A stretch of DNA of 64,000 bases from Rhizobium sp. SG_E_25_P2 (lineage in GTDB: Bacteria > Pseudomonadota > Alphaproteobacteria > Rhizobiales > Rhizobiaceae). The stretch is from positions 186,001 to 250,000 of the forward strand of contig NZ_JARXVM010000005.1 of assembly GCF_029892285.1 (NCBI RefSeq), read 5' to 3'. The position numbers and the translations under genes are program-made. The notes under the pieces are model-generated. The model did not search any database, was not told the origin of the DNA, and was given only the letters and a program-made list of their open reading frames with translations. Of the stretch, positions 1 to 64,000 are shown one piece after another (position 1 is the stretch's first letter; every line of letters begins with the position of its first letter).

Positions 1-1955
1 CCTTCATGAAGAAGGTGCTGAACAGCGACCTCACCGACGACAACTCTTTCGCCAACAAGCTGGCCGATCAGAAATATCGAGATTTTGCCGCCGCCTTCAA
101 ATTTTCGAGCAATGATGCGCCCATTGTCCAGACCAGCAACCAGATCGACGGCGTGATCGACTCCTATCAGGACGAGATCGACAAGACCAACGAAGAGACC
201 GCCGCCGCCAACGCCTATTACAAATCGGCGATTTCGGAGGTGAAGACGGTCGATGATCTGCTCGACAATTCGGGCCTGCGCGACTACGCGCTCAAGGCCT
301 ATGGGGTGGACTCCCCCTATTGGAGCAAAGACTTCCTCACTAAGGTGTTGACCAGCGATGTTGACGATCCCGCGAGCTTCGTCAACCAGTTGACCACGGC
401 TGATCGCAGGAACTACCAGGCGATGGCCAAGGCCTTCAATTTCAACGCCTCGGGCGCGCTCGACAGCGGGGTTGCCGCTCAGACTGCGGATCAAACCGCC
501 GATACGATGTTCGCCTATACGAGCACGGTGCCCGGCCGCACGACGCCGGCGCTCGCAACGCTCAACAAGGAATATTACGAGACCAAGATCGGGACGATCA
601 CCTCGGTCGACGAACTCGTCAACGACAGCCGTATGTTTGACTATGTCCGCAATGCCTATGGTTTGCAGGACGTGACGCTGCGCAGCACGCTCAAGAATAT
701 CCTGACATCAGACCTGTCGGATCCCGCCAATTACGCCACCACGATGGGCGGCGCGAAATATGAAAAGGTGGCGGCCGCCTTCAATTTCGACACGGACGGC
801 GCGATCAAGGGAACTGATGGGGCCCAGACGGCCAGCCAGCTTACGGAAACGTCAGCGGGTTATCTCATCGGTTATGACGACACACAGCAGCAGACCGACG
901 ACGATCTCTACGACTATTATCGGCGGACGATCAGCACCGTTGAGAGCGTGGACGATCTTGAAGGCACCCCCAAGCTCTATGATTTCGTGTTGTCCGCCTT
1001 CGGTTTCGACGGCGCGACGAAAAAGACCGACATCGAGAAGGCGCTGACTAGCGAACTCTCCGATCCCACGAGTTTCGCGAGCGCCAACAAGGACAAGCGG
1101 TTCCAGGCGTTGACGGAAGCCTTCAACTTCGATGCCGAGGGCAATATGGAGGCGCCCAATCTGGCGCAATCCCAGGCCAATCTCCAGCAGATCGCCAAGG
1201 ACTATGTCGTTCGCAAGACGCGTTTCGGCAATGACGATGAGAAAGAAAAGGCCACCGAGGAGGCCAGCTATTACACCAAGACCATGCAGACGATCACCAA
1301 TCGCGACGACTTCCTCGCGGACACGCGCCTGACCGACATCGTGCTCGAAGCCTATGGGCTTGATCCCAAGGATGTCAGCAAGGATTTCCTCAAGCAGGTC
1401 ATGACCTCGGATCTGTCGGATCCAGACAGTTTCGCCAATCAGCAGACCGATCACCGCTTCGTGGAGATCGCCTCAATGTTCAATTTCACCGAGGATGGTG
1501 GTATTGCCGCAAAGACGCCTGGCGTGCAGGACGAGCATGGCCGGCTGACCACCGAATATCTCTATCTCCAGGAAAGCCTGGAAGACGAGACGGGGGCAGG
1601 TAGCGTCGGCGCCCAGCTCGCGCTGTATTTCCAACGCATGTTCCCGAGCGTCAACACGGCCTACGACATTCTCGGCGACAAGGCGCTGCTCGAAGTATTC
1701 CGGACCGCCTACCAACTGCCGACGGAAATGTCCTCGATGGACATCGACAAGCAGAGCGCGCTGGTCGAGAAATACATGGATTTCGAAGAGCTCCAGGATC
1801 CCGAAGAGCTGCAGAAATTCATCACCCGTTTTGCGGCCATGTATGATCTGCAAAACGATACGAGCAGCAATTCGGTGGTCAGCCTCTTCAGCAATTCGTC
1901 GTCGTCGATCAGCGCGGACACGCTGCTGTCGATCGCGCAGCTCAGAAACAGCTGA
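1..1955 (+). CDS. DUF1217 repeat protein (5' end outside window)
   Basis: The visible part is built from tandem DUF1217-type repeats of about 110-140 residues. Each repeat has an N-terminal YY..(T/S)I..V..VDDL segment, a (A/N)YG(L/V/F) motif, then a (V/L)(T/N)S(D/E)L(S/T)DP..FA motif, and ends in AFNF. Four full repeats are clear, a divergent sixth repeat ends the protein (AAMYDLQN), and half a repeat stands at the window edge. The first in-frame ATG (position 6) falls inside that half repeat: FMKKVLNSDL aligns with FLTKVLTSDV of the next repeat. The true start therefore lies upstream of the window. DUF1217 proteins of Hyphomicrobiales are often found in flagellar gene clusters, so a flagellar or secreted structural role is inferred, not shown. 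The stop is TGA at 1953-1955, and modA follows on the same strand after about 120 bases. Confidence 0.8.
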   Translation, partial: FMKKVLNSDLTDDNSFANKLADQKYRDFAAAFKFSSNDAPIVQTSNQIDGVIDSYQDEIDKTNEETAAANAYYKSAISEVKTVDDLLDNSGLRDYALKAYGVDSPYWSKDFLTKVLTSDVDDPASFVNQLTTADRRNYQAMAKAFNFNASGALDSGVAAQTADQTADTMFAYTSTVPGRTTPALATLNKEYYETKIGTITSVDELVNDSRMFDYVRNAYGLQDVTLRSTLKNILTSDLSDPANYATTMGGAKYEKVAAAFNFDTDGAIKGTDGAQTASQLTETSAGYLIGYDDTQQQTDDDLYDYYRRTISTVESVDDLEGTPKLYDFVLSAFGFDGATKKTDIEKALTSELSDPTSFASANKDKRFQALTEAFNFDAEGNMEAPNLAQSQANLQQIAKDYVVRKTRFGNDDEKEKATEEASYYTKTMQTITNRDDFLADTRLTDIVLEAYGLDPKDVSKDFLKQVMTSDLSDPDSFANQQTDHRFVEIASMFNFTEDGGIAAKTPGVQDEHGRLTTEYLYLQESLEDETGAGSVGAQLALYFQRMFPSVNTAYDILGDKALLEVFRTAYQLPTEMSSMDIDKQSALVEKYMDFEELQDPEELQKFITRFAAMYDLQNDTSSNSVVSLFSNSSSSISADTLLSIAQLRNS

Positions 1956-2038
1956 TCGCGTTTCACTCCCGCATAAAGCCCGCAGACTGAACCGTGCTCC
2001 ATGGGATGGCAAGATTCCGATTGCGTCGTGCCGATCAT

Positions 2039-2062
2039 CGATATATCCATTTGGATATCACG
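2039..2062. promoter_or_regulatory. Putative ModE operator (Mo-box) upstream of modA
   Basis: A 24-base imperfect palindrome has the form CGATATAT-N8-ATATCACG. Its core ATATCCA-TT-TGGATAT (2043-2058) is perfect. The spacing and the outer CG..TATAT/ATA..CG half sites match, as I recall it, the E. coli ModE site at modA, which is also 24 bases long. It lies 18 bases before the modA start, and a modE gene lies at the far end of the locus. When molybdate is sufficient, ModE would repress modABC here. Confidence 0.7.
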
Positions 2063-2079
2063 AGAGGGAGATGGAACGG

Positions 2080-2865
2080 ATGTTGCGACGGAATGTCTTG
2101 AGCGCGTTTATCGCCGCGATGGTGGCAATGGCGGGAGGCGGCGCGGCATTGGCCGAGCAGGCGAAAAGCCTGACGGTGTTTGCCGCCGCCAGTCTCAAGG
2201 GCTCGCTCGACAAGGCTGCCCAGCTCTATCAAAGCAAGACCGGGGTGAAGGTCGCCATTTCCTTCGCCGCCAGTTCGGCGCTGGCCAAGCAGATTGAAGC
2301 CGGTGCGCCGGCCGATCTCTTTCTGTCAGCGGACCTGAAATGGATGACCTATCTGGTCGACAAGGGCGCGGTGAACAAGGAGCAGGTGGTCAAGCTGCTT
2401 GGCAACCGCCTGGTGCTGGTGGGCGCGCCCGATTTCTCCAAGCCGCTGACCATCGGCCAGAATTTCCCGTTGGCCGAGGCGCTTGGCGACGGACGCATAG
2501 CCATGGGCGAGCCGAAAAGCGTGCCGGCCGGCAAATATGGCCGCGAGGCGCTGGACTATTACGGAGTCTGGAAGGCCATTGAGCCGAAAGTCGCCGCCGC
2601 CGATAATGTTCGCGCTGCCCTGCAGCTCGTGGCGCGCGGCGAAGCGCCCCTCGGCATCGTCTACGAGACCGACGCCAAAGCCGAAGCGGGCGTCAAGGTC
2701 GTCGGCGTCTTCCCGGAAGAAAGCCATGCGCCGATCATCTATCCGATCGCGCCGATCGCCCACGCGACCAACCCGTCGACCCAGGATTTCCTGTCTTTCC
2801 TGACTGGTGCGGAGGCCCAGGCGATCTTCAAACAGGCTGGATTTACCGTTCTCGCCGGGTCATGA
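2080..2865 (+). CDS. modA: Molybdate ABC transporter substrate-binding protein ModA
   Basis: This is the periplasmic molybdate-binding protein that delivers substrate to ModBC. The protein is about 261 residues and begins with a signal peptide (MLRRNVLSAFIAAMVAMAGG, cleavage near ALAEQA). The mature chain shows the family sequence LTVFAAASLKGSLDKAAQLY, then ASSALAKQIEAGAPADLFLSAD and GEPKSVPAGKYGREAL, which form the oxyanion-binding site in ModA proteins. The ATG at 2080 was chosen because GAGGGAG (2064-2070) is 9 bases before it. Another in-frame ATG at 2071 abuts that Shine-Dalgarno sequence. It is the first gene of modABC and is preceded by a Mo-box-like palindrome. Confidence 0.93.
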   Translation: MLRRNVLSAFIAAMVAMAGGGAALAEQAKSLTVFAAASLKGSLDKAAQLYQSKTGVKVAISFAASSALAKQIEAGAPADLFLSADLKWMTYLVDKGAVNKEQVVKLLGNRLVLVGAPDFSKPLTIGQNFPLAEALGDGRIAMGEPKSVPAGKYGREALDYYGVWKAIEPKVAAADNVRAALQLVARGEAPLGIVYETDAKAEAGVKVVGVFPEESHAPIIYPIAPIAHATNPSTQDFLSFLTGAEAQAIFKQAGFTVLAGS

Positions 2866-2872
2866 TTGGCGC

Positions 2873-3565
2873 ATGGCGTTTTCGGATGAAGAATGGGTTG
2901 CGATTGTCTTGAGCCTGAAAGTGGCGGCGCTGGCCGTCACGCTCAGTCTGCCGCTGGGCATAGCCGTTGCCTATCTGCTGTCGCGGCGTGATTTCTGGGG
3001 CAAGACCCTGTTGTCGGGTCTGGTGACCCTGCCGCTGGTCCTGCCACCCGTGGTCACCGGCTATCTGCTGCTGATCGCGTTCGGCCGCAAAGGCGTGTTC
3101 GGCTCAGCGCTGGAAAGTCTGGGCATCGTCCTGTCGTTTCGCTGGACCGGGGCGGCGCTCGCCGCCGCCGTCATGGGCTTCCCGCTTCTCGTTCAGGCGA
3201 TCCGCATTTCCATGGAAGCCATTGATGGGCGGTTGGAGCAGGCGGCCCGCACGCTGGGCGCTTCTCCGTTCTGGGTGTTCCTGACCGTCACCTTGCCGCT
3301 CTGTCTTCCCGGCATTATCGCCGGCGTGGTGATCGCCTTTGCCCGGTCGCTGGGCGAGTTCGGCGCCACCATCACCTTCGTCTCCGCCATTCCCGGAGAG
3401 ACTCAGACGCTGGCCTCCGCCATCCATACCGCGCTTCAGGATCCCGACGGCGAGCCGCAGGCTTTTCGTCTGACGCTTCTCTCCATCGCGCTCAGCATGC
3501 TGGCGATCTTTCTCTCGGGCTATGTCTCGCGCCTCATTGCCGTCCGCTTGGGAGCCCGGCCATGA
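2873..3565 (+). CDS. modB: Molybdate ABC transporter permease ModB
   Basis: This is the inner-membrane permease of the molybdate importer, about 230 residues with five hydrophobic segments. The cytoplasmic EAA loop is visible (EQAARTLGASPFWVFLTVTL), as is the family segment ARSLGEFGATITFVS near the C terminus. The reading frame is open from 2807, but the ATG at 2873 gives the usual ModB length. It starts 7 bases after the modA stop. Its stop overlaps the modC start (ATGA, 3562-3565), so translation is probably coupled. Confidence 0.93.
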   Translation: MAFSDEEWVAIVLSLKVAALAVTLSLPLGIAVAYLLSRRDFWGKTLLSGLVTLPLVLPPVVTGYLLLIAFGRKGVFGSALESLGIVLSFRWTGAALAAAVMGFPLLVQAIRISMEAIDGRLEQAARTLGASPFWVFLTVTLPLCLPGIIAGVVIAFARSLGEFGATITFVSAIPGETQTLASAIHTALQDPDGEPQAFRLTLLSIALSMLAIFLSGYVSRLIAVRLGARP

Positions 3566-4641
3566 TCGAGGTGGATATCCGCCATCGCCAGGGCGATTTC
3601 GCGCTGTCCGCGCAGTTTTCCGCCGAGGGCGGACTGACGGCGTTGTTCGGCGCGTCGGGATCGGGCAAGACCACGCTGGTGCGCATGCTGGCCGGACTGA
3701 CGCGCCCCGATCACGGCGTCATCCGTGTCGGCGACACGGTCTGGAGCGACGCCGGACGCGGCCTGTTCACGCCGCCGCATCGCCGCCGGATCGGCTATGT
3801 CTTCCAGGAAAGCCTGTTGTTTCCGCATCTCACCGCCCGCCAGAACCTGCTTTATGGCCGGTTTTTTTCGCGCGGCAAGAGCCGGATCAGCGAAAGCGAT
3901 GTTATCGAACTTCTCGGCGTCTCGCGGCTGTTGGCGCAGCGGCCGGCCACGCTCTCGGGTGGGGAAAAGCAGCGCATCGCCATAGGGCGCGCTCTTCTCT
4001 CCAATCCGCGACTGATCCTGATGGACGAGCCGCTGTCGGCGCTCGACCGGGCGCGCAAGGCTGAAATCCTGCCTTATATCGAGCGCATCCGCGACGAGTT
4101 CGGCATCCCGATCGTTTATGTCAGCCATTCCGTGGAGGAGGTGGCGCGACTGGCGAACCGGATCGTGCTGCTTGACGAGGGCCAGGTGATGGCAGTGGGT
4201 GCGCCGGGGGAGGTGCTGGCGGGGGTGAGTGGGCTGACTGAACCGCTGGCGCCGCAGGCGGTCATCGAGGCGCGTCTGGTCGGTCACGATCCCTATTACG
4301 GCGTCAGCATCGCCGAGATCGGCGCGCATCTGATCACCATCCAGCAGGTCGCAGCTCCCATCGGGGCCATGCTGCGGCTCCGCATTCCCGCCACTGACGT
4401 TGTGCTGTCGCAGTCGCGGCCGGTGGGATTGAGCGCGCTCAATATCCTGCCCTGCTTTGTCAGAAAGATGTCCACCGAGGGACGGCAGGTTCTCGTGACA
4501 CTGGATTGCAATAGTCAGACGCTTCTGGCCCGGATCACGCTTCTTTCCGCTGAGCGATTGGAGCTTGCGCCGGGAGACGTCATCCACGCCATCTTCAAGG
4601 CGGTGACGGTGGAAGGCGCGGGGATCTATCGCGAAGGCTGA
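3562..4641 (+). CDS. modC: Molybdenum ABC transporter ATP-binding protein ModC
   Basis: This is the ATPase of the molybdate importer, 359 residues. The Walker A motif is GASGSGKTT (about residue 30). The Q-loop is YVFQES, the ABC signature is LSGGEKQR, and Walker B is LILMDEPLSALD, followed by the H-loop VSHSVEE. The last 70 residues form a MOP/TOBE domain (GAMLRLRIPATDVVLSQSRP, then SALNILPCFV), the regulatory oxyanion-binding domain typical of ModC. The last 16 bases overlap the 3' end of modE on the opposite strand. Confidence 0.95.
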   Translation: MIEVDIRHRQGDFALSAQFSAEGGLTALFGASGSGKTTLVRMLAGLTRPDHGVIRVGDTVWSDAGRGLFTPPHRRRIGYVFQESLLFPHLTARQNLLYGRFFSRGKSRISESDVIELLGVSRLLAQRPATLSGGEKQRIAIGRALLSNPRLILMDEPLSALDRARKAEILPYIERIRDEFGIPIVYVSHSVEEVARLANRIVLLDEGQVMAVGAPGEVLAGVSGLTEPLAPQAVIEARLVGHDPYYGVSIAEIGAHLITIQQVAAPIGAMLRLRIPATDVVLSQSRPVGLSALNILPCFVRKMSTEGRQVLVTLDCNSQTLLARITLLSAERLELAPGDVIHAIFKAVTVEGAGIYREG

Positions 4642-5027
4642 TCGGAGTCGGATGCGGGGGCCGCCTCTGTTTCAGCCTCATCCACTCGCATATTAACTTC
4701 CATCCAGGCGAGATCGCCGCGCAGCGCCTCCGCCGTGCGGGCCTCCATCGCCCGGAAACGGGTGAGCAGTTCTTCGCCGAACGGCGTCAGCGCAGCGCCG
4801 CCGCCGGATTTGCCGCCATGCTTGGTGGCGATTACGGGCTCGATGAACAGATGGTTGAGCTCATCCGCCAGCAGCCAGCCGCGCCGATAGGACATGTCCA
4901 TGCGCTGCGCCGCCTGGCGGATCGAACCGGTCTCGCGGATCAACTCCATCAGTTGCGCCTTGCCGTGGCTCAGCGGCGCGCCACCGGGAAAGGTGAACCG
5001 CAAATTGGTGCGAATGCGGCCCGTCAT
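4626..5027 (-). CDS. modE: Short ModE-family transcriptional regulator (HTH only)
   Basis: The protein has 133 residues. The N-terminal winged-helix domain is that of ModE/LysR-type proteins (GKAQLMELIRETGSIRQAAQ, MDMSYRRGW, KHGGKSGGGAALTPFGEELL). The C-terminal di-MOP molybdate-binding domains of E. coli ModE (about 262 residues) are absent. The chain instead ends in an acidic tail. How it would sense molybdate is unclear; it may dimerise and read the signal through a partner. Its start overlaps the stop of the upstream FAD dehydrogenase gene (ATGA), so it is probably the last gene of that transcript. Its 3' end runs 16 bases into modC. Confidence 0.85.
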   Translation of the reverse strand: MTGRIRTNLRFTFPGGAPLSHGKAQLMELIRETGSIRQAAQRMDMSYRRGWLLADELNHLFIEPVIATKHGGKSGGGAALTPFGEELLTRFRAMEARTAEALRGDLAWMEVNMRVDEAETEAAPASDSDQPSR

Positions 5028-6445
5028 GGCGTCCGGATCACCTTGTCGGGGTTCATGATCAACGCCGGGTCGAACGCCTTCTTGATCCGCCGCATCAGGT
5101 CGATCTCGATGTCGGAGCGGATCTCCGCCAATTCATCGCGCTTCAATTGCCCAATGCCGTGCTCGGCCGAGATCGAGCCGCCGAAATCCAACACCAGCGC
5201 ATGCACGATGGCGTTGATCTCGCGCCACCTGTCGATGAAGGCCTGCTTGTCGGCGCCGATCGGCTGGGAAATGTTGTAATGGATGTTGCCGTCGCCGAGA
5301 TGGCCGAAAGCGCAGATCCGCGCACCGGGAATGGCATCCATCACAGCCTGTTCCGCCTTCGCCATGAAGGCGGGAATGGCCGACACCGGCACCGACACGT
5401 CATGCTTGATCGAGCCGCCCTCGGGCTTCTGGGCGTTGGACATGCTTTCGCGCAGCCTCCAGAAATCGCGCGCTTGTTGGCTGGAGGCTGCGATGGCGGC
5501 ATCCCGGACGAGCCCCGCCTCGAAGGCCTCCTCCATCAGACTGTGCATCATCGTCTCCGCAGCCTCGGCGCTGTCCGAAGTCGAAATGTCGATCAGCGCA
5601 TACCACGGATAGGCGTCTGACAGTGGCTCGCGGACGCCTGGGATATGCTTGACGGTGAACTCGACGCCAATCCGCGCCATCAGCTCAAAACCGGTCAGCG
5701 AGGAGCCGCAGATCGCCGACGCTCGTTCGAACAGCGAGAGCGCTGCCTCGGCGCTGTTGAGCCCGGCAAATGCGACCTGATGGCCGCGCGGGCGCGGAAA
5801 CAGCTTCAACACCGCTCCGGTGATCACGCCAAGCGTGCCCTCGGCGCCAATGAACAGGTCGCGCAGGTCGTAACCGGTATTGTCTTTTTTCAGCTTGCGC
5901 AGCCCGTTCCAGATTTCCCCGGTCGGCAGCACCACTTCGAGCCCCAGGCAGAGCTGGCGCATATTGCCATAGGCCAGCACCTGCGTGCCGCCGGCATTGG
6001 TGGAGAGATTGCCGCCGATCTGGCAGGAGCCCTGCGAGCCCAGCGACAGCGGAAACAGTCGCTCATGGCACGCCGCTTCCTCCTGAATGGTCTGGAGAAT
6101 GCAGCCTGCATCAACAGTCATCGTATTGGCGGCTGCGTCCACGTCACGGATGCGATTGAGCCGCGCCAGCGACAGAAGCACGTCGGCGCCGCCTTCACGC
6201 GGCGTCTGGCCGCCGACATGGCCAGTATTGCCCGATTGCGGCACGATCGGCGTGCCGGTCTCGCTGGCGAGCGCCATGATCGCCGAGACTTCCTCGACAG
6301 TGCCGGGCTTGAGCAGGAGAGGGGAGGCGCCGAAATAGAGGCCACGGGTCTCTTTCAGATGCGGGGCGATTTCGGACTGGTCGGTAATCGCATATGCCTC
6401 GCCGACAATGGCCATGAACCGGTTGAGAAGCGTCTGGTCGAGCAT
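5024..6445 (-). CDS. FAD-binding oxidase/dehydrogenase (D-2-hydroxyacid dehydrogenase type)
   Basis: The protein has 473 residues with the GlcD/D-2-hydroxyglutarate dehydrogenase layout. The N-terminal FAD-binding PCMH domain shows VPQSGNTGHVGGQTP, LSLGSQGSCQIGGNLSTNAG and GAEGTLGVITGAVLKLFPRP. The C-terminal FAD-oxidase domain shows AFGHLGDGNIHYN and GGSISAEHGIGQLKR, whose histidines bind metal in this family. It is expected to oxidise a D-2-hydroxyacid such as D-lactate, glycolate or D-2-hydroxyglutarate. The substrate cannot be read from sequence alone. It lies 26 bases after the Sua5 gene and overlaps modE by 4 bases, so the three are probably co-transcribed. Confidence 0.85.
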   Translation of the reverse strand: MLDQTLLNRFMAIVGEAYAITDQSEIAPHLKETRGLYFGASPLLLKPGTVEEVSAIMALASETGTPIVPQSGNTGHVGGQTPREGGADVLLSLARLNRIRDVDAAANTMTVDAGCILQTIQEEAACHERLFPLSLGSQGSCQIGGNLSTNAGGTQVLAYGNMRQLCLGLEVVLPTGEIWNGLRKLKKDNTGYDLRDLFIGAEGTLGVITGAVLKLFPRPRGHQVAFAGLNSAEAALSLFERASAICGSSLTGFELMARIGVEFTVKHIPGVREPLSDAYPWYALIDISTSDSAEAAETMMHSLMEEAFEAGLVRDAAIAASSQQARDFWRLRESMSNAQKPEGGSIKHDVSVPVSAIPAFMAKAEQAVMDAIPGARICAFGHLGDGNIHYNISQPIGADKQAFIDRWREINAIVHALVLDFGGSISAEHGIGQLKRDELAEIRSDIEIDLMRRIKKAFDPALIMNPDKVIRTP

Positions 6446-6471
6446 GCCTTGTCCTTCTGGCCTCTGACTGT

Positions 6472-7443
6472 TCAGCTTTTGGGAGCCGCCGCTCTTGAAA
6501 GCCGGTCGTTGATCGCCTCGCCCAGACCATCCATCGGGATCGGGGCGAACACGATGGCTGCGGGCGCCAACGCATCCGCCTGCTTCATCATCGCGAACAG
6601 ATTGGCGGCCGCTTCGCGCAGGTCGCCACGCGGGCTGAGATCCAATTCTTCTACGGCCATGTCACGGCCGGCGATGTCCTGGCCTGCAAAATTGATCAGC
6701 GCCTCGCCGGGCCTGACGCAATCCACGTCGAGGCGCACGCCAACATCAGGCGCATAATGCGAGGCCAGCATGCCCGGCGCTTCGATCGCCGCGCCATGAT
6801 CGGCGCGAATGAGCTGCACGCCGAGCACGGCTTCGATCTCGGCTGCGTCGAGCCCGCCAGGCCGCAACAGCTTGGCTTCGCCGCCTTCGATCTTGACGAT
6901 GGTGCTTTCGACGCCGACCGCCGCCGAGCCGCCATCGAGCACAAGCTTGATCCGGTCGCCGAGATCATCAGCCACATGGGCGGCGGAGGTCGGGCTGATC
7001 CGCCCCGAACGATTGGCCGAGGGCGCGGCGAGCGGCTTGCCATAGGAGGCGATCAGCTCACTGGCGAAACCGCGCGGGCAGCGTAGACCCACGGTCGGCA
7101 GGCCTGCGGTGCAGAGATCATGGATGTCGCTGTCCGCCTTCAGCGGCAGCACCAGCGTGAGCGGCCCGGGCCAGAACGCTTCGGCCAGCTTTCGCGACAG
7201 CGAATCGAAATGGGCGTGGCGCTCGGCCATGGCGAGATCGGCGACATGGGCGATCAGCGGGTTAAAGCGCGGCCGTCCCTTGACCTCATAGATGCGGGCG
7301 ATGGCGTCGGGATTGGTGGCGTCGGCGGCCAGCCCATAGACGGTTTCGGTGGGCATGGCTATCGGCTCGCCAGAAGACAGGATCTCGACGGCGCGGGCGA
7401 GCGCCGCGTCCTTATGTGTCTCAATGTCGATAATGTCCGCCAT
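6472..7443 (-). CDS. L-threonylcarbamoyladenylate synthase (Sua5/YciO/YrdC family)
   Basis: This enzyme makes threonylcarbamoyl-AMP from threonine, bicarbonate and ATP for the t6A modification at tRNA position 37. The YrdC domain covers about residues 10-200: GEPIAMPTETVYGLAADATN, KGRPRFNPLIAHV, FWPGPLTLVLP and PSANRSGRISPTSA. With 323 residues it also carries the C-terminal Sua5 domain (SHYAPDVGVRLDVD onward), so it is the long Sua5 type and not the short TsaC type. It is the first gene of a leftward group with the FAD dehydrogenase and modE. Confidence 0.9.
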   Translation of the reverse strand: MADIIDIETHKDAALARAVEILSSGEPIAMPTETVYGLAADATNPDAIARIYEVKGRPRFNPLIAHVADLAMAERHAHFDSLSRKLAEAFWPGPLTLVLPLKADSDIHDLCTAGLPTVGLRCPRGFASELIASYGKPLAAPSANRSGRISPTSAAHVADDLGDRIKLVLDGGSAAVGVESTIVKIEGGEAKLLRPGGLDAAEIEAVLGVQLIRADHGAAIEAPGMLASHYAPDVGVRLDVDCVRPGEALINFAGQDIAGRDMAVEELDLSPRGDLREAAANLFAMMKQADALAPAAIVFAPIPMDGLGEAINDRLSRAAAPKS

Positions 7444-7507
7444 GAAGCCGTCTTTCGTCAGGCCTCGCCTATAGCGCGGGCAGAGCGGCTTGCCAAGTTG
7501 GCAGTCT

Positions 7508-8149
7508 TCAGAGCGCGCGGATGATCCGGCGCAACTGATCTTGCTTGGCGCCCAGCATCAGCACATTCTTAAACGCCACTTTGGGATCCTGCGTGCGGAA
7601 CAGCAGGCCATTGCCGCGCACACTGGTGTTGATGGTCAGCTTCTGCTGGTCCTCGTCCTTCTCCACGGCGACGGCGAAATACATGCGTTCGGCGCGCATG
7701 TTGATCTTCTCGAAGGTCAGATGCTCGACCTCGATATCGGCGAAGAAATTGGCGATGTAGAAGGCCCATTTCACGTCCTTGAATTCCGCGAAACTGGTCT
7801 TGGCGGCGGTAACGTGGCAATAGCCGAGATGCGGCGTTCCCTTGAGCGTGCGATGGAAAACCAGCTTAGGGAACCGGATCGAGCGGTGAAAGCCGTTCAG
7901 CCGCTCATGCGTGCGTTCGCCGGCCGTCGTCAATTGCTTGCCGGCGCGTTCGGCCACTTCCTCATAGCTCAGGTAACGTTTCTGTACGCCGTCCCAGCTG
8001 GGACGGTTGCGGTCGATGCGACCGGTCCGCAGGAAATCGGAATGGACGGTCGGCTTCTTGGGAGCCTGCTCCTCCTTCTTCTTTTCCTCGAAATATCGCA
8101 GTTGCGCAATCATTTCGGTCTTGGATGTCGGTTGTTCCTGGGCTTGCAT
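7508..8149 (-). CDS. Conserved-looking protein of unknown function
   Basis: I do not recognise this 213-residue protein. It has no signal peptide and no membrane segment. The N terminus is charged (RYFEEKKKEEQAPKKP) and precedes a mixed alpha/beta body with SIRFPKLVFHRTLKGTPHLG, FYIANFFADIEVEHLTFEKI and RMYFAVAVEKDEDQQKLTIN. The composition and codon use look like those of a real gene. It begins 79 bases after the GH25 lysozyme gene and ends 64 bases before the Sua5 gene on the same strand. No function is assigned. Confidence 0.65.
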   Translation of the reverse strand: MQAQEQPTSKTEMIAQLRYFEEKKKEEQAPKKPTVHSDFLRTGRIDRNRPSWDGVQKRYLSYEEVAERAGKQLTTAGERTHERLNGFHRSIRFPKLVFHRTLKGTPHLGYCHVTAAKTSFAEFKDVKWAFYIANFFADIEVEHLTFEKINMRAERMYFAVAVEKDEDQQKLTINTSVRGNGLLFRTQDPKVAFKNVLMLGAKQDQLRRIIRAL

Positions 8150-8228
8150 TCGCTCGCTCTACGCTCTCTCACTTGCTTGCAGGCTAGAGGCGCATGATTA
8201 CGCGAGGCTTGCCCCAAGGCCGTGAAAC

Positions 8229-9188
8229 TCAACGAAAATATTGCGCTGTCTCGGTTTCCGAAGCCGCCTGCTCGCCACCAGAGAGCGTAAAGCTCGCCCC
8301 ACCGATATGGCTCACGCCGAGCGCGCCCTTGGCGCTGACCAGATATTGCAGCACGGGCGGCCGTTCCGGCAGAAGTTCGCCGCGGCTCCAGGCGCGGGCG
8401 AGCGTCGCCCGGTCGCCTCCAGCGGAATTGACGTCGATATCTTCCTGCGCGCCGTCGATGCGCATCGGGCAGGCTTTTTCGTCGCAATTGGCGATCGAGG
8501 AGAATTGCCAGAGGAAATAGTTTTCCCAATGGCCCATCGGGAATACGCCCTTGATCTCCGGCTTGTAGCGCGCATACCACAGCGGCAGGCGCGACAGCAG
8601 CGGATGCTCCTCACGTTTCAGCGCGATCAATTTCGCGGTATCGTGATTGGTGTAAAGCACGGGATAGCGCCCGGTGCGCGCCTTGATATGGCGGGCGAAG
8701 ATCTCGGCGTCCTCGAGCGACATGTATTTTTCGGTGTCGAGGCCTTCGATGTCGAGCGCCATGAGATCGTCGGGCGCGGGGCGGGCGTAATCGAGAAAGT
8801 GATTGGCCTGGTCGATCGGGTTGCCGGGCCGGGCCAGATGATAGGCGCCCCACAGCAATCCGTTCTGCCGCGCGAGCAGCCTGCGGGTCTGGTAGAGTTC
8901 CCGGCTGACCGCATATTTGCGCCACATCGTCTTGCAATGCGCCGCCGTGTCGCCCTTATGCGGCTTGGAGCAATCATAGACTTCCGGCAAACCATCGGAC
9001 GCCTTCGAGATGAAGCCGGCGATGCGCTTGTTGGCGACCAGCTTTTCCCAGTCGAGAATGTTCAACTCGTAAGCGTCGAGCACGATCGCCTTTCGAGGGT
9101 CCTTCCAGGGCTCGTCATCGGCCGCTCGCGCGGCGGGAAGGCCTGCCAGAAGGGCTGTCGCCAGGGTGATTGCTCGAAATAGGTTCAT
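8229..9188 (-). CDS. Secreted glycoside hydrolase family 25 (lysozyme-like) protein
   Basis: The 319-residue protein begins with a signal peptide (ITLATALLAGLPAARA). The body follows the GH25 TIM-barrel pattern: an N-terminal strand VLDAYELNILDWEKL, GFISKASDG, WGAYHLARPG, the catalytic LMALDIEG (D-x-E), YPVLYTNH, and LWQFSS with EDIDVN near the end. GH25 enzymes hydrolyse the beta-1,4 bond between N-acetylmuramic acid and N-acetylglucosamine, so a periplasmic or exported peptidoglycan hydrolase is likely. It has cysteine pairs (CSKPH..CKTMW, NCDEKAC) that could form disulfides. No holin, endolysin or phage gene is nearby, so a phage origin is not supported. Confidence 0.8.
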   Translation of the reverse strand: MNLFRAITLATALLAGLPAARAADDEPWKDPRKAIVLDAYELNILDWEKLVANKRIAGFISKASDGLPEVYDCSKPHKGDTAAHCKTMWRKYAVSRELYQTRRLLARQNGLLWGAYHLARPGNPIDQANHFLDYARPAPDDLMALDIEGLDTEKYMSLEDAEIFARHIKARTGRYPVLYTNHDTAKLIALKREEHPLLSRLPLWYARYKPEIKGVFPMGHWENYFLWQFSSIANCDEKACPMRIDGAQEDIDVNSAGGDRATLARAWSRGELLPERPPVLQYLVSAKGALGVSHIGGASFTLSGGEQAASETETAQYFR

Positions 9189-9261
9189 GCTCGCCTTGCC
9201 GGTTTGTTGAAAGCAAAGCGTGCGCCAGTAAGGTTAACAAGTGGTGAGAATGCGACCGGCT

Positions 9262-9771
9262 TCAGAAAAAGTCGGGCGTCATCATCAGCGCCATCGAACC
9301 GACGATGGCGGGCGGAAGGATATAGGGAACGCTCTTTCGCTTCAACTTGCCGAGCATGGTGCGAAGAAGAAGAACCTGGGCCGAATATTTGCGGCGGCAG
9401 AAGGCGATCTTCCGGACATAATCGTCGATCTCCCACAGCGCGCGGCTGCCTTGGGCGAAATAGGCGATGTCGCCCGCTTTCAACACGCGCGTCGCGCTGT
9501 CCTCCGTCGTCACCCGCACCGCGCCTTCGAGAATGACCACCGTCTCCTCGTCATGGAACGTCCACCAGAAGCTCCCGGCGCTGCATTCCCAGATCTTGGT
9601 CTCTGCTCGGCCGTCGACGCTGGGCGAATGCAGACCTGCCCGCGCTCGGGGGGCGCCCGAGACAATCCATGCCGGATTGATGGGGGCGTCTTCAAGCGTC
9701 ACATCCTCCGGGCGTCCCGCCACGAACGAACCGTCAAGCGCTTTCAATGTGCCTGTACTCGCCTGAGCCAT
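9262..9771 (-). CDS. Cupin-domain (DUF861/Cupin_3-like) protein with hydrophobic C terminus
   Basis: The cupin core is visible: TKIWECSAGSFWWTFHDEET, VVILEGAVRVTTEDSATRVL and KAGDIAYFAQGSRALWEID, as in the Cupin_3 family related to (S)-ureidoglycine aminohydrolase-like proteins. A single hydrophobic stretch (ILPPAIVGSMALMM) lies at the C terminus and may anchor it. The ATG at 9771 was chosen over a TTG two codons upstream (9777), since GGGA lies about 9 bases before the ATG. The protein is about 169 residues. The ligand is unknown. Confidence 0.7.
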   Translation of the reverse strand: MAQASTGTLKALDGSFVAGRPEDVTLEDAPINPAWIVSGAPRARAGLHSPSVDGRAETKIWECSAGSFWWTFHDEETVVILEGAVRVTTEDSATRVLKAGDIAYFAQGSRALWEIDDYVRKIAFCRRKYSAQVLLLRTMLGKLKRKSVPYILPPAIVGSMALMMTPDFF

Positions 9772-9983
9772 GTTCAAATTCCCTTTCTCCCGATGAAACC
9801 GTCATCGCACAAAATCCTCGCGGAACCTTTGATGAGGTCGCTAAAGTTTTAGCCGGTTGGCGTTCTTTTGGGTCAGTATCGCGTGTTTGCCGGTCTGCTG
9901 TTCCGAAACGGGCCACCTTGCCCCCGTCGGCGCGTTTGGGTACCGATGAGACAGACGAAGGTTATGCATAGGGAGAGACCGGC
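9772..9983. other. Intergenic region between cupin and SDR genes
   Basis: This 212-base divergent region holds the promoters of the leftward cupin gene and the rightward SDR gene. GGGAGAG (9970-9976) fits as the SDR ribosome binding site. I see no convincing palindrome, tRNA or small gene. Confidence 0.5.
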
Positions 9984-10577
9984 ATGAAGATTTTGGTGAT
10001 CGGCGCGAGCGGCGTGCTCGGCTCAGCCGTGGCGCGCGAATTGTCGGCGCGCCATGAGGTGATTTCCGCCTCGCGCAATGGCGACGTAAAAGTCGACGTC
10101 AAGGATGTCGACAGCATTCGGGCGATGTTCAAGACGGTCGGCGAGGTCGATGCAGTGGTCTCCGCCGCCGGCAAGGTGCATTTCGGCCCGCTCAAGGACA
10201 TGACAGCCGACCTGATGGCGGTTGGCGTCAAGGACAAGCTGATGGGCCAGGTCAATCTGGTGCTCGAAGGGACCCCTTATGTTCGCGACGGCGGCTCGTT
10301 CACGCTCATCTCCGGCATTCTCGGTCACGACCCGATCCGCGCCGGCTCCAGCGCCAGCCTGGTCAATGGCGCGATCGATTCCTTCGTGAAGGCCGCAGCC
10401 ATCGAACTGCCGCGCGGAATCCGCATCAATGCGATCAGCCCGACCGTGTTTGAGGAATCCATGGAAGGCTACGGCCCGTTCTTCCGCGGCTACAAGCCGG
10501 TCCCCGTGGCCGACGCCGCGCTTGCTTATTCGAAAAGCGTCGAAGGCGCCCAGACCGGGCAGGTCTATCGGGTCTGA
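9984..10577 (+). CDS. Short SDR-family oxidoreductase lacking the YxxxK motif
   Basis: The protein has 197 residues with an N-terminal Rossmann motif (MKILVIGASGVLGSAVAREL) and the NAG-like motif VVSAAGKVHFG. SDR enzymes normally have a catalytic Tyr-x3-Lys after the Ser strand. Here the segment after FTLISGILG is SSASLVNGAIDSFVKAAAIE, with no tyrosine at the expected place. This resembles the small SDR group of about 200 residues common in Proteobacteria, whose members may bind nucleotide without classical catalysis. It converges on the CorA-like gene, with 4 bases between the stops. Confidence 0.8.
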   Translation: MKILVIGASGVLGSAVARELSARHEVISASRNGDVKVDVKDVDSIRAMFKTVGEVDAVVSAAGKVHFGPLKDMTADLMAVGVKDKLMGQVNLVLEGTPYVRDGGSFTLISGILGHDPIRAGSSASLVNGAIDSFVKAAAIELPRGIRINAISPTVFEESMEGYGPFFRGYKPVPVADAALAYSKSVEGAQTGQVYRV

Positions 10578-10581
10578 GCCC

Positions 10582-11577
10582 TTACAAGATCCTCGCCCGC
10601 CGAAGCAGCATCCAGGCGGCGCCGATAGACAGCGTGATCAGCACTCCCGCAAAGAAGGTGCCGCCTTCGGTATGAGCGAAGGGCAGGTTTTCGGTGTTCA
10701 TGCCGAAAAAGCCAGTGACCAGCGTCGGCGGCATCAGGAAGGCGGTCAGCAGCGACAGGATATAGAGGTGGCGATTGGTTTCGGCCTGCGCGCGGGAATC
10801 GATATCTTCATGCAGGAGCCGCGCCCGTTCCTGCAGCGAAAACACATCGCGCTCGACCACCTCGATCCGCTCGGTCAGCTTCTGGGCGATTTCCTGAAAG
10901 CCGTCGGGCGCCTCGTCGTCGTCTGAGGCGGCGGCGCGGCGGAGCAGCGCCAGTTCGGTGCGCAGGTGGCGATAGAGCTTGACGATCGAGCGCCGGGCCG
11001 GGGCCAGCCGGTGGCGCTCGTCACGCTCGGCGTTTTCATAGACGAAATCCTCGATGCGGTTGAGTTCGTCGTTGATCTCCTGCGCCATGGCCATCACCGT
11101 GCGCTGGAATTCGATCACCAGCGTCGAAAACACATCCATCGGACCTGAGACGCGGGCGCTGTTCTTCTCCAGCGCTTGGCGCGCCCGGTCGATGCTGCGC
11201 AGCGGATGCAGCCTGGTGGTGATGATCATCTTGTCGGTGATGGCGAAATGCAGCCAGCCGATTTCCGAGGTCATTTCGTCAAAGCCCCGCTGCAGGTCGA
11301 TGATCGTGCCGCAGACGATCTCCGGCGACACCGATAGCGTCGCATGCGCGTCTCTGCTCGTCAGCGCCTGCACGGCCTCGGATGGCAGGCCTTGTATGCC
11401 TTCGAGAAGATGCGGCACGCGGGCATCCGACAGGCCCAGATGCAGCCAGAGAAAGCCGGGTTGCGATAAAAGCGCCTCTAGATGGGTGTCCGGCGGCAAT
11501 CTCAGGCTCGCGCCTGACTGCGGCTCAAAACGTGTCGCCCAGACGAAACCGGGAATGGTGGAGACGGGAAGCTCCAT
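10582..11577 (-). CDS. CorA/ZntB-like divalent metal transporter
   Basis: The cytoplasmic N-terminal domain and the long helical domain (RTVMAMAQEINDELNRIEDF) are followed by two C-terminal membrane segments. The first (LSLLTAFLMPPTLVTGFFGM) ends in the family's GMN signature. The second is FFAGVLITLSIGAAWMLLRR. The loop after GMN reads TENLPF; ZntB-like proteins share this type of loop, so Mg2+ or Zn2+ transport are both possible. CorA proteins are homopentameric. The ATG at 11577 gives about 331 residues; an upstream in-frame TTG at 11622 is less likely. The gene follows a pLGIC gene on the same strand by 32-77 bases and may share its transcript. Confidence 0.85.
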   Translation of the reverse strand: MELPVSTIPGFVWATRFEPQSGASLRLPPDTHLEALLSQPGFLWLHLGLSDARVPHLLEGIQGLPSEAVQALTSRDAHATLSVSPEIVCGTIIDLQRGFDEMTSEIGWLHFAITDKMIITTRLHPLRSIDRARQALEKNSARVSGPMDVFSTLVIEFQRTVMAMAQEINDELNRIEDFVYENAERDERHRLAPARRSIVKLYRHLRTELALLRRAAASDDDEAPDGFQEIAQKLTERIEVVERDVFSLQERARLLHEDIDSRAQAETNRHLYILSLLTAFLMPPTLVTGFFGMNTENLPFAHTEGGTFFAGVLITLSIGAAWMLLRRARIL

Positions 11578-11654
11578 GCTGTCAGCGACGTCCTTCTGTC
11601 CGAAACTTTGCCCGGACAGCAATAGGTCGCCGACATGACAGTTTTGCTACAAAA

Positions 11655-12716
11655 TCATGACAGCGAGCGCACGACCGAGCAGATGCAGATCAGCGTGAAG
11701 ATCGCCGGCAGGGTGAAGCGAACGCTGCGGTGGATTTCGCGAACGAGATAGACGTTGCGCCGCACGGCCGGAAAATCGGCGTATTGCAGTCCAAGATGGA
11801 TGAGCAGAGTGAGCACCAGGTAGAAATAGCCGAGCGAAATCATGAAGGCGATCGGTGAATTGACCGACATGGACCCCGGAAAGCTCGATTCGAAGGTGAA
11901 AGACAGCGCCGCCAGCGCCAGAAGCGCCGAATAGGTGATGCCCGCGTGGTCGACTTTCAACTTCTGCGGAGCCCAGAGAATGAACAGCGACACCGACACG
12001 ACGGCCGCGAACGGGACGAAGATCCGCAGGAGATAGCGCGGCCATTCGCGGCTCATGGTGGCGGTTGCGGTGGCGCGCACGAATGGCTTGGCGTTCCATC
12101 CGTAGAATTGGGTGAGCGTGAAGGACAGCCGTTCTGGCCGCCAATCCGAGATCGAGATCTGCTCCGCGATGGCGGAGAGTTCACGGTCGCGATCATCGAC
12201 CACGAAAATCAGATCGCTTGCCGAATAGCGCGGGGCAGTGAAGATGAAATCGATATTCTGCCGGTCGAAGGGAAAGGCGGCGAGATCGACCGAAATCCGG
12301 AAATCGGCGTCCAACTGCCGGATCAGAGCAATCGAGCCGTCGGCGGAGATCGAGAGGGCCACTGAACGAGAACGGGGCTCATCGATCTGATTGGCGATCG
12401 TGACGTCGGGCGTCCAGATCTCGGCGATCTTGCTTTCGGCTTCCTCGCCGAAATAATCGTGCCGGTAGACACCGGCCGCGATCGGATCAAAGGCTTGGTT
12501 CGGGTCTCTCCATCCTTGCGTATATTCCACGCGCGCCGAAATTTCGTCCTTGGTTTCCTCAAGCCGGGTGATGTTGAGCACCCGCACCGAGAGGTGGGTT
12601 TCGATGGGAAGATGCACGCGTCCCGGCAGCGACGGCGGCGGTCCCGAGGCGAAAGCCTGAGACGCCAGGCCCGCGAAAAGCAAAAACGTCGCGAAAAGCC
12701 TGCGGAGCGGAAACAT
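11655..12716 (-). CDS. Prokaryotic pentameric ligand-gated ion channel (Cys-loop/Pro-loop receptor homologue)
   Basis: The protein has 353 residues with a signal peptide (FLLFAGLASQAFA). The extracellular domain carries receptor-family motifs: EIWTPDVTIANQ, and the Pro-loop SVDLAAFPFDRQNIDF. The two cysteines of animal Cys-loop receptors are absent, as usual in bacteria. Four membrane helices follow: M1 (YLLRIFVPFAAVVSVSLFIL), pore-lining M2 (GITYSALLALAALSFTFESS), M3 (SPIAFMISLGYFYLVLTLLI) and M4 (VRFTLPAIFTLICICSVVRS). This matches the GLIC/ELIC family, which forms pentameric pores gated by protons or small amines. Its start overlaps the stop of the Cache sensor gene by one base (TGATG), so the two are probably made together. 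Ligand and ion selectivity are not readable. Confidence 0.88.
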   Translation of the reverse strand: MFPLRRLFATFLLFAGLASQAFASGPPPSLPGRVHLPIETHLSVRVLNITRLEETKDEISARVEYTQGWRDPNQAFDPIAAGVYRHDYFGEEAESKIAEIWTPDVTIANQIDEPRSRSVALSISADGSIALIRQLDADFRISVDLAAFPFDRQNIDFIFTAPRYSASDLIFVVDDRDRELSAIAEQISISDWRPERLSFTLTQFYGWNAKPFVRATATATMSREWPRYLLRIFVPFAAVVSVSLFILWAPQKLKVDHAGITYSALLALAALSFTFESSFPGSMSVNSPIAFMISLGYFYLVLTLLIHLGLQYADFPAVRRNVYLVREIHRSVRFTLPAIFTLICICSVVRSLS

Positions 12717-13795
12717 CAGGCGTCTCCGCCGCTGCGAAGCGCCCGGGCGGCGCCGTCGCGCATTTTGAGATAGGCTGCGAGCGCGGTGGTGGGCGCGCCG
12801 ATGCGGCCGCTCTGCAATTCATCGGCAAGTTCTTCGAGCGGACGGAAGACGAAGGCCCTGAGGCCGGCCATGATGACGCCGAACCCGATCATTAGTCCGG
12901 ACAGCGCTACAACGATCACGGTCACCAATGTGGCGCGGAAAGCCGCCTCCGCCACCGTGAAATCGCGGGCGACGATCATCGCGCCGATCACTTTGCCCGA
13001 ATAATCGAGGAGCGGTCGCGTCATCACCCCAAGCGTCGCGGCCTCGCGCTTGGTGATCTCAAGCTCTGGTCCGCGCGACAGTTTGATCAGACCGTCCTTC
13101 TGCAGCGCTTCAAACAATGTGCTGTTTGTGGAGCCGTCGAGCTGCAACTTGGCGCCGCGCTCGCCGAAACCGCCTTTGGCGGTGGGGATGTATTGCGGGT
13201 CGAGGAAAATCGCGAAATCCGCTCCAGTGGAGGATTTCGACGCCTCCATCAGCATTTTCAGACTGACGCCGACTTCCACCGTGCCGATCACCGCATCACT
13301 GTCAATTGCGGCGGAGACGGCGCGCAGGCTGAGGCCCTTCAAGCCGATTTCGAGACCCTTCTGCGGCTTGCGGCTGCGGTTGGCGGCCAGCACCATCGGC
13401 CGGATCTTTGACAGATCCTGCCCGAAGTCCTCGGGAGCCCAGACGCGCAGGAAGGATTTGATGTCGGCTGTCTGGAAATGCAGCACGTCGACGCCCGCTT
13501 CGAGCGCCAGGCTGTCGAGCGTCGGCTTCATCTTGGCCATGAGCCCCGCCCGATCGCCAGCCTTCAGCAGCGCGATCACCTGATTATCCTGGGCGATCAG
13601 TTCAGAATGACTGACCGTCAGGTTTTCCGCCTGAGTCATGGCGGTGATCAGCACGAGGCTGGTCGCCTCGATTTCCTTCTTCTCGCTTGCGGAAAGCGCT
13701 GCACGTCCATCCGCATAAAGGATCCAGCCGCCGATCGCCAGGGTCGCCCCCAGGATCAGGCTGGCGATGACGGCAATTCTGCGCTCGAGCTTCAT
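12716..13795 (-). CDS. Cache-type periplasmic sensor protein without output domain
   Basis: The 359-residue protein has an N-terminal membrane helix (IAVIASLILGATLAIGGWIL), about 250 periplasmic residues resembling the (double) Cache sensors of chemoreceptors (VDVLHFQTADIKSFLRVWAP, GLSLRAVSAAIDSDAVIGTV, and a membrane-proximal PLLDYSGKVIGAMIVARDF), and a second helix (LVTVIVVALSGLMIGFGVIM). A short HAMP-like stub (RPLEELADELQSGRIG) and about 25 further residues end the chain. There is no MCP signalling, kinase or cyclase domain, so any output must pass through a partner. The downstream, translationally coupled pLGIC gene is the obvious candidate. The ligand is unknown. Confidence 0.75.
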   Translation of the reverse strand: MKLERRIAVIASLILGATLAIGGWILYADGRAALSASEKKEIEATSLVLITAMTQAENLTVSHSELIAQDNQVIALLKAGDRAGLMAKMKPTLDSLALEAGVDVLHFQTADIKSFLRVWAPEDFGQDLSKIRPMVLAANRSRKPQKGLEIGLKGLSLRAVSAAIDSDAVIGTVEVGVSLKMLMEASKSSTGADFAIFLDPQYIPTAKGGFGERGAKLQLDGSTNSTLFEALQKDGLIKLSRGPELEITKREAATLGVMTRPLLDYSGKVIGAMIVARDFTVAEAAFRATLVTVIVVALSGLMIGFGVIMAGLRAFVFRPLEELADELQSGRIGAPTTALAAYLKMRDGAARALRSGGDA

Positions 13796-13898
13796 GGTGG
13801 TCCCGCAATCGAAATGAAACGCTTCTAGCGTTAGCGACTGCGGGAAAACTTGTCGACGATGGTGAACTATGCGGAAAGCTGCATTCCACAGTCCCCTT

Positions 13899-13924
13899 AA
13901 TTGACGTTTACGTAAAAATCAATT
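13899..13924. promoter_or_regulatory. LiuR-like operator upstream of acyl-CoA dehydrogenase
   Basis: A 26-base palindrome pairs 11 of 13 positions. Outer arms AATTGA/TCAATT and the inner perfect TTTACGTAAA (13907-13916) share one centre. The stretch TTGACGTTTACGTAAA (13901-13916) resembles the site I remember for MerR-family LiuR regulators of branched-chain amino acid and fatty acid breakdown. It lies about 68 bases before the start of an acyl-CoA dehydrogenase gene, which suits that regulon. The site match is from memory. Confidence 0.55.
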
Positions 13925-13991
13925 AGACCGACTTTCGAAAGTCCGCAGCGCGCGCTAGGCTGCGGCGGCACGATCAGCTTGGAGGAGCGGA

Positions 13992-15770
13992 ATGTACAAG
14001 GCGCCCGTGGGAGAAATTCTGGCTGCGCTCAAGGCGCAGGGGTTGGACATGGCGTTGGGACGCGGCGCTTATGCGGAGCTGACTGGCGATGTCGTTGAGG
14101 CCATCGTGGAGGAGGCGGGAAAGTTCGCCAGCGACGAGGTCGCGCCTCTGGGCGAGATCGGCGACAGGCAGGGTTCGCGCCTGATCGACGGCGCGATCAG
14201 GACGCCCGATGGTTGGGCGGATCTCTACAAGGCCTGGTCGACCGCCGGATGGAATTCGCTCACCGCGCCTGAGGCCTATGGCGGCCAGGCGCTGCCGCAT
14301 ATGCTTCTCGTGGCGACGCTAGAAATGTGGAATGGCGGCTCACTCGCGTTCTCCCTCTGCCCGACGCTCACCATCGGCGCGATCGAGGCGATCGAGGCGC
14401 ATGCGACGCAAACGCTCAAGCAAACATACCTGCCCAAAATGATCTCCGGCGAGTGGACCGGCTCGATGAACCTCACCGAGCCGCATTCCGGCTCCGATCT
14501 CGGGGTCATGCGCAGCCGCGCCGAGCGCCGCGACGACGGCAGCTACCGCATCTTCGGCCAGAAGATCTATATCACCTATGGCGAACACGATTTCACAGAC
14601 AATATCATCCATCTCGTGCTGGCCCGCCTGCCGGACGCGCCTGCCGGTTCGCGCGGCATCTCGCTGTTTTTGGTGCCGAAATTCCTTGTCAATGGCGATG
14701 GCTCGCTCGGCGCGCGCAACGACGCCTATTGCCATTCCATCGAGCACAAGCTCGGCATTCACGGCTCCCCCACCTGCACCATGATCTTCGGCGACGGCAA
14801 GTTCGGCGAGGAGAAGGGCGCGATCGGCTATCTGATCGGCGAGGAGAACAAGGGTCTCGCCTGCATGTTCACCATGATGAACAACGCCCGTCTCGCTGTC
14901 GGTATGCAGGGCGTCGCCGTCTGCGAAGCGGCGACCCAGAAGGCCATCGCCTACGCCAAAGAGCGCACCCAAGGCCGCGCGCCCGGCTGGACCGGCGCCG
15001 GCATGAGCCCGATCATCGAACATCCCGACATCCAGCGCATGCTGGCGACGATGAAGGCGCTGACCGCAGGCTCGCGCGCCATCGCTTATGCCTGCGCTCA
15101 CGCCATTGACATGGCGCATGTGACAGAAGGCGATGACAACAGGCACTGGCAGGAGCGCGCCAATCTGCTGACGCCGATCGCCAAGAGCTTCCCCACCGAT
15201 TGCGGGGTCGAGGTCGCCTCGCTCGGCGTGCAGGTGCATGGCGGCATGGGTTTCATCGAGGAAACCGGCGCGGCCCGGCTCTATCGCGATGTGCGCATCA
15301 CCACGATCTATGAGGGCACCAACGGCATCCAGGCCATCGATCTCATCGGCCGCAAGCTGCCGCAGTCGAATGGCGCACATGTGCTCGGCTTCATCGACGA
15401 GCTCGCCGCAACGGTCGATCAGGTCCGCGCCTCCAACGATCCCGGATTCGGCCGCACTGCCGACAGCCTCGACGCTGCGCTCGCCGATCTCCGCGAAGCC
15501 ACCACCTGGCTGCTCGCCAGCATGGGCGAGGGGAAGATGACCGAGGCGCTCGCCGGCGCCACGCCCTATCAGCGCCAGTTCGGGCTCACACTCACCGGCG
15601 TCTATCTCGCCAAATCCGCCATCACCCCTGTCGACGATGGCAAGGCCGAGACGCGCGTCGCGCTCGCCCGCTTCGCCAGTGAAAACCTGATCGCCGAGAC
15701 GGCGGCGCTGAAGGACCGTGTCATGCACGGGGCTGAAAGCCTGGCCGCCGTTCGCGCCGCCCTTGCCTGA
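13992..15770 (+). CDS. Acyl-CoA dehydrogenase (long, DmdC-like form)
   Basis: The protein has 592 residues, longer than classical acyl-CoA dehydrogenases (about 380), and fits the group with an extra C-terminal domain that includes DmdC-like enzymes. Visible segments are GSMNLTEPHSGSDLGVMRSR (FAD/substrate binding), KIYITYGEHDFTDNIIHLVL, EHKLGIHGSPTCTMIFGD, QVHGGMGFIEETGAARLYRD, and the catalytic-glutamate region ITTIYEGTNGIQAIDLIGRK. It introduces the alpha,beta double bond in an acyl-CoA ester, passing electrons to ETF. GGAGGAG (13981-13987) precedes the ATG. The enoyl-CoA hydratase gene follows after 10 bases, making a two-step beta-oxidation pair. A LiuR-like box lies upstream. Confidence 0.88.
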   Translation: MYKAPVGEILAALKAQGLDMALGRGAYAELTGDVVEAIVEEAGKFASDEVAPLGEIGDRQGSRLIDGAIRTPDGWADLYKAWSTAGWNSLTAPEAYGGQALPHMLLVATLEMWNGGSLAFSLCPTLTIGAIEAIEAHATQTLKQTYLPKMISGEWTGSMNLTEPHSGSDLGVMRSRAERRDDGSYRIFGQKIYITYGEHDFTDNIIHLVLARLPDAPAGSRGISLFLVPKFLVNGDGSLGARNDAYCHSIEHKLGIHGSPTCTMIFGDGKFGEEKGAIGYLIGEENKGLACMFTMMNNARLAVGMQGVAVCEAATQKAIAYAKERTQGRAPGWTGAGMSPIIEHPDIQRMLATMKALTAGSRAIAYACAHAIDMAHVTEGDDNRHWQERANLLTPIAKSFPTDCGVEVASLGVQVHGGMGFIEETGAARLYRDVRITTIYEGTNGIQAIDLIGRKLPQSNGAHVLGFIDELAATVDQVRASNDPGFGRTADSLDAALADLREATTWLLASMGEGKMTEALAGATPYQRQFGLTLTGVYLAKSAITPVDDGKAETRVALARFASENLIAETAALKDRVMHGAESLAAVRAALA

Positions 15771-15780
15771 GGAGACCATC

Positions 15781-16539
15781 ATGACCGACCATATCCTGAT
15801 CGAGCGTCCCGAGGCGCATCCCGGCGTCACCGTCATCCGCATGAACCGGCTCGACAAGAAGAACGCCATCACCCGCGACATGTATGGCCAGATGGCGTTG
15901 GCGCTGGCAGAAGCCGACGCCGATGACGCCATCCGCGCCGTCGTTCTCTCAGGCGGGCCCGGCTGCTTCTCGTCTGGCAACGATCTCGCCGATTTCATTC
16001 AGATCGCCGCAGTCGAAAGCGAAGCCAAGAATGTCATCGCCTTCCTGCATGAACTCGCGCGCTTCACCAAGCCGCTTCTGTCGGCGGTCGATGGCATCGC
16101 CATCGGCGTCGGCGTCACCATGCATATGCATTGCGACCTGACCTTCGCCTCGACGCGCACTGTGTTCAAGACGCCGTTCACCGATCTCGCCGTCGTGCCG
16201 GAAGCCGGCTCGTCGCTGCTCGGCCCGCGCATCATGGGCCATCAGCGCGCTTTCGCCATGCTGGCGATGGGGGAGGGCTTCTCCGCCGAAGAGGCGCGTG
16301 AGGCCGGCCTGATCTGGAAGGTTCTGCCGGAGGACGAGGTCGAAGGCGCCGCACTCGCCGCAGCCTCCAGACTGGCCGCCAAGCCGCGCGACTCGCTCAC
16401 GATCTCGCGCCGGCTGCTGAAGGGCGACGTCGATGCGCTGCGCGATCACATGGATGAGGAGATGAAACACTTCCTCGCCCAGTTGCGCTCCAAGGAGGCC
16501 GCAGCCGTCTATGCCGGCTTCTTCGCCAAGAAGGGATAA
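15781..16539 (+). CDS. Enoyl-CoA hydratase/isomerase family protein
   Basis: This crotonase-fold protein has 252 residues. The two oxyanion-hole segments are VVLSGGPGCFSSGNDLADF and VDGIAIGVGVTMHMHCDLTF. The segment TDLAVVPEAGSSLLGPRIMG holds a glutamate at the catalytic position. It would hydrate the enoyl-CoA made by the dehydrogenase immediately upstream. The ATG at 15781 was chosen over an upstream in-frame ATG (15718) that lies inside the dehydrogenase gene; GAGGAGA (15769-15775) is its ribosome binding site. Confidence 0.88.
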   Translation: MTDHILIERPEAHPGVTVIRMNRLDKKNAITRDMYGQMALALAEADADDAIRAVVLSGGPGCFSSGNDLADFIQIAAVESEAKNVIAFLHELARFTKPLLSAVDGIAIGVGVTMHMHCDLTFASTRTVFKTPFTDLAVVPEAGSSLLGPRIMGHQRAFAMLAMGEGFSAEEAREAGLIWKVLPEDEVEGAALAAASRLAAKPRDSLTISRRLLKGDVDALRDHMDEEMKHFLAQLRSKEAAAVYAGFFAKKG

Positions 16540-16551
16540 ACCCTTACTGCG

Positions 16552-17016
16552 CTATAGCTTCGTGTCGGAAAAGCCGTCGCTCGCGATCGCCGTGCAGAAA
16601 TCCGCCCAGGAACAGTCCTTGCAGGCCTCGCGGATATCTCCGCTCGCAAAGGCGGCGCGCAACGCCTCGACCCGCTCTGCGGTCAGCACGATGGCGGAGC
16701 CCTTGTCCGCAAGGTCGGGCAGCAGGCGAGCGACAGAGGCGATGGCCGTGCGATCCATCTCCATCGTCGAGGCCAGCGAACAGTCGTGATCGGACATATC
16801 GCGACAGGCGGCGGTGAAGCCGTTGCAGATGTCATCGGGGCCTGCGGTGAGTTCCACCCCTGCGCCGGCTTTGATCGCGGCGACCACCCGGCTCATATTG
16901 GCGACGAAGGCCGGCGTATAGCCATAGCCGCGATAGGTCAGCACGCATAAAAAATGATGCCCGCGCAAGCGCACGGGCATCATGTCATTCAAGAGAATGT
17001 CTTTTCGTTCAGCCAC
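16552..17016 (-). CDS. DUF1284 domain-containing protein
   Basis: The segment MPVRLRGHHFLCVLTYRGYG is the typical start of DUF1284 proteins. Conserved cysteines follow (DDICNGFTAACRDMSDHDCS and CKDCSWADFC), which suggest metal or iron-sulfur binding. The function is unknown. The frame opens with a GTG at 17016 that overlaps the bioY stop by 8 bases. The in-frame ATGs at 16983 and 16980 place the start just before the conserved segment and are a credible alternative. It is co-directional with and coupled to bioY. Confidence 0.8.
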   Translation of the reverse strand: MAERKDILLNDMMPVRLRGHHFLCVLTYRGYGYTPAFVANMSRVVAAIKAGAGVELTAGPDDICNGFTAACRDMSDHDCSLASTMEMDRTAIASVARLLPDLADKGSAIVLTAERVEALRAAFASGDIREACKDCSWADFCTAIASDGFSDTKL

Positions 17017-17605
17017 GGATCAGGCTGGACGCGCCGGAGATCACGCCCTTGGCAATGAGGATCGCGAGCGCAGCCTTGACGAGGTCGATGGCGATGAACG
17101 GAACCACGCCGACCGCGAACGCAGCCTGGAGATTCTCGATCAGGGTGGCCTGACCCATAAAGGTCGACAGCCAGGCGACGCCGCAGGCGAACATCGCCAC
17201 CTCACCGATCACAACGGCGATAGCCGCGCCAACGAAGCCACGGGCGAAACCGCGATCAACCATCCAGCCGATGATCACGGCCTGCAGGAAAAAGCCGACG
17301 AGATAGCCGGCCGACGGGCCGAGTGGCAGGAGCGACTTGAACTGGGCGAAGACCGGCAGGCCCATCGCGCCTTCGAGCAGGTAGAGACCGAGCGACGCAG
17401 CGGCAAGGCGATGACCAAAGGTCAGGCCGATCAGGATCACGGCGAGCGTCTGCAGCGTGGTCGGCACCGGCCAGCCGATCGCGATCTGCGACATGGCGGC
17501 GAGAAACAGGCTGCCGCCGAACGCGATGGCCGCCTTGCGGGCGAGCGTCGAGCCAAACAGCGTGTCGAGCGTCTGGGCGCCCGAGGAGAGAGCGAGATTT
17601 GCCAT
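17009..17605 (-). CDS. bioY: Biotin transporter BioY
   Basis: The 198-residue protein is the substrate-binding S component of the biotin ECF transporter, with six hydrophobic segments. Family motifs include QIAIGWPVPTTLQTLAVILI, LGLYLLEGAMGLPVFAQFKS and PLGPSAGYLVGFFLQAVIIG. No bioM/bioN (ATPase and T component) genes are adjacent, so it may act alone or share an energising module. It is divergent from the HDAC-like gene. I looked for a BioR-type site (TTATMKATAA) in the 154-base divergent region and did not see a good one. Confidence 0.92.
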   Translation of the reverse strand: MANLALSSGAQTLDTLFGSTLARKAAIAFGGSLFLAAMSQIAIGWPVPTTLQTLAVILIGLTFGHRLAAASLGLYLLEGAMGLPVFAQFKSLLPLGPSAGYLVGFFLQAVIIGWMVDRGFARGFVGAAIAVVIGEVAMFACGVAWLSTFMGQATLIENLQAAFAVGVVPFIAIDLVKAALAILIAKGVISGASSLIRG

Positions 17606-17759
17606 CGGAAATTTCCCTTCCTACGAAATATGGTCCCACCTCTGTCACAAACCGGTCAGTCCTTGTCAATCCGTCCTTCGGTTGGGTTAACGATTTTATC
17701 CCGCGCCGCGGCGCCGGCGACTGTGGACCGGCAAGGCGTAAGAGGCTATATCAGGCGCC

Positions 17760-18689
17760 ATGACGACACGCCTCTATGAACATCAGGTCTTTCTCGCTCA
17801 TCATGTTCCGGAGGGCCATCCGGAACGTCCAGATCGTTTGCGCGCCCTGAATGCGGCGCTCGAGCATCCGCATTTCTCCACGCTCGACCGCCAGGAAGCG
17901 CCCGTCGCCAATGAGGACGCGGTGCTGCTCGCCCATCCCGAGGAACATCTGTTTTCGGTGATGCGCTCGATGCCCGAAGAAGGCGTCAAACAGATCGAGG
18001 CCGACACCCATGCCAGCCCCGAAAGCCTGAAGGCGGCGCTCACCGCCATCGGCGGGGCTATGGCGGGCGTTGACGACGTCTTCGCTGGCAAGGCCGACAA
18101 TGTCTTCGTGGCGGGCCGACCGCCGGGCCATCACGCCGAGCATGACAAGGTCATGGGCTTCTGCTTCTTCAATACGGTGGCCATCGCCGCCCGCCATGCG
18201 CAGAAGACCTATGGCGTCGAACGCGTCGCCATTGTCGATTTCGACGTGCATCACGGCAATGGCACCCAGGATATTTTCTGGAACGATCCCTCGGTGCTGT
18301 TCTGCTCGACGCATCAGATGCCGCTCTATCCCGGCACCGGCGCCAAGGACGAGACGGGCGCTCACGATACGATCGTCAACGCGCCGCTCAGCCCCAATTC
18401 CGCCGGCGATCATTTCCGCGAGGCGATGAAGAGCCGGGTATTGCCGGCGCTTGAGAATTTTCGCCCCGATTTCCTGCTGATCTCAGCTGGCTTCGACGCC
18501 CATCACCGTGATCCGCTCGCCCAGATCAATCTGGTCGGCGACGATTTCGACTGGATCACTGGCCGCCTGATGGAAATCGCGGGGAAATATGCGGGAAACC
18601 GTCTCGTCAGCGTGCTCGAAGGCGGCTATGACCTCGAAGGCTTGGCGGAATCGGCCGGGCTGCATATTGCGCGACTGATGAGAGGATGA
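17760..18689 (+). CDS. Histone deacetylase-family (AcuC/HDAC-like) amidohydrolase
   Basis: The 309-residue protein has the HDAC fold signature set: [16 protein letters not shown] at the N terminus, [20 protein letters not shown] (catalytic His pair), [19 protein letters not shown] (zinc ligands D-x-H), and [18 protein letters not shown]. Bacterial members remove acyl or acetyl groups from proteins, polyamines or small amides; the substrate here is not known. The stop overlaps the xseB start, so the two genes are translationally linked, as I recall for related Hyphomicrobiales. Confidence 0.88.
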
Positions 18690-18937
18690 CGATGAGCGAC
18701 GCCACAGATCTTTCCGGCCTGAGTTTCGAACAGGCCGTGCAGGAACTCGAATCGATCGTTGCGCGTCTCGAACGCGGCGACGTGCCGCTCGACCAGTCGA
18801 TCGCCATTTACGAACGCGGCGAGGCGCTGAAGAAACATTGCGAGACCCTGCTCGGCGCCGCCGAATCCCGCATCGAAAAGATCCGTCTTGATCGGGCCGG
18901 CAAGCCCGCGGGCGTCGAGCCGCTCGATCCGGCGTGA
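18686..18937 (+). CDS. xseB: Exodeoxyribonuclease VII small subunit
   Basis: The 83-residue protein matches Xse[21 protein letters not shown], then [20 protein letters not shown]. With XseA it forms exonuclease VII, which degrades single-stranded DNA from both ends. XseA is not in this window. The start at 18686 overlaps the HDAC-like stop (ATGA); a second in-frame ATG at 18692 is possible. In related genomes dxs follows xseB directly. Here dxs is 1.9 kb away and reversed. Confidence 0.92.
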
Positions 18938-19026
18938 TGGCGCGCGCGTTCGTCTTCATAGTCGGGCGCCGTTGACCCCCGTTAGCAAGCCCGCTAGCGT
19001 CCCGCCGCATGATCAGGAGGGACACG

Positions 19027-20049
19027 ATGACCAGAAATTTCGCCTTGGCCGCCGGGCTTTTCGCCCTTGGCGCGAGCACCGCTCTGGCCAATGACACCAC
19101 TGCCGTCTTGAAGACCGGCGGGCTGGAATTCACCCGCAGCGCCGACATTTCCATGGAGAAGGAAGTTCTCTTCATTTCCATGCAGCAAATTCGCGTCGAC
19201 TATGTGTTCCGCAATTCGTCCGATAAGGCGATCGATACGCTCGTCGCCTTCCCGATGCCGGATATCGACGGCGGGCCGATGTCGGATGTTTCCTCCGGCG
19301 ATCAAAACCAGGACAATTTCCTCGATTTCACCGTCACGCAGGACGGGGTGGCGATCGAGCCTCAGCTGCAGCAGCGCGCCTGGGCCAATGCGCTCGACGT
19401 GACCGAGGAGATCAAGGCGGCCGGCATATCGCTTCTTCCCAACAGCGAAGCGACGCAAAAGGCGGTCGATACTCTGCCCAAGGAGACGCTCGACAAATGG
19501 GTGGCCGACGGTCTGGTGCGGATCGACAGCTGGGACCAGGGCAATGGCGAGGAAACCCACTACATTCCGATCTGGACGTTGAAGTCAGCCTATTACTGGC
19601 GCGCGCGCTACGAGCCTGGCGTCGATATCAACGTGTCCCACACCTATAAGCCCAGCGTCGGCGGCACGGTGCAGCCGGCCTTCCTCAACGAGAACCAGCA
19701 GCCCAAGGGGCAGTATTACGAGGAATACAAGGCCAAATACTGCGTGGACGACGGCTTCGTGCGCGCCGCGCAGAAAACGCTGAAAGCCATGATGGCCGGC
19801 AAGCCCTATCACTACGAGTCCTGGATTTCCTATGTGCTGACCACCGGCGCAAACTGGGCCGGTCCGATCAAGGACTTCACCCTCATCGTCGACAAGGGAT
19901 CCAAGGACAACTATGTCAGCTTCTGCGGAACCAACGTCAAGAAGATCGGCCCGACGACCTTCGAGATGAAGGCGACGGATTTCTGGCCGGAAAAGGATCT
20001 CGATGTGCTGATCCTGAACTACAACGATCCTGCAGCCAATCCGGGGTGA
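19027..20049 (+). CDS. Secreted DUF4424 domain-containing protein
   Basis: The protein of about 340 residues starts with a signal peptide (FALAAGLFALGASTALA). The mature part matches DUF4424: a beta-rich N-terminal half (TGGLEFTRSADISMEKEVLF, QQIRVDYVFRNSSDKAIDTL, AFPMPDI) and a C-terminal half with SYVLTTGANWAGPIKDFTLI and KATDFWPEKDLDVLIL. The role is unknown; it is an exported protein. The ATG at 19027 was chosen because AGGAGGGA (19015-19022) precedes it, whereas the ATG at 19009 has no such site. A copy of the dispersed palindromic repeat starts 34 bases after the stop. Confidence 0.85.
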   Translation: MTRNFALAAGLFALGASTALANDTTAVLKTGGLEFTRSADISMEKEVLFISMQQIRVDYVFRNSSDKAIDTLVAFPMPDIDGGPMSDVSSGDQNQDNFLDFTVTQDGVAIEPQLQQRAWANALDVTEEIKAAGISLLPNSEATQKAVDTLPKETLDKWVADGLVRIDSWDQGNGEETHYIPIWTLKSAYYWRARYEPGVDINVSHTYKPSVGGTVQPAFLNENQQPKGQYYEEYKAKYCVDDGFVRAAQKTLKAMMAGKPYHYESWISYVLTTGANWAGPIKDFTLIVDKGSKDNYVSFCGTNVKKIGPTTFEMKATDFWPEKDLDVLILNYNDPAANPG

Positions 20050-20083
20050 GGGTTTAAGCGGTAAGGGGTGGCGCCGTTGCTAC

Positions 20084-20210
20084 CCCCTCATCCGGCCTGC
20101 CGGCCACCTTCTCCCCACAGGCGGGGAGAAGGAGACTCCTGGCGATGTCGGCGCTCCATCCGCCTTCTCCCCGTCCTACGGGGAGAAGGTCCCGGCAGGG
20201 GGATGAGGGG
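20084..20210. repeat. Dispersed two-hairpin palindromic repeat, copy 1
   Basis: This element of 127 bases begins CCCCTCATCC and ends GGATGAGGGG, perfect 10-base inverted ends. Inside are two hairpins based on CTTCTCCCC/GGGGAGAAG. Two more copies occur in the window (49310-49437 and 59380-59505). All three lie just after the stop of a rightward gene. Similar sequence is, to my knowledge, abundant in many Hyphomicrobiales genomes. Confidence 0.85.
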
Positions 20211-20244
20211 CGGTCACGCGCATGTATTGCCGATCAGATCCCTC

Positions 20245-20616
20245 TCAATCATAAAGCTGATACTGCTCCCACTCTTCCCGTGGAACCCTGCTTCCGATCT
20301 TGTAGTCGAACCTGACGACATCGACATGATCGGCGCTGGTGGTGCAGCTGTAGGACAGCCGGTACCACTCGCCCTTGCGGCGGAAGACGGCGCCGGGGGC
20401 GTCGATATGGGCCTTGCGGTAATGCGGGTCGGAGAAGGTGTAGGCGATCACTTTGTCGCCTTTCACTTTGGCCATGCCTTCGGTGTCGCAGCGCTGCTCC
20501 AGCTGGTCGCGTGGCGCCAGGCGCTTGATCTGGCTGAGCATTTTCTGGTCGATGGCGTGGGCCGGCATGGGCGTGAGGAGACTGGCGGCCAAGGCTGCCA
20601 TTCTGCTTGTCTTCAT
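20245..20616 (-). CDS. Secreted DUF930 domain-containing protein
   Basis: The 123-residue protein has a signal peptide (RMAALAASLLTPMPAHA). The mature part matches DUF930 of Hyphomicrobiales: QIKRLAPRDQLEQRCDTEGM, then KGDKVIAYTFSDPHYRKAHI, GAVFRRKGEWYRLSYSCTTS, and a final VVRFDYKIGSRVPREEWEQY. Two cysteines (QRCDTE and SYSCTT) could form a disulfide. The function is unknown. It is convergent with the DUF4424 gene, with the repeat element between them. Confidence 0.75.
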   Translation of the reverse strand: MKTSRMAALAASLLTPMPAHAIDQKMLSQIKRLAPRDQLEQRCDTEGMAKVKGDKVIAYTFSDPHYRKAHIDAPGAVFRRKGEWYRLSYSCTTSADHVDVVRFDYKIGSRVPREEWEQYQLYD

Positions 20617-20774
20617 TCCGTTTTATCCTCGTTCAGTCTGCTGAAAAGCGGTCGGCAAAGCGACGGCTGGGGTCGTCAGGTGACGATGGGACGCATTGGC
20701 GCGGGCAATGCGCTCCTCAAATTCCACCACAGTCGGGCGAGAATGGGGCGGGGGCTCGAATGAGCAGGGAGAAC

Positions 20775-20793
20775 CGCGCCGCGTGGCGGCGCG
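20775..20793 (-). terminator. GC-rich hairpin downstream of dxs
   Basis: A perfect 8-base stem CGCGCCGC/GCGGCGCG with a 3-base loop sits 14 bases beyond the dxs stop. It has no T-run on the transcribed side, so it may only stabilise the mRNA end or aid termination. Confidence 0.4.
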
Positions 20794-20806
20794 ATGGAGG
20801 GAGAAG

Positions 20807-22720
20807 TCAGGCGAGCCGCTCGGCCATTTCGCGTCCCAGCGCGGAGAACACCGCGCTCACGATGCCCTTGCGGTCGAGACCGGCATAAGCGTTCATCGCC
20901 TCAGGCTTGGCCTGATCCATATAGATGTCCGGCATCACCAGCGGCCGCACCTTGAGGCGTCCGTCGAGCAGGCCCTCGATCGCCAGCGCATGCAGCACAT
21001 GCGCGCCGAAGCCGCCGATCGCGCCTTCCTCCACCGTCACCAGCACTTCATGGTGCCGCGCCAGCTGACGGATCAGTTCGAGATCCAGCGGCTTGGCGAA
21101 GCGGGCGTCGGCGACCGTGGTCGACAGGCCCGCCGCATCGAGATCTTCCGCCGCCATCAGACAGTCGGCAAGGCGGGTGCCGAAGGACAGGAGCGCCACC
21201 TTCGAACCCTGCTTGACCACCCGGCCCTTGCCGATCTGCAGGATCTCGCCGCGTTCGGGCAGGTCGACGCCCACGCCTTCGCCGCGCGGATAGCGGAAAG
21301 AGATCGGGCCGTCGTCATAGGCCGCAGCAGTGCGCACCATATGCTTGAGTTCGGCTTCGTCGGCGGCGGCCATCACCACCATGCCCGGCAGCGTGGCGAG
21401 GAAGGTCGTGTCGAACGATCCCGCATGGGTCGGCCCGTCGGCGCCGACATAGCCGGCGCGGTCGATGGCGAAGCGCACCGGCAGCGACTGGATCGCCACG
21501 TCATGCACCACCTGGTCATAGGCGCGCTGCAGGAAGGTTGAGTAAAGCGCGGTGAACGGCTTGTAGCCGTCGGCGGCGAGGCCGGCGGCGAAGGTCACGC
21601 CATGCTGTTCGGCAATGCCGACATCGAAGCAGCGCTTGGGAAAAATCTCGCCGAACTTGTCCAGCCCCGTGCCCGTGGGCATGGCGGCGGTGATGCCGAC
21701 GATCTTGGAATCGTGATGGGCCTCCTGGATCAGCGCATCGGCGAAGACCGAGGTGTAGGACGGCGCATTCGGCTTGGCTTTCGCCTGTGCGCCGGTGATG
21801 ACGTCGAATTTGTTGACGCCGTGATATTTGTCGGCGGCGGCTTCGGCGGGCGCGTAGCCCTTGCCCTTCTGCGTCACCACATGGATCAGCACCGGTCCGG
21901 TGGAATTGTCGCGCACATTGCGCAGCACCGGCAGGAGATGGTCGAAGGAGTGACCGTCGATCGGGCCAATATGGTAGAAGCCGAGCTCCTCGAACAGCGT
22001 GCCGCCGGTCACATAGCCGCGCGCATGCTCCACGGCGCGGGTGATGGCGCGGTCGACCTTCTTGCCGAGATAGGCGGTCAGCTTCTTGCCGAGTTCGCGG
22101 AAGCCGAGATAGGTGCGGCCCGAGGCGAGGCGGGCGAGATAGGCGCTCATCGCGCCTGTCGGCGGGGCGATCGACATGTCGTTGTCGTTGAGGATGACGA
22201 TCAGCCGGGCGTCGAGCGAACCGGCATTGTTGAGCGCTTCAAACGCCATGCCGCCCGACAGCGCGCCGTCGCCGATCACGGCGATGACATTGCGCCTGCG
22301 GCCATCGAGATCGGCCGCCACGGCCATACCCAAGCCTGCGGAAATCGAGGTCGAGGAATGGGCCGCGCCGAACGGATCATAATCGCTTTCGGCCCGCTTG
22401 GTGAAGCCGGACAGACCGTTTTCCTGCCTGAGCGTGCGGATGCGTTCCCGCCGGCCGGTGAGGATCTTGTGCGGATAGCATTGATGGCCGACATCGAAAA
22501 TGATGCGATCATCCGGCGTGTCGAACACTTTGTGAAGCGCGATCGTCAGCTCGACCACGCCGAGGCCTGCGCCCAGATGCCCGCCTGTCTTGGAGACGGC
22601 GTCGATCATCTCGACCCGAAGCTCGGCGGCGAGCTGCGGCATCTCCTTGTCGTCGAGCTTGCGGAGATCCTCGGGATAGGAAACCTTGTCGAGGAGCGGC
22701 GTCTGGGGCATTGCGTTCAC
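20807..22720 (-). CDS. dxs: 1-deoxy-D-xylulose-5-phosphate synthase
   Basis: This is the first enzyme of the MEP isoprenoid pathway. It condenses pyruvate and glyceraldehyde 3-phosphate with thiamine diphosphate. The 637-residue protein has the expected length and motifs: [40 protein letters not shown], the ThDP motif [38 protein letters not shown] and [20 protein letters not shown]. The frame opens with GTG (22720) behind an AGGA site; an ATG 9 bases downstream (22711) is an alternative. In related genomes dxs lies between xseB and tlyA. Here it is reversed relative to both. The later pathway gene ispH is at 60011. Confidence 0.95.
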
Positions 22721-22873
22721 GGGCTGGTCCTGTCACCGGACAAAGTTGAAGCCGGCTTATTATCGCTCTTTGAGCCTTTTTCAACAGCAAACAACGCTGA
22801 AAATGAGGCGCGCATCGGACCACCCTAGCCCCAATCGCGTCAGCCGCCAAGCTTGGCGCGCCAAAACGCGTCG

Positions 22874-23797
22874 TTACGTCGCCGGCAGCGGGATGAATTC
22901 CTCCTCGTCGCCGGGCACGATATCGAACTTGCCGGTGCGCCATTCTTCCTTGGCTTGTTCGATCCGCTCCTTGGAGGAGGAGACGAAATTCCACCAGATA
23001 TAGCGCTTCTCGGCCATCGCCTCGCCGCCGAACAGCATGATGTGGCAGCCCGTCGGTCCCGCCGTCAGGTCGATCGAGTCGCCCGGGCGGAATACCAGCA
23101 ATTGATCGGCGGGATGTTCGATGCCGGAAATCAGCACCGTTCCCTCCAGTACATAGGCGGCGCGCTCTTCCGCGCCGGCCGGGAAGGGACAGGTCTCGCC
23201 GGCGCCGATCGTCAGGTCGACATAAACCGTGTCGGTCGGCGTCTTGACTGGCGAGGCGAGGCCTTGCCAGGATCCGATCACGACACGGCCGCGGCTTGCG
23301 CCGTCTTCAAACACTGGCAGATCGCCGACGCCGGTATGGGCGAACACGGGGTCGATCTCTTCATGGCTTTCCGGCAGCGCCAGCCAGGTCTGCAGGCCGG
23401 AGATTGAGAAGGGCTTTCCGCGCAGATTGTCCGGCGTCCGCTCGGAATGGACGATGCCGCGCCCGGATGTCATCAGATTGATGTCGCCGGGCTTGATCAC
23501 CATACCGGTGCCCAGACTGTCGCGGTGATGGATCTCGCCATCAAACAGATAGGTGACCGTGGACAGCCCGATATGCGGGTGCGGCCGCACATCCATGGCC
23601 TGGCCGGCGCGCAACAGGGCAGGGCCCATCCGGTCGAAGAAGATGAACGGGCCGACCATTCGGCGCTTGGCGGAGGGCAGCGCACGGCGCACCTCGAAAT
23701 TGCCGATATCGGACGAGCGCGGAATGATCAGAAGCTCGACCTGGTCGACGGCCTGCGCGTCGCCGGGCTCTGGATCGTGGCCGGGAAAGAAGGACAT
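22874..23797 (-). CDS. Pirin family protein
   Basis: This bicupin protein has 307 residues. The pirin signature is clear: GPFIFFDRMGPALLRAGQA, then DVRPHPHIGLSTVTYLFDGE and IHHRDSLG, whose histidines bind Fe or another metal. The C-terminal cupin includes VYVDLTIGAGETCPFPAGAE and HIMLFGGEAM. Bacterial pirins include quercetin 2,3-dioxygenases and stress-related proteins; the substrate is not known. GGAG lies about 8 bases before the ATG. The gene lies between dxs and the first chemoreceptor gene. Confidence 0.88.
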   Translation of the reverse strand: MSFFPGHDPEPGDAQAVDQVELLIIPRSSDIGNFEVRRALPSAKRRMVGPFIFFDRMGPALLRAGQAMDVRPHPHIGLSTVTYLFDGEIHHRDSLGTGMVIKPGDINLMTSGRGIVHSERTPDNLRGKPFSISGLQTWLALPESHEEIDPVFAHTGVGDLPVFEDGASRGRVVIGSWQGLASPVKTPTDTVYVDLTIGAGETCPFPAGAEERAAYVLEGTVLISGIEHPADQLLVFRPGDSIDLTAGPTGCHIMLFGGEAMAEKRYIWWNFVSSSKERIEQAKEEWRTGKFDIVPGDEEEFIPLPAT

Positions 23798-23845
23798 GGT
23801 CTGTCTCCTGTTCAGACAACGACTATGGCCGAGGAGCCGGAAAAT

Positions 23846-23876
23846 GAAAACCCCCGGACGGCGGACCGTCCGGGGG
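23846..23876 (-). terminator. Intrinsic terminator of chemoreceptor gene 1
   Basis: An 11-base perfect stem CCCCCGGACGG/CCGTCCGGGGG with a 4-base loop lies 28 bases past the MCP1 stop. On the minus strand it is followed by TTTTC. This is a textbook rho-independent terminator. Confidence 0.85.
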
Positions 23877-23903
23877 CGTCATGTCTGTGAGGGATGGAGC
23901 CGA

Positions 23904-25865
23904 TCAGAACTCCTCCCAGTCGTCCTTGACAGCGAGATTGCCGCTTGTCGGCCGGGGCGCGGAGTTGCGACTGCGCTGCGGAGCGCTGAAGGTTGCGCTC
24001 GCCATGCGAGAAGCGGTCTGGCGCAGAAGGTTTGCGGGCTGCGCCGCCGTATGAGCAAGCGAAAACCGGTTGACGAGATCGCGCAGCTTGGCGGCTTCCT
24101 GGGCCAGCGTTGCAGCCGCCGCGCTCGATTGTTCCACCATGGCCGCATTCTGCTGCGTGGAATGATCCATTGAGGAAACAGCGGCGTTGACTTCCTTGAG
24201 CCCGATCGATTGTTCGCGGGACGCCGTGGAGATTTCCTCCATCTTGCGATTGATCGTCAGGATGTGGCCGCCGATCGCATTGAGCGCGGCGCCTGCGTCG
24301 CGCACCAGTTTCACACCATTACCGACTTCGTTCGACGAGTTCTGGATCAGTTCCTTGATCTCCTTAGCGGCATTGGCCGACCGTTGGGCGAGTTCGCGCA
24401 CTTCCTGCGCCACGACGGCAAAGCCCTTGCCGGCGTCTCCGGCGCGTGCGGCTTCCACGCCGGCGTTCAACGCCAGCAGATTGGTCTGGAAGGCGATTTC
24501 GTCGATCACGCTGATGATGCTGGCAATCTTGCCGGAGGAATCCTCGATGCGCTGCATGGCGGCTTCGGCATTGGCGACGATCGCGCCTGATTTGCCGGCG
24601 TCGGCATTGGCCACCGTCGCCTCGTCGAGCACTTCCTTGGTCAGATGCGTCGAATTGGAGACGTTGACGGTGATTTGTTCGACGGCCGATGTGGTCTCTT
24701 CAAGCGAGGCGGCTTGCGATTCCGTGCGCTTGGCGAGATCGGCTGCGCCGGTGGCGATCTCGCGCGAACCAGCATCGATGACGCTCACGCTCGACCGGAT
24801 GGCGGACAATGCGTCGCCGAGCTGCTTGACCGAGGCGTTGAAGTCGTGCCGCAGGGCTTCGAAGTCTGGTGCGAAAGGTTCGGTCAGTTCGAAGGCCAGA
24901 TCGCCATCGGCCAGCCGACGCAATCCGCCGGCAAGTCCCGAGGTCGCCTGTTTGAGGCGGGCGGCAGCCTCGGATTCGGCGCGGGCCTGCGTCTCCAGGC
25001 GGCTGCGCTCCATCATCTGACGGTTCTCTTCCGCTTCGGCCTCGAGTTTGCGATTGCGAATGAACGCGGCCCGGAACACGTCGAGCGCCCGCGCCATGGC
25101 GCCGATCTCGTCGGCGCGGTCATGACCTTCGACATCCACAGAGATGTCGCCATTTGCGAGATGCTCCGTGGCGTTCGCCAGCTTGCGCAGCGGGCGGATT
25201 GCGGTGAGCCTGAGAAGAAGGGCGATGGCGCCGAGCGCGATGGTCAACACGGCGAAGCCGATCAGGAGTTTCGTCTTGATCGCAGCCGACACGGCGGCGC
25301 GCTCGGGAGCGAGATCGACGGCGGCGCTATAGGCGCCCACGACTTCGCCCGCCTGAATATTCATTTTTGCGGTATGACAGGCCGCGCAGGCTGGATCGGC
25401 CGCAGTGCCCTGACCCAGAATGACCGGGCGCGTGATGCGCATATGTTCGCCTGCGACCGTGACCTGGCCGGCCTTGTCGGTGATTGTCTTTTCGTCAACG
25501 GCGTCTTTGGGGCCTTCGAATTCCTGTGCGCCTTCCGATTTCTGGAAGGCCACGATCTTCGGACCCATCACCAGCCAGAGATCGACGCCCTGGCTCTGGG
25601 AGGAAAAGCGCTCCATGGTTCCGTCGAGCGTTTCGATCGCGGGATCGCCGTCCGCCACCTTGTCCCGGTTCAGCATGGCGCTCACATGCACGGATTCCAG
25701 CATGTCGAGCGCCGCATCGCCGCGCTTCTGCGCGTTTTCTTCGATCGACGCATTCTGCTGGGAAATTTCATAGGCGAGATTGGCGGCGCCAACCAACACC
25801 AGAACAGCTGCGACGCTGCCGATGATCTGCACCGACAGTGGTAGAGAATTGATGATGGATTTCAC
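23904..25865 (-). CDS. Methyl-accepting chemotaxis protein 1, with CxxCH sensor domain
   Basis: A chemoreceptor of about 653 residues. An N-terminal membrane helix ([20 protein letters not shown]) is followed by a periplasmic domain with a CAACH motif (about residues 160-164, DNA 25374-25388), a c-type heme attachment site. The layout resembles DUF3365/Tll0287-like heme sensors, so redox or gas sensing is inferred. A second helix, HAMP ([20 protein letters not shown]) and the MCP signalling domain follow, with the hairpin tip [20 protein letters not shown]. The tail is DDWEEF, a CheR/CheB tethering peptide. The GTG at 25865 was chosen because GGCGGAG lies just before it; another GTG at 25883 lacks such a site. 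It is the most divergent of the four receptors. Confidence 0.93.
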
Positions 25866-26094
25866 GATGGCTCCGCCCCACACGAATGACAGGTTTTGAC
25901 AAAGCGCAAGCCATGCGAAACCTGCTCATGTTTTAGCTATATAAAATTAACGAACCGTTGGTTTGTCATGCGGATTTACTTTTCTTGCTTTGCGCGCAAG
26001 TCTCTGTAAAAAAATACAAAATTGAATCAGTATATGCTAAATAACGCTTGCGGACAGCGAGCCGGTCTTTCGTCTGCCTGTGGCCCTTCCTCCA

Positions 26095-26119
26095 AAAAAA
26101 AGCGGGGCCGAAGCCCCGC
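26095..26119 (-). terminator. Intrinsic terminator of chemoreceptor gene 2
   Basis: The 7-base stem GCGGGGC/GCCCCGC has a 4-base loop and, on the minus strand, is followed by seven Ts. It lies 30 bases after the MCP2 stop. Confidence 0.9.
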
Positions 26120-26148
26120 GCGTCGTCGTCCATGCTTGTTTGGCCGTC

Positions 26149-28101
26149 TCAGAACTCTTCCCAGTCGTCCTTGACGGCGGCGTTGCCATGCGAGACGGCT
26201 TTGGCGGCAGGGCGGGCCGCGACGGGGCGAGAGACTGCCGTGCTGGCCGCCGCCGGACGCGCCATGGCTGCAGCCGTCTGGCGAAGCGCTGCCGTCTGGG
26301 CGGCCGCGCCATGCTCCAGGCGGAACTGTGCCACGAGATCGCGCAGCTTGCCGGCTTCCTGGGCGAGCGAAGCTGCGGCGGCGGTGGACTGCTCCACCAT
26401 GGCGGCGTTCTGCTGGGTGGTCTGGTCCATCTGGTTGACGGCAGTGTTGACTTCCGCGAGCCCGGTCGATTGTTCGCGCGCCGAAGTGGCGATGGATTCC
26501 ATGTGGCGGTTGATCGTGCCGATATAGCCGCCGATGGTCTTCAGCGCCTCGCCGGTGTCGCGCACCAGTTTCACGCCGTTTTCGACTTCCGAGGTCGAAT
26601 TCTGGATCAGCCCCTTGATTTCCTTGGCGGCCTTGGCCGAGCGCTGGGCGAGCTCGCGCACTTCCTGCGCCACGACGGCGAAGCCCTTGCCGGCGTCTCC
26701 AGCGCGGGCGGCCTCGACGCCGGCGTTCAGCGCCAAGAGATTGGTCTGGAAGGCGATCTCATCGATCACGCCGATGATATTGGAGATCTGCTGGCTCGAT
26801 TGTTCGATGCGCTGCATCGCCTCTTCGGCATGGGACACGACGCCAGCGGAGTGCGCGGCGCTCTGATTGGCGGCCTGAGCCACGGTGCGGGCCTCGTCGG
26901 TCAGCTTGCTGGAGCTTGAGACATTGGCGGTGATCTCATCCAGCGCAGCCGCCGTTTCTTCGAGCGAGGCGGCCTGCTGCTCGGTGCGCTTGGAGAGGTC
27001 GGAGGCGCCGGAGGAAATTTCCCGCGTGCCGGAATCGATCGAGCGCGTGGCTTCGGCGACGGAGGCGAGCGTGTCGCGGAGCTGCGAGACCGCTGCGTTG
27101 AAATCGAGGCGAAGGCCGTCGAAATCCGCAGCGAAAGATTGCGACAGTTCGACGCCGAGATCGCCATTCGCCAGTTGTTTCAGCCCAGCGGCGAGGCCTG
27201 CAGTCGCCTCGGCCATTTCGCCGGCGCGGCGGCGGTCCTGTTCGGCCGCGCGGGCGCGTTCCGCTTCCGTCATGTGGCGGTCCTGGGCGGTCTGCGCTTC
27301 GAGGTCGCGGGCTTTGACGCCAGTGTCCTTGAATACCTGCACAGCCCTGGCCATGGCGCCGATCTCGTCGCGGCGATCCGCGCCTTGAACCGATGCTTCG
27401 AGATCCCCCTTGGCGAGAATATCCATGGTGGCGGAAAGGGCGCTGATCGGCTTGACGACCGTCGCGCGGACGACAGCGTAACCGATGGCGCAGACCAGCA
27501 TGAACCCAGCCAGAATCGCGAAGAACACCATCAGAATGGCGTGTTCTGTGGTCGAGGTGATCTTGGCGCTTTCCGTTACCTGCTTGTCGGTCAGTTTAGC
27601 GGTGGCTGCGGTGATCGCCTCGGAAACACCGACAATCTCCGGCTGGCAGATCTTGTAGAATTCTCTCTGGATCTTCTGATTGGCTGTCGGGTCCGTCGTG
27701 CTCAATCCGGCCGCAATGATATCGCTGCAGGTGACATCAATGACTTTCAAAGCCTGCGCCTTGATGTCCGGAAGCGATGTTTCGGTCGCCGCGGCTGCAA
27801 TGGCGGTATCCATGAGATCGATAAATCTCCGATGCGCGACATCGAATTCCGCCTTTGCGCTATTCAGAATTTTTGGATCGGAGGCCATGATAATGTCGCC
27901 GACAGTGGCGCGGATGGTCTGAAAATTGCGGTTGGCGCGCGCCAAGGACACGGCCGCGACGGATTCGTGCTCTATGAGATCGCTGTATCCGCCATCAATG
28001 TCGCTCATGACTGATGCGGAATAGAGCGCCACTGCCAGTGTAAAAAACCCGAAGAGCCCCATAATCAGCAGGAATTTCAGCGTGATCGGAATGTTTTTCA
28101 T
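26149..28101 (-). CDS. Methyl-accepting chemotaxis protein 2
   Basis: A chemoreceptor of about 650 residues. TM1 is [20 protein letters not shown]. The periplasmic part of about 150 residues is helical ([20 protein letters not shown]), of four-helix-bundle type, with two cysteines ([10 protein letters not shown] and YKICQPEI). TM2 ([20 protein letters not shown]) leads to HAMP, and the signalling domain has the tip [20 protein letters not shown]. The tail [11 protein letters not shown] should bind CheR/CheB. The start was set at 28101 ([10 protein letters not shown]) behind AAAGGGA; the frame stays open to 28152. From about residue 340 onward it is nearly identical to receptors 3 and 4. The ligand is unknown. 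Confidence 0.93.
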
Positions 28102-28218
28102 GGAGTTTTCCCTTTTATATTTACGAGCGGCATGCGCCAAATAACAAACCACGAATGGTGTCTACATATTTAATCAAAAACGAACAGTTAACGTGTGGTT
28201 GTGGTTCGTGGGGCGTGA

Positions 28219-28246
28219 TTTATTATAATCTATATATTATAATAAA
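28219..28246. promoter_or_regulatory. Perfect AT-only palindrome upstream of MCP2
   Basis: Two perfect 11-base arms TTTATTATAAT/ATTATAATAAA flank the 6-base spacer CTATAT. It lies about 118 bases upstream of the MCP2 start. It could be an operator, a nucleoid-protein site or a DNA cruciform. It lacks the GC stem of a terminator. Confidence 0.6.
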
Positions 28247-28351
28247 GTGAAATATGTTTTTGCGTGGCTGTTTTACTTAATCGACCGTGCGTGATTGGGC
28301 GCTTGGAGAGTATCAGCGTTCTGATTGAAACCAGCGCACAGTCGCTCAAAA

Positions 28352-28387
28352 CAAAACGGCGCGGGACCTTGGCCCCGCACCGTTTTG
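28352..28387 (-). terminator. Intrinsic terminator of chemoreceptor gene 3
   Basis: Arms CAAAACGG/CCGTTTTG with an inner GCGGG/CCCGC stem form a long hairpin. Because the arms end in A/T tracts it could work in both directions. It lies 21 bases past the MCP3 stop. Confidence 0.8.
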
Positions 28388-28408
28388 TCAGAGGAATATC
28401 TGCTGATC

Positions 28409-30379
28409 TCAGAACTCTTCCCAGTCGTCCTTGACGGCGGCGTTGCCATGCGAGGCGGCCTTGGCGGCTGGGCGAGCCGGGGACGGGCGGGCCGGAGCGG
28501 TGCGAGAGGCGGACGGGCGGGCGGCCGCAGTGGGACGCGCCATGGCGGCTGCCGTCTGACGAAGCGCTGCCGTCTGGGCGGCCGCGCCATGCTCCAGGCG
28601 GAACTGGGCGACGAGATCACGCAGCTTGCCGGCTTCCTGGGCGAGCGAGGCGGCGGCGGCGGTGGATTGCTCCACCATCGCGGCGTTCTGCTGGGTGGTC
28701 TGGTCCATCTGGTTGACGGCGACATTGACCTCTGCGAGGCCGGTCGATTGTTCGCGCGCCGAAGTGGCGATGGATTCCATGTGGCGGTTGATCGTGCCGA
28801 TATAGCCGCCGATGGTCTTCAGCGCCTCGCCGGCGTCACGCACGAGCTTGACGCCGCCTTCGACTTCCGAGGTCGAATTCTGGATCAGTCCCTTGATCTC
28901 CTTGGCGGCGCTTGCCGAACGTTGGGCGAGTTCGCGGACTTCCTGGGCGACGACGGCGAAACCCTTGCCGGCTTCGCCAGCGCGCGCCGCTTCGACGCCG
29001 GCATTGAGCGCCAAGAGATTGGTCTGGAAGGCGATCTCGTCGATCACGCCAATGATGTTGGAAATCTGCTGGCTGGATTGCTCGATGCGCTGCATGGCCT
29101 CTTCGGCATGCGCCACCACCTTGGCGGATTCCGCCGCGCTCTTATTGGCCGATTGCGCCACGCCCCGCGCCTCGTCGGTCAGCTTGCTGGAGCTCGAGAC
29201 ATTGGCGGTGATCTCATCCAGCGCTGCGGCGGTCTCTTCCAGCGAGGCGGCCTGCTGTTCGGTGCGCTTGGAAAGGTCGGAGGCGCCGGAGGAAATTTCC
29301 CGCGTGCCGCTGTCCATGTTCTGCACCGCGACAGACACCGAGGCGATGGTCTGGCTCAATTGCTCGACGGTGACGTTGAAGTCGGACCTCAGGCTTTCAT
29401 ATTCGGCGGCGAAGGCCGTGTCGATCCGGCAGGTCAGGTCGCCCGAGGCAAGCTTCTTCAGGCTTTCGCCGAGCGTTGAAGTGGCGATGCGCAGCTGTTC
29501 GGCCTCGCGGGCGGCGCGCTGCTGTTCGGCGAGGCGGTTCTGCTCGGCGTCGCTGCGCAGTTGCTCGCTCTGGCTTTCGAGTTGGCGGGCCCGGAGCGCA
29601 TTGTCCTTGAACACCTGCACCGCAACGGCCATTTTGCCGATTTCGTCGCCGCGGTCGCGGCCGGAAATCTCCAGGTTGAGATCTCCATCAGCCAGCTTCG
29701 CCATACCCGACCGCATGATGTCGAGCGGCGCGACAAGCCATGCGCGCACAGCGAAATAGGCGGCTGTCATGATGACCGCAGTGCCGATGATCATGCCTGC
29801 AAGTGTAGAGTTGGCGATGAAGAGCGATTGGACCGTCAGGTCGTCGCTGACTTTTGCCGCCACAGCTTCCAGCTCCTTCGTTTTGTCGGCAATGACCTTA
29901 CTCAATGGCGGAAACTTGGTCTGACATTGGCTTCTGAAGAGCTCGATCGCCTTTATGACATCTGCGTCTGTAGTAGTTGCGGCGCCAGCAACGAAGGAAG
30001 CCGCGCAATCCTTGTCGAGGATCGTGATACCGAGTTCCCGAAATGTTTTCAGGTCTTGATCGTCTGGGAGCGCCTTTATGGCTGTGTTCGTGAAATCATC
30101 GAAGCTTTTTCGCGCAGAGGCAAACTCAGCTTTCGCGGTTTCAACTGCCGTAGGGTCAGAAACCATGATGGTTTCGCCGATCGCCGCTCGGGCGTTCTGG
30201 AATGCCCGATTGGACTTTGCGAGAAACTGGGCTGCGCGCTGTTCTGTCACCAGAAGTCCGGAATAGGCTGTATCGACATGCTTGATCTTCTGGCCGGCAT
30301 AGAACGACGCCGCGACGGCGAAAGCGCCGAAAGCGGCGAGGATCAGCAGGATTTTATAGACGATAGGAAGGTTTTTCAT
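28409..30379 (-). CDS. Methyl-accepting chemotaxis protein 3
   Basis: This 656-residue chemoreceptor starts [10 protein letters not shown], behind AAGGA. TM1 is [20 protein letters not shown]. The periplasmic domain is of four-helix-bundle type ([20 protein letters not shown]) with two cysteines (KDCAASF and SQCQTKF). TM2 is followed by HAMP, an E/Q/R-rich coiled linker and the signalling domain with [20 protein letters not shown]. The tail is [11 protein letters not shown]. From the linker ([20 protein letters not shown]) to the C terminus it is almost identical in protein and DNA to receptor 4, while the sensor halves are unrelated. This points to recent duplication or gene conversion. Confidence 0.93.
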
Positions 30380-30694
30380 AGCGGTCCTTCATAAGATTGA
30401 TCCGATCACCCGATTTAGGAGATTGCCTGCGCGAGGCCTGTTCAAGGCTGTTCGTCGCATGCCCCGGCGAAATCATTTCGCTATGTCTCACCTCGGAAGG
30501 TGCGGTGGTGGCAGTCGCCGGTCAGCTCTTTGCAGCGCGCGACGGTCGATGGTTAAGGATACGAAAAACTTATTTAGGGAAGCTTAATATATCATTTTCT
30601 AATTCGACTTATGGCGTTGTAAAATAAGCGTCTCCAATGCAAAAACGCGGAGCAATGCCCCGCGCTGTGGTGTTCAGGCAATGAGTTCTTTCGT
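30380..30694. other. Intergenic region between chemoreceptor genes 3 and 4
   Basis: This 315-base gap contains the MCP3 promoter region at its right of start (30380 upward), an AT-rich tract around 30560-30620 and the MCP4 terminator (30641-30664). A 76-codon frame at 30397-30627 (+) has no ribosome site and no recognisable product, so no gene is called. Confidence 0.6.
30641..30664 (-). terminator. Intrinsic terminator of chemoreceptor gene 4
   Basis: The hairpin CGCGG-A-GC/GC-C-CCGCG is followed on the minus strand by TTTTT. It lies 31 bases beyond the MCP4 stop. Confidence 0.8.
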
Positions 30695-32641
30695 TCAGAA
30701 CTCTTCCCAGTCGTCCTTGACGGCGGCATTGCCATGCGAGACGGCCTTGGCGGCTGACCTAGCCGGAGCCGGGCGGGCGGCGGCCGGTCTGGAGGATGAG
30801 ACGGGCCGCGCCATCGCGGCTGTCGTCTGGCGAAGCGCTGCCGTCTGGGCGGCCGCGCCATGCTCCAGGCGGAACTGGGCGACGAGCTCACGCAGCTTGC
30901 CGGCTTCCTGGGCGAGCGAGGCTGCGGCGGCGGTGGATTGCTCCACCATGGCGGCGTTCTGCTGGGTGGTCTGGTCCATCTGGTTGACGGCGACATTGAC
31001 CTCTGCGAGGCCGGTCGACTGTTCGCGCGCCGAGGTGGCGATCGATTCCATATGGCGGTTGATCGTGCCGATATAGCCGCCGATCGTCTTCAGCGCCTCG
31101 CCGGTGTCGCGTACCAGTTGCACGCCGCTTTCCACCTCGGTGGTGGAGTTGCGGATCAGCGACTTGATTTCCTTGGCGGCGTTGGCCGAGCGCTGCGCGA
31201 GTTCGCGGACTTCTTGGGCAACGACGGCGAAACCCTTGCCGGCTTCGCCCGCTCGGGCCGCCTCGACGCCGGCGTTGAGCGCCAAGAGATTGGTCTGGAA
31301 GGCGATCTCGTCGATCACGCCAATGATATTGGAAATCTGCTGGCTGGATTGCTCGATGCGCTGCATCGCCTCTTCGGCATGCGCCACCACCTTGGCGGAT
31401 TCGGATGCGCTCTGATTGGCCGATTGCGCCACAGTGCGGGCCTCGTCGGTCAGCTTGCTGGAGCTCGAGACATTGGCGGTGATCTCGTCGAGCGCGGCGG
31501 CCGTTTCTTCGAGCGAGGCGGCCTGCTGTTCGGTGCGCTTGGAGAGGTCGGAGGCGCCGGAGGAAATTTCCCGCGTGCCGCTATCCATATTCTGCACGGC
31601 GACAGACACCGAGGCGATGGTCTGGCTCAATTGCTCGACGGTGACGTTGAAGTCGGACCTCAGGCTTTCATATTCAGCGGCGAAGGCCGTGTTGATCCGG
31701 CAGGTCAGGTCGCCAGAGGCAAGCTTCTTCAGGCTGTCGCCGAGCGTTGAAGTGGCGATGCGCAGCTGTTCGGCCTCGCGGGCGGCGCGCTGTTGTTCGG
31801 CGAGCCGGCTTTCTTCGGTCGCGCCTCGGGCGGCGCGCGCCTCTTCCTCAAGCCGTTTGTTGTTGACGGCGTTCTGGCGGAACACTTCGACCGCGCCGGC
31901 CATGGCGCCCACTTCGTCGGCGCGTCCGGCAAAGGGGATCTCGGTCGTGATATCGCCTTCGGCCAGGCGGCGCATGGCGGCTGTGATGCGCTGGATCGGG
32001 TTGGCGACGCCTGAGACGGCGACGAACATGCCAATAATCCCAATTGCGGATGCGACGATGGAAATCGCCAGCGTCGCCATGAAGTCGAAGCCCGCCGAAG
32101 CTTCGGCGTCCTTCACCGTGTCATGGGCGTTGCCGACCACGAAATCCACCAGTTCGTTGATCTTGGTGTTGACCGCGTCCGCCCGCGGCTTCAACTCACT
32201 GCGAAAATAGGGAAAGGCCTGCGATTTCTTGTCGGCTTTGACCAGATCGACAAAACCCTGTGCGGCTGCGTAATAGTCGGCAATCAGCGGCTTGATCTCG
32301 TTGATCAGAGCGCGACCCTTTTCCGTCCGGACACCGCTTTCATAATTGGCAATCGATTTGTCGAGTTCGTCCTTGGCCGTGGCCAGGTTCGTTTCTTCGG
32401 CAACGAAGTCGTCCTTGTTGCCGATCATCGCGTGACGGGCGAGCGCCAGCCTGACATTGGCGAAACTCCCCTTGATCTCGCGCGCGTTCAGCAGTCGCTC
32501 AACCCAGTAATCGCCGATGTCGGCGGTTGCCGCGCCCATGGTTGCCATGCTGCGCAGGGAAACTGCGGAGAGCGCGATGACGGAAATGACAATCGCCCCC
32601 ATTATGCCAATCATCATCGTCTTTATGTCAGGTCTGTTCAT
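30695..32641 (-). CDS. Methyl-accepting chemotaxis protein 4
   Basis: A chemoreceptor of about 648 residues. TM1 ([20 protein letters not shown]) precedes a four-helix-bundle sensor of the 4HB_MCP type ([40 protein letters not shown]). TM2 ([20 protein letters not shown]), HAMP ([20 protein letters not shown]) and the signalling domain with the standard tip follow. It ends [11 protein letters not shown]. The ATG at 32641 has GGGGGA just upstream; an ATG four codons earlier (32653) is also possible. Its cytoplasmic half is nearly the same as that of receptor 3. Its own terminator follows, so it is probably transcribed alone. Confidence 0.93.
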
Positions 32642-32815
32642 CTCTTCCCCCATGGATTCTGAGGGGGAATTATATGCTTAACTCATAAATAAATTCCTTA
32701 TGTCTAAAATAGGGTGAAGATGGAATTGGCGCTGGACGCGTCTCTCTTGCCGCCCGCCTCTTGTCTTCCTCGTCGGAAGCTGATCAACCGGCGCTTTGAT
32801 CCAGGAACGCACGCC

Positions 32816-33559
32816 ATGACTGAACTTCGCCGCCTCGACCAGCTTCTCATCGAAAGAGGCCTGTTCGAAAGCCGCTCTCGCGCCGCCGACGCCATCAAGC
32901 GCGGGGCGATCACCGTGGATGGCGCTGTCGCGACCAAGCAGGGAGCGCTCGTCCCCGAACTGGCCGATATCCTGGTCGACGATCCGGCGCGCGCCTATGT
33001 CTCGCGCGCCGCGCTCAAGCTCAAGGCGGGGCTCGAGGCTTTCGGCCTGTCGCCTGCGGGTCTCGATTGTCTGGATATCGGCGCCTCCACCGGCGGCTTC
33101 ACCCAGGTGCTGTTGGAGGAGGGCGCGGCCCATGTCACGGCCGTCGATGTCGGCCATGGACAAATGGCTCCGCGCATCGCCAATGATCCCCGCGTCGCCA
33201 ATATCGAAAGCGTCAATGCGCGCGCGCTCGACGCCGGTCATCTCGGTGGCCGCACGATCGGCGCCGTTGTCTCCGACGTCTCCTTCATTTCGCTGAGGCT
33301 GGCGATGCCGCCGGCGCTTGATCTCGCAGCGCCCGGCGCCTGGTGTCTGCTGTTGGTCAAGCCGCAATTTGAGGTCGGTCGCGAAGGCGTCGGCAAGGGC
33401 GGCCTGGTGCGCGACAAGCGTCTGGCCGACAAAACCGTCGCGGATATGGTCGATTGGCTGAATTCGCTTGGCGGATGGGAAAGCCTGGGTGTAAGCCCCT
33501 CTCCAATTTCCGGCGGCGACGGAAATTCCGAATATCTCCTGGCCGGAAGAAAAACATGA
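32816..33559 (+). CDS. tlyA: TlyA family rRNA (cytidine-2'-O)-methyltransferase
   Basis: The 247-residue protein has an N-terminal S4 RNA-binding domain (LRRLDQLLIERGLFESRSRA, DAIKRGAITVDG) and an FtsJ-like methyltransferase domain with SAM motif LDIGASTGGFTQVLLEEG, then TAVDVGHGQM and VSDVSFISLRLAMP. TlyA proteins 2'-O-methylate cytidines of 16S (and in some species 23S) rRNA. The ATG at 32816 was chosen from an AGGAA site about 9 bases upstream; the frame is open from 32714. Its stop overlaps the start of the next RNA methyltransferase gene (ATGA). Confidence 0.9.
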   Translation: MTELRRLDQLLIERGLFESRSRAADAIKRGAITVDGAVATKQGALVPELADILVDDPARAYVSRAALKLKAGLEAFGLSPAGLDCLDIGASTGGFTQVLLEEGAAHVTAVDVGHGQMAPRIANDPRVANIESVNARALDAGHLGGRTIGAVVSDVSFISLRLAMPPALDLAAPGAWCLLLVKPQFEVGREGVGKGGLVRDKRLADKTVADMVDWLNSLGGWESLGVSPSPISGGDGNSEYLLAGRKT

Positions 33560-34806
33560 GCGCAGAACAACTGACCATTCACGCCATCGGCGCTGAGGGC
33601 GACGGCATCGCCCGCAGCGAATCCGGTCCTGTTTTCGTGCCGTTCACGCTGCCCGGCGAAGAGGTGGCGGTGGCGCGCGTCAAGAACCAGGCGTCCGTCA
33701 TGTCCTGGTCGACGACATCTCCCGACCGGGTGACGCCGCCCTGCAAGCATTTCGGCCCCGAGGGCCAGGGCGGCGCCTGTGGCGGCTGTTCGTTGCAGCA
33801 TTGGGCGGATGCGCCCTATCAGGCCTATAAGCGCGATCTCGTGGTCGCGGCGCTGCGTCAGCACCGCATCGAAACCGAAGTCCTGCCGCTGATCGCCTGC
33901 GCGCCGGGCGAACGTCGCCGCGTGACCATGTCCGGGCGTCCGACCGACAAGGGCCTGATGCTCGGCTTCATGCAGGCCGGCAGCCATCATATTGTCGCCG
34001 TTGAGGAATGTCCCATCGCCCATCCGGGCATCGTCAGCCGCCTGCCGGCCATCCGCCGCATCGCCGGCGCGCTGGCCTCGGGCGCCGATCCCTTCCGGGT
34101 GACGATCCAACTGACAGCGTCGGGTCTCGATCTCGCCTTCGACGAGATGAAAAAGCCGGACCAGAAGAAGCGGCAGGCGGCCGTCGATCTCTGTCTCAAG
34201 GAAAAGGGCGTCGCCCGCATCTCCGTCGCTGACGAGATCCTGGTCGAGCCGCATAAGCCGGTTGTCATGTTCGACCAGATCCCGGTGGTGCTGCCGCCCG
34301 GCGGCTTCATGCAGGCCACCGAACGCGCCGAGCAGGCGATGGCCGAGCTCGTGCTCGCCCATGTCGGCAAGGCCAAGCGCGTCGCCGATCTGTTCGCCGG
34401 CTGCGGCACATTCTCGCTGCGTCTGGCCCGCAAGGCGCATGTGCATGCCGTGGAATTCGATGGCCCAGCGCTGGCCGCGCTGGATCACGCCGCCCGCAAC
34501 ACCCAAGGGCTGAAGCCCGTTTCCGTCGAGCGCCGCGATCTGTTCCGCCGGCCGATGCAGCCGATGGATCTCAAGCAGATCGACGCTGTCGTCTTCGACC
34601 CGCCGCGCGCCGGCGCCGAAGCCCAGGTCCGCGAACTCTGTCGCTCGAAAGTGGCCCGCATCGCCGCCGTCTCCTGTAATCCGACCACGTTCGCGCGCGA
34701 TCTCGCAATTTTGATCGATGGCGGCTTCACGTTGAAACGCGTCACCCCAATCGACCAGTTCCTGTGGTCGTCGCATGTCGAGGCGGTGGCGCTGCTGGAG
34801 CGCTGA
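33556..34806 (+). CDS. Class I SAM-dependent RNA methyltransferase (RumA/TrmA-like, Fe-S)
   Basis: The 416-residue protein belongs to the m5U methyltransferase family (RlmC/RlmD/TrmA). The N terminus is a TRAM-like domain (IHAIGAEGDGIARSESGPVF). It is followed by an iron-sulfur cysteine set, CKHFGPEGQGGACGGCSLQH. The SAM motif is VADLFAGCGTFSLRLAR, and the catalytic region is VVFDPPRAGA with VSCNPTTFARD near the C terminus. It probably methylates a uridine in 23S rRNA or tRNA; the exact target is not clear. It overlaps tlyA by 4 bases and forms a two-gene RNA-modification operon. Confidence 0.88.
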   Translation: MSAEQLTIHAIGAEGDGIARSESGPVFVPFTLPGEEVAVARVKNQASVMSWSTTSPDRVTPPCKHFGPEGQGGACGGCSLQHWADAPYQAYKRDLVVAALRQHRIETEVLPLIACAPGERRRVTMSGRPTDKGLMLGFMQAGSHHIVAVEECPIAHPGIVSRLPAIRRIAGALASGADPFRVTIQLTASGLDLAFDEMKKPDQKKRQAAVDLCLKEKGVARISVADEILVEPHKPVVMFDQIPVVLPPGGFMQATERAEQAMAELVLAHVGKAKRVADLFAGCGTFSLRLARKAHVHAVEFDGPALAALDHAARNTQGLKPVSVERRDLFRRPMQPMDLKQIDAVVFDPPRAGAEAQVRELCRSKVARIAAVSCNPTTFARDLAILIDGGFTLKRVTPIDQFLWSSHVEAVALLER

Positions 34807-34822
34807 TCGCCCCAAACAGAAA

Positions 34823-34849
34823 CGCCCCTCGCTGTAGAGGCGAGGGGCG
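34823..34849 (+). terminator. Hairpin between convergent genes (first of three)
   Basis: A perfect 10-base stem CGCCCCTCGC/GCGAGGGGCG with a 7-base loop starts 16 bases after the RNA methyltransferase stop. No T-run follows, but the position fits a transcription end. Confidence 0.6.
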
Positions 34850-34863
34850 ACAGGCGCAGCCAG

Positions 34864-34883
34864 ATACCAAGGAACCTTGGTAT
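34864..34883. repeat. Perfect 20-base palindrome (second of three)
   Basis: ATACCAAGG-AA-CCTTGGTAT is a perfect inverted repeat with a 2-base centre. It stands between two GC hairpins in the 114-base gap between convergent genes. Confidence 0.7.
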
Positions 34884-34892
34884 GAGGGGGAC

Positions 34893-34914
34893 GGCCCGGG
34901 CAAGGATCCGGGCC
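34893..34914 (-). terminator. GC hairpin downstream of YdcH-like gene (third of three)
   Basis: The stem GGCCCGG/CCGGGCC has an 8-base loop and lies 6 bases past the stop of the leftward DUF465 gene. It may end that transcript, though no T-run is present. Confidence 0.5.
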
Positions 34915-34920
34915 AGGGGC

Positions 34921-35145
34921 TTACGCCTTGATCGGGATCGTCTTCATCTGGCGGCGGTTCAGACGATCCTGTTGGAAAGCCGCGCCCGCGCGCTCCAGCG
35001 CGGCGATCTGATCGCGCAGCTTCAACTTCATGCGCTTGAGCGCCGTGATCCTGATCGTATCGGGCTGCTTGGCCTTCATCTCGCCTTCGATCTTGCTCTG
35101 CAGGATTTCATGGCGGACGCGCAATGCTTTCATGAGCGGGTTCAT
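34921..35145 (-). CDS. YdcH family (DUF465) small protein
   Basis: This small basic helical protein has 74 residues. LMKALRVRHEILQSKIEGEM and RITALKRMKLKLRDQIAALE form a DUF465-type helical hairpin. The function of this family is not known. The AAGGAG site directly upstream of the ATG is strong. It is divergent from the OxyR-like LysR gene, with about 94 bases between the starts. Confidence 0.85.
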   Translation of the reverse strand: MNPLMKALRVRHEILQSKIEGEMKAKQPDTIRITALKRMKLKLRDQIAALERAGAAFQQDRLNRRQMKTIPIKA

Positions 35146-35216
35146 ATCGGTCTCCTTGGTTACGATTATGAATATGGGCTACGTCGCTTGATTGCGCCAA
35201 TTGATTGATTATATGA

Positions 35217-35241
35217 ATTCGATAGAGAGGAGCTATCGAAT
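35217..35241 (+). promoter_or_regulatory. Hairpin enclosing the Shine-Dalgarno of the OxyR-like gene
   Basis: Perfect 9-base arms ATTCGATAG/CTATCGAAT enclose the 7-base loop AGAGGAG. The loop is the ribosome binding site, and the right arm includes the first two bases of the ATG at 35240. In RNA it would sequester the start codon. In DNA it could instead be an autoregulatory LysR operator. Confidence 0.6.
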
Positions 35242-36157
35242 GCCCTATCGCCCCACCCATCGCCAGCTGGAATATCTCGTCGCTCTGGGCGATGTCAGGC
35301 ATTTCGGCGAGGCGGCCCGGCGCTGCCATGTCTCGCAGCCGACGCTGTCGGTGCAGGTGGCGCTGCTCGAAAAGCAATTGGGCGTCACCCTGATCGATCG
35401 GTCCGCCACGCAGATCGCGCCCACGCCGATCGGCGACGACATCATCGCGGCAGCCCGCACGCTGTTGTTGGGGCTGGACGAGATCGTCGCGCTGGCGTCA
35501 TCGGGCCGGAAAAACCTTGGCGGCCTGATCCGTCTCGGCATTGCGCCGACGGTCGGGCCCTATCTGATGCCCTATTTCCTGCCTGCGCTGCACGCCCGCT
35601 ACCCGGCTTTGAAAGTGTATCTGCGCGAGGACCGTCCGACCGCGCTGGAAGATCGCATCCGCACTGGAGACATCGATTGCGCGCTGGGTCCGCGTCCCCC
35701 AGACGAGAGCAGTTTCGCCTATGCGCCGATCTGCCGGGAAGAGATCATGCTCGGCCTGCCGAGTGGTCACCGTCTCGCCGGACGCGACGAGATCACGCTG
35801 GCCGAACTCTCGGGCGAAACCCTGCTGACGCTCGGGCGCGGCCACCGCCTGTTTGAAAATGTCCGCGGCCTCGCCGAAGCCTCGGGCGCTGTTTTCGCCG
35901 AAAATTACGAAGGCACCAGCCTCGACGCCATCCGCCAGATGGTGGCGATCGACATGGGCATGTCGCTGTTTCCGGAACTCTATATCCGCTCGGAATTTCT
36001 GAAGGAGCAGAATGTCGCGCTCGCCCGCATCCGCGACTGGCCGATCTGGCGCGACATCGGCCTCTACTGGCGCGCCTCAAGCGCCCGCAAGCCGCATTAC
36101 GAGGTGCTGGCGGAGATGGCGCAGGCGACGGCGCGGGATCTGTTGGGGCGGGAGTGA
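35240..36157 (+). CDS. OxyR-like LysR regulator lacking the redox cysteines
   Basis: The 305-residue LysR protein has an N-terminal HTH (LEYLVALGDVRHFGEAARRC, HVSQPTLSVQVALLEKQLGV). The effector domain aligns with OxyR: LAELSGETLLTLGRGHRLFE and YEGTSLDAIRQMVAIDMGMS match the OxyR regions around Cys199 and Cys208. Here the expected cysteines are missing (GHRL where OxyR has GHCL, and RGLAEA where OxyR has GFCFEA). It is therefore unlikely to sense peroxide by a disulfide. The ATG at 35240 follows GAGAGGAG, which lies in the loop of a hairpin. It is divergent from the DUF465 gene. No catalase or peroxidase gene is adjacent. Confidence 0.85.
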   Translation: MPYRPTHRQLEYLVALGDVRHFGEAARRCHVSQPTLSVQVALLEKQLGVTLIDRSATQIAPTPIGDDIIAAARTLLLGLDEIVALASSGRKNLGGLIRLGIAPTVGPYLMPYFLPALHARYPALKVYLREDRPTALEDRIRTGDIDCALGPRPPDESSFAYAPICREEIMLGLPSGHRLAGRDEITLAELSGETLLTLGRGHRLFENVRGLAEASGAVFAENYEGTSLDAIRQMVAIDMGMSLFPELYIRSEFLKEQNVALARIRDWPIWRDIGLYWRASSARKPHYEVLAEMAQATARDLLGRE

Positions 36158-36164
36158 GAGCCGC

Positions 36165-36749
36165 TCACACCCACGCAAGCGTGCCGTCGTCCGCGCGGCG
36201 CAGGATCTTGTCCTGCGGCACGTCCATCTTGGCGGCGGCGTCCTTGTCCAGCGTGCCGGAGAGCTTGAACAGGCAGCGGATCACGCCGCCATGGCAGACG
36301 GCGACGGTGGGGCGGGTGATGGCGCGAAACCAGGAGCCTACCCGCCAGGAGAGGATCTCATAGCTTTCGGCATTGTCGCCCGGCGGGATGAAATCCCATT
36401 TCTGCCGCTTGCGCGCCTTCACTTTGTCTGGCGTGTCGACGGAGATTTCAGCCGAGGTCCGGCCTTCCCAATCGCCGAAGCAGATTTCCTTGAGGCGGTC
36501 CTCGATCTCGTAGGCGAGGGGATCGACGCCGGCGGAGCGGCGCAGGATTTCCATCGTCTCGCGGGCCCGGCCGAGCGGGCTGGAGACGAAGTGGAAGCCG
36601 GTGAGGTCGGCCTCGAGGCGGGCGAGCGCCACGCCGTTTTCGGCCGCCTGCTGGCGGCCGAGATCGTTGAGCGGAATATCCTTCTGGCCCTGAAGCCTCC
36701 ACTCGGCGTTCCAGGCCGTCTGGCCATGGCGGATGATGTAGAGGCTCAC
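36165..36749 (-). CDS. Histidine phosphatase family protein
   Basis: The 194-residue protein has the RHG motif of the phosphoglycerate mutase/acid phosphatase superfamily at its N terminus (LYIIRHGQTAWNAEWRLQGQ). It continues with PLNDLGRQQAAENG, VSSPLGRARETMEI, the acid residue region KEICFGDWEGRTSAE and the second histidine VAVCHGGVIRCLF. The substrate is not known. It starts with GTG, 19 bases after the fabI stop, and is probably co-transcribed with fabI. Confidence 0.85.
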   Translation of the reverse strand: MSLYIIRHGQTAWNAEWRLQGQKDIPLNDLGRQQAAENGVALARLEADLTGFHFVSSPLGRARETMEILRRSAGVDPLAYEIEDRLKEICFGDWEGRTSAEISVDTPDKVKARKRQKWDFIPPGDNAESYEILSWRVGSWFRAITRPTVAVCHGGVIRCLFKLSGTLDKDAAAKMDVPQDKILRRADDGTLAWV

Positions 36750-36768
36750 AGGGGCTCCCGAAAAAGGA

Positions 36769-37587
36769 TCAGTCCTTGACGACGCTGATGTCGGGCGCGT
36801 CCACCGCCTTCATGCCGACGACGTGATAGCCGGAATCGGCGTGGTGGGTTTCACCAGTGACCGAGCGCGACAGATCCGACAGCAGGTAAAGGCCGACATC
36901 GCCGACCTCCTCGATGGTGACGGTGCGACGCAGCGGCGCGTTATACTCGTTCCACTTGAGGATATAGCGGAAATCGCCAATGCCCGAGGCGGCAAGCGTC
37001 TTGATCGGCCCGGCGGAGATCGCGTTGACGCGGATGTTCTTCGGTCCGAGGTCGACGGCGAGATACTTCACGCTGGCTTCCAGAGCAGCCTTGGCGACGC
37101 CCATCACGTTATAATTCGGCATCACCTTTTCGGCGCCGTAATAGGTCAGCGTCACCATCGCGCCGCCATCCGTCATCAGCTTTTCGGCGCGACGGGCGAC
37201 AGAGGTGAAGGAATAGACCGAGATGCGCATGGTCTTGTCGAAATTGCCGGGCGTGGTGTCGACATAGCGGCCGGTCAGCTCGTCCTTGTCGGAAAAGCCG
37301 ATGGCGTGCACCAGAAAGTCGATCTTGCCCCAGATCTTTTCGATCTCGGCGAAGGCTGCGTCGATGCTGGCTTCATCCGACACGTCGCAATCACCGGCGA
37401 CGATTGCGCCGATTTCGGCGGCAAGCGGCTCGACGCGCTTCTTCAACGCTTCACCCTGATAGGTCAGAGCGATTTCGCCGCCCTGCGCATGGATGGCCTT
37501 GGCGATGCCCCAGGCGATCGAACGGTTGTTGGCGACGCCCATGATGACGCCGCGCTTGCCCGCCATCAGTCCGGCAGATTGTACCAT
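36769..37587 (-). CDS. fabI: Enoyl-[acyl-carrier-protein] reductase (NADH) FabI
   Basis: This enzyme reduces the enoyl-ACP double bond in the last step of each fatty acid elongation round. The 272-residue protein has the FabI nucleotide-binding motif MAGKRGVIMGVANNRSIAWG, VHAIGFSDKDELTGRYVDTT, and the catalytic Tyr-x6-Lys in YNVMGVAKAALEASVKYLAV. The C terminus RSVTGETHHADSGYHVVGMK is typical. The ATG at 37587 follows GGAGAGG; the open frame extends to 37668 without a better start. It is the target of triclosan in other species. The histidine phosphatase gene follows downstream. Confidence 0.93.
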   Translation of the reverse strand: MVQSAGLMAGKRGVIMGVANNRSIAWGIAKAIHAQGGEIALTYQGEALKKRVEPLAAEIGAIVAGDCDVSDEASIDAAFAEIEKIWGKIDFLVHAIGFSDKDELTGRYVDTTPGNFDKTMRISVYSFTSVARRAEKLMTDGGAMVTLTYYGAEKVMPNYNVMGVAKAALEASVKYLAVDLGPKNIRVNAISAGPIKTLAASGIGDFRYILKWNEYNAPLRRTVTIEEVGDVGLYLLSDLSRSVTGETHHADSGYHVVGMKAVDAPDISVVKD

Positions 37588-37763
37588 GAAGACCTCTCCA
37601 GATAAGACGAATGTCGAACGCCTATCGCACAGGGAGGATGGCGGTTCAAGCGCCGGCCGCTTCATCAATTGTTTGCAAATGTAAGAATTGTCTATTTGCC
37701 GCCTTCAACCAGCCGCAATAGGCGAACGCGCCGGGATGCACACTGAATTCTTTTACAAAAGCG
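37588..37763. other. Intergenic region between J-domain gene and fabI
   Basis: This 176-base gap presumably holds the fabI promoter. No palindrome, RNA or small gene stands out. Confidence 0.4.
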
Positions 37764-38906
37764 TCACAAATACAGGCCGTTCTTCATCGAACGCATCAAA
37801 TCGATCACTTTTTGGTCCGGATGGTCCCAGAGCAGCACCCGCACCTCGGCGATCAGGTCGCCGCGCTTGTCCTTGGAAATGGGCAGGCCTTTGCCGGCGA
37901 TGCGGGCCCGGTATTGCGAGCCGGACCAGGGTGGAATCGTCACTTTCGCTTCGCCATCCGGCGTCGTCACCGTCGCCTCGCAGCCGAGCACGGCGTTTTC
38001 GATGTCGATGTCGACATAGGTCAGGAGATCGCCGCCGTCCCAGCGGAACCATTTATGCGGCTTGATGCGCAGGGTCGCAACCACGTCGCCGCGCTTCATG
38101 CCGGGCAGGCGGTGGCCATAGCCTTCCACCCTGACCACGCTGCCGTCATGCGCGTTCTCGGGCAGGGGGATGCTGATCATCTTGCCGTCCGGCAGTGTCA
38201 CGGTCGGGTTGAGACGCTTGAGCAGGTCCTCGATGCTCACGGGCGCGTCGAGCACCAGGTCTGGCGCGCGCTCGGGGGCTGTCGCCGGGCGGATCAACCG
38301 CTTGAACACATAGGAGATGAGATCGAGCGCTGGCGAAACCTTGATCTCGCCGCCTTCCGGCTCGGGCTCCGCATTGGGCTGGGCGCGGGTCGCTGCGCGT
38401 TGTTCCGTGCGGGCCTCCGCGCGCGGCTCGGTCTTCGGCTCGACGCGGGGATCGGCCTTCTTGTCGCCGGCCGAAGCGGGCTGTTCGGGGCCTTTTTTGC
38501 CGCCGAACATCTTGGCCAGCACATCCTCGGCGCTTTCATGCTTCTCCGCGCCTTTTTGAGCCTGTTCGGCTTCCACGGCGGCTGCGGCGGCGGCGGCCCG
38601 GGCGCGGGCCGCGCGGGCCTCTGCTTCCATGCGGGCGCGCTCGGCGCGCTGCTCCATGAAGGTCTTTTCCTTGCTGGCGGTGGTCTGGCCGGAGGAGCGG
38701 GCGCGGGCCTGATCGAAGCGGCGCCGCTTTTCGGGATCGCGCAGAATGTCATAGGCTCGGCCGACTTCGCTGAAGCGGCTCGTGGCTGTCGGGTCGTCCG
38801 GATTCTGGTCGGGATGCAACGCCTTGGCGGCGGCTCGCCAAGCAGCCTTGATTTCGTTTTGGTCGGCGTTTCGGCTGACGCCGAGAACCGAATAGGGATC
38901 ACGCAT
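37764..38906 (-). CDS. J-domain protein (DnaJ/CbpA-like, without zinc finger)
   Basis: The 380-residue co-chaperone has an N-terminal J-domain (DPYSVLGVSRNADQNEIKAA, with the HPD motif in ALHPDQNPDDP). It is followed by a long Ala/Arg/Glu-rich linker (about residues 70-190). The C-terminal part is a DnaJ CTD-like beta domain: VSIEDLLKRLNPTVTLPDGK, VEGYGHRLPGMKRGDVVATL and DIDIENAVLGCEATVTTPDG. No CxxCxGxG zinc-finger repeats are present, so it is a class II type like CbpA. It would stimulate DnaK ATPase activity on some substrates. The stop is 176 bases before the fabI start. Confidence 0.85.
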   Translation of the reverse strand: MRDPYSVLGVSRNADQNEIKAAWRAAAKALHPDQNPDDPTATSRFSEVGRAYDILRDPEKRRRFDQARARSSGQTTASKEKTFMEQRAERARMEAEARAARARAAAAAAAVEAEQAQKGAEKHESAEDVLAKMFGGKKGPEQPASAGDKKADPRVEPKTEPRAEARTEQRAATRAQPNAEPEPEGGEIKVSPALDLISYVFKRLIRPATAPERAPDLVLDAPVSIEDLLKRLNPTVTLPDGKMISIPLPENAHDGSVVRVEGYGHRLPGMKRGDVVATLRIKPHKWFRWDGGDLLTYVDIDIENAVLGCEATVTTPDGEAKVTIPPWSGSQYRARIAGKGLPISKDKRGDLIAEVRVLLWDHPDQKVIDLMRSMKNGLYL

Positions 38907-38959
38907 GACTATCCACCCTGACTAACGCCGCCGCCGCCGCCGCTCCTTCAGACGGGCGG

Positions 38960-39418
38960 TCAGTCGGCTTCCTTGAAATTCACGAGACGCCATTCTCCTT
39001 CGTCCACAAGACAGGCCTTGCCCGAAAAATTGGAGATGCCGCGATAGGAATGACGCGTCGTCGTGAATGTCCGGCAGGCAAAGCCGCCATCCGCTTCTTC
39101 CGTGATCGCACTGATAACCCCGGCGCTGCCGGTGTTCGCATTAGCCCAGGGTATGGACGCCGCTCCCATTTTCGTCAGGTCGACCGAACTCACGGCGTTA
39201 CGGACGGTGATTTCGTCCGATTCCTTTTCTGTCGGCGCCGAAGACTTGGGCGCCACTGAATTGGTGGTGAGAGAACGATCGGCGCTGTCGAGGCTCGGCA
39301 TCATGCCGCCGCCGAAGCAGCCCGACAGGCAAACCGGCAACAAAATCATCGCTGCCGTCCGGAGGACGGCGACAAAATGACCCTTTTGGGCGCCGGTTCG
39401 CTTTGATATGTGTCGCAA
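38960..39418 (-). CDS. RT0821/Lpp0805-family surface lipoprotein
   Basis: The protein of about 152 residues has a hydrophobic leader ending in a lipobox (AAMILLPVCLSGC), so it is probably lipidated. The C-terminal part matches the RT0821/Lpp0805 surface-antigen family: GGFACRTFTTTRHSYRGISN, KACLVDEGEWRLVNF. The function is unknown; it is probably an outer-membrane or periplasmic lipoprotein. The frame opens with TTG at 39418 with a weak ribosome site, and the exact start is uncertain. It is divergent from pdxH, with 48 bases between the starts. Confidence 0.75.
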   Translation of the reverse strand: MRHISKRTGAQKGHFVAVLRTAAMILLPVCLSGCFGGGMMPSLDSADRSLTTNSVAPKSSAPTEKESDEITVRNAVSSVDLTKMGAASIPWANANTGSAGVISAITEEADGGFACRTFTTTRHSYRGISNFSGKACLVDEGEWRLVNFKEAD

Positions 39419-39466
39419 CAGCTACGGCCCGATTACTCAAACTTATGATAAGGCATTTGGCGGACT

Positions 39467-40081
39467 ATGAGCGACAATGAGTTAAGAAGCGGTGACTTCA
39501 CCGATGAAAATGAGCCCTTTTCTCTGTTTGGCGCATGGCTGAAGGATGCCGAGGCGGCGGAAGTCAACGATCCCAACGCCTTGGCGCTGGCGACCGTCGA
39601 TGAGGATGGTCTGCCGAATGTCCGCATGGTTCTCCTGAAGGGCTTCGACGCCGACGGTTTCGTGATCTACACCAATTATGAGAGCACGAAGGGTAGGGAG
39701 CTTCTGGGTCAAAAAAAGGCGGCCATGGTGTTTCACTGGAAATCCCTGCACAGGCAGATCCGCATTCGCGGTCCGGTGGAGCCGGTGTCGGACGCCGAGG
39801 CCGACGCCTATTTCGACAGCCGCCCGCGCGGCTCGCGCATCGGCGCCTGGGCGTCCAAGCAATCGCGGCCGCTTGAAGGTCGCTTCGCGCTGGAAAAGGC
39901 GGTGACCGAATACACCGCGAAATTCGGCATCGGCTCCATCCCCCGGCCGGAATACTGGTCGGGTTTCCGCCTGAAGCCGGTGTCGATCGAATTCTGGCAC
40001 GACCGCCCCTTCCGTCTTCACGATCGGGTGGAGTTTATCCGGGCGGACGCGGGTTGGGAGAAGGTGCGGAAATATCCTTGA
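39467..40081 (+). CDS. pdxH: Pyridoxamine 5'-phosphate oxidase
   Basis: This FMN enzyme oxidises pyridoxine or pyridoxamine 5'-phosphate to pyridoxal 5'-phosphate. The 204 residues are of the usual length. Motifs: [77 protein letters not shown], and the C-terminal signature [15 protein letters not shown]. It faces a divergent lipoprotein gene and ends directly next to the stop of the polysaccharide deacetylase gene. Confidence 0.95.
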
Positions 40082-41134
40082 TCAGCCCATCAGCTTAAAC
40101 GGCAGCCCCGAGGCCAAAGCGCGCACATAGCGCGCTTTCTGATACAACCCGTTCAACGACACGCGCGGCAGCGCCTGCATGTCGGCCGCTCCGCCGGCGC
40201 GCAGCGTGCCCGGCCGGGTGGTGACTCCAATCAGCCCGTGCCGTTTCAACCGCTCGCGCTCGCGCGGCGACACGGAGCGGGCGTCGCCATAGGGATAGGC
40301 GAAGCTGCGGCAGGGGCGGCCTGTCAGTTCCGCCACATAGGCGGCCGAATCTGCGACTTCGGCCTCGGCTTCGGCGTCGGCCAGACGCGCCAGGCCGCGA
40401 TGGCTGACCGTATGAGCGCCGTATTGGGCGAGGGGATCTCCGGCCAGGTCCAGCAATTCGGCTTTCGTCATCACGAGATCGCGGCAGACTTCGAGCGCAT
40501 CGACGCCGTTGCGAGCGGCCAGCGCATCGATCGCCGCCACGGCTGCCGATTCGTCGATCCGGTTGATGATGTTGGACAAGCGATCGAAGGCCACCTGTTT
40601 CTGGGCGACCGTCGCGGTCGGCAGGTTTTCGATTCCGCGGCCGAAATCGAAGTCGATGCGGTCGACCTGCCGCAACAGCGCGGCGAGCGTTTCCCACCAG
40701 GCGCTATGACTGGCGTCGCTCAATCCCTTGGAGATGAAGATCGTATAGGGCGCGCCATGGGTCGCAAACACCGGCCTGGCATGTAGCGCGTTGTCGCGAA
40801 AGCCGTCGTCGAGCGTGAAACAGGCGAATCGTCGCCCGGTCGGGGGCGCCAGCAGCCTTTCGGCTGCGGCCTCCAGCGAGACGAAATCATAATCAAGTTC
40901 CCGCAGCGCCACCAGCACCGCATCGAGAAAGCCAGGCGTCACGTCGAGAATGCGGTTGGGTTGGAACGCGGCGGCGGAGGCCGGCCGCACATGGTGAAGG
41001 GTGAAAATCAGGCCGTCGCCCGCCGCATCCTTGCCGACGCCGAAGCGCGAAAGAATCGCCGCGAGTTCCAGACCCGCGGTGATGGCGGCCTGTCGGGCGA
41101 CGGGCCTGATCCTGTGAACAATCCCATCGGTCAT
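40082..41134 (-). CDS. Polysaccharide deacetylase family protein
   Basis: The 350-residue protein carries the NodB-homology fold: FACFTLDDGFRDNALHARPV (Asp-Asp motif), AQYGAHTVSHRGLARL (metal-binding H-x3-H), and RSFAYPYGDARSVSPRERER (catalytic base region). Such enzymes deacetylate N- or O-acetyl groups of polysaccharides. There is no obvious signal peptide, so a cytoplasmic role or non-classical export is possible. The substrate is unknown. It is convergent with pdxH with no gap. Confidence 0.85.
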   Translation of the reverse strand: MTDGIVHRIRPVARQAAITAGLELAAILSRFGVGKDAAGDGLIFTLHHVRPASAAAFQPNRILDVTPGFLDAVLVALRELDYDFVSLEAAAERLLAPPTGRRFACFTLDDGFRDNALHARPVFATHGAPYTIFISKGLSDASHSAWWETLAALLRQVDRIDFDFGRGIENLPTATVAQKQVAFDRLSNIINRIDESAAVAAIDALAARNGVDALEVCRDLVMTKAELLDLAGDPLAQYGAHTVSHRGLARLADAEAEAEVADSAAYVAELTGRPCRSFAYPYGDARSVSPRERERLKRHGLIGVTTRPGTLRAGGAADMQALPRVSLNGLYQKARYVRALASGLPFKLMG

Positions 41135-41203
41135 CAGAGATCCATTGAAAAGGAGCGATTGCCTCAGCTTTATCGCTCGGCTGTTAATTGAAGATTGAAA
41201 TTA

Positions 41204-41464
41204 CTACTCGACGATCTGCAGATCGTTGATCACCCGCTTGCCGTCGCTTTCGGTGTAGAACACCACGACCTTCACGCCCTTCTTCAGGCCTTCGAAATTG
41301 AATTCCTCAGGCGCGATATATTTCTTGCCGTCGGCGAGCGTGAGCGTGAGGTTGTTTTCGTCGACGCCTTCGATCACGGCTTCGACATCGGCGCTTTCGG
41401 CGGAGCCGGGCTGCGGCAGGAGAAAGAAAGCTGCTCCTATCAGCATGGCGATGAGAATGCGCAT
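41204..41464 (-). CDS. Secreted DUF1344 domain-containing small protein
   Basis: The 86-residue protein has a signal peptide ([20 protein letters not shown]). The mature part is the DUF1344 beta domain: [50 protein letters not shown]. The function is unknown; the domain is common in Hyphomicrobiales. The ATG at 41464 was chosen because it precedes the signal peptide; the open frame extends much further upstream without a plausible start. It is divergent from aroC. Confidence 0.8.
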
Positions 41465-41726
41465 TTTCGTCCCCACGAATATGGTCTTCAATAAAAGATG
41501 CATCCTATGTCCCCTGAGAATGTGGCGAAAATTTCCCTCAATTTGGATTTTCCGCAGCCAAAGTGTTAACACGCGCCCCGACCGGCGCAAGCGGCCTTGT
41601 TGGACCCCTGATGCGGATTTGCGATTTCGCGGCGTCGAAAAAGCTTCAAATTTGCCAAATGAGGCTCTATGTGTGCCGGCGGCGCCGTTGCGGCGGACCG
41701 CCATTTCGATCGGAAGAAATCAGTTC
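41465..41726. other. Divergent intergenic region between DUF1344 gene and aroC
   Basis: This 262-base gap contains the 10-base perfect palindrome GTGTTAACAC (41563-41572) and an AT-rich tract near 41525-41555. It should hold both promoters. No small gene or RNA was recognised. Confidence 0.4.
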
Positions 41727-42824
41727 ATGTCGCACAATACTTTCGGCCATCTGTTTCGCGTCACCACCTGGGGGGAGAGCCACGGTCCGGCGCTCGGCTG
41801 TGTGGTCGATGGATGCCCTCCTGGAATTCGCTTCACGCTTGCCGAGATCCAGCACTGGATGGACAAGCGTAAACCCGGCCAGTCGAGCTTCGTTACCCAG
41901 CGCCGCGAGGAGGATCTGGTCAAGGTTCTCTCCGGCGTGATGCCCGAGGCGGACGGCGAGACCTATGTCACGACAGGAACGCCGATTTCGCTGATGATCG
42001 AGAACACCGACCAGCGCTCCAAGGATTACGGCGAAATCGCCCGGCAATATCGTCCCGGCCATGCCGATTACGCCTATGACGTCAAATACGGCGTTCGCGA
42101 CTATCGCGGCGGCGGCCGGTCCTCGGCCCGCGAAACCGCCGCCCGCGTCGCCGCCGGCGGCCTGGCCCGCAAGGTGGTTCCGGGCGTGATCGTGCGCGGC
42201 GCGCTGGTGCAAATCGGCGTCCACAAGATCGACCGCGCCAATTGGGATTGGGCCGAGGTCGACAACAACCCGTTCTTTTGCCCCGACCCGGCCATGGTCC
42301 CGGTCTGGGAGGAGTATCTTTCCGACATTCGCAAGAGAGGCTCCTCCATCGGCGCCGTCATCGAAGTCGTGGCCGAAAATGTGCCGGCCGGCATCGGCGC
42401 GCCGATCTATAGCAAGCTCGATCAGGACATCGCCTCGTTGCTGATGTCGATCAACGCGGTCAAGGGCGTCGAGATCGGCAATGGCTTTGGTGCGGCCGAA
42501 ATCACCGGCGAGGAAAACGCCGATGAAATGCGCATTGGCGCCGACGGCAAGCCGGTCTTCCTGTCCAACAACGCCGGCGGCGTGCTGGGCGGCATCTCGA
42601 CCGGCGAGCCGATCGTGGCGCGCTTTGCAGTGAAGCCCACTTCGTCGATCCTCACCGAGCGCGCCTCCATCGATGCCGAAGGGCGTGAAGTCAATGTTCG
42701 CACCAAGGGCCGCCACGACCCCTGCGTCGGAATCAGGGCGGTGCCTGTCGGCGAGGCGATGCTGGCTTGCGCGATTGCCGATCATTATCTGCGGGACAGA
42801 GGCCAGACGGGCCGTTTGAAATAG
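41727..42824 (+). CDS. aroC: Chorismate synthase
   Basis: This is the last enzyme of the shikimate pathway. It converts 5-enolpyruvylshikimate 3-phosphate to chorismate with reduced FMN. The 365-residue protein has all three signatures: [38 protein letters not shown], and [17 protein letters not shown]. The ATG at 41727 follows CGGAAG; the frame extends upstream to 41298 without homology. ribB follows after 10 bases in the same direction. Confidence 0.96.
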
Positions 42825-42834
42825 GGAGTAACCA

Positions 42835-43935
42835 ATGGCCTATGACCAGAAGCGCGTCGTCGACGCGATCCGCGCGTTTGAAAAAGGCGAAATCATCGTC
42901 GTCACCGATGACGACGATCGCGAGAACGAAGGCGACCTGATCGTCGCCGCCGTCCATTGCACGCCGGAAAAGATGGCGTTCATCGTGCGCCACACGTCGG
43001 GCATCGTCTGCACGCCGATGCCGCGCGAGGAAGCCAAGCGCCTGAACCTGAACGCCATGGTGGCGGAAAACGACAGCGCCCACACCACGGCCTTTACCGT
43101 CTCGGTGGATTTCAAGCACGGCACGACGACCGGCATTTCGGCCGACGACCGCACGCTGACCGTGCGCAATCTCGCCAATCCCAACGCCTCCGCCTTCGAT
43201 TTCGTCCGTCCCGGCCACATCTTCCCGCTGGTGTCGCGCGAGGGCGGCGTGCTCATGCGTTCTGGCCACACCGAAGCCGCCGTCGACCTCTGCAAGCTTG
43301 CCAGCCTGCCGCCGATCGGCGTGATCAGCGAACTGGTCAATGACGACGGCACGGTGATGCGCGGCCCGCAGGTGGCCTCTTTCGCCGAGCAGCATGACCT
43401 CAAGCAGGTGTCGGTTGCCGATCTCATCGCCTATCGTCAGCGCAAGGAAACGCTGGTCGAGCGTGTGGCGAGCTTCGACGTCGACACCGAATTTGGTCCG
43501 GCCAAGGCGCATGCCTTCACGCTGCCCTGGGATCCCATGCAGCATCTCGCCATCGTCTATGGCGACATCCGCGACGGCGAGGATGTGCTGGTGCGGCTGC
43601 ATACCGAGAATGTCGCAGGCGATGTGTTCAGCGCCGCCCGTCCGGTCAGCAAATTCATGGAAAAGATCGCCAGCGCCAAGCGCGGCGTCATCGTCTATCT
43701 GCGCGAAGGTTCTGTGGGCGTCGGCGCTTCCGAGCATAATCGCAAGATCGGCCATGGCCGCGAAGGCCATGAACAGGCCCAGGCCCGCGACAGCGAATGG
43801 CTGGAAATCGGTCTCGGCGCGCAGATCCTCAAGGATCTCGGCATCAGCTCGATCCAGTTGATGGCGTCGCGCGAGCGTCATTATGTCGGCCTCGAAGGCT
43901 TCGGCATCAAGATCGCCCGGACGGAGCTCACCTGA
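42835..43935 (+). CDS. ribB: 3,4-dihydroxy-2-butanone-4-phosphate synthase with degenerate GTP cyclohydrolase II domain
   Basis: The 366-residue protein has an intact N-terminal RibB domain that makes DHBP from ribulose 5-phosphate: VVTDDDDRENEGDLIVAA, RHTSGIVCTPMPREEAKRL, DFVRPGHIFPLVSREGGVLM and RSGHTEAAVDLCKLA. The C-terminal half is GTP cyclohydrolase II-like, but the zinc and catalytic cysteines are absent: LVRLHTENVAGDVFS stands where active enzymes have HSECLTGD, and no RCDC follows. It resembles the RibBX-type proteins I know from Rhizobiales, so GTP cyclohydrolase II activity is not expected from it. It starts 10 bases after aroC and overlaps the next gene by one base (TGATG). Confidence 0.92.
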   Translation: MAYDQKRVVDAIRAFEKGEIIVVTDDDDRENEGDLIVAAVHCTPEKMAFIVRHTSGIVCTPMPREEAKRLNLNAMVAENDSAHTTAFTVSVDFKHGTTTGISADDRTLTVRNLANPNASAFDFVRPGHIFPLVSREGGVLMRSGHTEAAVDLCKLASLPPIGVISELVNDDGTVMRGPQVASFAEQHDLKQVSVADLIAYRQRKETLVERVASFDVDTEFGPAKAHAFTLPWDPMQHLAIVYGDIRDGEDVLVRLHTENVAGDVFSAARPVSKFMEKIASAKRGVIVYLREGSVGVGASEHNRKIGHGREGHEQAQARDSEWLEIGLGAQILKDLGISSIQLMASRERHYVGLEGFGIKIARTELT

Positions 43936-45023
43936 TGTTCGTGCTGCATGTCGGTCCGCACAAGACCGCGACGACCTGGCTGCAGCACAATTTCCACGCC
44001 AATGCCCGCGCTCTGGAAGGCGCGGGCTGGTTTTATCCGCAGACCGGGGAGCGGGTGCGGGTCGCCCATCACGATCTCTCCGACAATGCCGCCGAGATTC
44101 TCGACGATGCCTCGGAAAAGGTCGCGGAAATCCGCCGTATCGCCGAGAAGGCGCGCGTGGCGGGGCTGAGCCTGCTGTTATCGTCAGAAGGGTTTCGCAA
44201 CTGGAAGCCTGCCGAGATCGCGCGGCTCCGCGATTTGGTCGGCCAGGAGATGCGGATCGTCTATTGCCTGCGCGATCCAGCCTCGTTGCTCTATTCCTTC
44301 TGGGCGCAGCAGATCAAGACCGGTCAGAAACTGTCGTTTCCCGCCTTTCGAAACCGGCATTTCAAGGCGCGGATGAAATCCCGCATCCTCAATCCGCTCG
44401 TCGAAGTCGAGGCTCTCGCCGGCATAGCCGGGACAAGTCTGACGCTGTTGGTCTATGATGAGATCCGCCGCCGGAATCTCGATATTTTTGACGTCTTCAC
44501 AACCGAAATTCTCGATCTTCCACCCCTTCCGCATGTCGATGAAACTTCGACCGCCAATGAGCGCCTGCCTTTGGAGCTTGCGGAATTCATGCGGCTGATG
44601 CTGATCCAAGCGGGCGACTGGCGGTCGTTTTCCGACGTCAATATCGGTCGGATGTTCCGGCATTTCCTGGCCGATGACGTCTGTCGCGAGATCGTCGACA
44701 CCGTTCGCGCCGTCCCCGGCGCCGGCGCCAGCATCAAGATTCCGCGCAAGCGACCGCTCTTCCGCCAGGTGGAAAAGCGTTTGCTGCGGCGGCATCGGGC
44801 GCGGCTCATTCCCGCGCCGGGGTCCGAGCAGCTGTTTCTCGACGGTGTGCAGATCTGTGATTTCTATCGCGAAAAACGTCTTCTCGCCGATCCCGCCGTC
44901 GCGGCGTTGCTGGATCGGATGAGCCATCTGTTCCGTCCGAAAGGTCCGCGCGTCCTGCTCGCCAATCTTTCCCGCGGCGCGTTGATCGGCTGGCGGCGTT
45001 TGCTGAAGCGATTGAGGGGCTAG
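43935..45023 (+). CDS. Sulfotransferase-like P-loop protein, paralogue A
   Basis: The 362-residue protein starts MFVLHVGPHKTATTWLQHNF. The segment GPHKTATTWLQ resembles the 5'-phosphosulfate-binding loop (PKSGTTWL type) of sulfotransferases. Later, VYCLRDPASLLYSFWAQQIK fits the 3'-phosphate region of the family. The substrate is unknown; bacterial members sulfate glycans, lipids or small molecules. The start overlaps the ribB stop (TGATG). The next gene, 3 bases downstream, is a paralogue. The function is inferred from fold motifs only. Confidence 0.65.
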   Translation: MFVLHVGPHKTATTWLQHNFHANARALEGAGWFYPQTGERVRVAHHDLSDNAAEILDDASEKVAEIRRIAEKARVAGLSLLLSSEGFRNWKPAEIARLRDLVGQEMRIVYCLRDPASLLYSFWAQQIKTGQKLSFPAFRNRHFKARMKSRILNPLVEVEALAGIAGTSLTLLVYDEIRRRNLDIFDVFTTEILDLPPLPHVDETSTANERLPLELAEFMRLMLIQAGDWRSFSDVNIGRMFRHFLADDVCREIVDTVRAVPGAGASIKIPRKRPLFRQVEKRLLRRHRARLIPAPGSEQLFLDGVQICDFYREKRLLADPAVAALLDRMSHLFRPKGPRVLLANLSRGALIGWRRLLKRLRG

Positions 45024-45026
45024 GCC

Positions 45027-46106
45027 ATGCTGATCGTCCATGTCGGCCCCCGCAAGACCGCCTCGACCTATCTCCAGGCCAATTTCTATCGCAATCGCGG
45101 CCTGTTGTGGAAGAAAGGCTGGCTCTATCCGATCCTGTCGCTCAAGGTTCGCAACGCCCATCACGACGTCCGCGCAGCCCTCGACGAAGTGCGTTCTGGA
45201 AAGGGGCCGATGGCCGACGCCATTCGCAAGGCCGGCCGCGCCGCCGCCGCGCGCAACGCCAATATCCTCGTCTCGACCGAGAGCTTTTTTCGCTGGAGTC
45301 CGGCCGATTTCCTGGCGCTCGGCGCCCTGTTCGGGCAGGACGACATCCGCATGGCCTATGTGTTGCGCGATCCCCTGGCGCTGTTGCCGTCGCTCTGGGG
45401 CGAAGCGGTCAAGGGCGGCAAGTCCCAGTCGCTGGCCGATTACGCCGCGCGCCAGATCGCTGATCCCGAAGCCTCGATGGCGCTGAATTGCCTGGTGGAG
45501 CTCGGACCGATCCTGGCGGAGCCGCGCCTCAAGGTGATGGCGCTCGACTTCGAGCAGATCAGGCGCGACAGGCGCGATATTTTCTCGGCCTTCTGCTCGG
45601 ACATCTTGAAAGTTGATGGATTGACGCCTGCGGTCGATACGGCCCGCAACGAGCGGCAGCCGCCCGAGATCTATGACTATCTGCGCATCCTGTCGAAAGC
45701 CGGCGGCGCCGAGGTCGGACCGCGCGACATTCTGTTCTGGCGCCGCTTCCTGCGGTCGCATGATCAGGCCGATATAGCGCATATCGCCGAAACCGTGCGC
45801 CGGGTTGGCGGCGAAAGCCGCGTCGTCCTGCGCTTTGAGCGGGCGGCGCCCTGGTTCGGCGGCTTGGAGGAACGGGTCCGGAAGGCGCTTGACGGCATGA
45901 TCTGGCCGCCGCCGTCGCCGCGCCCGCTGTTCGACGGGCCGGATGTCGAGGCGGTGAGCTACGACATCGCGCCGTTCGAGAAACATCCCGAGATCCTGTC
46001 CCTGGTCGAGGCGTCGAAGCTAAAACTGAAACGGCAGCCTTTCCGCTGGGGGCGGAGCCGGCTCGCCGCGCTGTTGCGCGCCGCCATGCGCCGCCTCACG
46101 GTGTGA
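45027..46106 (+). CDS. Sulfotransferase-like P-loop protein, paralogue B
   Basis: The 359-residue protein starts MLIVHVGPRKTASTYLQANF, which aligns with paralogue A (HVGP.KTA.T.LQ.NF). The segment RMAYVLRDPLALLPSLWGEA matches its second motif. In both, the N-terminal motif is followed by GWxYP and by a NAHHD or VAHHD segment. The two probably arose by tandem duplication and have diverged strongly. It begins 3 bases after paralogue A, so the two are co-translated. The substrate is not known. Confidence 0.65.
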   Translation: MLIVHVGPRKTASTYLQANFYRNRGLLWKKGWLYPILSLKVRNAHHDVRAALDEVRSGKGPMADAIRKAGRAAAARNANILVSTESFFRWSPADFLALGALFGQDDIRMAYVLRDPLALLPSLWGEAVKGGKSQSLADYAARQIADPEASMALNCLVELGPILAEPRLKVMALDFEQIRRDRRDIFSAFCSDILKVDGLTPAVDTARNERQPPEIYDYLRILSKAGGAEVGPRDILFWRRFLRSHDQADIAHIAETVRRVGGESRVVLRFERAAPWFGGLEERVRKALDGMIWPPPSPRPLFDGPDVEAVSYDIAPFEKHPEILSLVEASKLKLKRQPFRWGRSRLAALLRAAMRRLTV

Positions 46107-46131
46107 ACGGGGTGGGGGAGGACCCGCGCTG

Positions 46132-47094
46132 ATGCTGGAAATCTCCCTCGATCGCGCCTGGGCTATCTACAAGCGCGCCTGGCCCTTTTTGCTGTTGCGA
46201 CTGGCCGCCGGACTGACGGCGGCGCTGGCCTCTCTGTCTGGGCTGATCCTGGGGGCCTGGCTGCTGGAGAGCCTTGCCGGCCGCGGCGGCATTTTCGGCG
46301 CATGGGGCGGCCTGATGGGGCTATGGGGCGCCGCCTTCCTCATCAGCCGGCTTCGCTGGCGCGTGCGGCTCGCGGTCGGCCTTCCTCATGCCGCCGCTTT
46401 CAACGAAGGCCTGCAGAATTCTCCTCTGGCGCAAGGCGAGGACCAAGTCGCAGAAGCGCAGGCGCTTGTGGCGGAACGATTTTCCGGGCCGGTGCTCCTG
46501 TCCGACATGGACCCGCATATTCGCGCCGCCGCCGGCGCCGTGCCCGGTCTCATTGGCGGCGCGAGGCTGTTCATCACCATGCGCGGCCTGGATGGGCTGG
46601 CCGCTGTGCTCACCTGGCTGATCTCGCTCGCGATGACCCCTGCCGTCGATCTCGTCTATGCCTATGTGGTTCATCTCCGCGCCGCCAATCCCTGGCAGGC
46701 CGCTCGTCAGGGACTTGTTCTCTATGGGCAGAATTCCCGCCGTCTTATCGTCAACGGCATGGCGGCGGCGGCAATGATCTGGAGCGCCACGCTGCTCATG
46801 CTGTTGATCCTGGCGCCGCCGATGGGGGGGCTATTTGCGGCTTTTCCCGACAGCGTGTCCAACTGGTCGCTGCTCGGCGCCGTGCTGTTCGCCTGGGCGA
46901 TCAAGAGCGCCTTCTTCGATCCCTTCGCGCTCGCCGCGCTGACCCCGATCTTCTTCCGGCTGGCGGAAAGCCAAACGCCCGATCCTGAATGGGACCGGGC
47001 GCTGTCTGAGATGTCGCCGGCGTTCCGGCGCATCCGCAACCGCGCCGCCGGCTGGAATTTCGAAGCGGCGGCGTTTGGCGAAACGCGGGGCTGA
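46132..47094 (+). CDS. Integral membrane protein of unknown function
   Basis: I do not recognise a family for this 320-residue protein. It has five or six hydrophobic segments (LAAGLTAALASLSGLILGAW, LMGLWGAAFLISRLRW, GLAAVLTWLISLAMTPAVDL, VNGMAAAAMIWSATLLMLLI, LLGAVLFAWAIKSAFFDPFA). A long loop between segments 2 and 3 contains many acidic residues. It follows the sulfotransferase-like pair on the same strand by 25 bases, so a shared function is possible. It is convergent with the gamma-butyrobetaine-hydroxylase-like gene, with no gap between the stops. Confidence 0.65.
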   Translation: MLEISLDRAWAIYKRAWPFLLLRLAAGLTAALASLSGLILGAWLLESLAGRGGIFGAWGGLMGLWGAAFLISRLRWRVRLAVGLPHAAAFNEGLQNSPLAQGEDQVAEAQALVAERFSGPVLLSDMDPHIRAAAGAVPGLIGGARLFITMRGLDGLAAVLTWLISLAMTPAVDLVYAYVVHLRAANPWQAARQGLVLYGQNSRRLIVNGMAAAAMIWSATLLMLLILAPPMGGLFAAFPDSVSNWSLLGAVLFAWAIKSAFFDPFALAALTPIFFRLAESQTPDPEWDRALSEMSPAFRRIRNRAAGWNFEAAAFGETRG

Positions 47095-48228
47095 TCAGCC
47101 CTTGAAGCGGCCTTCCGACACCAGCGCGCGATAGGTCGAGCGCATTTCGCCGCGATCGGCGTAGCAGCCGCGCAGATAGCGGTCGCCTTCGGTGGCCGAA
47201 TAGGCCGAACGGCCATGCACGATGCGGTGATTGTCGAACACGATGCATTCGGTGGCTTCCAGCCGGAAGCGCATCAGGTATTTGTCCGACTGCAGCATGC
47301 GGCCGAAGCGGCAGAAGGCCGGGTAGTAGGTATCGAGGAAGTCCTGCGGCAGGTCGAAAATGTCGGCCATGTGCTGGCTGATCGTGACGCCCGAAACCTC
47401 GCCATGCTGGTCGAGTTCGATCACCCGCTGGCGCGAGCGCATGTCGTAGTGGTCGTGCTCGCAGTAATAGGGAATGTCCGTTCCCGACAGCAGCGCGAAA
47501 TCTTCCGGAAATTCCTTCTTGAGGTCGTTGGCGACAGCCACGCCGTCGAGAAACAGGTTCTGGCCGCCGGAGACGGAATTGGCGCGGCAATGCAGGAACT
47601 GCACGCCCGGCGCCTCGTCTTCGGCCGGCGTGTCGGTGTGCATTTCGAGCGCCTTGGCGGTATAGGCGAGGTTGGTCGGCTTGATATGGGTGCGCACGTC
47701 GAAATATTCGCCGAAGAAGGTCGGACGCACATGGCCCATCAGCTTGACGAGATCGTCGAGGCCTTCATTGCTGTCGGGCATATCGGTAATGATCGCGACG
47801 CCTTCCACCAGCATCGCCTCGATCCATTTGGCCACGAGGGCCTTGTCTGCCTTCAGCGCCGGCTGCGAGAAGCGGGCGATGGAGGGATAGTGGTCCGAAT
47901 ACCAGGCGCGGCGCGGCAGGTCGGCGGGGTCATGACGCTTCTCGCCCTTGGCGTAGAGCGCGAGGAAAGACAGCGCATGCCGCGTCACATGGCCGGACCC
48001 GGCCCATTCGATCACCAGCGCTTCGTCCTGGATGGTCGCCTTGGCGGGCTTCGGCGCTTCGGCTTCGTGGAAAATGTCGAACGTGCGTTCGCGCGTCTGG
48101 CTGTCGAACGAGCTCGGGCAATTGTCGCGCAGCCAGTAATTGTTGAAATAGGCCACCGTGCCATCGAGCATCGGCACGTTTACGCCTGTCGCGGTCAGGC
48201 TCACGCTATGGCTGAGATGAGCGTCCAT
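47095..48228 (-). CDS. Gamma-butyrobetaine hydroxylase-like 2-oxoglutarate/Fe(II) dioxygenase
   Basis: The 377-residue protein has the BBOX layout. An N-terminal GBBH-like domain (NYWLRDNCPSSFD) precedes a TauD/TfdA-type catalytic domain with iron ligands in LEMHTDTPAEDEAPG and NHRIVHGRSAYSATEGDRYL. BBOX enzymes use 2-oxoglutarate and O2 to make L-carnitine from gamma-butyrobetaine. Here only one cysteine remains where the animal enzyme has a cluster that binds zinc, so the zinc site looks lost. The true substrate could be another trimethylammonium or related compound. It is divergent from a LysR regulator gene. Confidence 0.8.
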   Translation of the reverse strand: MDAHLSHSVSLTATGVNVPMLDGTVAYFNNYWLRDNCPSSFDSQTRERTFDIFHEAEAPKPAKATIQDEALVIEWAGSGHVTRHALSFLALYAKGEKRHDPADLPRRAWYSDHYPSIARFSQPALKADKALVAKWIEAMLVEGVAIITDMPDSNEGLDDLVKLMGHVRPTFFGEYFDVRTHIKPTNLAYTAKALEMHTDTPAEDEAPGVQFLHCRANSVSGGQNLFLDGVAVANDLKKEFPEDFALLSGTDIPYYCEHDHYDMRSRQRVIELDQHGEVSGVTISQHMADIFDLPQDFLDTYYPAFCRFGRMLQSDKYLMRFRLEATECIVFDNHRIVHGRSAYSATEGDRYLRGCYADRGEMRSTYRALVSEGRFKG

Positions 48229-48290
48229 CTGGTATTATCCTATCCTCTGGAATTAACTTGCGTCGGTCATTTTCTTGAGCCTTGGGAGCG

Positions 48291-48315
48291 GCTTGCAGCT
48301 TGATTTTTAGCAAGC
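48291..48315. promoter_or_regulatory. Candidate LysR operator in the divergent region
   Basis: The inverted repeat GCTTGC-N13-GCAAGC lies in the 146-base gap between the BBOX-like gene and the LysR gene. The layout (dyad between divergent regulator and enzyme) is typical of LysR sites. It is a position-based guess. Confidence 0.4.
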
Positions 48316-48374
48316 ATGGGCGTCTTCTGGAAGCGCGGAAGCTCTAATCATAAGATAAGCATCGGGTTATACTC

Positions 48375-49271
48375 TTGGCGAAAAATCTTCCCCCTTTGCG
48401 GCTTCTCAGCGTGTTCGAGGCGGTGCTGCGCACTGGCGGCGTGCGCGCAGCCGCCCAGGAACTCAACGTCACCCAGCCTGCGATCAGCCAAGCGCTGCGG
48501 CAATTGGAGGATCATGTCGGCGCCCGCCTTCTCGATCGGCGCACGCGGCCGGCGGCGCGCACCCAGGCCGGCGAAATTCTGGAGGCGGCCGTCGTTGATG
48601 GCCTCGGCCGCATCGCCGACGCCGTCGAACAAATCCGGGGGCTGGAGGCGGCGGGCCATGCGGTCACCATCGCCTGTTCGGTCGGCGTCGCCACCTATTG
48701 GCTGATGCCGCGGCTTGCCCGCTTCTCCGCGCTGCAACCGCATGTCGCGGTCAATGTCATGACCACGCCGCAAGGCGCGCCGAGGCTGACGCCGAGCATC
48801 GATCTCGCCATCCGCTACGGTCTGGGGCAATGGGGCGACGGGCTGGTGGAGCTGCTGTTTCCCGAACGCGTGGCGCCGGTCTGCAGCCCGGCCTTCCTCT
48901 CCCGGCTCATGGACGAGGCCGGCGGAGACCCGATCCGGCTCGATCGCGCCCCGCTCATCCATGTCCGCGCCGAGGATCCGACGTGGCTCGGCTGGCCGGC
49001 TTTCCTAAAACAGCGCGGCCTGCCCGAGCCGATTTCGCCAGGCCGGCAATTCACCAATTACGTCCAGGCTACCCAGGCAGCGCTCGACGGGCAGGGCGTG
49101 ATGCTCGGCTGGCAATCGATCACCGGCGGGTTGATGCGCGAAGGGCGACTGGTTGCGGCGACCTCCGATCAAGTCGTCCCCCGCGAGGGCTTCTATCTGG
49201 TGTCCGCCTTCGGCGCTGGCGAGCGTGAAGCGGCGCGCTTGTTGAAGGATTGGCTGCTTGGGGAGGGGTAG
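48375..49271 (+). CDS. LysR family regulator (GcvA-like)
   Basis: The 298-residue protein has an N-terminal HTH (LLSVFEAVLRTGGVRAAAQE, LNVTQPAISQALRQLEDHVG). The effector-binding domain begins with AVTIACSVGVATYWLMPRLA and continues with PSIDLAIRYGLGQWGDGLVE, the DLAIRYG motif of GcvA-type LysR proteins. It starts with TTG at 48375 with no clear Shine-Dalgarno. It probably controls the divergent BBOX-like gene. A copy of the dispersed repeat starts 38 bases after its stop. Confidence 0.85.
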   Translation: MAKNLPPLRLLSVFEAVLRTGGVRAAAQELNVTQPAISQALRQLEDHVGARLLDRRTRPAARTQAGEILEAAVVDGLGRIADAVEQIRGLEAAGHAVTIACSVGVATYWLMPRLARFSALQPHVAVNVMTTPQGAPRLTPSIDLAIRYGLGQWGDGLVELLFPERVAPVCSPAFLSRLMDEAGGDPIRLDRAPLIHVRAEDPTWLGWPAFLKQRGLPEPISPGRQFTNYVQATQAALDGQGVMLGWQSITGGLMREGRLVAATSDQVVPREGFYLVSAFGAGEREAARLLKDWLLGEG

Positions 49272-49309
49272 GGGCTTTCGCGCAGGCGTTATGTTGACGT
49301 CGTGCTCCG

Positions 49310-49437
49310 CCCCTCATCCCCCTGCCGGGACCTTCTCCCCGCGCATGCGGGGAGAAGGAGGATGGAGCGCCGACATTGCCACACTCGCCCTTCGCCCCGC
49401 ATGCGCGGGGAGAAGGTGGCGGCAGCCGGATGAGGGG
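49310..49437. repeat. Dispersed two-hairpin palindromic repeat, copy 2
   Basis: This 128-base copy has perfect ends CCCCTCATCC/GGATGAGGGG. Its first hairpin is CCTTCTCCCCGC-GCAT-GCGGGGAGAAGG, which is perfectly paired. The second has CGCCCCGC and GCGGGGAG arms. It lies after the LysR stop and before the tldD stop (convergent). Confidence 0.85.
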
Positions 49438-49511
49438 CTGTGCACAATGATCGAGAATGATCAGCAGCGGTGCGCATCGCGAGCCGCCCACCCGTCAACC
49501 AAACGCGAAAC

Positions 49512-50927
49512 TTAAGCCTTGGTCCCGCCCACAGTCACATCGTTCATCCGCAAATGCGGCTGGCCGACGCCGACGGGGACCCATTGGCCGCCTTTGCCGC
49601 AATTGCCGATGCCGGTGTCCAGGCGCGAGTCGTCGCCGATCATGGTGATGCGCTTCATCGCCTCGGGGCCGTTGCCGATCAGCATCGCGCCCTTGACCGG
49701 ATAGGCGATCTTGCCGTCCTCTATCATATAGGCCTCGGTGCAGCCGAACACGAATTTGCCGGAGGTGATGTCCACCTGGCCGCCGCCGAAGGAAACGGCG
49801 TAGAGGCCGCGCTTGACCGAGGCGATGATCTCGTCCTTGGTCTTGTCGCCCGAGAGCATATAGGTGTTGGTCATACGCGGCATCGGCGTATGCGCATAGG
49901 ATTCGCGGCGGCCATTGCCGGTCGCTTTCATGCCCATCAGCCGGGCGTTCTGCCGGTCCTGCATGTAGCCGACCAGTTTTCCGTTGTCGATCAGCACGTT
50001 ATAGGCGGCGGGCGTGCCCTCGTCGTCGATATTCATCGAGCCGCGCGCCTGATCGATCGTGCCGTCGTCGACGACGGTCACGCCGGGAGCGGCGACCATT
50101 TCGCCCATCAGACCGGCAAAGGCCGAGGTCTTCTTGCGGTTGAAATCGCCTTCGAGGCCATGGCCTACGGCCTCATGCAGCATCACGCCCGGCCAGCCGT
50201 TGCCGAGCACGACGTCCATCGATCCCGCTGGCGCGTCGCGCGCCTCGAGATTGACCAGCGCCTGCCGCAGCGCCTCATCGGCGCCGAAGCGCCAGTTTTC
50301 GGGGGAGACGAAATCGCCGAAGCCGCGCCGGCCGCCGACGCCATAGGAGCCGCTTTCCTGCCGGTCGCCGTCGCCGGTGACGACAGAGATATTGAGACGG
50401 GTCATCGGCCTGACATCGCGGAAGGTCTCGCCGTCGCCGCGCAGGATCTCGACGATTTTCCAGCCTGCTGTCACAGAGGCCGTCACCTGACGCACTTTGG
50501 GATCCTTGGCGCGCAGATAGGCGTCGATCTCGCCGAGCAGGGCGACCTTTTCCTCAAACGACGGTGCGCCGATCGGGTTTTCCTCGCCGTAGCGGCGCGA
50601 ATTGGAGCGTATGGGCGCCGCCGCCATCGAACCGGAATAGCCGCGGGTCACGGCCGACACGGCGTCCGCCGCCCGCTTCAACGCGCTTTCGGTCATTTCG
50701 CCGGAATGGGCGTAGCCGACCGCTTCGCCCGCCACGGCGCGCAAGCCAAACCCCTGGTCGGTGTTGAAGCTGCCGCCCTTGAGCCGGCCATTGTCGAAAC
50801 TCAGGCTCTCGGCCTCGCCATATTCGAGAAAGAGTTCGCCATCGTCGGCTTGGGCCAGCGTCTCGGATACGAGCGCCTGAGCGCCGGCTTCGGACAGATC
50901 GAACTTGGAAAAGATGCTGTGGGTCAT
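49512..50927 (-). CDS. tldD: Metalloprotease TldD
   Basis: TldD and its partner TldE/PmbA form a zinc protease that cleaves unfolded peptides. The 471-residue protein has the HExxxH motif in VMLHEAVGHGLEGDFNRKKT and the family segments GFGLRAVAGEAVGYAHSGEM, TVVDDGTIDQARGSMNIDDE and PRMTNTYMLSGDKTKDEIIA. The partner gene pmbA is not in the window. In related genomes tldD, ialB and coxB are neighbours; here a ParDE module separates tldD from ialB. Confidence 0.93.
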   Translation of the reverse strand: MTHSIFSKFDLSEAGAQALVSETLAQADDGELFLEYGEAESLSFDNGRLKGGSFNTDQGFGLRAVAGEAVGYAHSGEMTESALKRAADAVSAVTRGYSGSMAAAPIRSNSRRYGEENPIGAPSFEEKVALLGEIDAYLRAKDPKVRQVTASVTAGWKIVEILRGDGETFRDVRPMTRLNISVVTGDGDRQESGSYGVGGRRGFGDFVSPENWRFGADEALRQALVNLEARDAPAGSMDVVLGNGWPGVMLHEAVGHGLEGDFNRKKTSAFAGLMGEMVAAPGVTVVDDGTIDQARGSMNIDDEGTPAAYNVLIDNGKLVGYMQDRQNARLMGMKATGNGRRESYAHTPMPRMTNTYMLSGDKTKDEIIASVKRGLYAVSFGGGQVDITSGKFVFGCTEAYMIEDGKIAYPVKGAMLIGNGPEAMKRITMIGDDSRLDTGIGNCGKGGQWVPVGVGQPHLRMNDVTVGGTKA

Positions 50928-51014
50928 CGGGAGCTTTTCTACGATTTGAATCAGGAGTGTAAACTAGGCATGCGCGGGGTTTGGGGCAAGGGCAGGGCTG
51001 GTTTCGGTACCTGT

Positions 51015-51338
51015 TCATCCGCCATCACTGGGCTGTTCGCGGCCCCTTCCTCTGAGCAATGCCTCGAGATCGCTTGCGCCATGGACGACGTGAACGATGT
51101 ATACGCGGCCCAAGGAGATCTCATAGATGATGAGGTGGTTGCCTTCGACGCGCCTGCGCAGGCCGGTCTCCTCATAACCAGGAAGGACTGAAAACCTCTC
51201 TGGCATGTCGCCCAGTGCGCGCATCGATGCTCTGAGGCGGCGAACGATGGAAAGCGCGGCGTTTGGATCCGTCAGGGAAATATAGTCGTTGATCGCTCGA
51301 AGGTCGGACGCAGCTTTGAGCGTCAGTACAACCTTCAC
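51015..51338 (-). CDS. RelE/ParE family toxin
   Basis: The 107-residue protein shows the ParE fold: KVVLTLKAASDLRAINDYIS, LSIVRRLRASMRALGDMPER, RVEGNHLIIYEISLGRVYIV and HVVHGASDLEALLRGRGRE. ParE toxins poison DNA gyrase, whereas RelE types cut mRNA; the sequence favours the ParE-like side but does not settle it. The GTG start overlaps the antitoxin stop (GTGA), which fixes the order antitoxin-toxin. The ORF runs toward the tldD start. Confidence 0.85.
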   Translation of the reverse strand: MKVVLTLKAASDLRAINDYISLTDPNAALSIVRRLRASMRALGDMPERFSVLPGYEETGLRRRVEGNHLIIYEISLGRVYIVHVVHGASDLEALLRGRGREQPSDGG

Positions 51339-51601
51339 CGTGCGCCCATCCCGGCAAGCTTGGCTTCCAGAGCGTCAAAAACGTCGTCCATGTCTATGGT
51401 CCGACCGGCGGCCACATCGGCGCGCCCTTCTGCGATGGCGGCGTCCAGTGCGCGTAATCGGCTCTCCGCATCGGTGAACTTCAGATCGCGCGCGACGAGA
51501 TCAACCACATAATCCTCGGGACTTGAAAAACCATGGGCGTCCGCCCGCAGTTTCAGCCGCTCTTTGAGGTCTTCAGGCAATTTCACGGTCATGTCGTTCA
51601 T
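51335..51601 (-). CDS. ParD-like antitoxin
   Basis: The 88-residue protein has a ribbon-helix-helix N terminus (MTVKLPEDLKERLKLRADAH, GFSSPEDYVVDLV) and an acidic helical C terminus (IAEGRADVAAGRTIDMDDVF) that would bind the toxin. The ATG at 51601 has GGAGG about 6 bases upstream; upstream in-frame starts lack this site. It would repress its own operon through the ribbon-helix-helix domain. It is the first gene of the pair. Confidence 0.82.
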   Translation of the reverse strand: MNDMTVKLPEDLKERLKLRADAHGFSSPEDYVVDLVARDLKFTDAESRLRALDAAIAEGRADVAAGRTIDMDDVFDALEAKLAGMGAR

Positions 51602-51662
51602 CAGCGCCTCCAATTGTGATTGTACCATTGAAGGGATGCGTCGGCTATACCGTGTCGCTTCT

Positions 51663-52214
51663 TCAAGGCAGCGCGTCATACCCTTCGCCGAAACCCGCGA
51701 GATCGACCGGGATGCCGATGCCTTCTTCCGGCGACTGGAAGACGATGAAGGTGGCGGTCTTGCCGGCGCGGAAGGCCTTGAGCAGATTGTCCTCCAGCAC
51801 CACTTCGGCATAACAGCCGTCGGTGAAGCAGCGGACGAAATAGGCGCGGCCGATATCCTTGCCGTCGATGTTGAGGCCGAGGCCGTTGGGCAGCAGAACG
51901 CCGAGCGGCGCGAGCACTCGCAGGATCTTGGCCTTGCGATCGGCCGTCTTCAGGATCACCACCGACAGGCCCACTTCCGGCCGGTCGTCGGCAATGACGT
52001 TCTGCATCAGCGCGCATTGTTCTTCATTCGCGCCGGCTGGCTTGTCGCAGACGATCGACCATGCGCCGTGATTGGCTTTCACCGTGCCCGGTTGCTGCGC
52101 CTGGGCAGGCTTCGGCGCCGCGGCTGTCTGGGCGAAGGCGGGGCCTGAGCCGGCGAGAAGCCCGGAAAGTAGAACTGTCGCAGCGGCAAGGCGCGACGTT
52201 GCGCGGAAATCCAT
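51663..52214 (-). CDS. Invasion-associated locus B (IalB) family protein
   Basis: The 183-residue protein has a signal peptide (AAATVLLSGLLAGSGPAFA). The mature part matches IalB: HGAWSIVCDKPAGANEEQCA, LMQNVIADDRPEVGLSVVIL and YFVRCFTDGCYAEVVLEDNL, with four cysteines. The Bartonella IalB helps red-cell invasion, but homologues are general in free-living Hyphomicrobiales, so the name does not imply virulence here. The gene faces coxB on the opposite strand. Confidence 0.88.
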   Translation of the reverse strand: MDFRATSRLAAATVLLSGLLAGSGPAFAQTAAAPKPAQAQQPGTVKANHGAWSIVCDKPAGANEEQCALMQNVIADDRPEVGLSVVILKTADRKAKILRVLAPLGVLLPNGLGLNIDGKDIGRAYFVRCFTDGCYAEVVLEDNLLKAFRAGKTATFIVFQSPEEGIGIPVDLAGFGEGYDALP

Positions 52215-52457
52215 GAAAACCTCGGTGTCGAATCAAGCCAAGCGGTCACCTGCCGACGTCTCTAGAGGAAAGCGTCGGCGTCGTAAACGGCGGAACCTTC
52301 ATCATGGGCGCCAGTTCGGCGAAAGCGCGGCAAGCCCCTGCTGCGCATCGAAAATCAAATTTTTTGAAGGAGAATCCGGTTTTTTCGCGGCGGAAATGAC
52401 GTTGCGCAAAAATGACGCATGGTCGGCGCGAGCCCGAGGTTGCGGCGGGTCGCGATA

Positions 52458-52479
52458 TATGGTTTTAAATTCAACCATA
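52458..52479. promoter_or_regulatory. Palindrome TATGGTT-N8-AACCATA upstream of coxB
   Basis: This perfect 7-base inverted repeat is centred 39 bases before the FNR-like box. The binding protein is unknown. It may be part of the coxB promoter. Confidence 0.5.
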
Positions 52480-52498
52480 GCAGGGATTCTGCGGTATT

Positions 52499-52516
52499 GT
52501 TTGATCTCGATCAAAC
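52499..52516. promoter_or_regulatory. FNR/FixK-type box upstream of coxB
   Basis: GTTTGATC-TC-GATCAAAC is a perfect palindrome containing TTGAT-N4-ATCAA, the FNR/FixK consensus. Its centre is 27 bases before the coxB start codon, immediately before the Shine-Dalgarno. That is too close for class II activation unless the transcript begins inside the gene, so repression at low oxygen is more likely. Confidence 0.7.
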
Positions 52517-52534
52517 GCTTGGGGAGAGGTATCC

Positions 52535-55122
<2,588 letters not shown>

Positions 55123-55186
55123 CGCATTGGCCGGCCGCGCCTTCGAGGGTGCGGCCGGCTCCCGAAGTCAGGAATAGAGAAGTACA

Positions 55187-56140
55187 ATGGCGCTTGTCGA
55201 CGGCGACAATCTGGCTGGTAGCGAACCGCTCGTTATTTCCGAGGCGACGTTCCGAGATTATTTCGCGCTGCTGAAGCCGCGGGTGATGTCGCTCGTCGTG
55301 TTCACGGCTGTCGTCGGCATGGTGGTGGCCCCGGGCCATATCAATCCGGTGATTGGTCTGATCGCGATCCTCTGCATCGCCGTCGGCGCAGGCGCGTCCG
55401 GCGCGCTCAACATGTGGTACGACGCCGATATCGACGCCGTCATGAGCCGCACCGCCAGCCGCCCGATTCCATCGGGCCGCATCCTGCCGCGCGAGGCTTT
55501 CGCCTTCGGGGTGACGCTGTCGGGCTTTTCCGTCGCGGTGCTTGGCCTTGCGGTCAATACGCTCGCCGCTGGCCTGCTCGCCTTCACCATTTTCTTTTAC
55601 GCCGTGATCTACACGATGTGGCTCAAGCGCTGGACGCCGCAGAACATCGTCATTGGCGGCGCTGCTGGCGCATTCCCGCCGATGATTGGCTGGGCCTGCG
55701 TCACCGGCGATATTTCTTTCGACAGCGTGATCCTGTTCCTGATCATCTTCCTGTGGACGCCGGCGCATTTCTGGGCGCTCGCGCTGTTCAAGATGCGCGA
55801 CTACGGCGCCGTCGGCGTGCCGATGCTGCCCAATGTCGCGGGCGAAAAGGTCACCAAGGACCAGATCCTCATCTATGCCGTGCTGACCGCAGCCATTGGC
55901 GTTGCGCCCGCCGTCACAGGCCTTGCGAGCCCTGTCTATGGCGTCGCCGCCGGCCTGCTCGGCGCAGGCCTCGTGTGGTATGGCGTGCTCTGTCGGCGCA
56001 TGCCGGATGGCGACGAAGCCATGCGGCCGGCCAAGAAGCTGTTCGCCTATTCGATGCTCTATCTCTTCGCGATCTTTTCGTGCCTTCTGCTCGATCATTT
56101 CGCGGTGTCGCTGATGTCCGGATTATACGGGGAGGTATGA
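55187..56140 (+). CDS. ctaB: Protoheme IX farnesyltransferase (heme O synthase)
   Basis: This enzyme adds a farnesyl tail to heme b to make heme O, the precursor of heme a in the oxidase. The 317-residue membrane protein has the prenyltransferase Asp motif [20 protein letters not shown] and the second region [20 protein letters not shown]. It starts 64 bases after coxA and overlaps the CoxF-like peptide gene (ATGA, 56137-56140). Confidence 0.95.
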
Positions 56141-56283
56141 GAGTGGACAGAATAGAACTGACGGAACTGCAGCGGCGATCACGCCGCAATCGCAACATTG
56201 CGCTCGGCGTATCGCTCGCCGCGCTGGTGGTTATCTTCTACGCCATCACCATCATCAAGATGACGCCCGGCGCGGGAGGCTGA
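56137..56283 (+). CDS. CoxF-like small membrane peptide
   Basis: This 48-residue peptide consists of an Arg-rich N terminus ([18 protein letters not shown]) and one membrane helix ([16 protein letters not shown]). It starts on the ATG that overlaps the ctaB stop; GGGGAGG (56129-56135) precedes it. Rhizobial cox operons carry such a CoxF peptide between ctaB and ctaG, with a proposed assembly role. It lies in a longer overlapping frame and is easily missed. Confidence 0.8.
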
Positions 56284-56286
56284 ACC

Positions 56287-56904
56287 ATGCGGGAGGAGAG
56301 CGTGGTTCGGACTGATCAGAAAGACGCGGCCAGGCGCAATCGCACGGTGGTGATCGCCTGCGGCGCCTTCGTGACCGCCATGGTTGGCATGGCCTATGCC
56401 GCCGTGCCGCTTTACGATATGTTCTGCCGCGTGACTGGCTATAATGGCACGACGCAACGCGTCGAGCAGGCGTCCGAGCGTATTCTCGACCAGTCCCTCC
56501 GTGTCGAATTCGACGCCAACTCCGCCCAAACGCTGGGCTGGAAATTCGAGGCGGTCGACAAGTCCGTGACGCCCAGGATCGGCGAGACGGTGCAGATCAA
56601 TTACCGCGTCACCAACACCAACAGCGAGACGGAAACCGGCAAGGCCGTGTTCAACGTCACGCCCATGGTGGCCGGGGCCTATTTCAACAAACTTGAATGT
56701 TTCTGCTTCACCGACATCACGCTGAAGCCGGGCGAGACGCGGGACATGCCCGTCGTGTTCTTCGTCGATCCCGAGATCGTCAATACGCCGGAAACAAAGG
56801 ATCTCAAGGTGCTGACGCTGTCCTACACCTTCTATCCGAGCGACAAGCCCAAGCCTGTCGCCGAGATGAAGCCGGTGAAGGTTGCGGCGCCCGCGAAACT
56901 GTAA
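56287..56904 (+). CDS. ctaG: Cytochrome c oxidase assembly protein CtaG/Cox11
   Basis: CtaG delivers copper to the CuB site of subunit I. The 205-residue protein has one N-terminal membrane helix ([20 protein letters not shown], then [15 protein letters not shown]) and a periplasmic beta domain with the copper motif [15 protein letters not shown]. The ATG at 56287 follows GGGAGG; a GTG at 56302 behind GGGAGGAG is an alternative start. The order ctaB-coxF-ctaG-coxC is that of Hyphomicrobiales. Confidence 0.92.
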
Positions 56905-56958
56905 TCGACCATTGCCAGGAGAGGCAGTCGTCAGAGGGACTGGAAGAGGGGAAGAGAC

Positions 56959-57840
56959 ATGGCCACAGCGCACCAGAAGAACCACGACTATCACATCATA
57001 GATCCAAGCCCCTGGCCGATCTTGAGCTCTTTCGCCGCATTCGTGATGATGTTCGGCGCGGTCTGCCTGTTCCGCTGGGTGCATGACGCCCCGTTCAACC
57101 TGTTCGGCTTCGATTTCGCCCGGGCGGCCTATTGGCCTTTCGCCATCGGCCTCATCCTGACGCTCTATTCGATGTTCGCCTGGTGGGCAGATACCGTGAA
57201 GGAAGCCCATCAGGGCCATCACACGCGCGTGGTCGCCATCCATCTGCGTTATGGCATGATCATGTTCATCGCCTCCGAAGTGATGTTCTTCGTCGCCTGG
57301 TTCTGGGCTTATTTCGACGCCAGCCTGTTCCCTGCCGAAGCGATCCAGGCGAGCCGCGTGGAGTTCACCGGCGGCCAGTGGCCGCCGAAGGGCATGGAAG
57401 TGCTCGATCCCTGGCACCTGCCGCTCTACAACACCGTGATCCTGCTGCTGTCGGGCACCACGGTCACCTGGGCGCATCACGCGCTGCTGCACAATGATCG
57501 CAAGGGCGTCATCCAGGGCCTCGTGCTCACCGTGCTGCTCGGCGTGCTGTTCTCCTTCGTCCAGGTCTATGAATATATGCATGCGCCTTTCGCCTTCTCG
57601 GAGTCGATCTATGGCGCGACCTTCTTCATGGCCACAGGCTTCCACGGCTTCCACGTTTTCGTCGGCACCATCTTCCTGCTGGTCTGCCTGTTCCGCGCCG
57701 CCGCCGGCCATTTCACCGCGCAGCAGCATTTCGGCTTCGAGGCGGCCGCCTGGTACTGGCACTTCGTCGACGTGGTCTGGCTGTTCCTGTTCTTCTCGAT
57801 CTATATCTGGGGCGGCTGGGGCGCGCCGGTGCATGGCTGA
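56959..57840 (+). CDS. coxC: Cytochrome c oxidase subunit III
   Basis: Subunit III stabilises the oxidase core and proton uptake. The 293-residue protein has seven membrane helices and the motifs HDYHIIDPSPWPILSSFAAF, EVMFFVAWFWAYFDASLFPA, VTWAHHALLHNDRKGVIQGL, GFHGFHVFVGTIFLLVCLFR and FEAAAWYWHFVDVVWLFLFF. It is 54 bases after ctaG. An intrinsic terminator follows its stop, so the main cox transcript probably ends here. Confidence 0.95.
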   Translation: MATAHQKNHDYHIIDPSPWPILSSFAAFVMMFGAVCLFRWVHDAPFNLFGFDFARAAYWPFAIGLILTLYSMFAWWADTVKEAHQGHHTRVVAIHLRYGMIMFIASEVMFFVAWFWAYFDASLFPAEAIQASRVEFTGGQWPPKGMEVLDPWHLPLYNTVILLLSGTTVTWAHHALLHNDRKGVIQGLVLTVLLGVLFSFVQVYEYMHAPFAFSESIYGATFFMATGFHGFHVFVGTIFLLVCLFRAAAGHFTAQQHFGFEAAAWYWHFVDVVWLFLFFSIYIWGGWGAPVHG

Positions 57841-57865
57841 GAGGCCGCAGGCCTGATCGAAACGA

Positions 57866-57899
57866 GGCGTCCGGATCATCCGGGCGCCTTTGTCTTTTT
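57866..57899 (+). terminator. Intrinsic terminator after coxC
   Basis: The stem GGCG-T-CCGG/CCGG-G-CGCC is followed by TTTGTCTTTTT. It lies 25 bases beyond the coxC stop and marks the probable end of the cox operon. The next gene overlaps its downstream edge by context only. Confidence 0.85.
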
Positions 57900-57911
57900 G
57901 AGGAGCGCGAA

Positions 57912-58193
57912 ATGGACATCAGAACCGAGGACGGCGCCAAAGGCGGCCGCTATGTAACCGGCGAGCCGGGCGCCGAGGCCGAGATGACCTTTTCGCGGGC
58001 CTCGGCCCATCTCATCATCATCGATCACACTGGCGTGCCGGATATCTATCGCGGCCAGGGTGTCGGCGCGAAACTCGCCAACTTCGCCGTCCAGGCGGCC
58101 CGCGCCGGCGGCTGGAAGATCATCCCGCTCTGCCCTTTCTTCAAAGCGCAGGTGGAGCGGCATCCGGAATGGGCGGACGTCATCAGCCGATGA
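57912..58193 (+). CDS. Small GNAT-family N-acetyltransferase (YjdJ-like)
   Basis: The 93-residue protein is a minimal GNAT of the Acetyltransf_CG type. It has the strand RASAHLIIIDHTGVPDIYRG and the acetyl-CoA loop (GQGVGAKLANFAVQAARAGG). It ends with WKIIPLCPFFKAQVERHPEW, including the family's CPF motif. The acceptor is unknown. GAGGAGCG precedes the ATG. It lies between the cox terminator and the DUF983 gene. Confidence 0.85.
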   Translation: MDIRTEDGAKGGRYVTGEPGAEAEMTFSRASAHLIIIDHTGVPDIYRGQGVGAKLANFAVQAARAGGWKIIPLCPFFKAQVERHPEWADVISR

Positions 58194-58257
58194 TGCGATT
58201 TGCCGCCTTCCTGCCCGGGCGCTTCACCTGTAGGAAGAGGCGAGGGGAGACTATTCC

Positions 58258-58641
58258 ATGACCGAAGACAAAGCACTGTTTGCGCCCATCGATCCCATCA
58301 AGGCGGGGATCGCCTGCGCCTGTCCGCGCTGTGGGCAGGGAAAGCTCTATGACGGCTTGCTGAAAGTGCGGCCCGCCTGCACGGCTTGCGGGCTGGATTA
58401 TTCCTTCGCTGATTCCGGCGATGGACCCGCCGTCTTCGTGATCCTGATCATCGGCTTTGTGGTGGTCGGCCTCGCGCTGTGGATGGAGGTCAATTACAAT
58501 CCGCCGATCTGGCTGCATCTTCTGCTGTGGATTCCACTCACCATCGGCCTCAGCCTCTGGCTGCTCCGGGTGTTGAAAAGCCTGTTGATCGCCCTGCAAT
58601 ACAAGAACAAGGCGCGCCCCGGCGAGATCGATCATGGTTGA
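58258..58641 (+). CDS. DUF983 domain-containing membrane protein
   Basis: The 127-residue protein has a double zinc-ribbon-like N terminus (CACPRCGQGKLYDGLLKVRP, ACTACGLDYSF) and two membrane helices (AVFVILIIGFVVVGLALWME, LLLWIPLTIGLSLWLLRVLK). DUF983 genes neighbour coxC and surf1 in Hyphomicrobiales, so a role in oxidase assembly is inferred. The stop overlaps the surf1 start by 8 bases. Confidence 0.88.
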   Translation: MTEDKALFAPIDPIKAGIACACPRCGQGKLYDGLLKVRPACTACGLDYSFADSGDGPAVFVILIIGFVVVGLALWMEVNYNPPIWLHLLLWIPLTIGLSLWLLRVLKSLLIALQYKNKARPGEIDHG

Positions 58642-59365
58642 GCGCCGTTCGCCGGCTTTCGGCTGGATCGTCGCCTTCCTCGTCGTGTTCGCAGCCCTGC
58701 TGGCCCTCGGCACCTGGCAGGTCGAGCGGCTGCAGTGGAAACAGGCGCTGCTGGTCGAGATCGATAAGAACCGCAACGCCGCGCCCGTGCCGGTCGAGAC
58801 GATCCGCGCTCTGCCGAACCCGGATGTCGAAGGCGAGTATCGCCGCGTCACTGTCACCGGCCGTTTCGATCATGCGCATGAGCAATACTTTTTCGCCACC
58901 CTTGATGGCGATGTCGGCTATCACGTCTACACGCCGCTGATCCGGCCCGATGGCCGGACCGCCTTCATCAATCGTGGCTTCGTGCCCGAAGCGCTGAAAG
59001 ATCCCGCCAGGCGCACTGAGGGGCAGCTCGCGGGCGAAGTGACCATTACGGGCCTCTACCGCGCTCCGCTGGCGGCAAAGCCCTCCTGGGTGACGCCTGA
59101 AAACGAACCCGGCAAGCGCATCTATTTTTGGAAGGACATCCACGCCATGGCGGTCGCTGCGAGCGTCGCGGGCGACACGCTCGAGCCCTATTTCATCGAC
59201 GCCGACGCTGCGCCCAATCCCGGCGGCTGGCCGAAAGGCGGCGTCACCCAGGTGGACCTTCCCAACAACCATCTGAGCTATGCGCTGACTTGGTACGGGC
59301 TGGCTGCGGTGTTGCTGATCATCGGGGCGCTCAACTGGCGCAAGCGGCGCGGCGGGACAAAATGA
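58634..59365 (+). CDS. surf1: SURF1 family protein
   Basis: SURF1 helps insert heme a into oxidase subunit I. The 243-residue protein has an N-terminal helix (WIVAFLVVFAALLALGTWQV) and a C-terminal helix (LSYALTWYGLAAVLLIIGAL), with the periplasmic domain between. The N-terminal GTWQVERLQWKQ and the segment NRGFVPEALKDPARR match the family. It overlaps the DUF983 gene by 8 bases. The third copy of the dispersed repeat starts 14 bases after its stop. Confidence 0.9.
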   Translation: MVERRSPAFGWIVAFLVVFAALLALGTWQVERLQWKQALLVEIDKNRNAAPVPVETIRALPNPDVEGEYRRVTVTGRFDHAHEQYFFATLDGDVGYHVYTPLIRPDGRTAFINRGFVPEALKDPARRTEGQLAGEVTITGLYRAPLAAKPSWVTPENEPGKRIYFWKDIHAMAVAASVAGDTLEPYFIDADAAPNPGGWPKGGVTQVDLPNNHLSYALTWYGLAAVLLIIGALNWRKRRGGTK

Positions 59366-59379
59366 GAGGTCGCGCTTCG

Positions 59380-59505
59380 CCCCTCATCCGGCTGCCGCCA
59401 CCTTCTCCCCGCGATCGTGGGCGAAGGGCGATGGAGCGCCATCCTGGCCACATCCTCCTTCTCCCCGCAGGCGCGGGGAGAAGGTCCCGGCAGGGGGAAG
59501 AGGGG
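59380..59505. repeat. Dispersed two-hairpin palindromic repeat, copy 3
   Basis: This 126-base copy begins CCCCTCATCC and ends GGAAGAGGGG (one mismatch to the usual end). The internal hairpins are CCTTCTCCCCGCG-N-CG type and CTTCTCCCCGC/GCGGGGAGAAG. It lies between surf1 and the DUF1304 gene. Confidence 0.85.
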
Positions 59506-59583
59506 CGGAGCACAACACCTTTCGTAATGCCAATCAACTTAACTTCCTATTCCACCCAAATCCATTGATGAAAGGCCCCGCGC

Positions 59584-59982
59584 ATGCACCACCTCTCCAC
59601 TATCCTCGTCGCGCTCGTGGCGCTGCTGCATGTCTGGATCCTGATCCTCGAAATGTTCCTTTGGACCAAGCCGCAAGGCCTCAAGGCCTTCCGCAACACG
59701 CCGGAAAAAGCCGAGCTGACCAAAGTTCTGGCGGCCAATCAGGGGCTCTATAACGGCTTTCTCGCCGCCGGCCTCATCTGGTCGCTTGTTCATTCCGATC
59801 CGGTGATAGCTCTTCAGTTGAAAGCCTTCTTCCTCGGCTGCGTGATCGTCGCGGCGCTATACGGCGCCTGGTCGGCATCGCGCCGCATCCTGATCATTCA
59901 AGGCTTGCCCGCTCTTGTCGCGCTGGCTATTACCTTGGCCTTCGCCAATCCCTATATGGCGGTTGCGCCGGTATCCGGCTGA
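59584..59982 (+). CDS. DUF1304 domain-containing membrane protein
   Basis: The 132-residue protein has four hydrophobic helices: [56 protein letters not shown] and [20 protein letters not shown]. Conserved parts are [20 protein letters not shown] and [16 protein letters not shown], as in DUF1304. The function is unknown. It stands 28 bases before ispH on the same strand. Confidence 0.85.
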
Positions 59983-60010
59983 ACGACAAATTTCTAAGGC
60001 AAGCCCCGAC

Positions 60011-61003
60011 ATGACCAAGACGCCGCTCACCATCCGCCTCTGCGCTCCGCGCGGCTTCTGCGCCGGCGTCGACCGCGCGATCCAGATCGTCGTGCTGGCG
60101 CTCAAAGCCTATGGCAAGCCCGTCTATGTCCGCCACGAGATCGTCCACAATCGCTATGTGGTGGAGGGGCTGGAGGCCAAGGGCGCGATCTTCGTCGAGG
60201 AACTCGACGAGATCCCCGAGGAGCATCGCGCCCAGCCGGTGGTGTTTTCCGCTCATGGCGTGCCGAAATCCGTGCCGGCCGATGCGAGGGCGCGCAATCT
60301 TTTCTATCTCGACGCCACCTGTCCGCTGGTGTCGAAGGTTCACAAGCAGGCGCTCCGCCATCGCCGCCTCGGCCGCCATGTCATCTTGATCGGCCATGAA
60401 GGTCATCCGGAAGTCATCGGCACGATGGGCCAATTGCCCGAAGGGGCGGTCTCGCTGGTCGACACAGTCGAGGACGCGGAAAAATATCAGCCGGTTGATC
60501 CCGACAATCTCGGCTATGTCACCCAGACCACGCTGTCCGTGGACGACACCGAAGGCGTGATCGCCAAGCTCAAGGAACGCTTCCCCAATCTTCAGGATCC
60601 GGCCGCCGATTCCATCTGCTACGCCACCACCAACCGCCAGGACGCGGTGAAGATGGCGGCGCCCGATTGCGACCTGTTCCTCATCGTCGGCGCCCCCAAC
60701 TCGTCAAATTCAAAGCGTCTGGTGGAAGTGGCGCTTAAATCCGGCGCCCGCCACGCGGCGCTCGTCCAGCGCGCCAGCGAAATCGACTGGGCCGCCTATG
60801 GACCGCTGACCACCGTCGGCCTCTCCGCCGGCGCCTCGGCGCCCGAAGTGATCGTCAACGAAATCATCGAAGCCTTCCGCGAGCGCTATGACGCCACCGT
60901 GGAACTCGCCGAAATGGCCGAGGAAAACGAACACTTCCCCGTCAACCGCGAAATCCGCCATATCGAGCTCACCCATGAGGATATGGCCTGGGTGAACGGG
61001 TAA
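60011..61003 (+). CDS. ispH: 4-hydroxy-3-methylbut-2-enyl diphosphate reductase
   Basis: IspH is the last MEP-pathway enzyme and makes isopentenyl and dimethylallyl diphosphate with a [4Fe-4S] cluster. The 330-residue protein has the three cluster cysteines in [34 protein letters not shown] and [14 protein letters not shown]. Other motifs are [20 protein letters not shown], and [20 protein letters not shown]. The ATG at 60011 was chosen from the N-terminal homology ([10 protein letters not shown]). The pathway's first gene, dxs, is at 20807-22720. Confidence 0.95.
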
Positions 61004-61006
61004 ATC

Positions 61007-61555
61007 TCAAGACGTCCCCAGCATCGATCGTACTGTCGCAATCGGCAGATACATGCGCAGGGGCTGTGCTGAAAGCGGCGTGAAGCCGTAACTGCGATAA
61101 AGCTCCGTCCGCCGCGCTGTCCGTTCGAGGTCGCCGCAGTCGAGAACGTCGAGCATGACCATGGCGGTGCCGATCTGGTCCGCGACCCGCGTCAATCGCA
61201 CCAGGCAATCGATCAGAAGAATGCTGCCATAGCCTTTGCCGTGATAGCGGTGGTCTCGCCCGATCATGGATATGAAGGCGGCGGGGATCAAGCCATGACC
61301 CGGTCGCGTTCGCGCGTAGCGGGTGGGCAGGTCGTGATAGTCGATCGCATGGCTGTTGATCGCGTAGAAGCCGATGATGGTGCGGCCGTCCTCCGTCATC
61401 ACATAAGTCCGGAGATTGTCTGCCTGAGAAAGCTTGTTGGCCGTTCTCTTGAGGAAGTTGTCGACCTGCATGACGCCGCTCGAAAAACCGTCCCGATCAT
61501 GCCGGGCCGGGTCGAGCGGCTCAATGACGAACGACGCCTCGTCGACCTTATCCAT
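61007..61555 (-). CDS. GNAT-family toxin (TacT-like)
   Basis: The 182-residue N-acetyltransferase starts [20 protein letters not shown] and has the acetyl-CoA loop in RYHGKGYGSILLIDCLVRLT and a C-terminal RSYGFTPLSAQPLRMYLPIA. TacT-type GNAT toxins acetylate aminoacyl-tRNA and stop translation. The start overlaps the antitoxin stop by one base (TGATG). The stop lies 3 bases from that of ispH (convergent). Confidence 0.85.
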   Translation of the reverse strand: MDKVDEASFVIEPLDPARHDRDGFSSGVMQVDNFLKRTANKLSQADNLRTYVMTEDGRTIIGFYAINSHAIDYHDLPTRYARTRPGHGLIPAAFISMIGRDHRYHGKGYGSILLIDCLVRLTRVADQIGTAMVMLDVLDCGDLERTARRTELYRSYGFTPLSAQPLRMYLPIATVRSMLGTS

Positions 61556-61863
61556 CAGCGCAAAATCACTGTTTTCCGATAGCGATCAAAGGCCTGCTTG
61601 AGCTGAGGCGTCGGGGCTGGCGCATTGTCCAAAGCGTCGAAAAAGGCGGCATGGTCAGCGGGCTGGAGCAATGTCCTCTCATGGGCTGCGATCGTCTCCA
61701 GTGCGGATTTGTAGGCGGCGTTGATTGTAAACGCGGTGTCGTCCACCCCGGAAAGAGCTGCGGCGCGCTGAATCGTCGCCTTGATCCGCGCCTTGGTGCG
61801 GAAATTCATGCGCGCGTCATTGGGCTCATCGACGTCATCGGCGATATCGGGAAAGCCGCGCAT
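61555..61863 (-). CDS. DUF1778 (TacA-like) antitoxin
   Basis: The 102-residue protein has the ribbon-helix-helix DUF1778 pattern: [40 protein letters not shown]. The C-terminal [20 protein letters not shown] is the typical toxin-binding tail. The ATG at 61863 has AAAGGAG about 7 bases upstream; the frame extends to 61899. It is the upstream partner of the GNAT toxin. The pair sits between ispH and thrB, which are neighbours in related genomes. Confidence 0.85.
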
Positions 61864-62041
61864 ATCTGAACTCCTTTTCTCTAAGTATTGTGCGCACATT
61901 CGACGTACATTGGCAAGTCGCCGTCGATCACGTGCTTCGCACCCTCCGAAAACCTGTGCCCCGTGTCGCAGTGGGACTGGCGATCATCCCGTGCCCGCGC
62001 TATGCGTTCGGCATCCGAGCCTTCAGCATGGGAACGCCGCC

Positions 62042-63019
62042 GTGGCCGTCTACACCGATATTTCCGAGGACGAACTCAAGTCCTTCCTCACCCAATATGA
62101 TGCGGGCGAGCTGATGTCCTATAAGGGCATCGCCGAGGGCGTCGAAAATTCCAATTTCCTGCTGCACACCACCAAAGCGCCCTATATTCTGACGCTCTAT
62201 GAGAAGCGGGTGGATCGCAACGACCTGCCGTTCTTTCTCGGCCTGATGCAGCATCTCGCCGATCGCGGCCTGTCCTGCCCGCTGCCGGTGCCGCGCAAGG
62301 ATGGCGCGCAACTGGGCGAACTGGCGGGCCGTCCGGCCGCGCTCATCTCCTTCCTCGAAGGCATGTGGCTGAGAAAGCCCGAGGCGCGCCATTGCCGCGA
62401 TGTCGGCGAGGCGCTCGCCCGCATGCATCTGGCTGGCGAAGGCTTCGAGATCCGCCGCGAGAATGCGCTGTCGGTGTCCGGCTGGCGGCCGCTCTGGGAC
62501 AAGTCGGTCGATGGCGCCGATGACGTGGAGGCGGGGCTGACGGCGGAAATTCCGGCGGAACTCGATTTTCTCGAGGCGCATTGGCCCAAGGATTTGCCGT
62601 CTGGCGTCATCCACGCCGATCTCTTCCCGGATAACGTCTTCTTCCTGAACGACAGGCTCTCGGGGCTGATCGACTTCTATTTCGCCTGCAACGACTATCT
62701 CGTCTACGATCTCGCCGTCTGTATCAACGCCTGGTGCTTCGAGAAGGATTGCTCCTTCAACCTTACCAAGGGCATGGAGATGATCGCCGGTTATCAATCG
62801 GTGCGGCCTCTGTCCGCAGGAGAGATCGAGGCGCTGCCGATCCTGGCGCGCGGTTCAGCGCTGCGCTTCTTCCTCACCCGCCTCTATGACTGGATCATGA
62901 CGCCGGCGGGCGCGATGGTCACCAAGAAGGATCCGAAGGAATATCTGCGCAAGCTGCGCTTTCACCAGAAGGTGGAGCATGCCCGCGAATATGGCCTCGA
63001 AATGAAAGCAGACGCATGA
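62042..63019 (+). CDS. thrB: Homoserine kinase (rhizobial choline-kinase-like ThrB)
   Basis: This ThrB makes O-phosphohomoserine for threonine synthesis. The 325-residue protein is of the aminoglycoside phosphotransferase/choline kinase fold and not the GHMP fold. Motifs: [20 protein letters not shown], the Brenner-type motif in [20 protein letters not shown] and [20 protein letters not shown], then [20 protein letters not shown]. The start is GTG at 62042 ([11 protein letters not shown]), following GGGAAC; no ATG in frame is better. The stop overlaps the rnhA start (ATGA). Confidence 0.92.
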
Positions 63020-63456
63020 AACAGGTCGAGATTTACACCGATGGCGCCTGTTCGGGCAATCCGGGCCCGGGCGGCTGGGGCGCGATCCTCCGCTATGGCG
63101 AGGCCGAGAAGGAGCTCTTCGGCGGCGAGGCCGACACCACCAACAATCGCATGGAGCTTCTGGCGGCGATTTCGGCGTTGACGGCGCTCAAGGACGCCTG
63201 CGAGGTGGACCTGCACACCGACAGCAAATATGTCATGGACGGCATCTCCAAATGGATCTTCGGCTGGAAAAAGAACGGCTGGAAGACCGCCGACAAGAAG
63301 CCGGTCAAGAATGGCGAACTCTGGCAGGCGCTTGACGCCGCCAACCAGCGCCACAAGGTCAAGTGGCACTGGGTCAAGGGCCATGCCGGCCATCCCGAGA
63401 ATGAGCGCGCCGATGAACTGGCCCGCAAGGGCATGGAGCCGTTCAAGAAGCGCTGA
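63016..63456 (+). CDS. rnhA: Ribonuclease HI
   Basis: RNase HI degrades the RNA of RNA-DNA hybrids. The 146-residue protein has all catalytic residues: Asp in [17 protein letters not shown], Glu in [16 protein letters not shown], Asp in [18 protein letters not shown] and the last Asp in [18 protein letters not shown]. It overlaps thrB by 4 bases and converges on the EAL gene with no gap. Confidence 0.96.
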
Positions 63457-64000
63457 TCACACCGCCTGCGTGCGCAGGGAGGCGGGAATGGCGCGCAACT
63501 CCCACAGCGTGTTGCGCAGCGTATGCACCGCATGATCGGTCAGGAGATTGATTTCCTCGAATGGCGCCGGGCGCCCGAGCAGATAACCTTGCGCCGTGTC
63601 GCAACCCTCTTCATGCAGGATTTCCAGCTGGTCGCGCGTCTCGATGCCCTCGGCAAGCACCGGAATGTCGAGGCTGCGGCCGAGCGCCAGCACGGCGCGG
63701 ATGATCGAGCGCGCCTGTTGATTGCTTTCCAGTTCAGTCATGAACGAACGATCGAGCTTGATCTTGTCGAAGGGAAAGCTCCGCAACGTTTCCAGCGACG
63801 AATAACCTGTGCCGAAATCGTCGAGCGCGATGGTCACGCCAAGCGCGCGGATTTTCAACAGCGTGGCGAGGGTGCGCGCCTTGTCGGCAATGATCGCCGA
63901 CTCCGTCAGCTCGAGCTCAAGGCATTCCGGACGCATGCCCGTCTCGGCAAGCGTCGCCGCCACCAGTCCCGGAAGGTCGGGATGCAGGAATTGCACGGGC
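63457..64000 (-). CDS. EAL-domain cyclic di-GMP phosphodiesterase (C-terminal part)
   Basis: The window holds about 180 C-terminal residues; the start lies beyond 64000. The EAL domain motifs that are visible are LELELTESAI, ALDDFGTGYSSLETLRSFPF, DKIKLDRSFM, VLAEGIETRDQLEILHEEGC and GYLLGRP. These include the metal ligands E, DD, K and E of active enzymes, so it probably hydrolyses c-di-GMP. The EAL motif itself and any GGDEF or sensor domain are outside. The first in-frame ATG (63996) lies inside the domain. Confidence 0.88.
   Translation of the reverse strand, partial: PVQFLHPDLPGLVAATLAETGMRPECLELELTESAIIADKARTLATLLKIRALGVTIALDDFGTGYSSLETLRSFPFDKIKLDRSFMTELESNQQARSIIRAVLALGRSLDIPVLAEGIETRDQLEILHEEGCDTAQGYLLGRPAPFEEINLLTDHAVHTLRNTLWELRAIPASLRTQAV

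Follow-up and report, generated by a model that had tools for sequence, protein, structure and literature searches.

Organization of the locus

The window, by which we mean the whole 64,000-nucleotide stretch of Rhizobium sp. SG_E_25_P2 that was analyzed, contained a gene for a Cache sensor protein and a gene for a predicted pentameric ligand-gated ion channel (pLGIC), flanked by genes for a CorA-family transporter and an acyl-CoA dehydrogenase. The features are as follows:

10582..11622, minus strand: CorA-family (ZntB-like) transporter (PF01544, E 2.5e-51; synteny without the pair)
11655..12716, minus strand: predicted pLGIC subunit of 353 amino acids (PF02931, E 1.9e-17; GLIC, E 2e-14; model and fold match; loop C comparison)
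12714..12718, minus strand: TGATG overlap of the Cache stop codon and the pLGIC start codon (junction sequence; in-frame starts across paired loci)
12716..13795, minus strand: dCache_3 sensor of 359 amino acids (PF14827, E 4e-20; model with pLDDT 86; tail length)
13796..13991, no strand: divergent intergenic region common to the pair and the acyl-CoA dehydrogenase gene
13992..15770, plus strand: acyl-CoA dehydrogenase (flank only; CorA adjoins it in relatives without the pair at the site)

The junction of the Cache and pLGIC genes reads CCTGATG, with one base common to the stop and start codons, and an in-frame start was located -4 to +4 bases from the Cache stop in 26 of the 28 paired loci. 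On this sequence, translational coupling of the 2 genes is expected at the overlap. The CorA gene starts with either TTG at position 11622 or ATG at position 11577, which leaves a gap of 32 or 77 bases from the pLGIC gene. A signal scan of positions 10400-14100 identified 7 terminator-like sites, as compared to 3.0 expected, none of them where the Cache and pLGIC genes meet or between the pLGIC and CorA genes, and no sigma-70-like site was found in the same interval. The CorA gene may be cotranscribed with the pair in the window strain. Positions 13899-13931 within the intergenic region carry ACGTTTACGTAAAAATCAA, an element that was also present where the pair was absent. The GC contents of the pLGIC gene (59.8%), the Cache gene (62.5%), and the window as a whole (62.3%) gave no sign of a recent import.

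The first-pass annotation had described a Cache sensor without an output domain, joined by a TGATG overlap to a pLGIC with a Pro-loop and four membrane helices, and a CorA/ZntB-like gene 32 to 77 bases away on the same strand. All of these features were recovered in the domain searches, the structure models, and the sequences of the junction and of the 2 candidate CorA starts.

The channel protein

Bacterial pLGICs are relatives of the ion channels that serve as nerve receptors. The window protein matched the ligand-binding domain of the superfamily (63.9 bits, cut-off 26), and the top sequence match in the PDB was GLIC. It consists of an N-terminal hydrophobic segment, a β-sandwich ligand-binding domain with the Pro-loop FPFD at residues 148-151 (F148, P149, F150, D151), and 4 transmembrane helices, which in the model spanned residues 226-248, 251-278, 288-312, and 322-352, with proline P235 in M1. 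Confidence in the model was moderate, with a pLDDT of 77 and lower values in the membrane region. At about 1e-20 to 4e-21, it matched the folds of the GABA-A receptor RDL, the glycine receptor, DeCLIC, and GLIC. By homology and fold, the protein is a predicted pentameric ligand-gated channel. Of the 28 channels that are paired with a Cache protein, 24 have an acidic residue at position -1' of the pore, which suggests that these channels are selective for cations.

Loop C of the window protein is short and contains G206-W207, which is invariant among the paired channels. The tryptophan at the short loop C was found in 28/28 paired channels versus 0/18 unpaired ones, where unpaired means without this dCache_3 partner. 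The contrast in length was smaller, since loop C in one unpaired channel (L052) was as short as in the paired channels and in 5 others only 1 residue longer, and because the pair has a single origin in the sample, the difference in loop C is not independently replicated.

The Cache protein

The Cache protein contained a dCache_3 domain (PF14827, 72.9 bits, cut-off 25.7) between 2 transmembrane helices, the order being TM1, a periplasmic double Cache sensor, TM2, and a cytoplasmic stub of about 46 residues. The model agreed with this layout, showing a helix at residues 3-68, 2 mixed lobes, a helix at residues 280-328, and a short tail. No output domain, such as MCPsignal, a kinase, or GGDEF, was matched in the domain search at E-values up to 1. 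By eye, the stub opens with a HAMP-like RPLEEL, and the longer tails of other pair Caches often open with a HAMP-like RPL motif.

In the alignment of the 28 pair Caches, the proteins ended 6 to 63 residues past TM2. A tail of 46 to 63 residues was kept in 23 of them, while the remaining 5, representing 3 lineages, had only 6 to 16 residues, for which reason the shared function cannot be a cytoplasmic output. The core motif of dCache_3, including R117, P121, D127, R132, G147, G154, and E174, was kept both in the pair Caches and in methyl-accepting chemotaxis proteins (MCPs). Positions that were invariant in the related MCPs differed among the pair Caches, so the ligand may differ between clades. 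The best reading is that the Cache protein is a chemoreceptor-derived sensor that has lost its kinase-control domain.

A single-sequence search for solved relatives of the Cache protein gave no match at E-values up to 10, and in a profile search the matches, all to small sensor-kinase domains, were weak, with a best E-value of 0.0054 and 0.03 for CitA. A fold search with the model retrieved many sensor domains, including DctB, McpH, CitA, and PctA, although the whole-model TM-scores were mostly as low as about 0.3 to 0.5, and the fold matches therefore do not settle the ligand.

Conservation and exclusivity of the pair

A homologous Cache gene was located directly upstream of the pLGIC gene and on the same strand at 13/13 pLGIC loci drawn from the family, which shows that the adjacency is not due to chance. 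The same arrangement was seen at all 5 pLGIC loci in the genus, and 11 of the 27 loci drawn from the order were paired. The pair Cache profile gave no match at E-values up to 1 within about 6 kb on each side of the 16 unpaired loci in the order, and none of the 18 other pLGICs included in the comparisons had such a Cache in the stretches searched. At 3 of the unpaired channels that were scanned downstream, a different, weakly Cache-like protein was noted there.

In a search of 394 genomes from the order, with at most the 4 best candidates scored per genome and the weaker matches listed in part, the top 11 matches (357 to 511 bits) were the 11 Caches paired with a pLGIC, and the next match had a score of 214 bits. 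Most of the weaker matches listed were proteins in long frames, and all 6 that were scanned were MCP chemoreceptors with dCache_3 and MCPsignal domains. Three weaker matches were located in short frames of 221 to 288 amino acids, one of which runs into a contig end, and a stand-alone Cache of this type without a channel may be among them. A search of 72,556 plasmid records with tblastn yielded no match to the pLGIC and 3 partial matches to the Cache. The first-pass annotation had named lack of conservation elsewhere as a reason to abandon its proposal; instead, the data support that the Cache and the pLGIC form a conserved and exclusive pair within the sample.

Coinheritance of the sensor and the channel

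The 28 paired channels formed a single clade in the pLGIC tree (support values of 100/99), as did their 28 partners in the Cache tree (100/100). All 14 splits with at least 95% support in the channel tree recurred in the Cache tree, and 16 of the 18 strong splits in the Cache tree recurred in the channel tree. The strong splits never conflicted, and the 7 of 25 splits that differed between the trees were without strong support. The mirror-tree correlation was 0.84, which in part reflects species history. Two genomes (G473 and G065) contained 2 pairs each, and here every Cache grouped with its own channel. The flanking genes varied from locus to locus, indicating that the pair travels as a unit. 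Since the pair is of single origin in the sample, the long coinheritance represents one event rather than many; still, the joint inheritance of the 2 genes suggests that the sensor acts through the channel.

The loci L082, L083, L084, L085, and L087 lie on contigs that were already represented; they were used in the alignments for the structure models and excluded from the trees and counts. A row on the wrong strand (L099) was likewise excluded from the pLGIC tree. The gene starts of several relatives were set mechanically, and some of the N-termini are over-long.

The CorA neighbor

The CorA-family protein (PF01544, 175.2 bits, cut-off 27) contained the sequence GFFGMN, in which we take GMN to be the CorA-family motif. 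It reached neither of the NCBIfam equivalogs, with 68 bits for ZntB (cut-off 292) and 60.3 bits for CorA (cut-off 200.75). In the window, the gene follows the pair on the same strand; it is also located downstream of the pair in G503 and two sister species, and in G397 it immediately precedes the Cache gene. In seven related genomes (L149-L155), the CorA orthologue was located next to the same acyl-CoA dehydrogenase gene with the pair absent at the site. Such a site, with CorA at this flank and no pair there, was recorded for G404, G403, G401, and G295, as well as for G594, G566, and G499, in which the pair was located elsewhere; the absence is less certain in G404, G401, and G402, which are only 81% to 84% complete. 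Conversely, G398 contained the pair and had no match to CorA at E-values up to 1e-20. The pair was found on either side of CorA, without it, or elsewhere in the genome, so CorA appears to be a long-standing occupant of the site at which the pair is located. On the synteny, CorA was rejected as a third component, and it is probably a mere neighbor outside the unit.

Interpretation of the pair

The conserved, exclusive, and coinherited nature of the pair, together with the finding that none of the 28 aligned Caches continues for more than 63 residues after TM2, makes tuning of the channel by the Cache the most economical reading. In this respect the proposal in the first-pass annotation that the Cache gates or tunes the channel gained support, while gating itself is a step that we infer. 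We consider it fairly probable that the Cache and the pLGIC make up a split receptor, in which the Cache is a subunit devoted to sensing or modulation that passes a ligand signal to the channel. A small ligand in the periplasm would bind to the dCache_3 protein. As this protein lacks a cytoplasmic output, it would relay the signal laterally, by way of its periplasmic or membrane-spanning portion, to the partner pLGIC, which would then open or alter its opening and let cations enter. Ligand binding, physical contact, the direction of gating, the cation selectivity, and the cellular use of the current are all points that we infer. A more specific version, which we put forward tentatively, is a two-protein ligand-gated channel in which the former chemoreceptor Cache is an obligate sensing subunit with gating through the periplasm or the membrane; the channel's own agonist lid, loop C, is short with an invariant Gly-Trp, and ligand recognition would have passed to the Cache.

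The pairing, exclusivity, and tree agreement would equally be expected if the Cache were an auxiliary subunit for the assembly, stability, or tuning of a channel that binds the gating ligand in its own extracellular domain. This domain is complete in the channel, with D177, S181, G206, and W207 conserved, and α2-delta of calcium channels is a Cache-containing parallel according to the available part of PMC549065. However, the core motif shared by the pair Caches and the MCPs fits ligand sensing, and the paired channels have a short loop C, so we regard this auxiliary role as rather unlikely. Alternatively, the Cache could act on another target; its transmembrane helices and HAMP-like stub might, for instance, let it mix with dCache_3 chemoreceptors, and the channel would only be coexpressed. 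The MCPs are indeed the nearest relatives, and the longer tail with its often HAMP-like start, as judged by eye, is kept in most pair Caches, but this is very improbable given the 3 lineages with minimal tails, the exclusive location next to pLGIC genes, and the single further match to the Cache protein in the window genome, which was weak (22.8 bits). We assign the lowest probability of all to the earlier suggestion of a three-gene unit in which CorA restores the cation balance once the channel has opened. The same strand and short gap in the window and the proximity in the two sister species, G503, and G397 speak for such a unit; the seven genomes that keep CorA at the same flank without the pair, and G398 with the pair alone, speak against it.

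Relation to known systems

To our knowledge, the gating cues and cellular roles of most bacterial pLGICs are largely open, and a channel with a dedicated, exclusive, and separable sensor offers a direct handle on pLGIC gating. If the Cache ligand elicits a current solely in the presence of both proteins, the pair is a receptor-channel in which sensing falls to a separate subunit, and it parallels the calcium channels of animals with their Cache-bearing auxiliary subunit. This would mean that a chemoreceptor sensor has been reused to control ion flow. The dCache_3 MCPs were the closest Cache relatives found and share the sensor core, but the six scanned MCPs carry MCPsignal and HAMP domains (one HAMP below the cut-off), and the pair Caches are too short to accommodate either. 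GLIC and ELIC share the superfamily and core motifs with the window pLGIC, and we know of no dCache_3 partner of either.

In the portion of the text available, Tasneem et al. (2004; PMC549065) describe a predicted operon in Rhodopseudomonas in which an LGIC gene accompanies a stand-alone Cache gene, and propose that the products cooperate. By its sequence, the window shows the same arrangement, a predicted operon that joins the gene for an LGIC of simple architecture to a stand-alone Cache gene. The kind of operon is thus already known; that description, as available, concerns one bacterium and includes no test of exclusivity, coinheritance, or Cache origin, and our analysis adds the exclusivity, the coinheritance, and the bystander status of CorA. 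We found no paper testing a Cache-pLGIC pair in the open-licence literature, and the words Cache and operon were absent from the accessible part of PMC4795631. The operon mate of ELIC is a putative decarboxylase, according to the part of PMC3119659 at hand. The α2-delta protein of voltage-gated calcium channels is also a Cache-containing auxiliary channel protein, but belongs with another channel family and has another Cache class (PMC549065 and PMC4822843, as excerpted). DeCLIC, too, combines a pLGIC with an additional periplasmic module, which in DeCLIC affects gating, but in the sections available of PMC9897478 and PMC12664993 this module is fused N-terminally and consists of jelly-roll lobes, whereas the module in the window is a separate dCache_3 membrane protein.

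The Cache and pLGIC Genes Overlap in the Window

Three consecutive genes on the minus strand of the window were assigned to Pfam families:

10582-11622, minus strand, CorA-family protein (CorA, 175.2 bits; cut-off 27)
11655-12716, minus strand, pLGIC (Neur_chan_LBD, 63.9 bits; cut-off 26)
12716-13795, minus strand, Cache protein (dCache_3, 72.9 bits; cut-off 25.7)

The Cache and pLGIC genes have one base in common, within the sequence CCTGATG, and Pfam gave no candidate output domain in the Cache protein. The alignment to GLIC covered almost the full length of the pLGIC. AlphaFold2 models, each based on an 11-row alignment, contained two lobes and two long helices in the Cache protein (pLDDT 86) and four helices and a β-sandwich in the pLGIC (pLDDT 77, the membrane part being less sure). 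In Foldseek searches, the former matched Cache sensor domains, with low whole-model TM-scores, and the latter matched pLGICs. The coordinates, Pfam assignments, GLIC match and models confirmed the output-less Cache protein, overlapping pLGIC gene and CorA gene of the first-pass annotation.

The Pair Is Recurrent and Has Been Inherited as a Unit

Matches to the pLGIC were identified in 5 of 9 genomes from the genus, 12 of 297 from the family (13 loci), 24 of 397 from the order (27 loci), 5 of 385 from the class and, with a profile of paired channels as the query, 14 of 398 from the phylum. For the genus, family, and order loci, the window Cache protein was searched against reading frames up to about 6 kb away in either direction. 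The pair proved to be conserved beyond the window: at 5 of 5 genus, 13 of 13 family and 11 of 27 order loci, the gene immediately upstream of the pLGIC, in the same orientation, was a Cache homolog. Over the same distance, a profile built from the pair Caches found no match (E up to 1) at the other 16 order loci. Apart from the window itself, the class draw comprised four loci, and neither these nor the remaining twelve phylum loci that were tested showed a Cache, over stretches of at most 1.5 kb on each side, some of them cut off by contig edges. The draws and named contigs gave 28 distinct paired loci, five repeats left out, and the phylum draw added a 29th (L159 in genome G1087).

A pLGIC start codon was located −4 to +4 bases from the Cache stop codon in 26 of the 28 pairs, 19 of which have a 4-base overlap available; in the remaining two, the start was at +16 (locus L041) or no in-frame start was close by (L070). 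L070 / L082 has the TGATG junction but no start codon in the channel frame at that point, and the pLGIC homology starts only at query residue 31; the signal-peptide region may contain a frameshift or a sequencing error.

The 28 paired channels were placed on one side of a branch in a tree of 46 channels (support 100/99), as were the 28 pair Caches versus 19 MCP-type rows in a tree of 47 Cache domains (100/100). When the pairs were analyzed alone, the channel and Cache trees had 18 of 25 splits in common: the Cache tree reproduced all 14 channel splits with at least 95% support, the channel tree reproduced 16 of 18 strong Cache splits, and no strongly supported splits were in conflict. The position of the long-branched L040 differed between the two 28-row trees and was not strongly supported. 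Two genomes contained 2 pairs each, G473 (L074, L077) and G065 (L040, L051), and in both every Cache grouped with its own channel. The paired channels fell into two deep groups with a mutual identity of about 20% to 22%, and the Cache was present in both. The genes flanking the window pair also surrounded the pair in the near kin G399, G400, G398, and G397, and partly in G503, and were absent from the eight other paired loci compared, which indicates that the pair has been kept together through moves.

A profile of the 28 pair Caches was also searched against 394 order genomes, with the best candidates, at most four per genome, being scored. The top 11 matches (357 to 511 bits) were exactly the 11 pLGIC-adjacent Caches of the order draw, and the next match scored 214 bits. 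Among the weaker matches listed, all but three had open frames exceeding 580 residues; six were scanned, and all contained dCache_3 and MCPsignal, with HAMP above the cut-off in five. The closest relatives found for the stand-alone Cache family are chemoreceptors. The three short frames were partial matches: one of 288 amino acids (167 bits) that reaches its contig end, and two others, which may be fragments or else sensors standing alone with no channel.

G352 contig 345, 29286-29870, 225 amino acids, 116 bits, partial
G296 contig 70, 7065-7595, 221 amino acids, 91 bits, partial

With the reservation of these three, the stand-alone Cache family accompanies the channel in this sample.

CorA Is Probably a Resident of the Site

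The first-pass annotation had proposed CorA as a third member of a sensor-gated ion signalling unit. A CorA match (E up to 1e-20) was present in 17 of the 20 genomes asked, the exceptions being G398, G402, and G323; the identity was at least 52% in 13 of the 17, including the window, but merely 29% to 33% in four. In the window, G399, G400, and G503, the pair was enclosed by an acyl-CoA dehydrogenase gene and CorA; in G397 it was on the far side of CorA, and G398 had the pair but no CorA. CorA adjoined the same dehydrogenase in seven genomes: four in which the pLGIC search gave no match (G404, G403, G401, and G295, with G404 and G401 being 81% to 84% complete) and three with the pair at another site (G594, G566, and G499). 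In G203, it was away from the dehydrogenase. Since CorA occurs at the site without the pair there, in seven genomes, and the order varies, it is best seen as a resident of the location that the pair occupies, and was dropped from the unit. The window genome contained two more CorA-family genes.

The element ACGTTTACGTAAAAATCAA at window positions 13899-13931, upstream of the acyl-CoA dehydrogenase gene, was common to genomes with and without the pair, being clear in 7 of 8 compared and near background in G594. It is perhaps a regulator site for the dehydrogenase. We noted that it sits in the region expected to hold the pair promoter too.

Sensor and Channel Features

Residues conserved to at least 85% in both the pair Caches and the 19 MCP-type rows were A68, R82, L85, F107, R117, P121, G125, D127, S129, R132, N139, G147, G154, G171, E174, G176, and S266, and sensing seems to be retained. 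The commonest residue of the pair Caches differed at 16 positions that are fixed or nearly fixed in the MCPs (among them 104, 106, 119, 123, 126, 134, 156, 169, and 179), and E65, P133, and L262 were conserved in the pair Caches and rare in the MCPs; the ligand probably differs. Following TM2, 46 to 63 residues remained in 23 of the 28 pair Caches and 6 to 16 in five (L076, L041, L043 and the near-identical L036 and L037).

Channel positions with at least 96% conservation among the 28 paired channels, whose residue occurs in no more than 17% of the 18 unpaired ones, were A93, S181, G206, and W207 in the extracellular part and F233, A238, L265, A267, T274, L300, and L304 in the membrane part; W207 was found in 28 of 28 paired versus 0 of 18 unpaired channels. 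The paired loop C equaled that of unpaired L052 in length and was shorter than in the other 17 of the 18 unpaired channels, the difference being a single residue in five of these. In the usual prime numbering of pore positions, set here by eye, position −1' was acidic in 24 of 28 paired and 7 of 18 unpaired channels, and the paired pore has Leu or Phe at 9', Ala at 13' and Phe at 16', which suggests a cation channel. The paired channels being a single clade, these features are inseparable from shared ancestry.

How Sensor and Channel May Work Together

Gene overlap, descent and exclusivity in this sample tie an output-less sensor to one channel, and the sensor may act on this partner. Some pair Caches have almost no cytoplasmic tail, so the contact would be periplasmic or intramembrane. 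Loop C of animal receptors closes over the agonist, and the altered loop C of the paired channels is a candidate contact site. The Cache might open, close, sensitize or merely stabilize the channel; on balance, we favor a sensing role exerted via the channel, and a role purely auxiliary to the channel appears rather unlikely.

Fused Cache, PBP-I, and MCP-N domains have been described in prokaryotic LGICs, and in Rhodopseudomonas an LGIC gene was reported to share a predicted operon with a stand-alone Cache gene, for which cooperation was proposed (Tasneem et al. 2004, PMC549065). As far as searched, this is the one earlier sighting found of an arrangement that was thus already known. The counts of a 2016 Cache-domain survey sort 883 dCache_3 proteins by output class, with zero in the ion-channel column (PMC4822843). 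DeCLIC has a fused N-terminal domain (PMC9897478, PMC12664993), which consists of jelly-roll lobes (PMC9897478). What is added here is a recurrent, co-inherited module, exclusive in the sample, with a sensor akin to chemoreceptors and with CorA removed.

Other pLGIC Contexts and Neighboring Receptors

A glutamate decarboxylase gene (TIGR01788, 411 to 425 bits; cut-off 380.4) preceded the pLGIC gene on the same strand at four of four loci, L042, L045, L046, and L047 (genomes G302, G149, G316, and G343). Downstream scans of L042, L045, and L047 all showed, after the pLGIC gene, a protein weakly matching PDC/Cache (27.9 to 30.1 bits; cut-off 27) and an MFS transporter. This group is an apparent GABA-making operon with a channel, resembling the operon reported for ELIC (PMC3119659).

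Within the sequence fetched, loci L164, L166, L168, and L170 contained pLGIC frames of 718 to 739 amino acids whose long N-terminal part resembles, by eye, a type I periplasmic binding protein, a fused architecture as in PMC549065. Two pLGIC frames were located on one strand in L166 and on opposite strands in L167. The genus of the long-frame pLGICs (g566) also includes the Cache-paired G1087.

Three consecutive MCP-like frames were located at window positions 23904-30379, the second and third judged by translation only and the first containing HAMP and MCPsignal (Pfam):

23904-25883, minus strand, MCP-like frame
26149-28152, minus strand, MCP-like frame
28409-30379, minus strand, MCP-like frame
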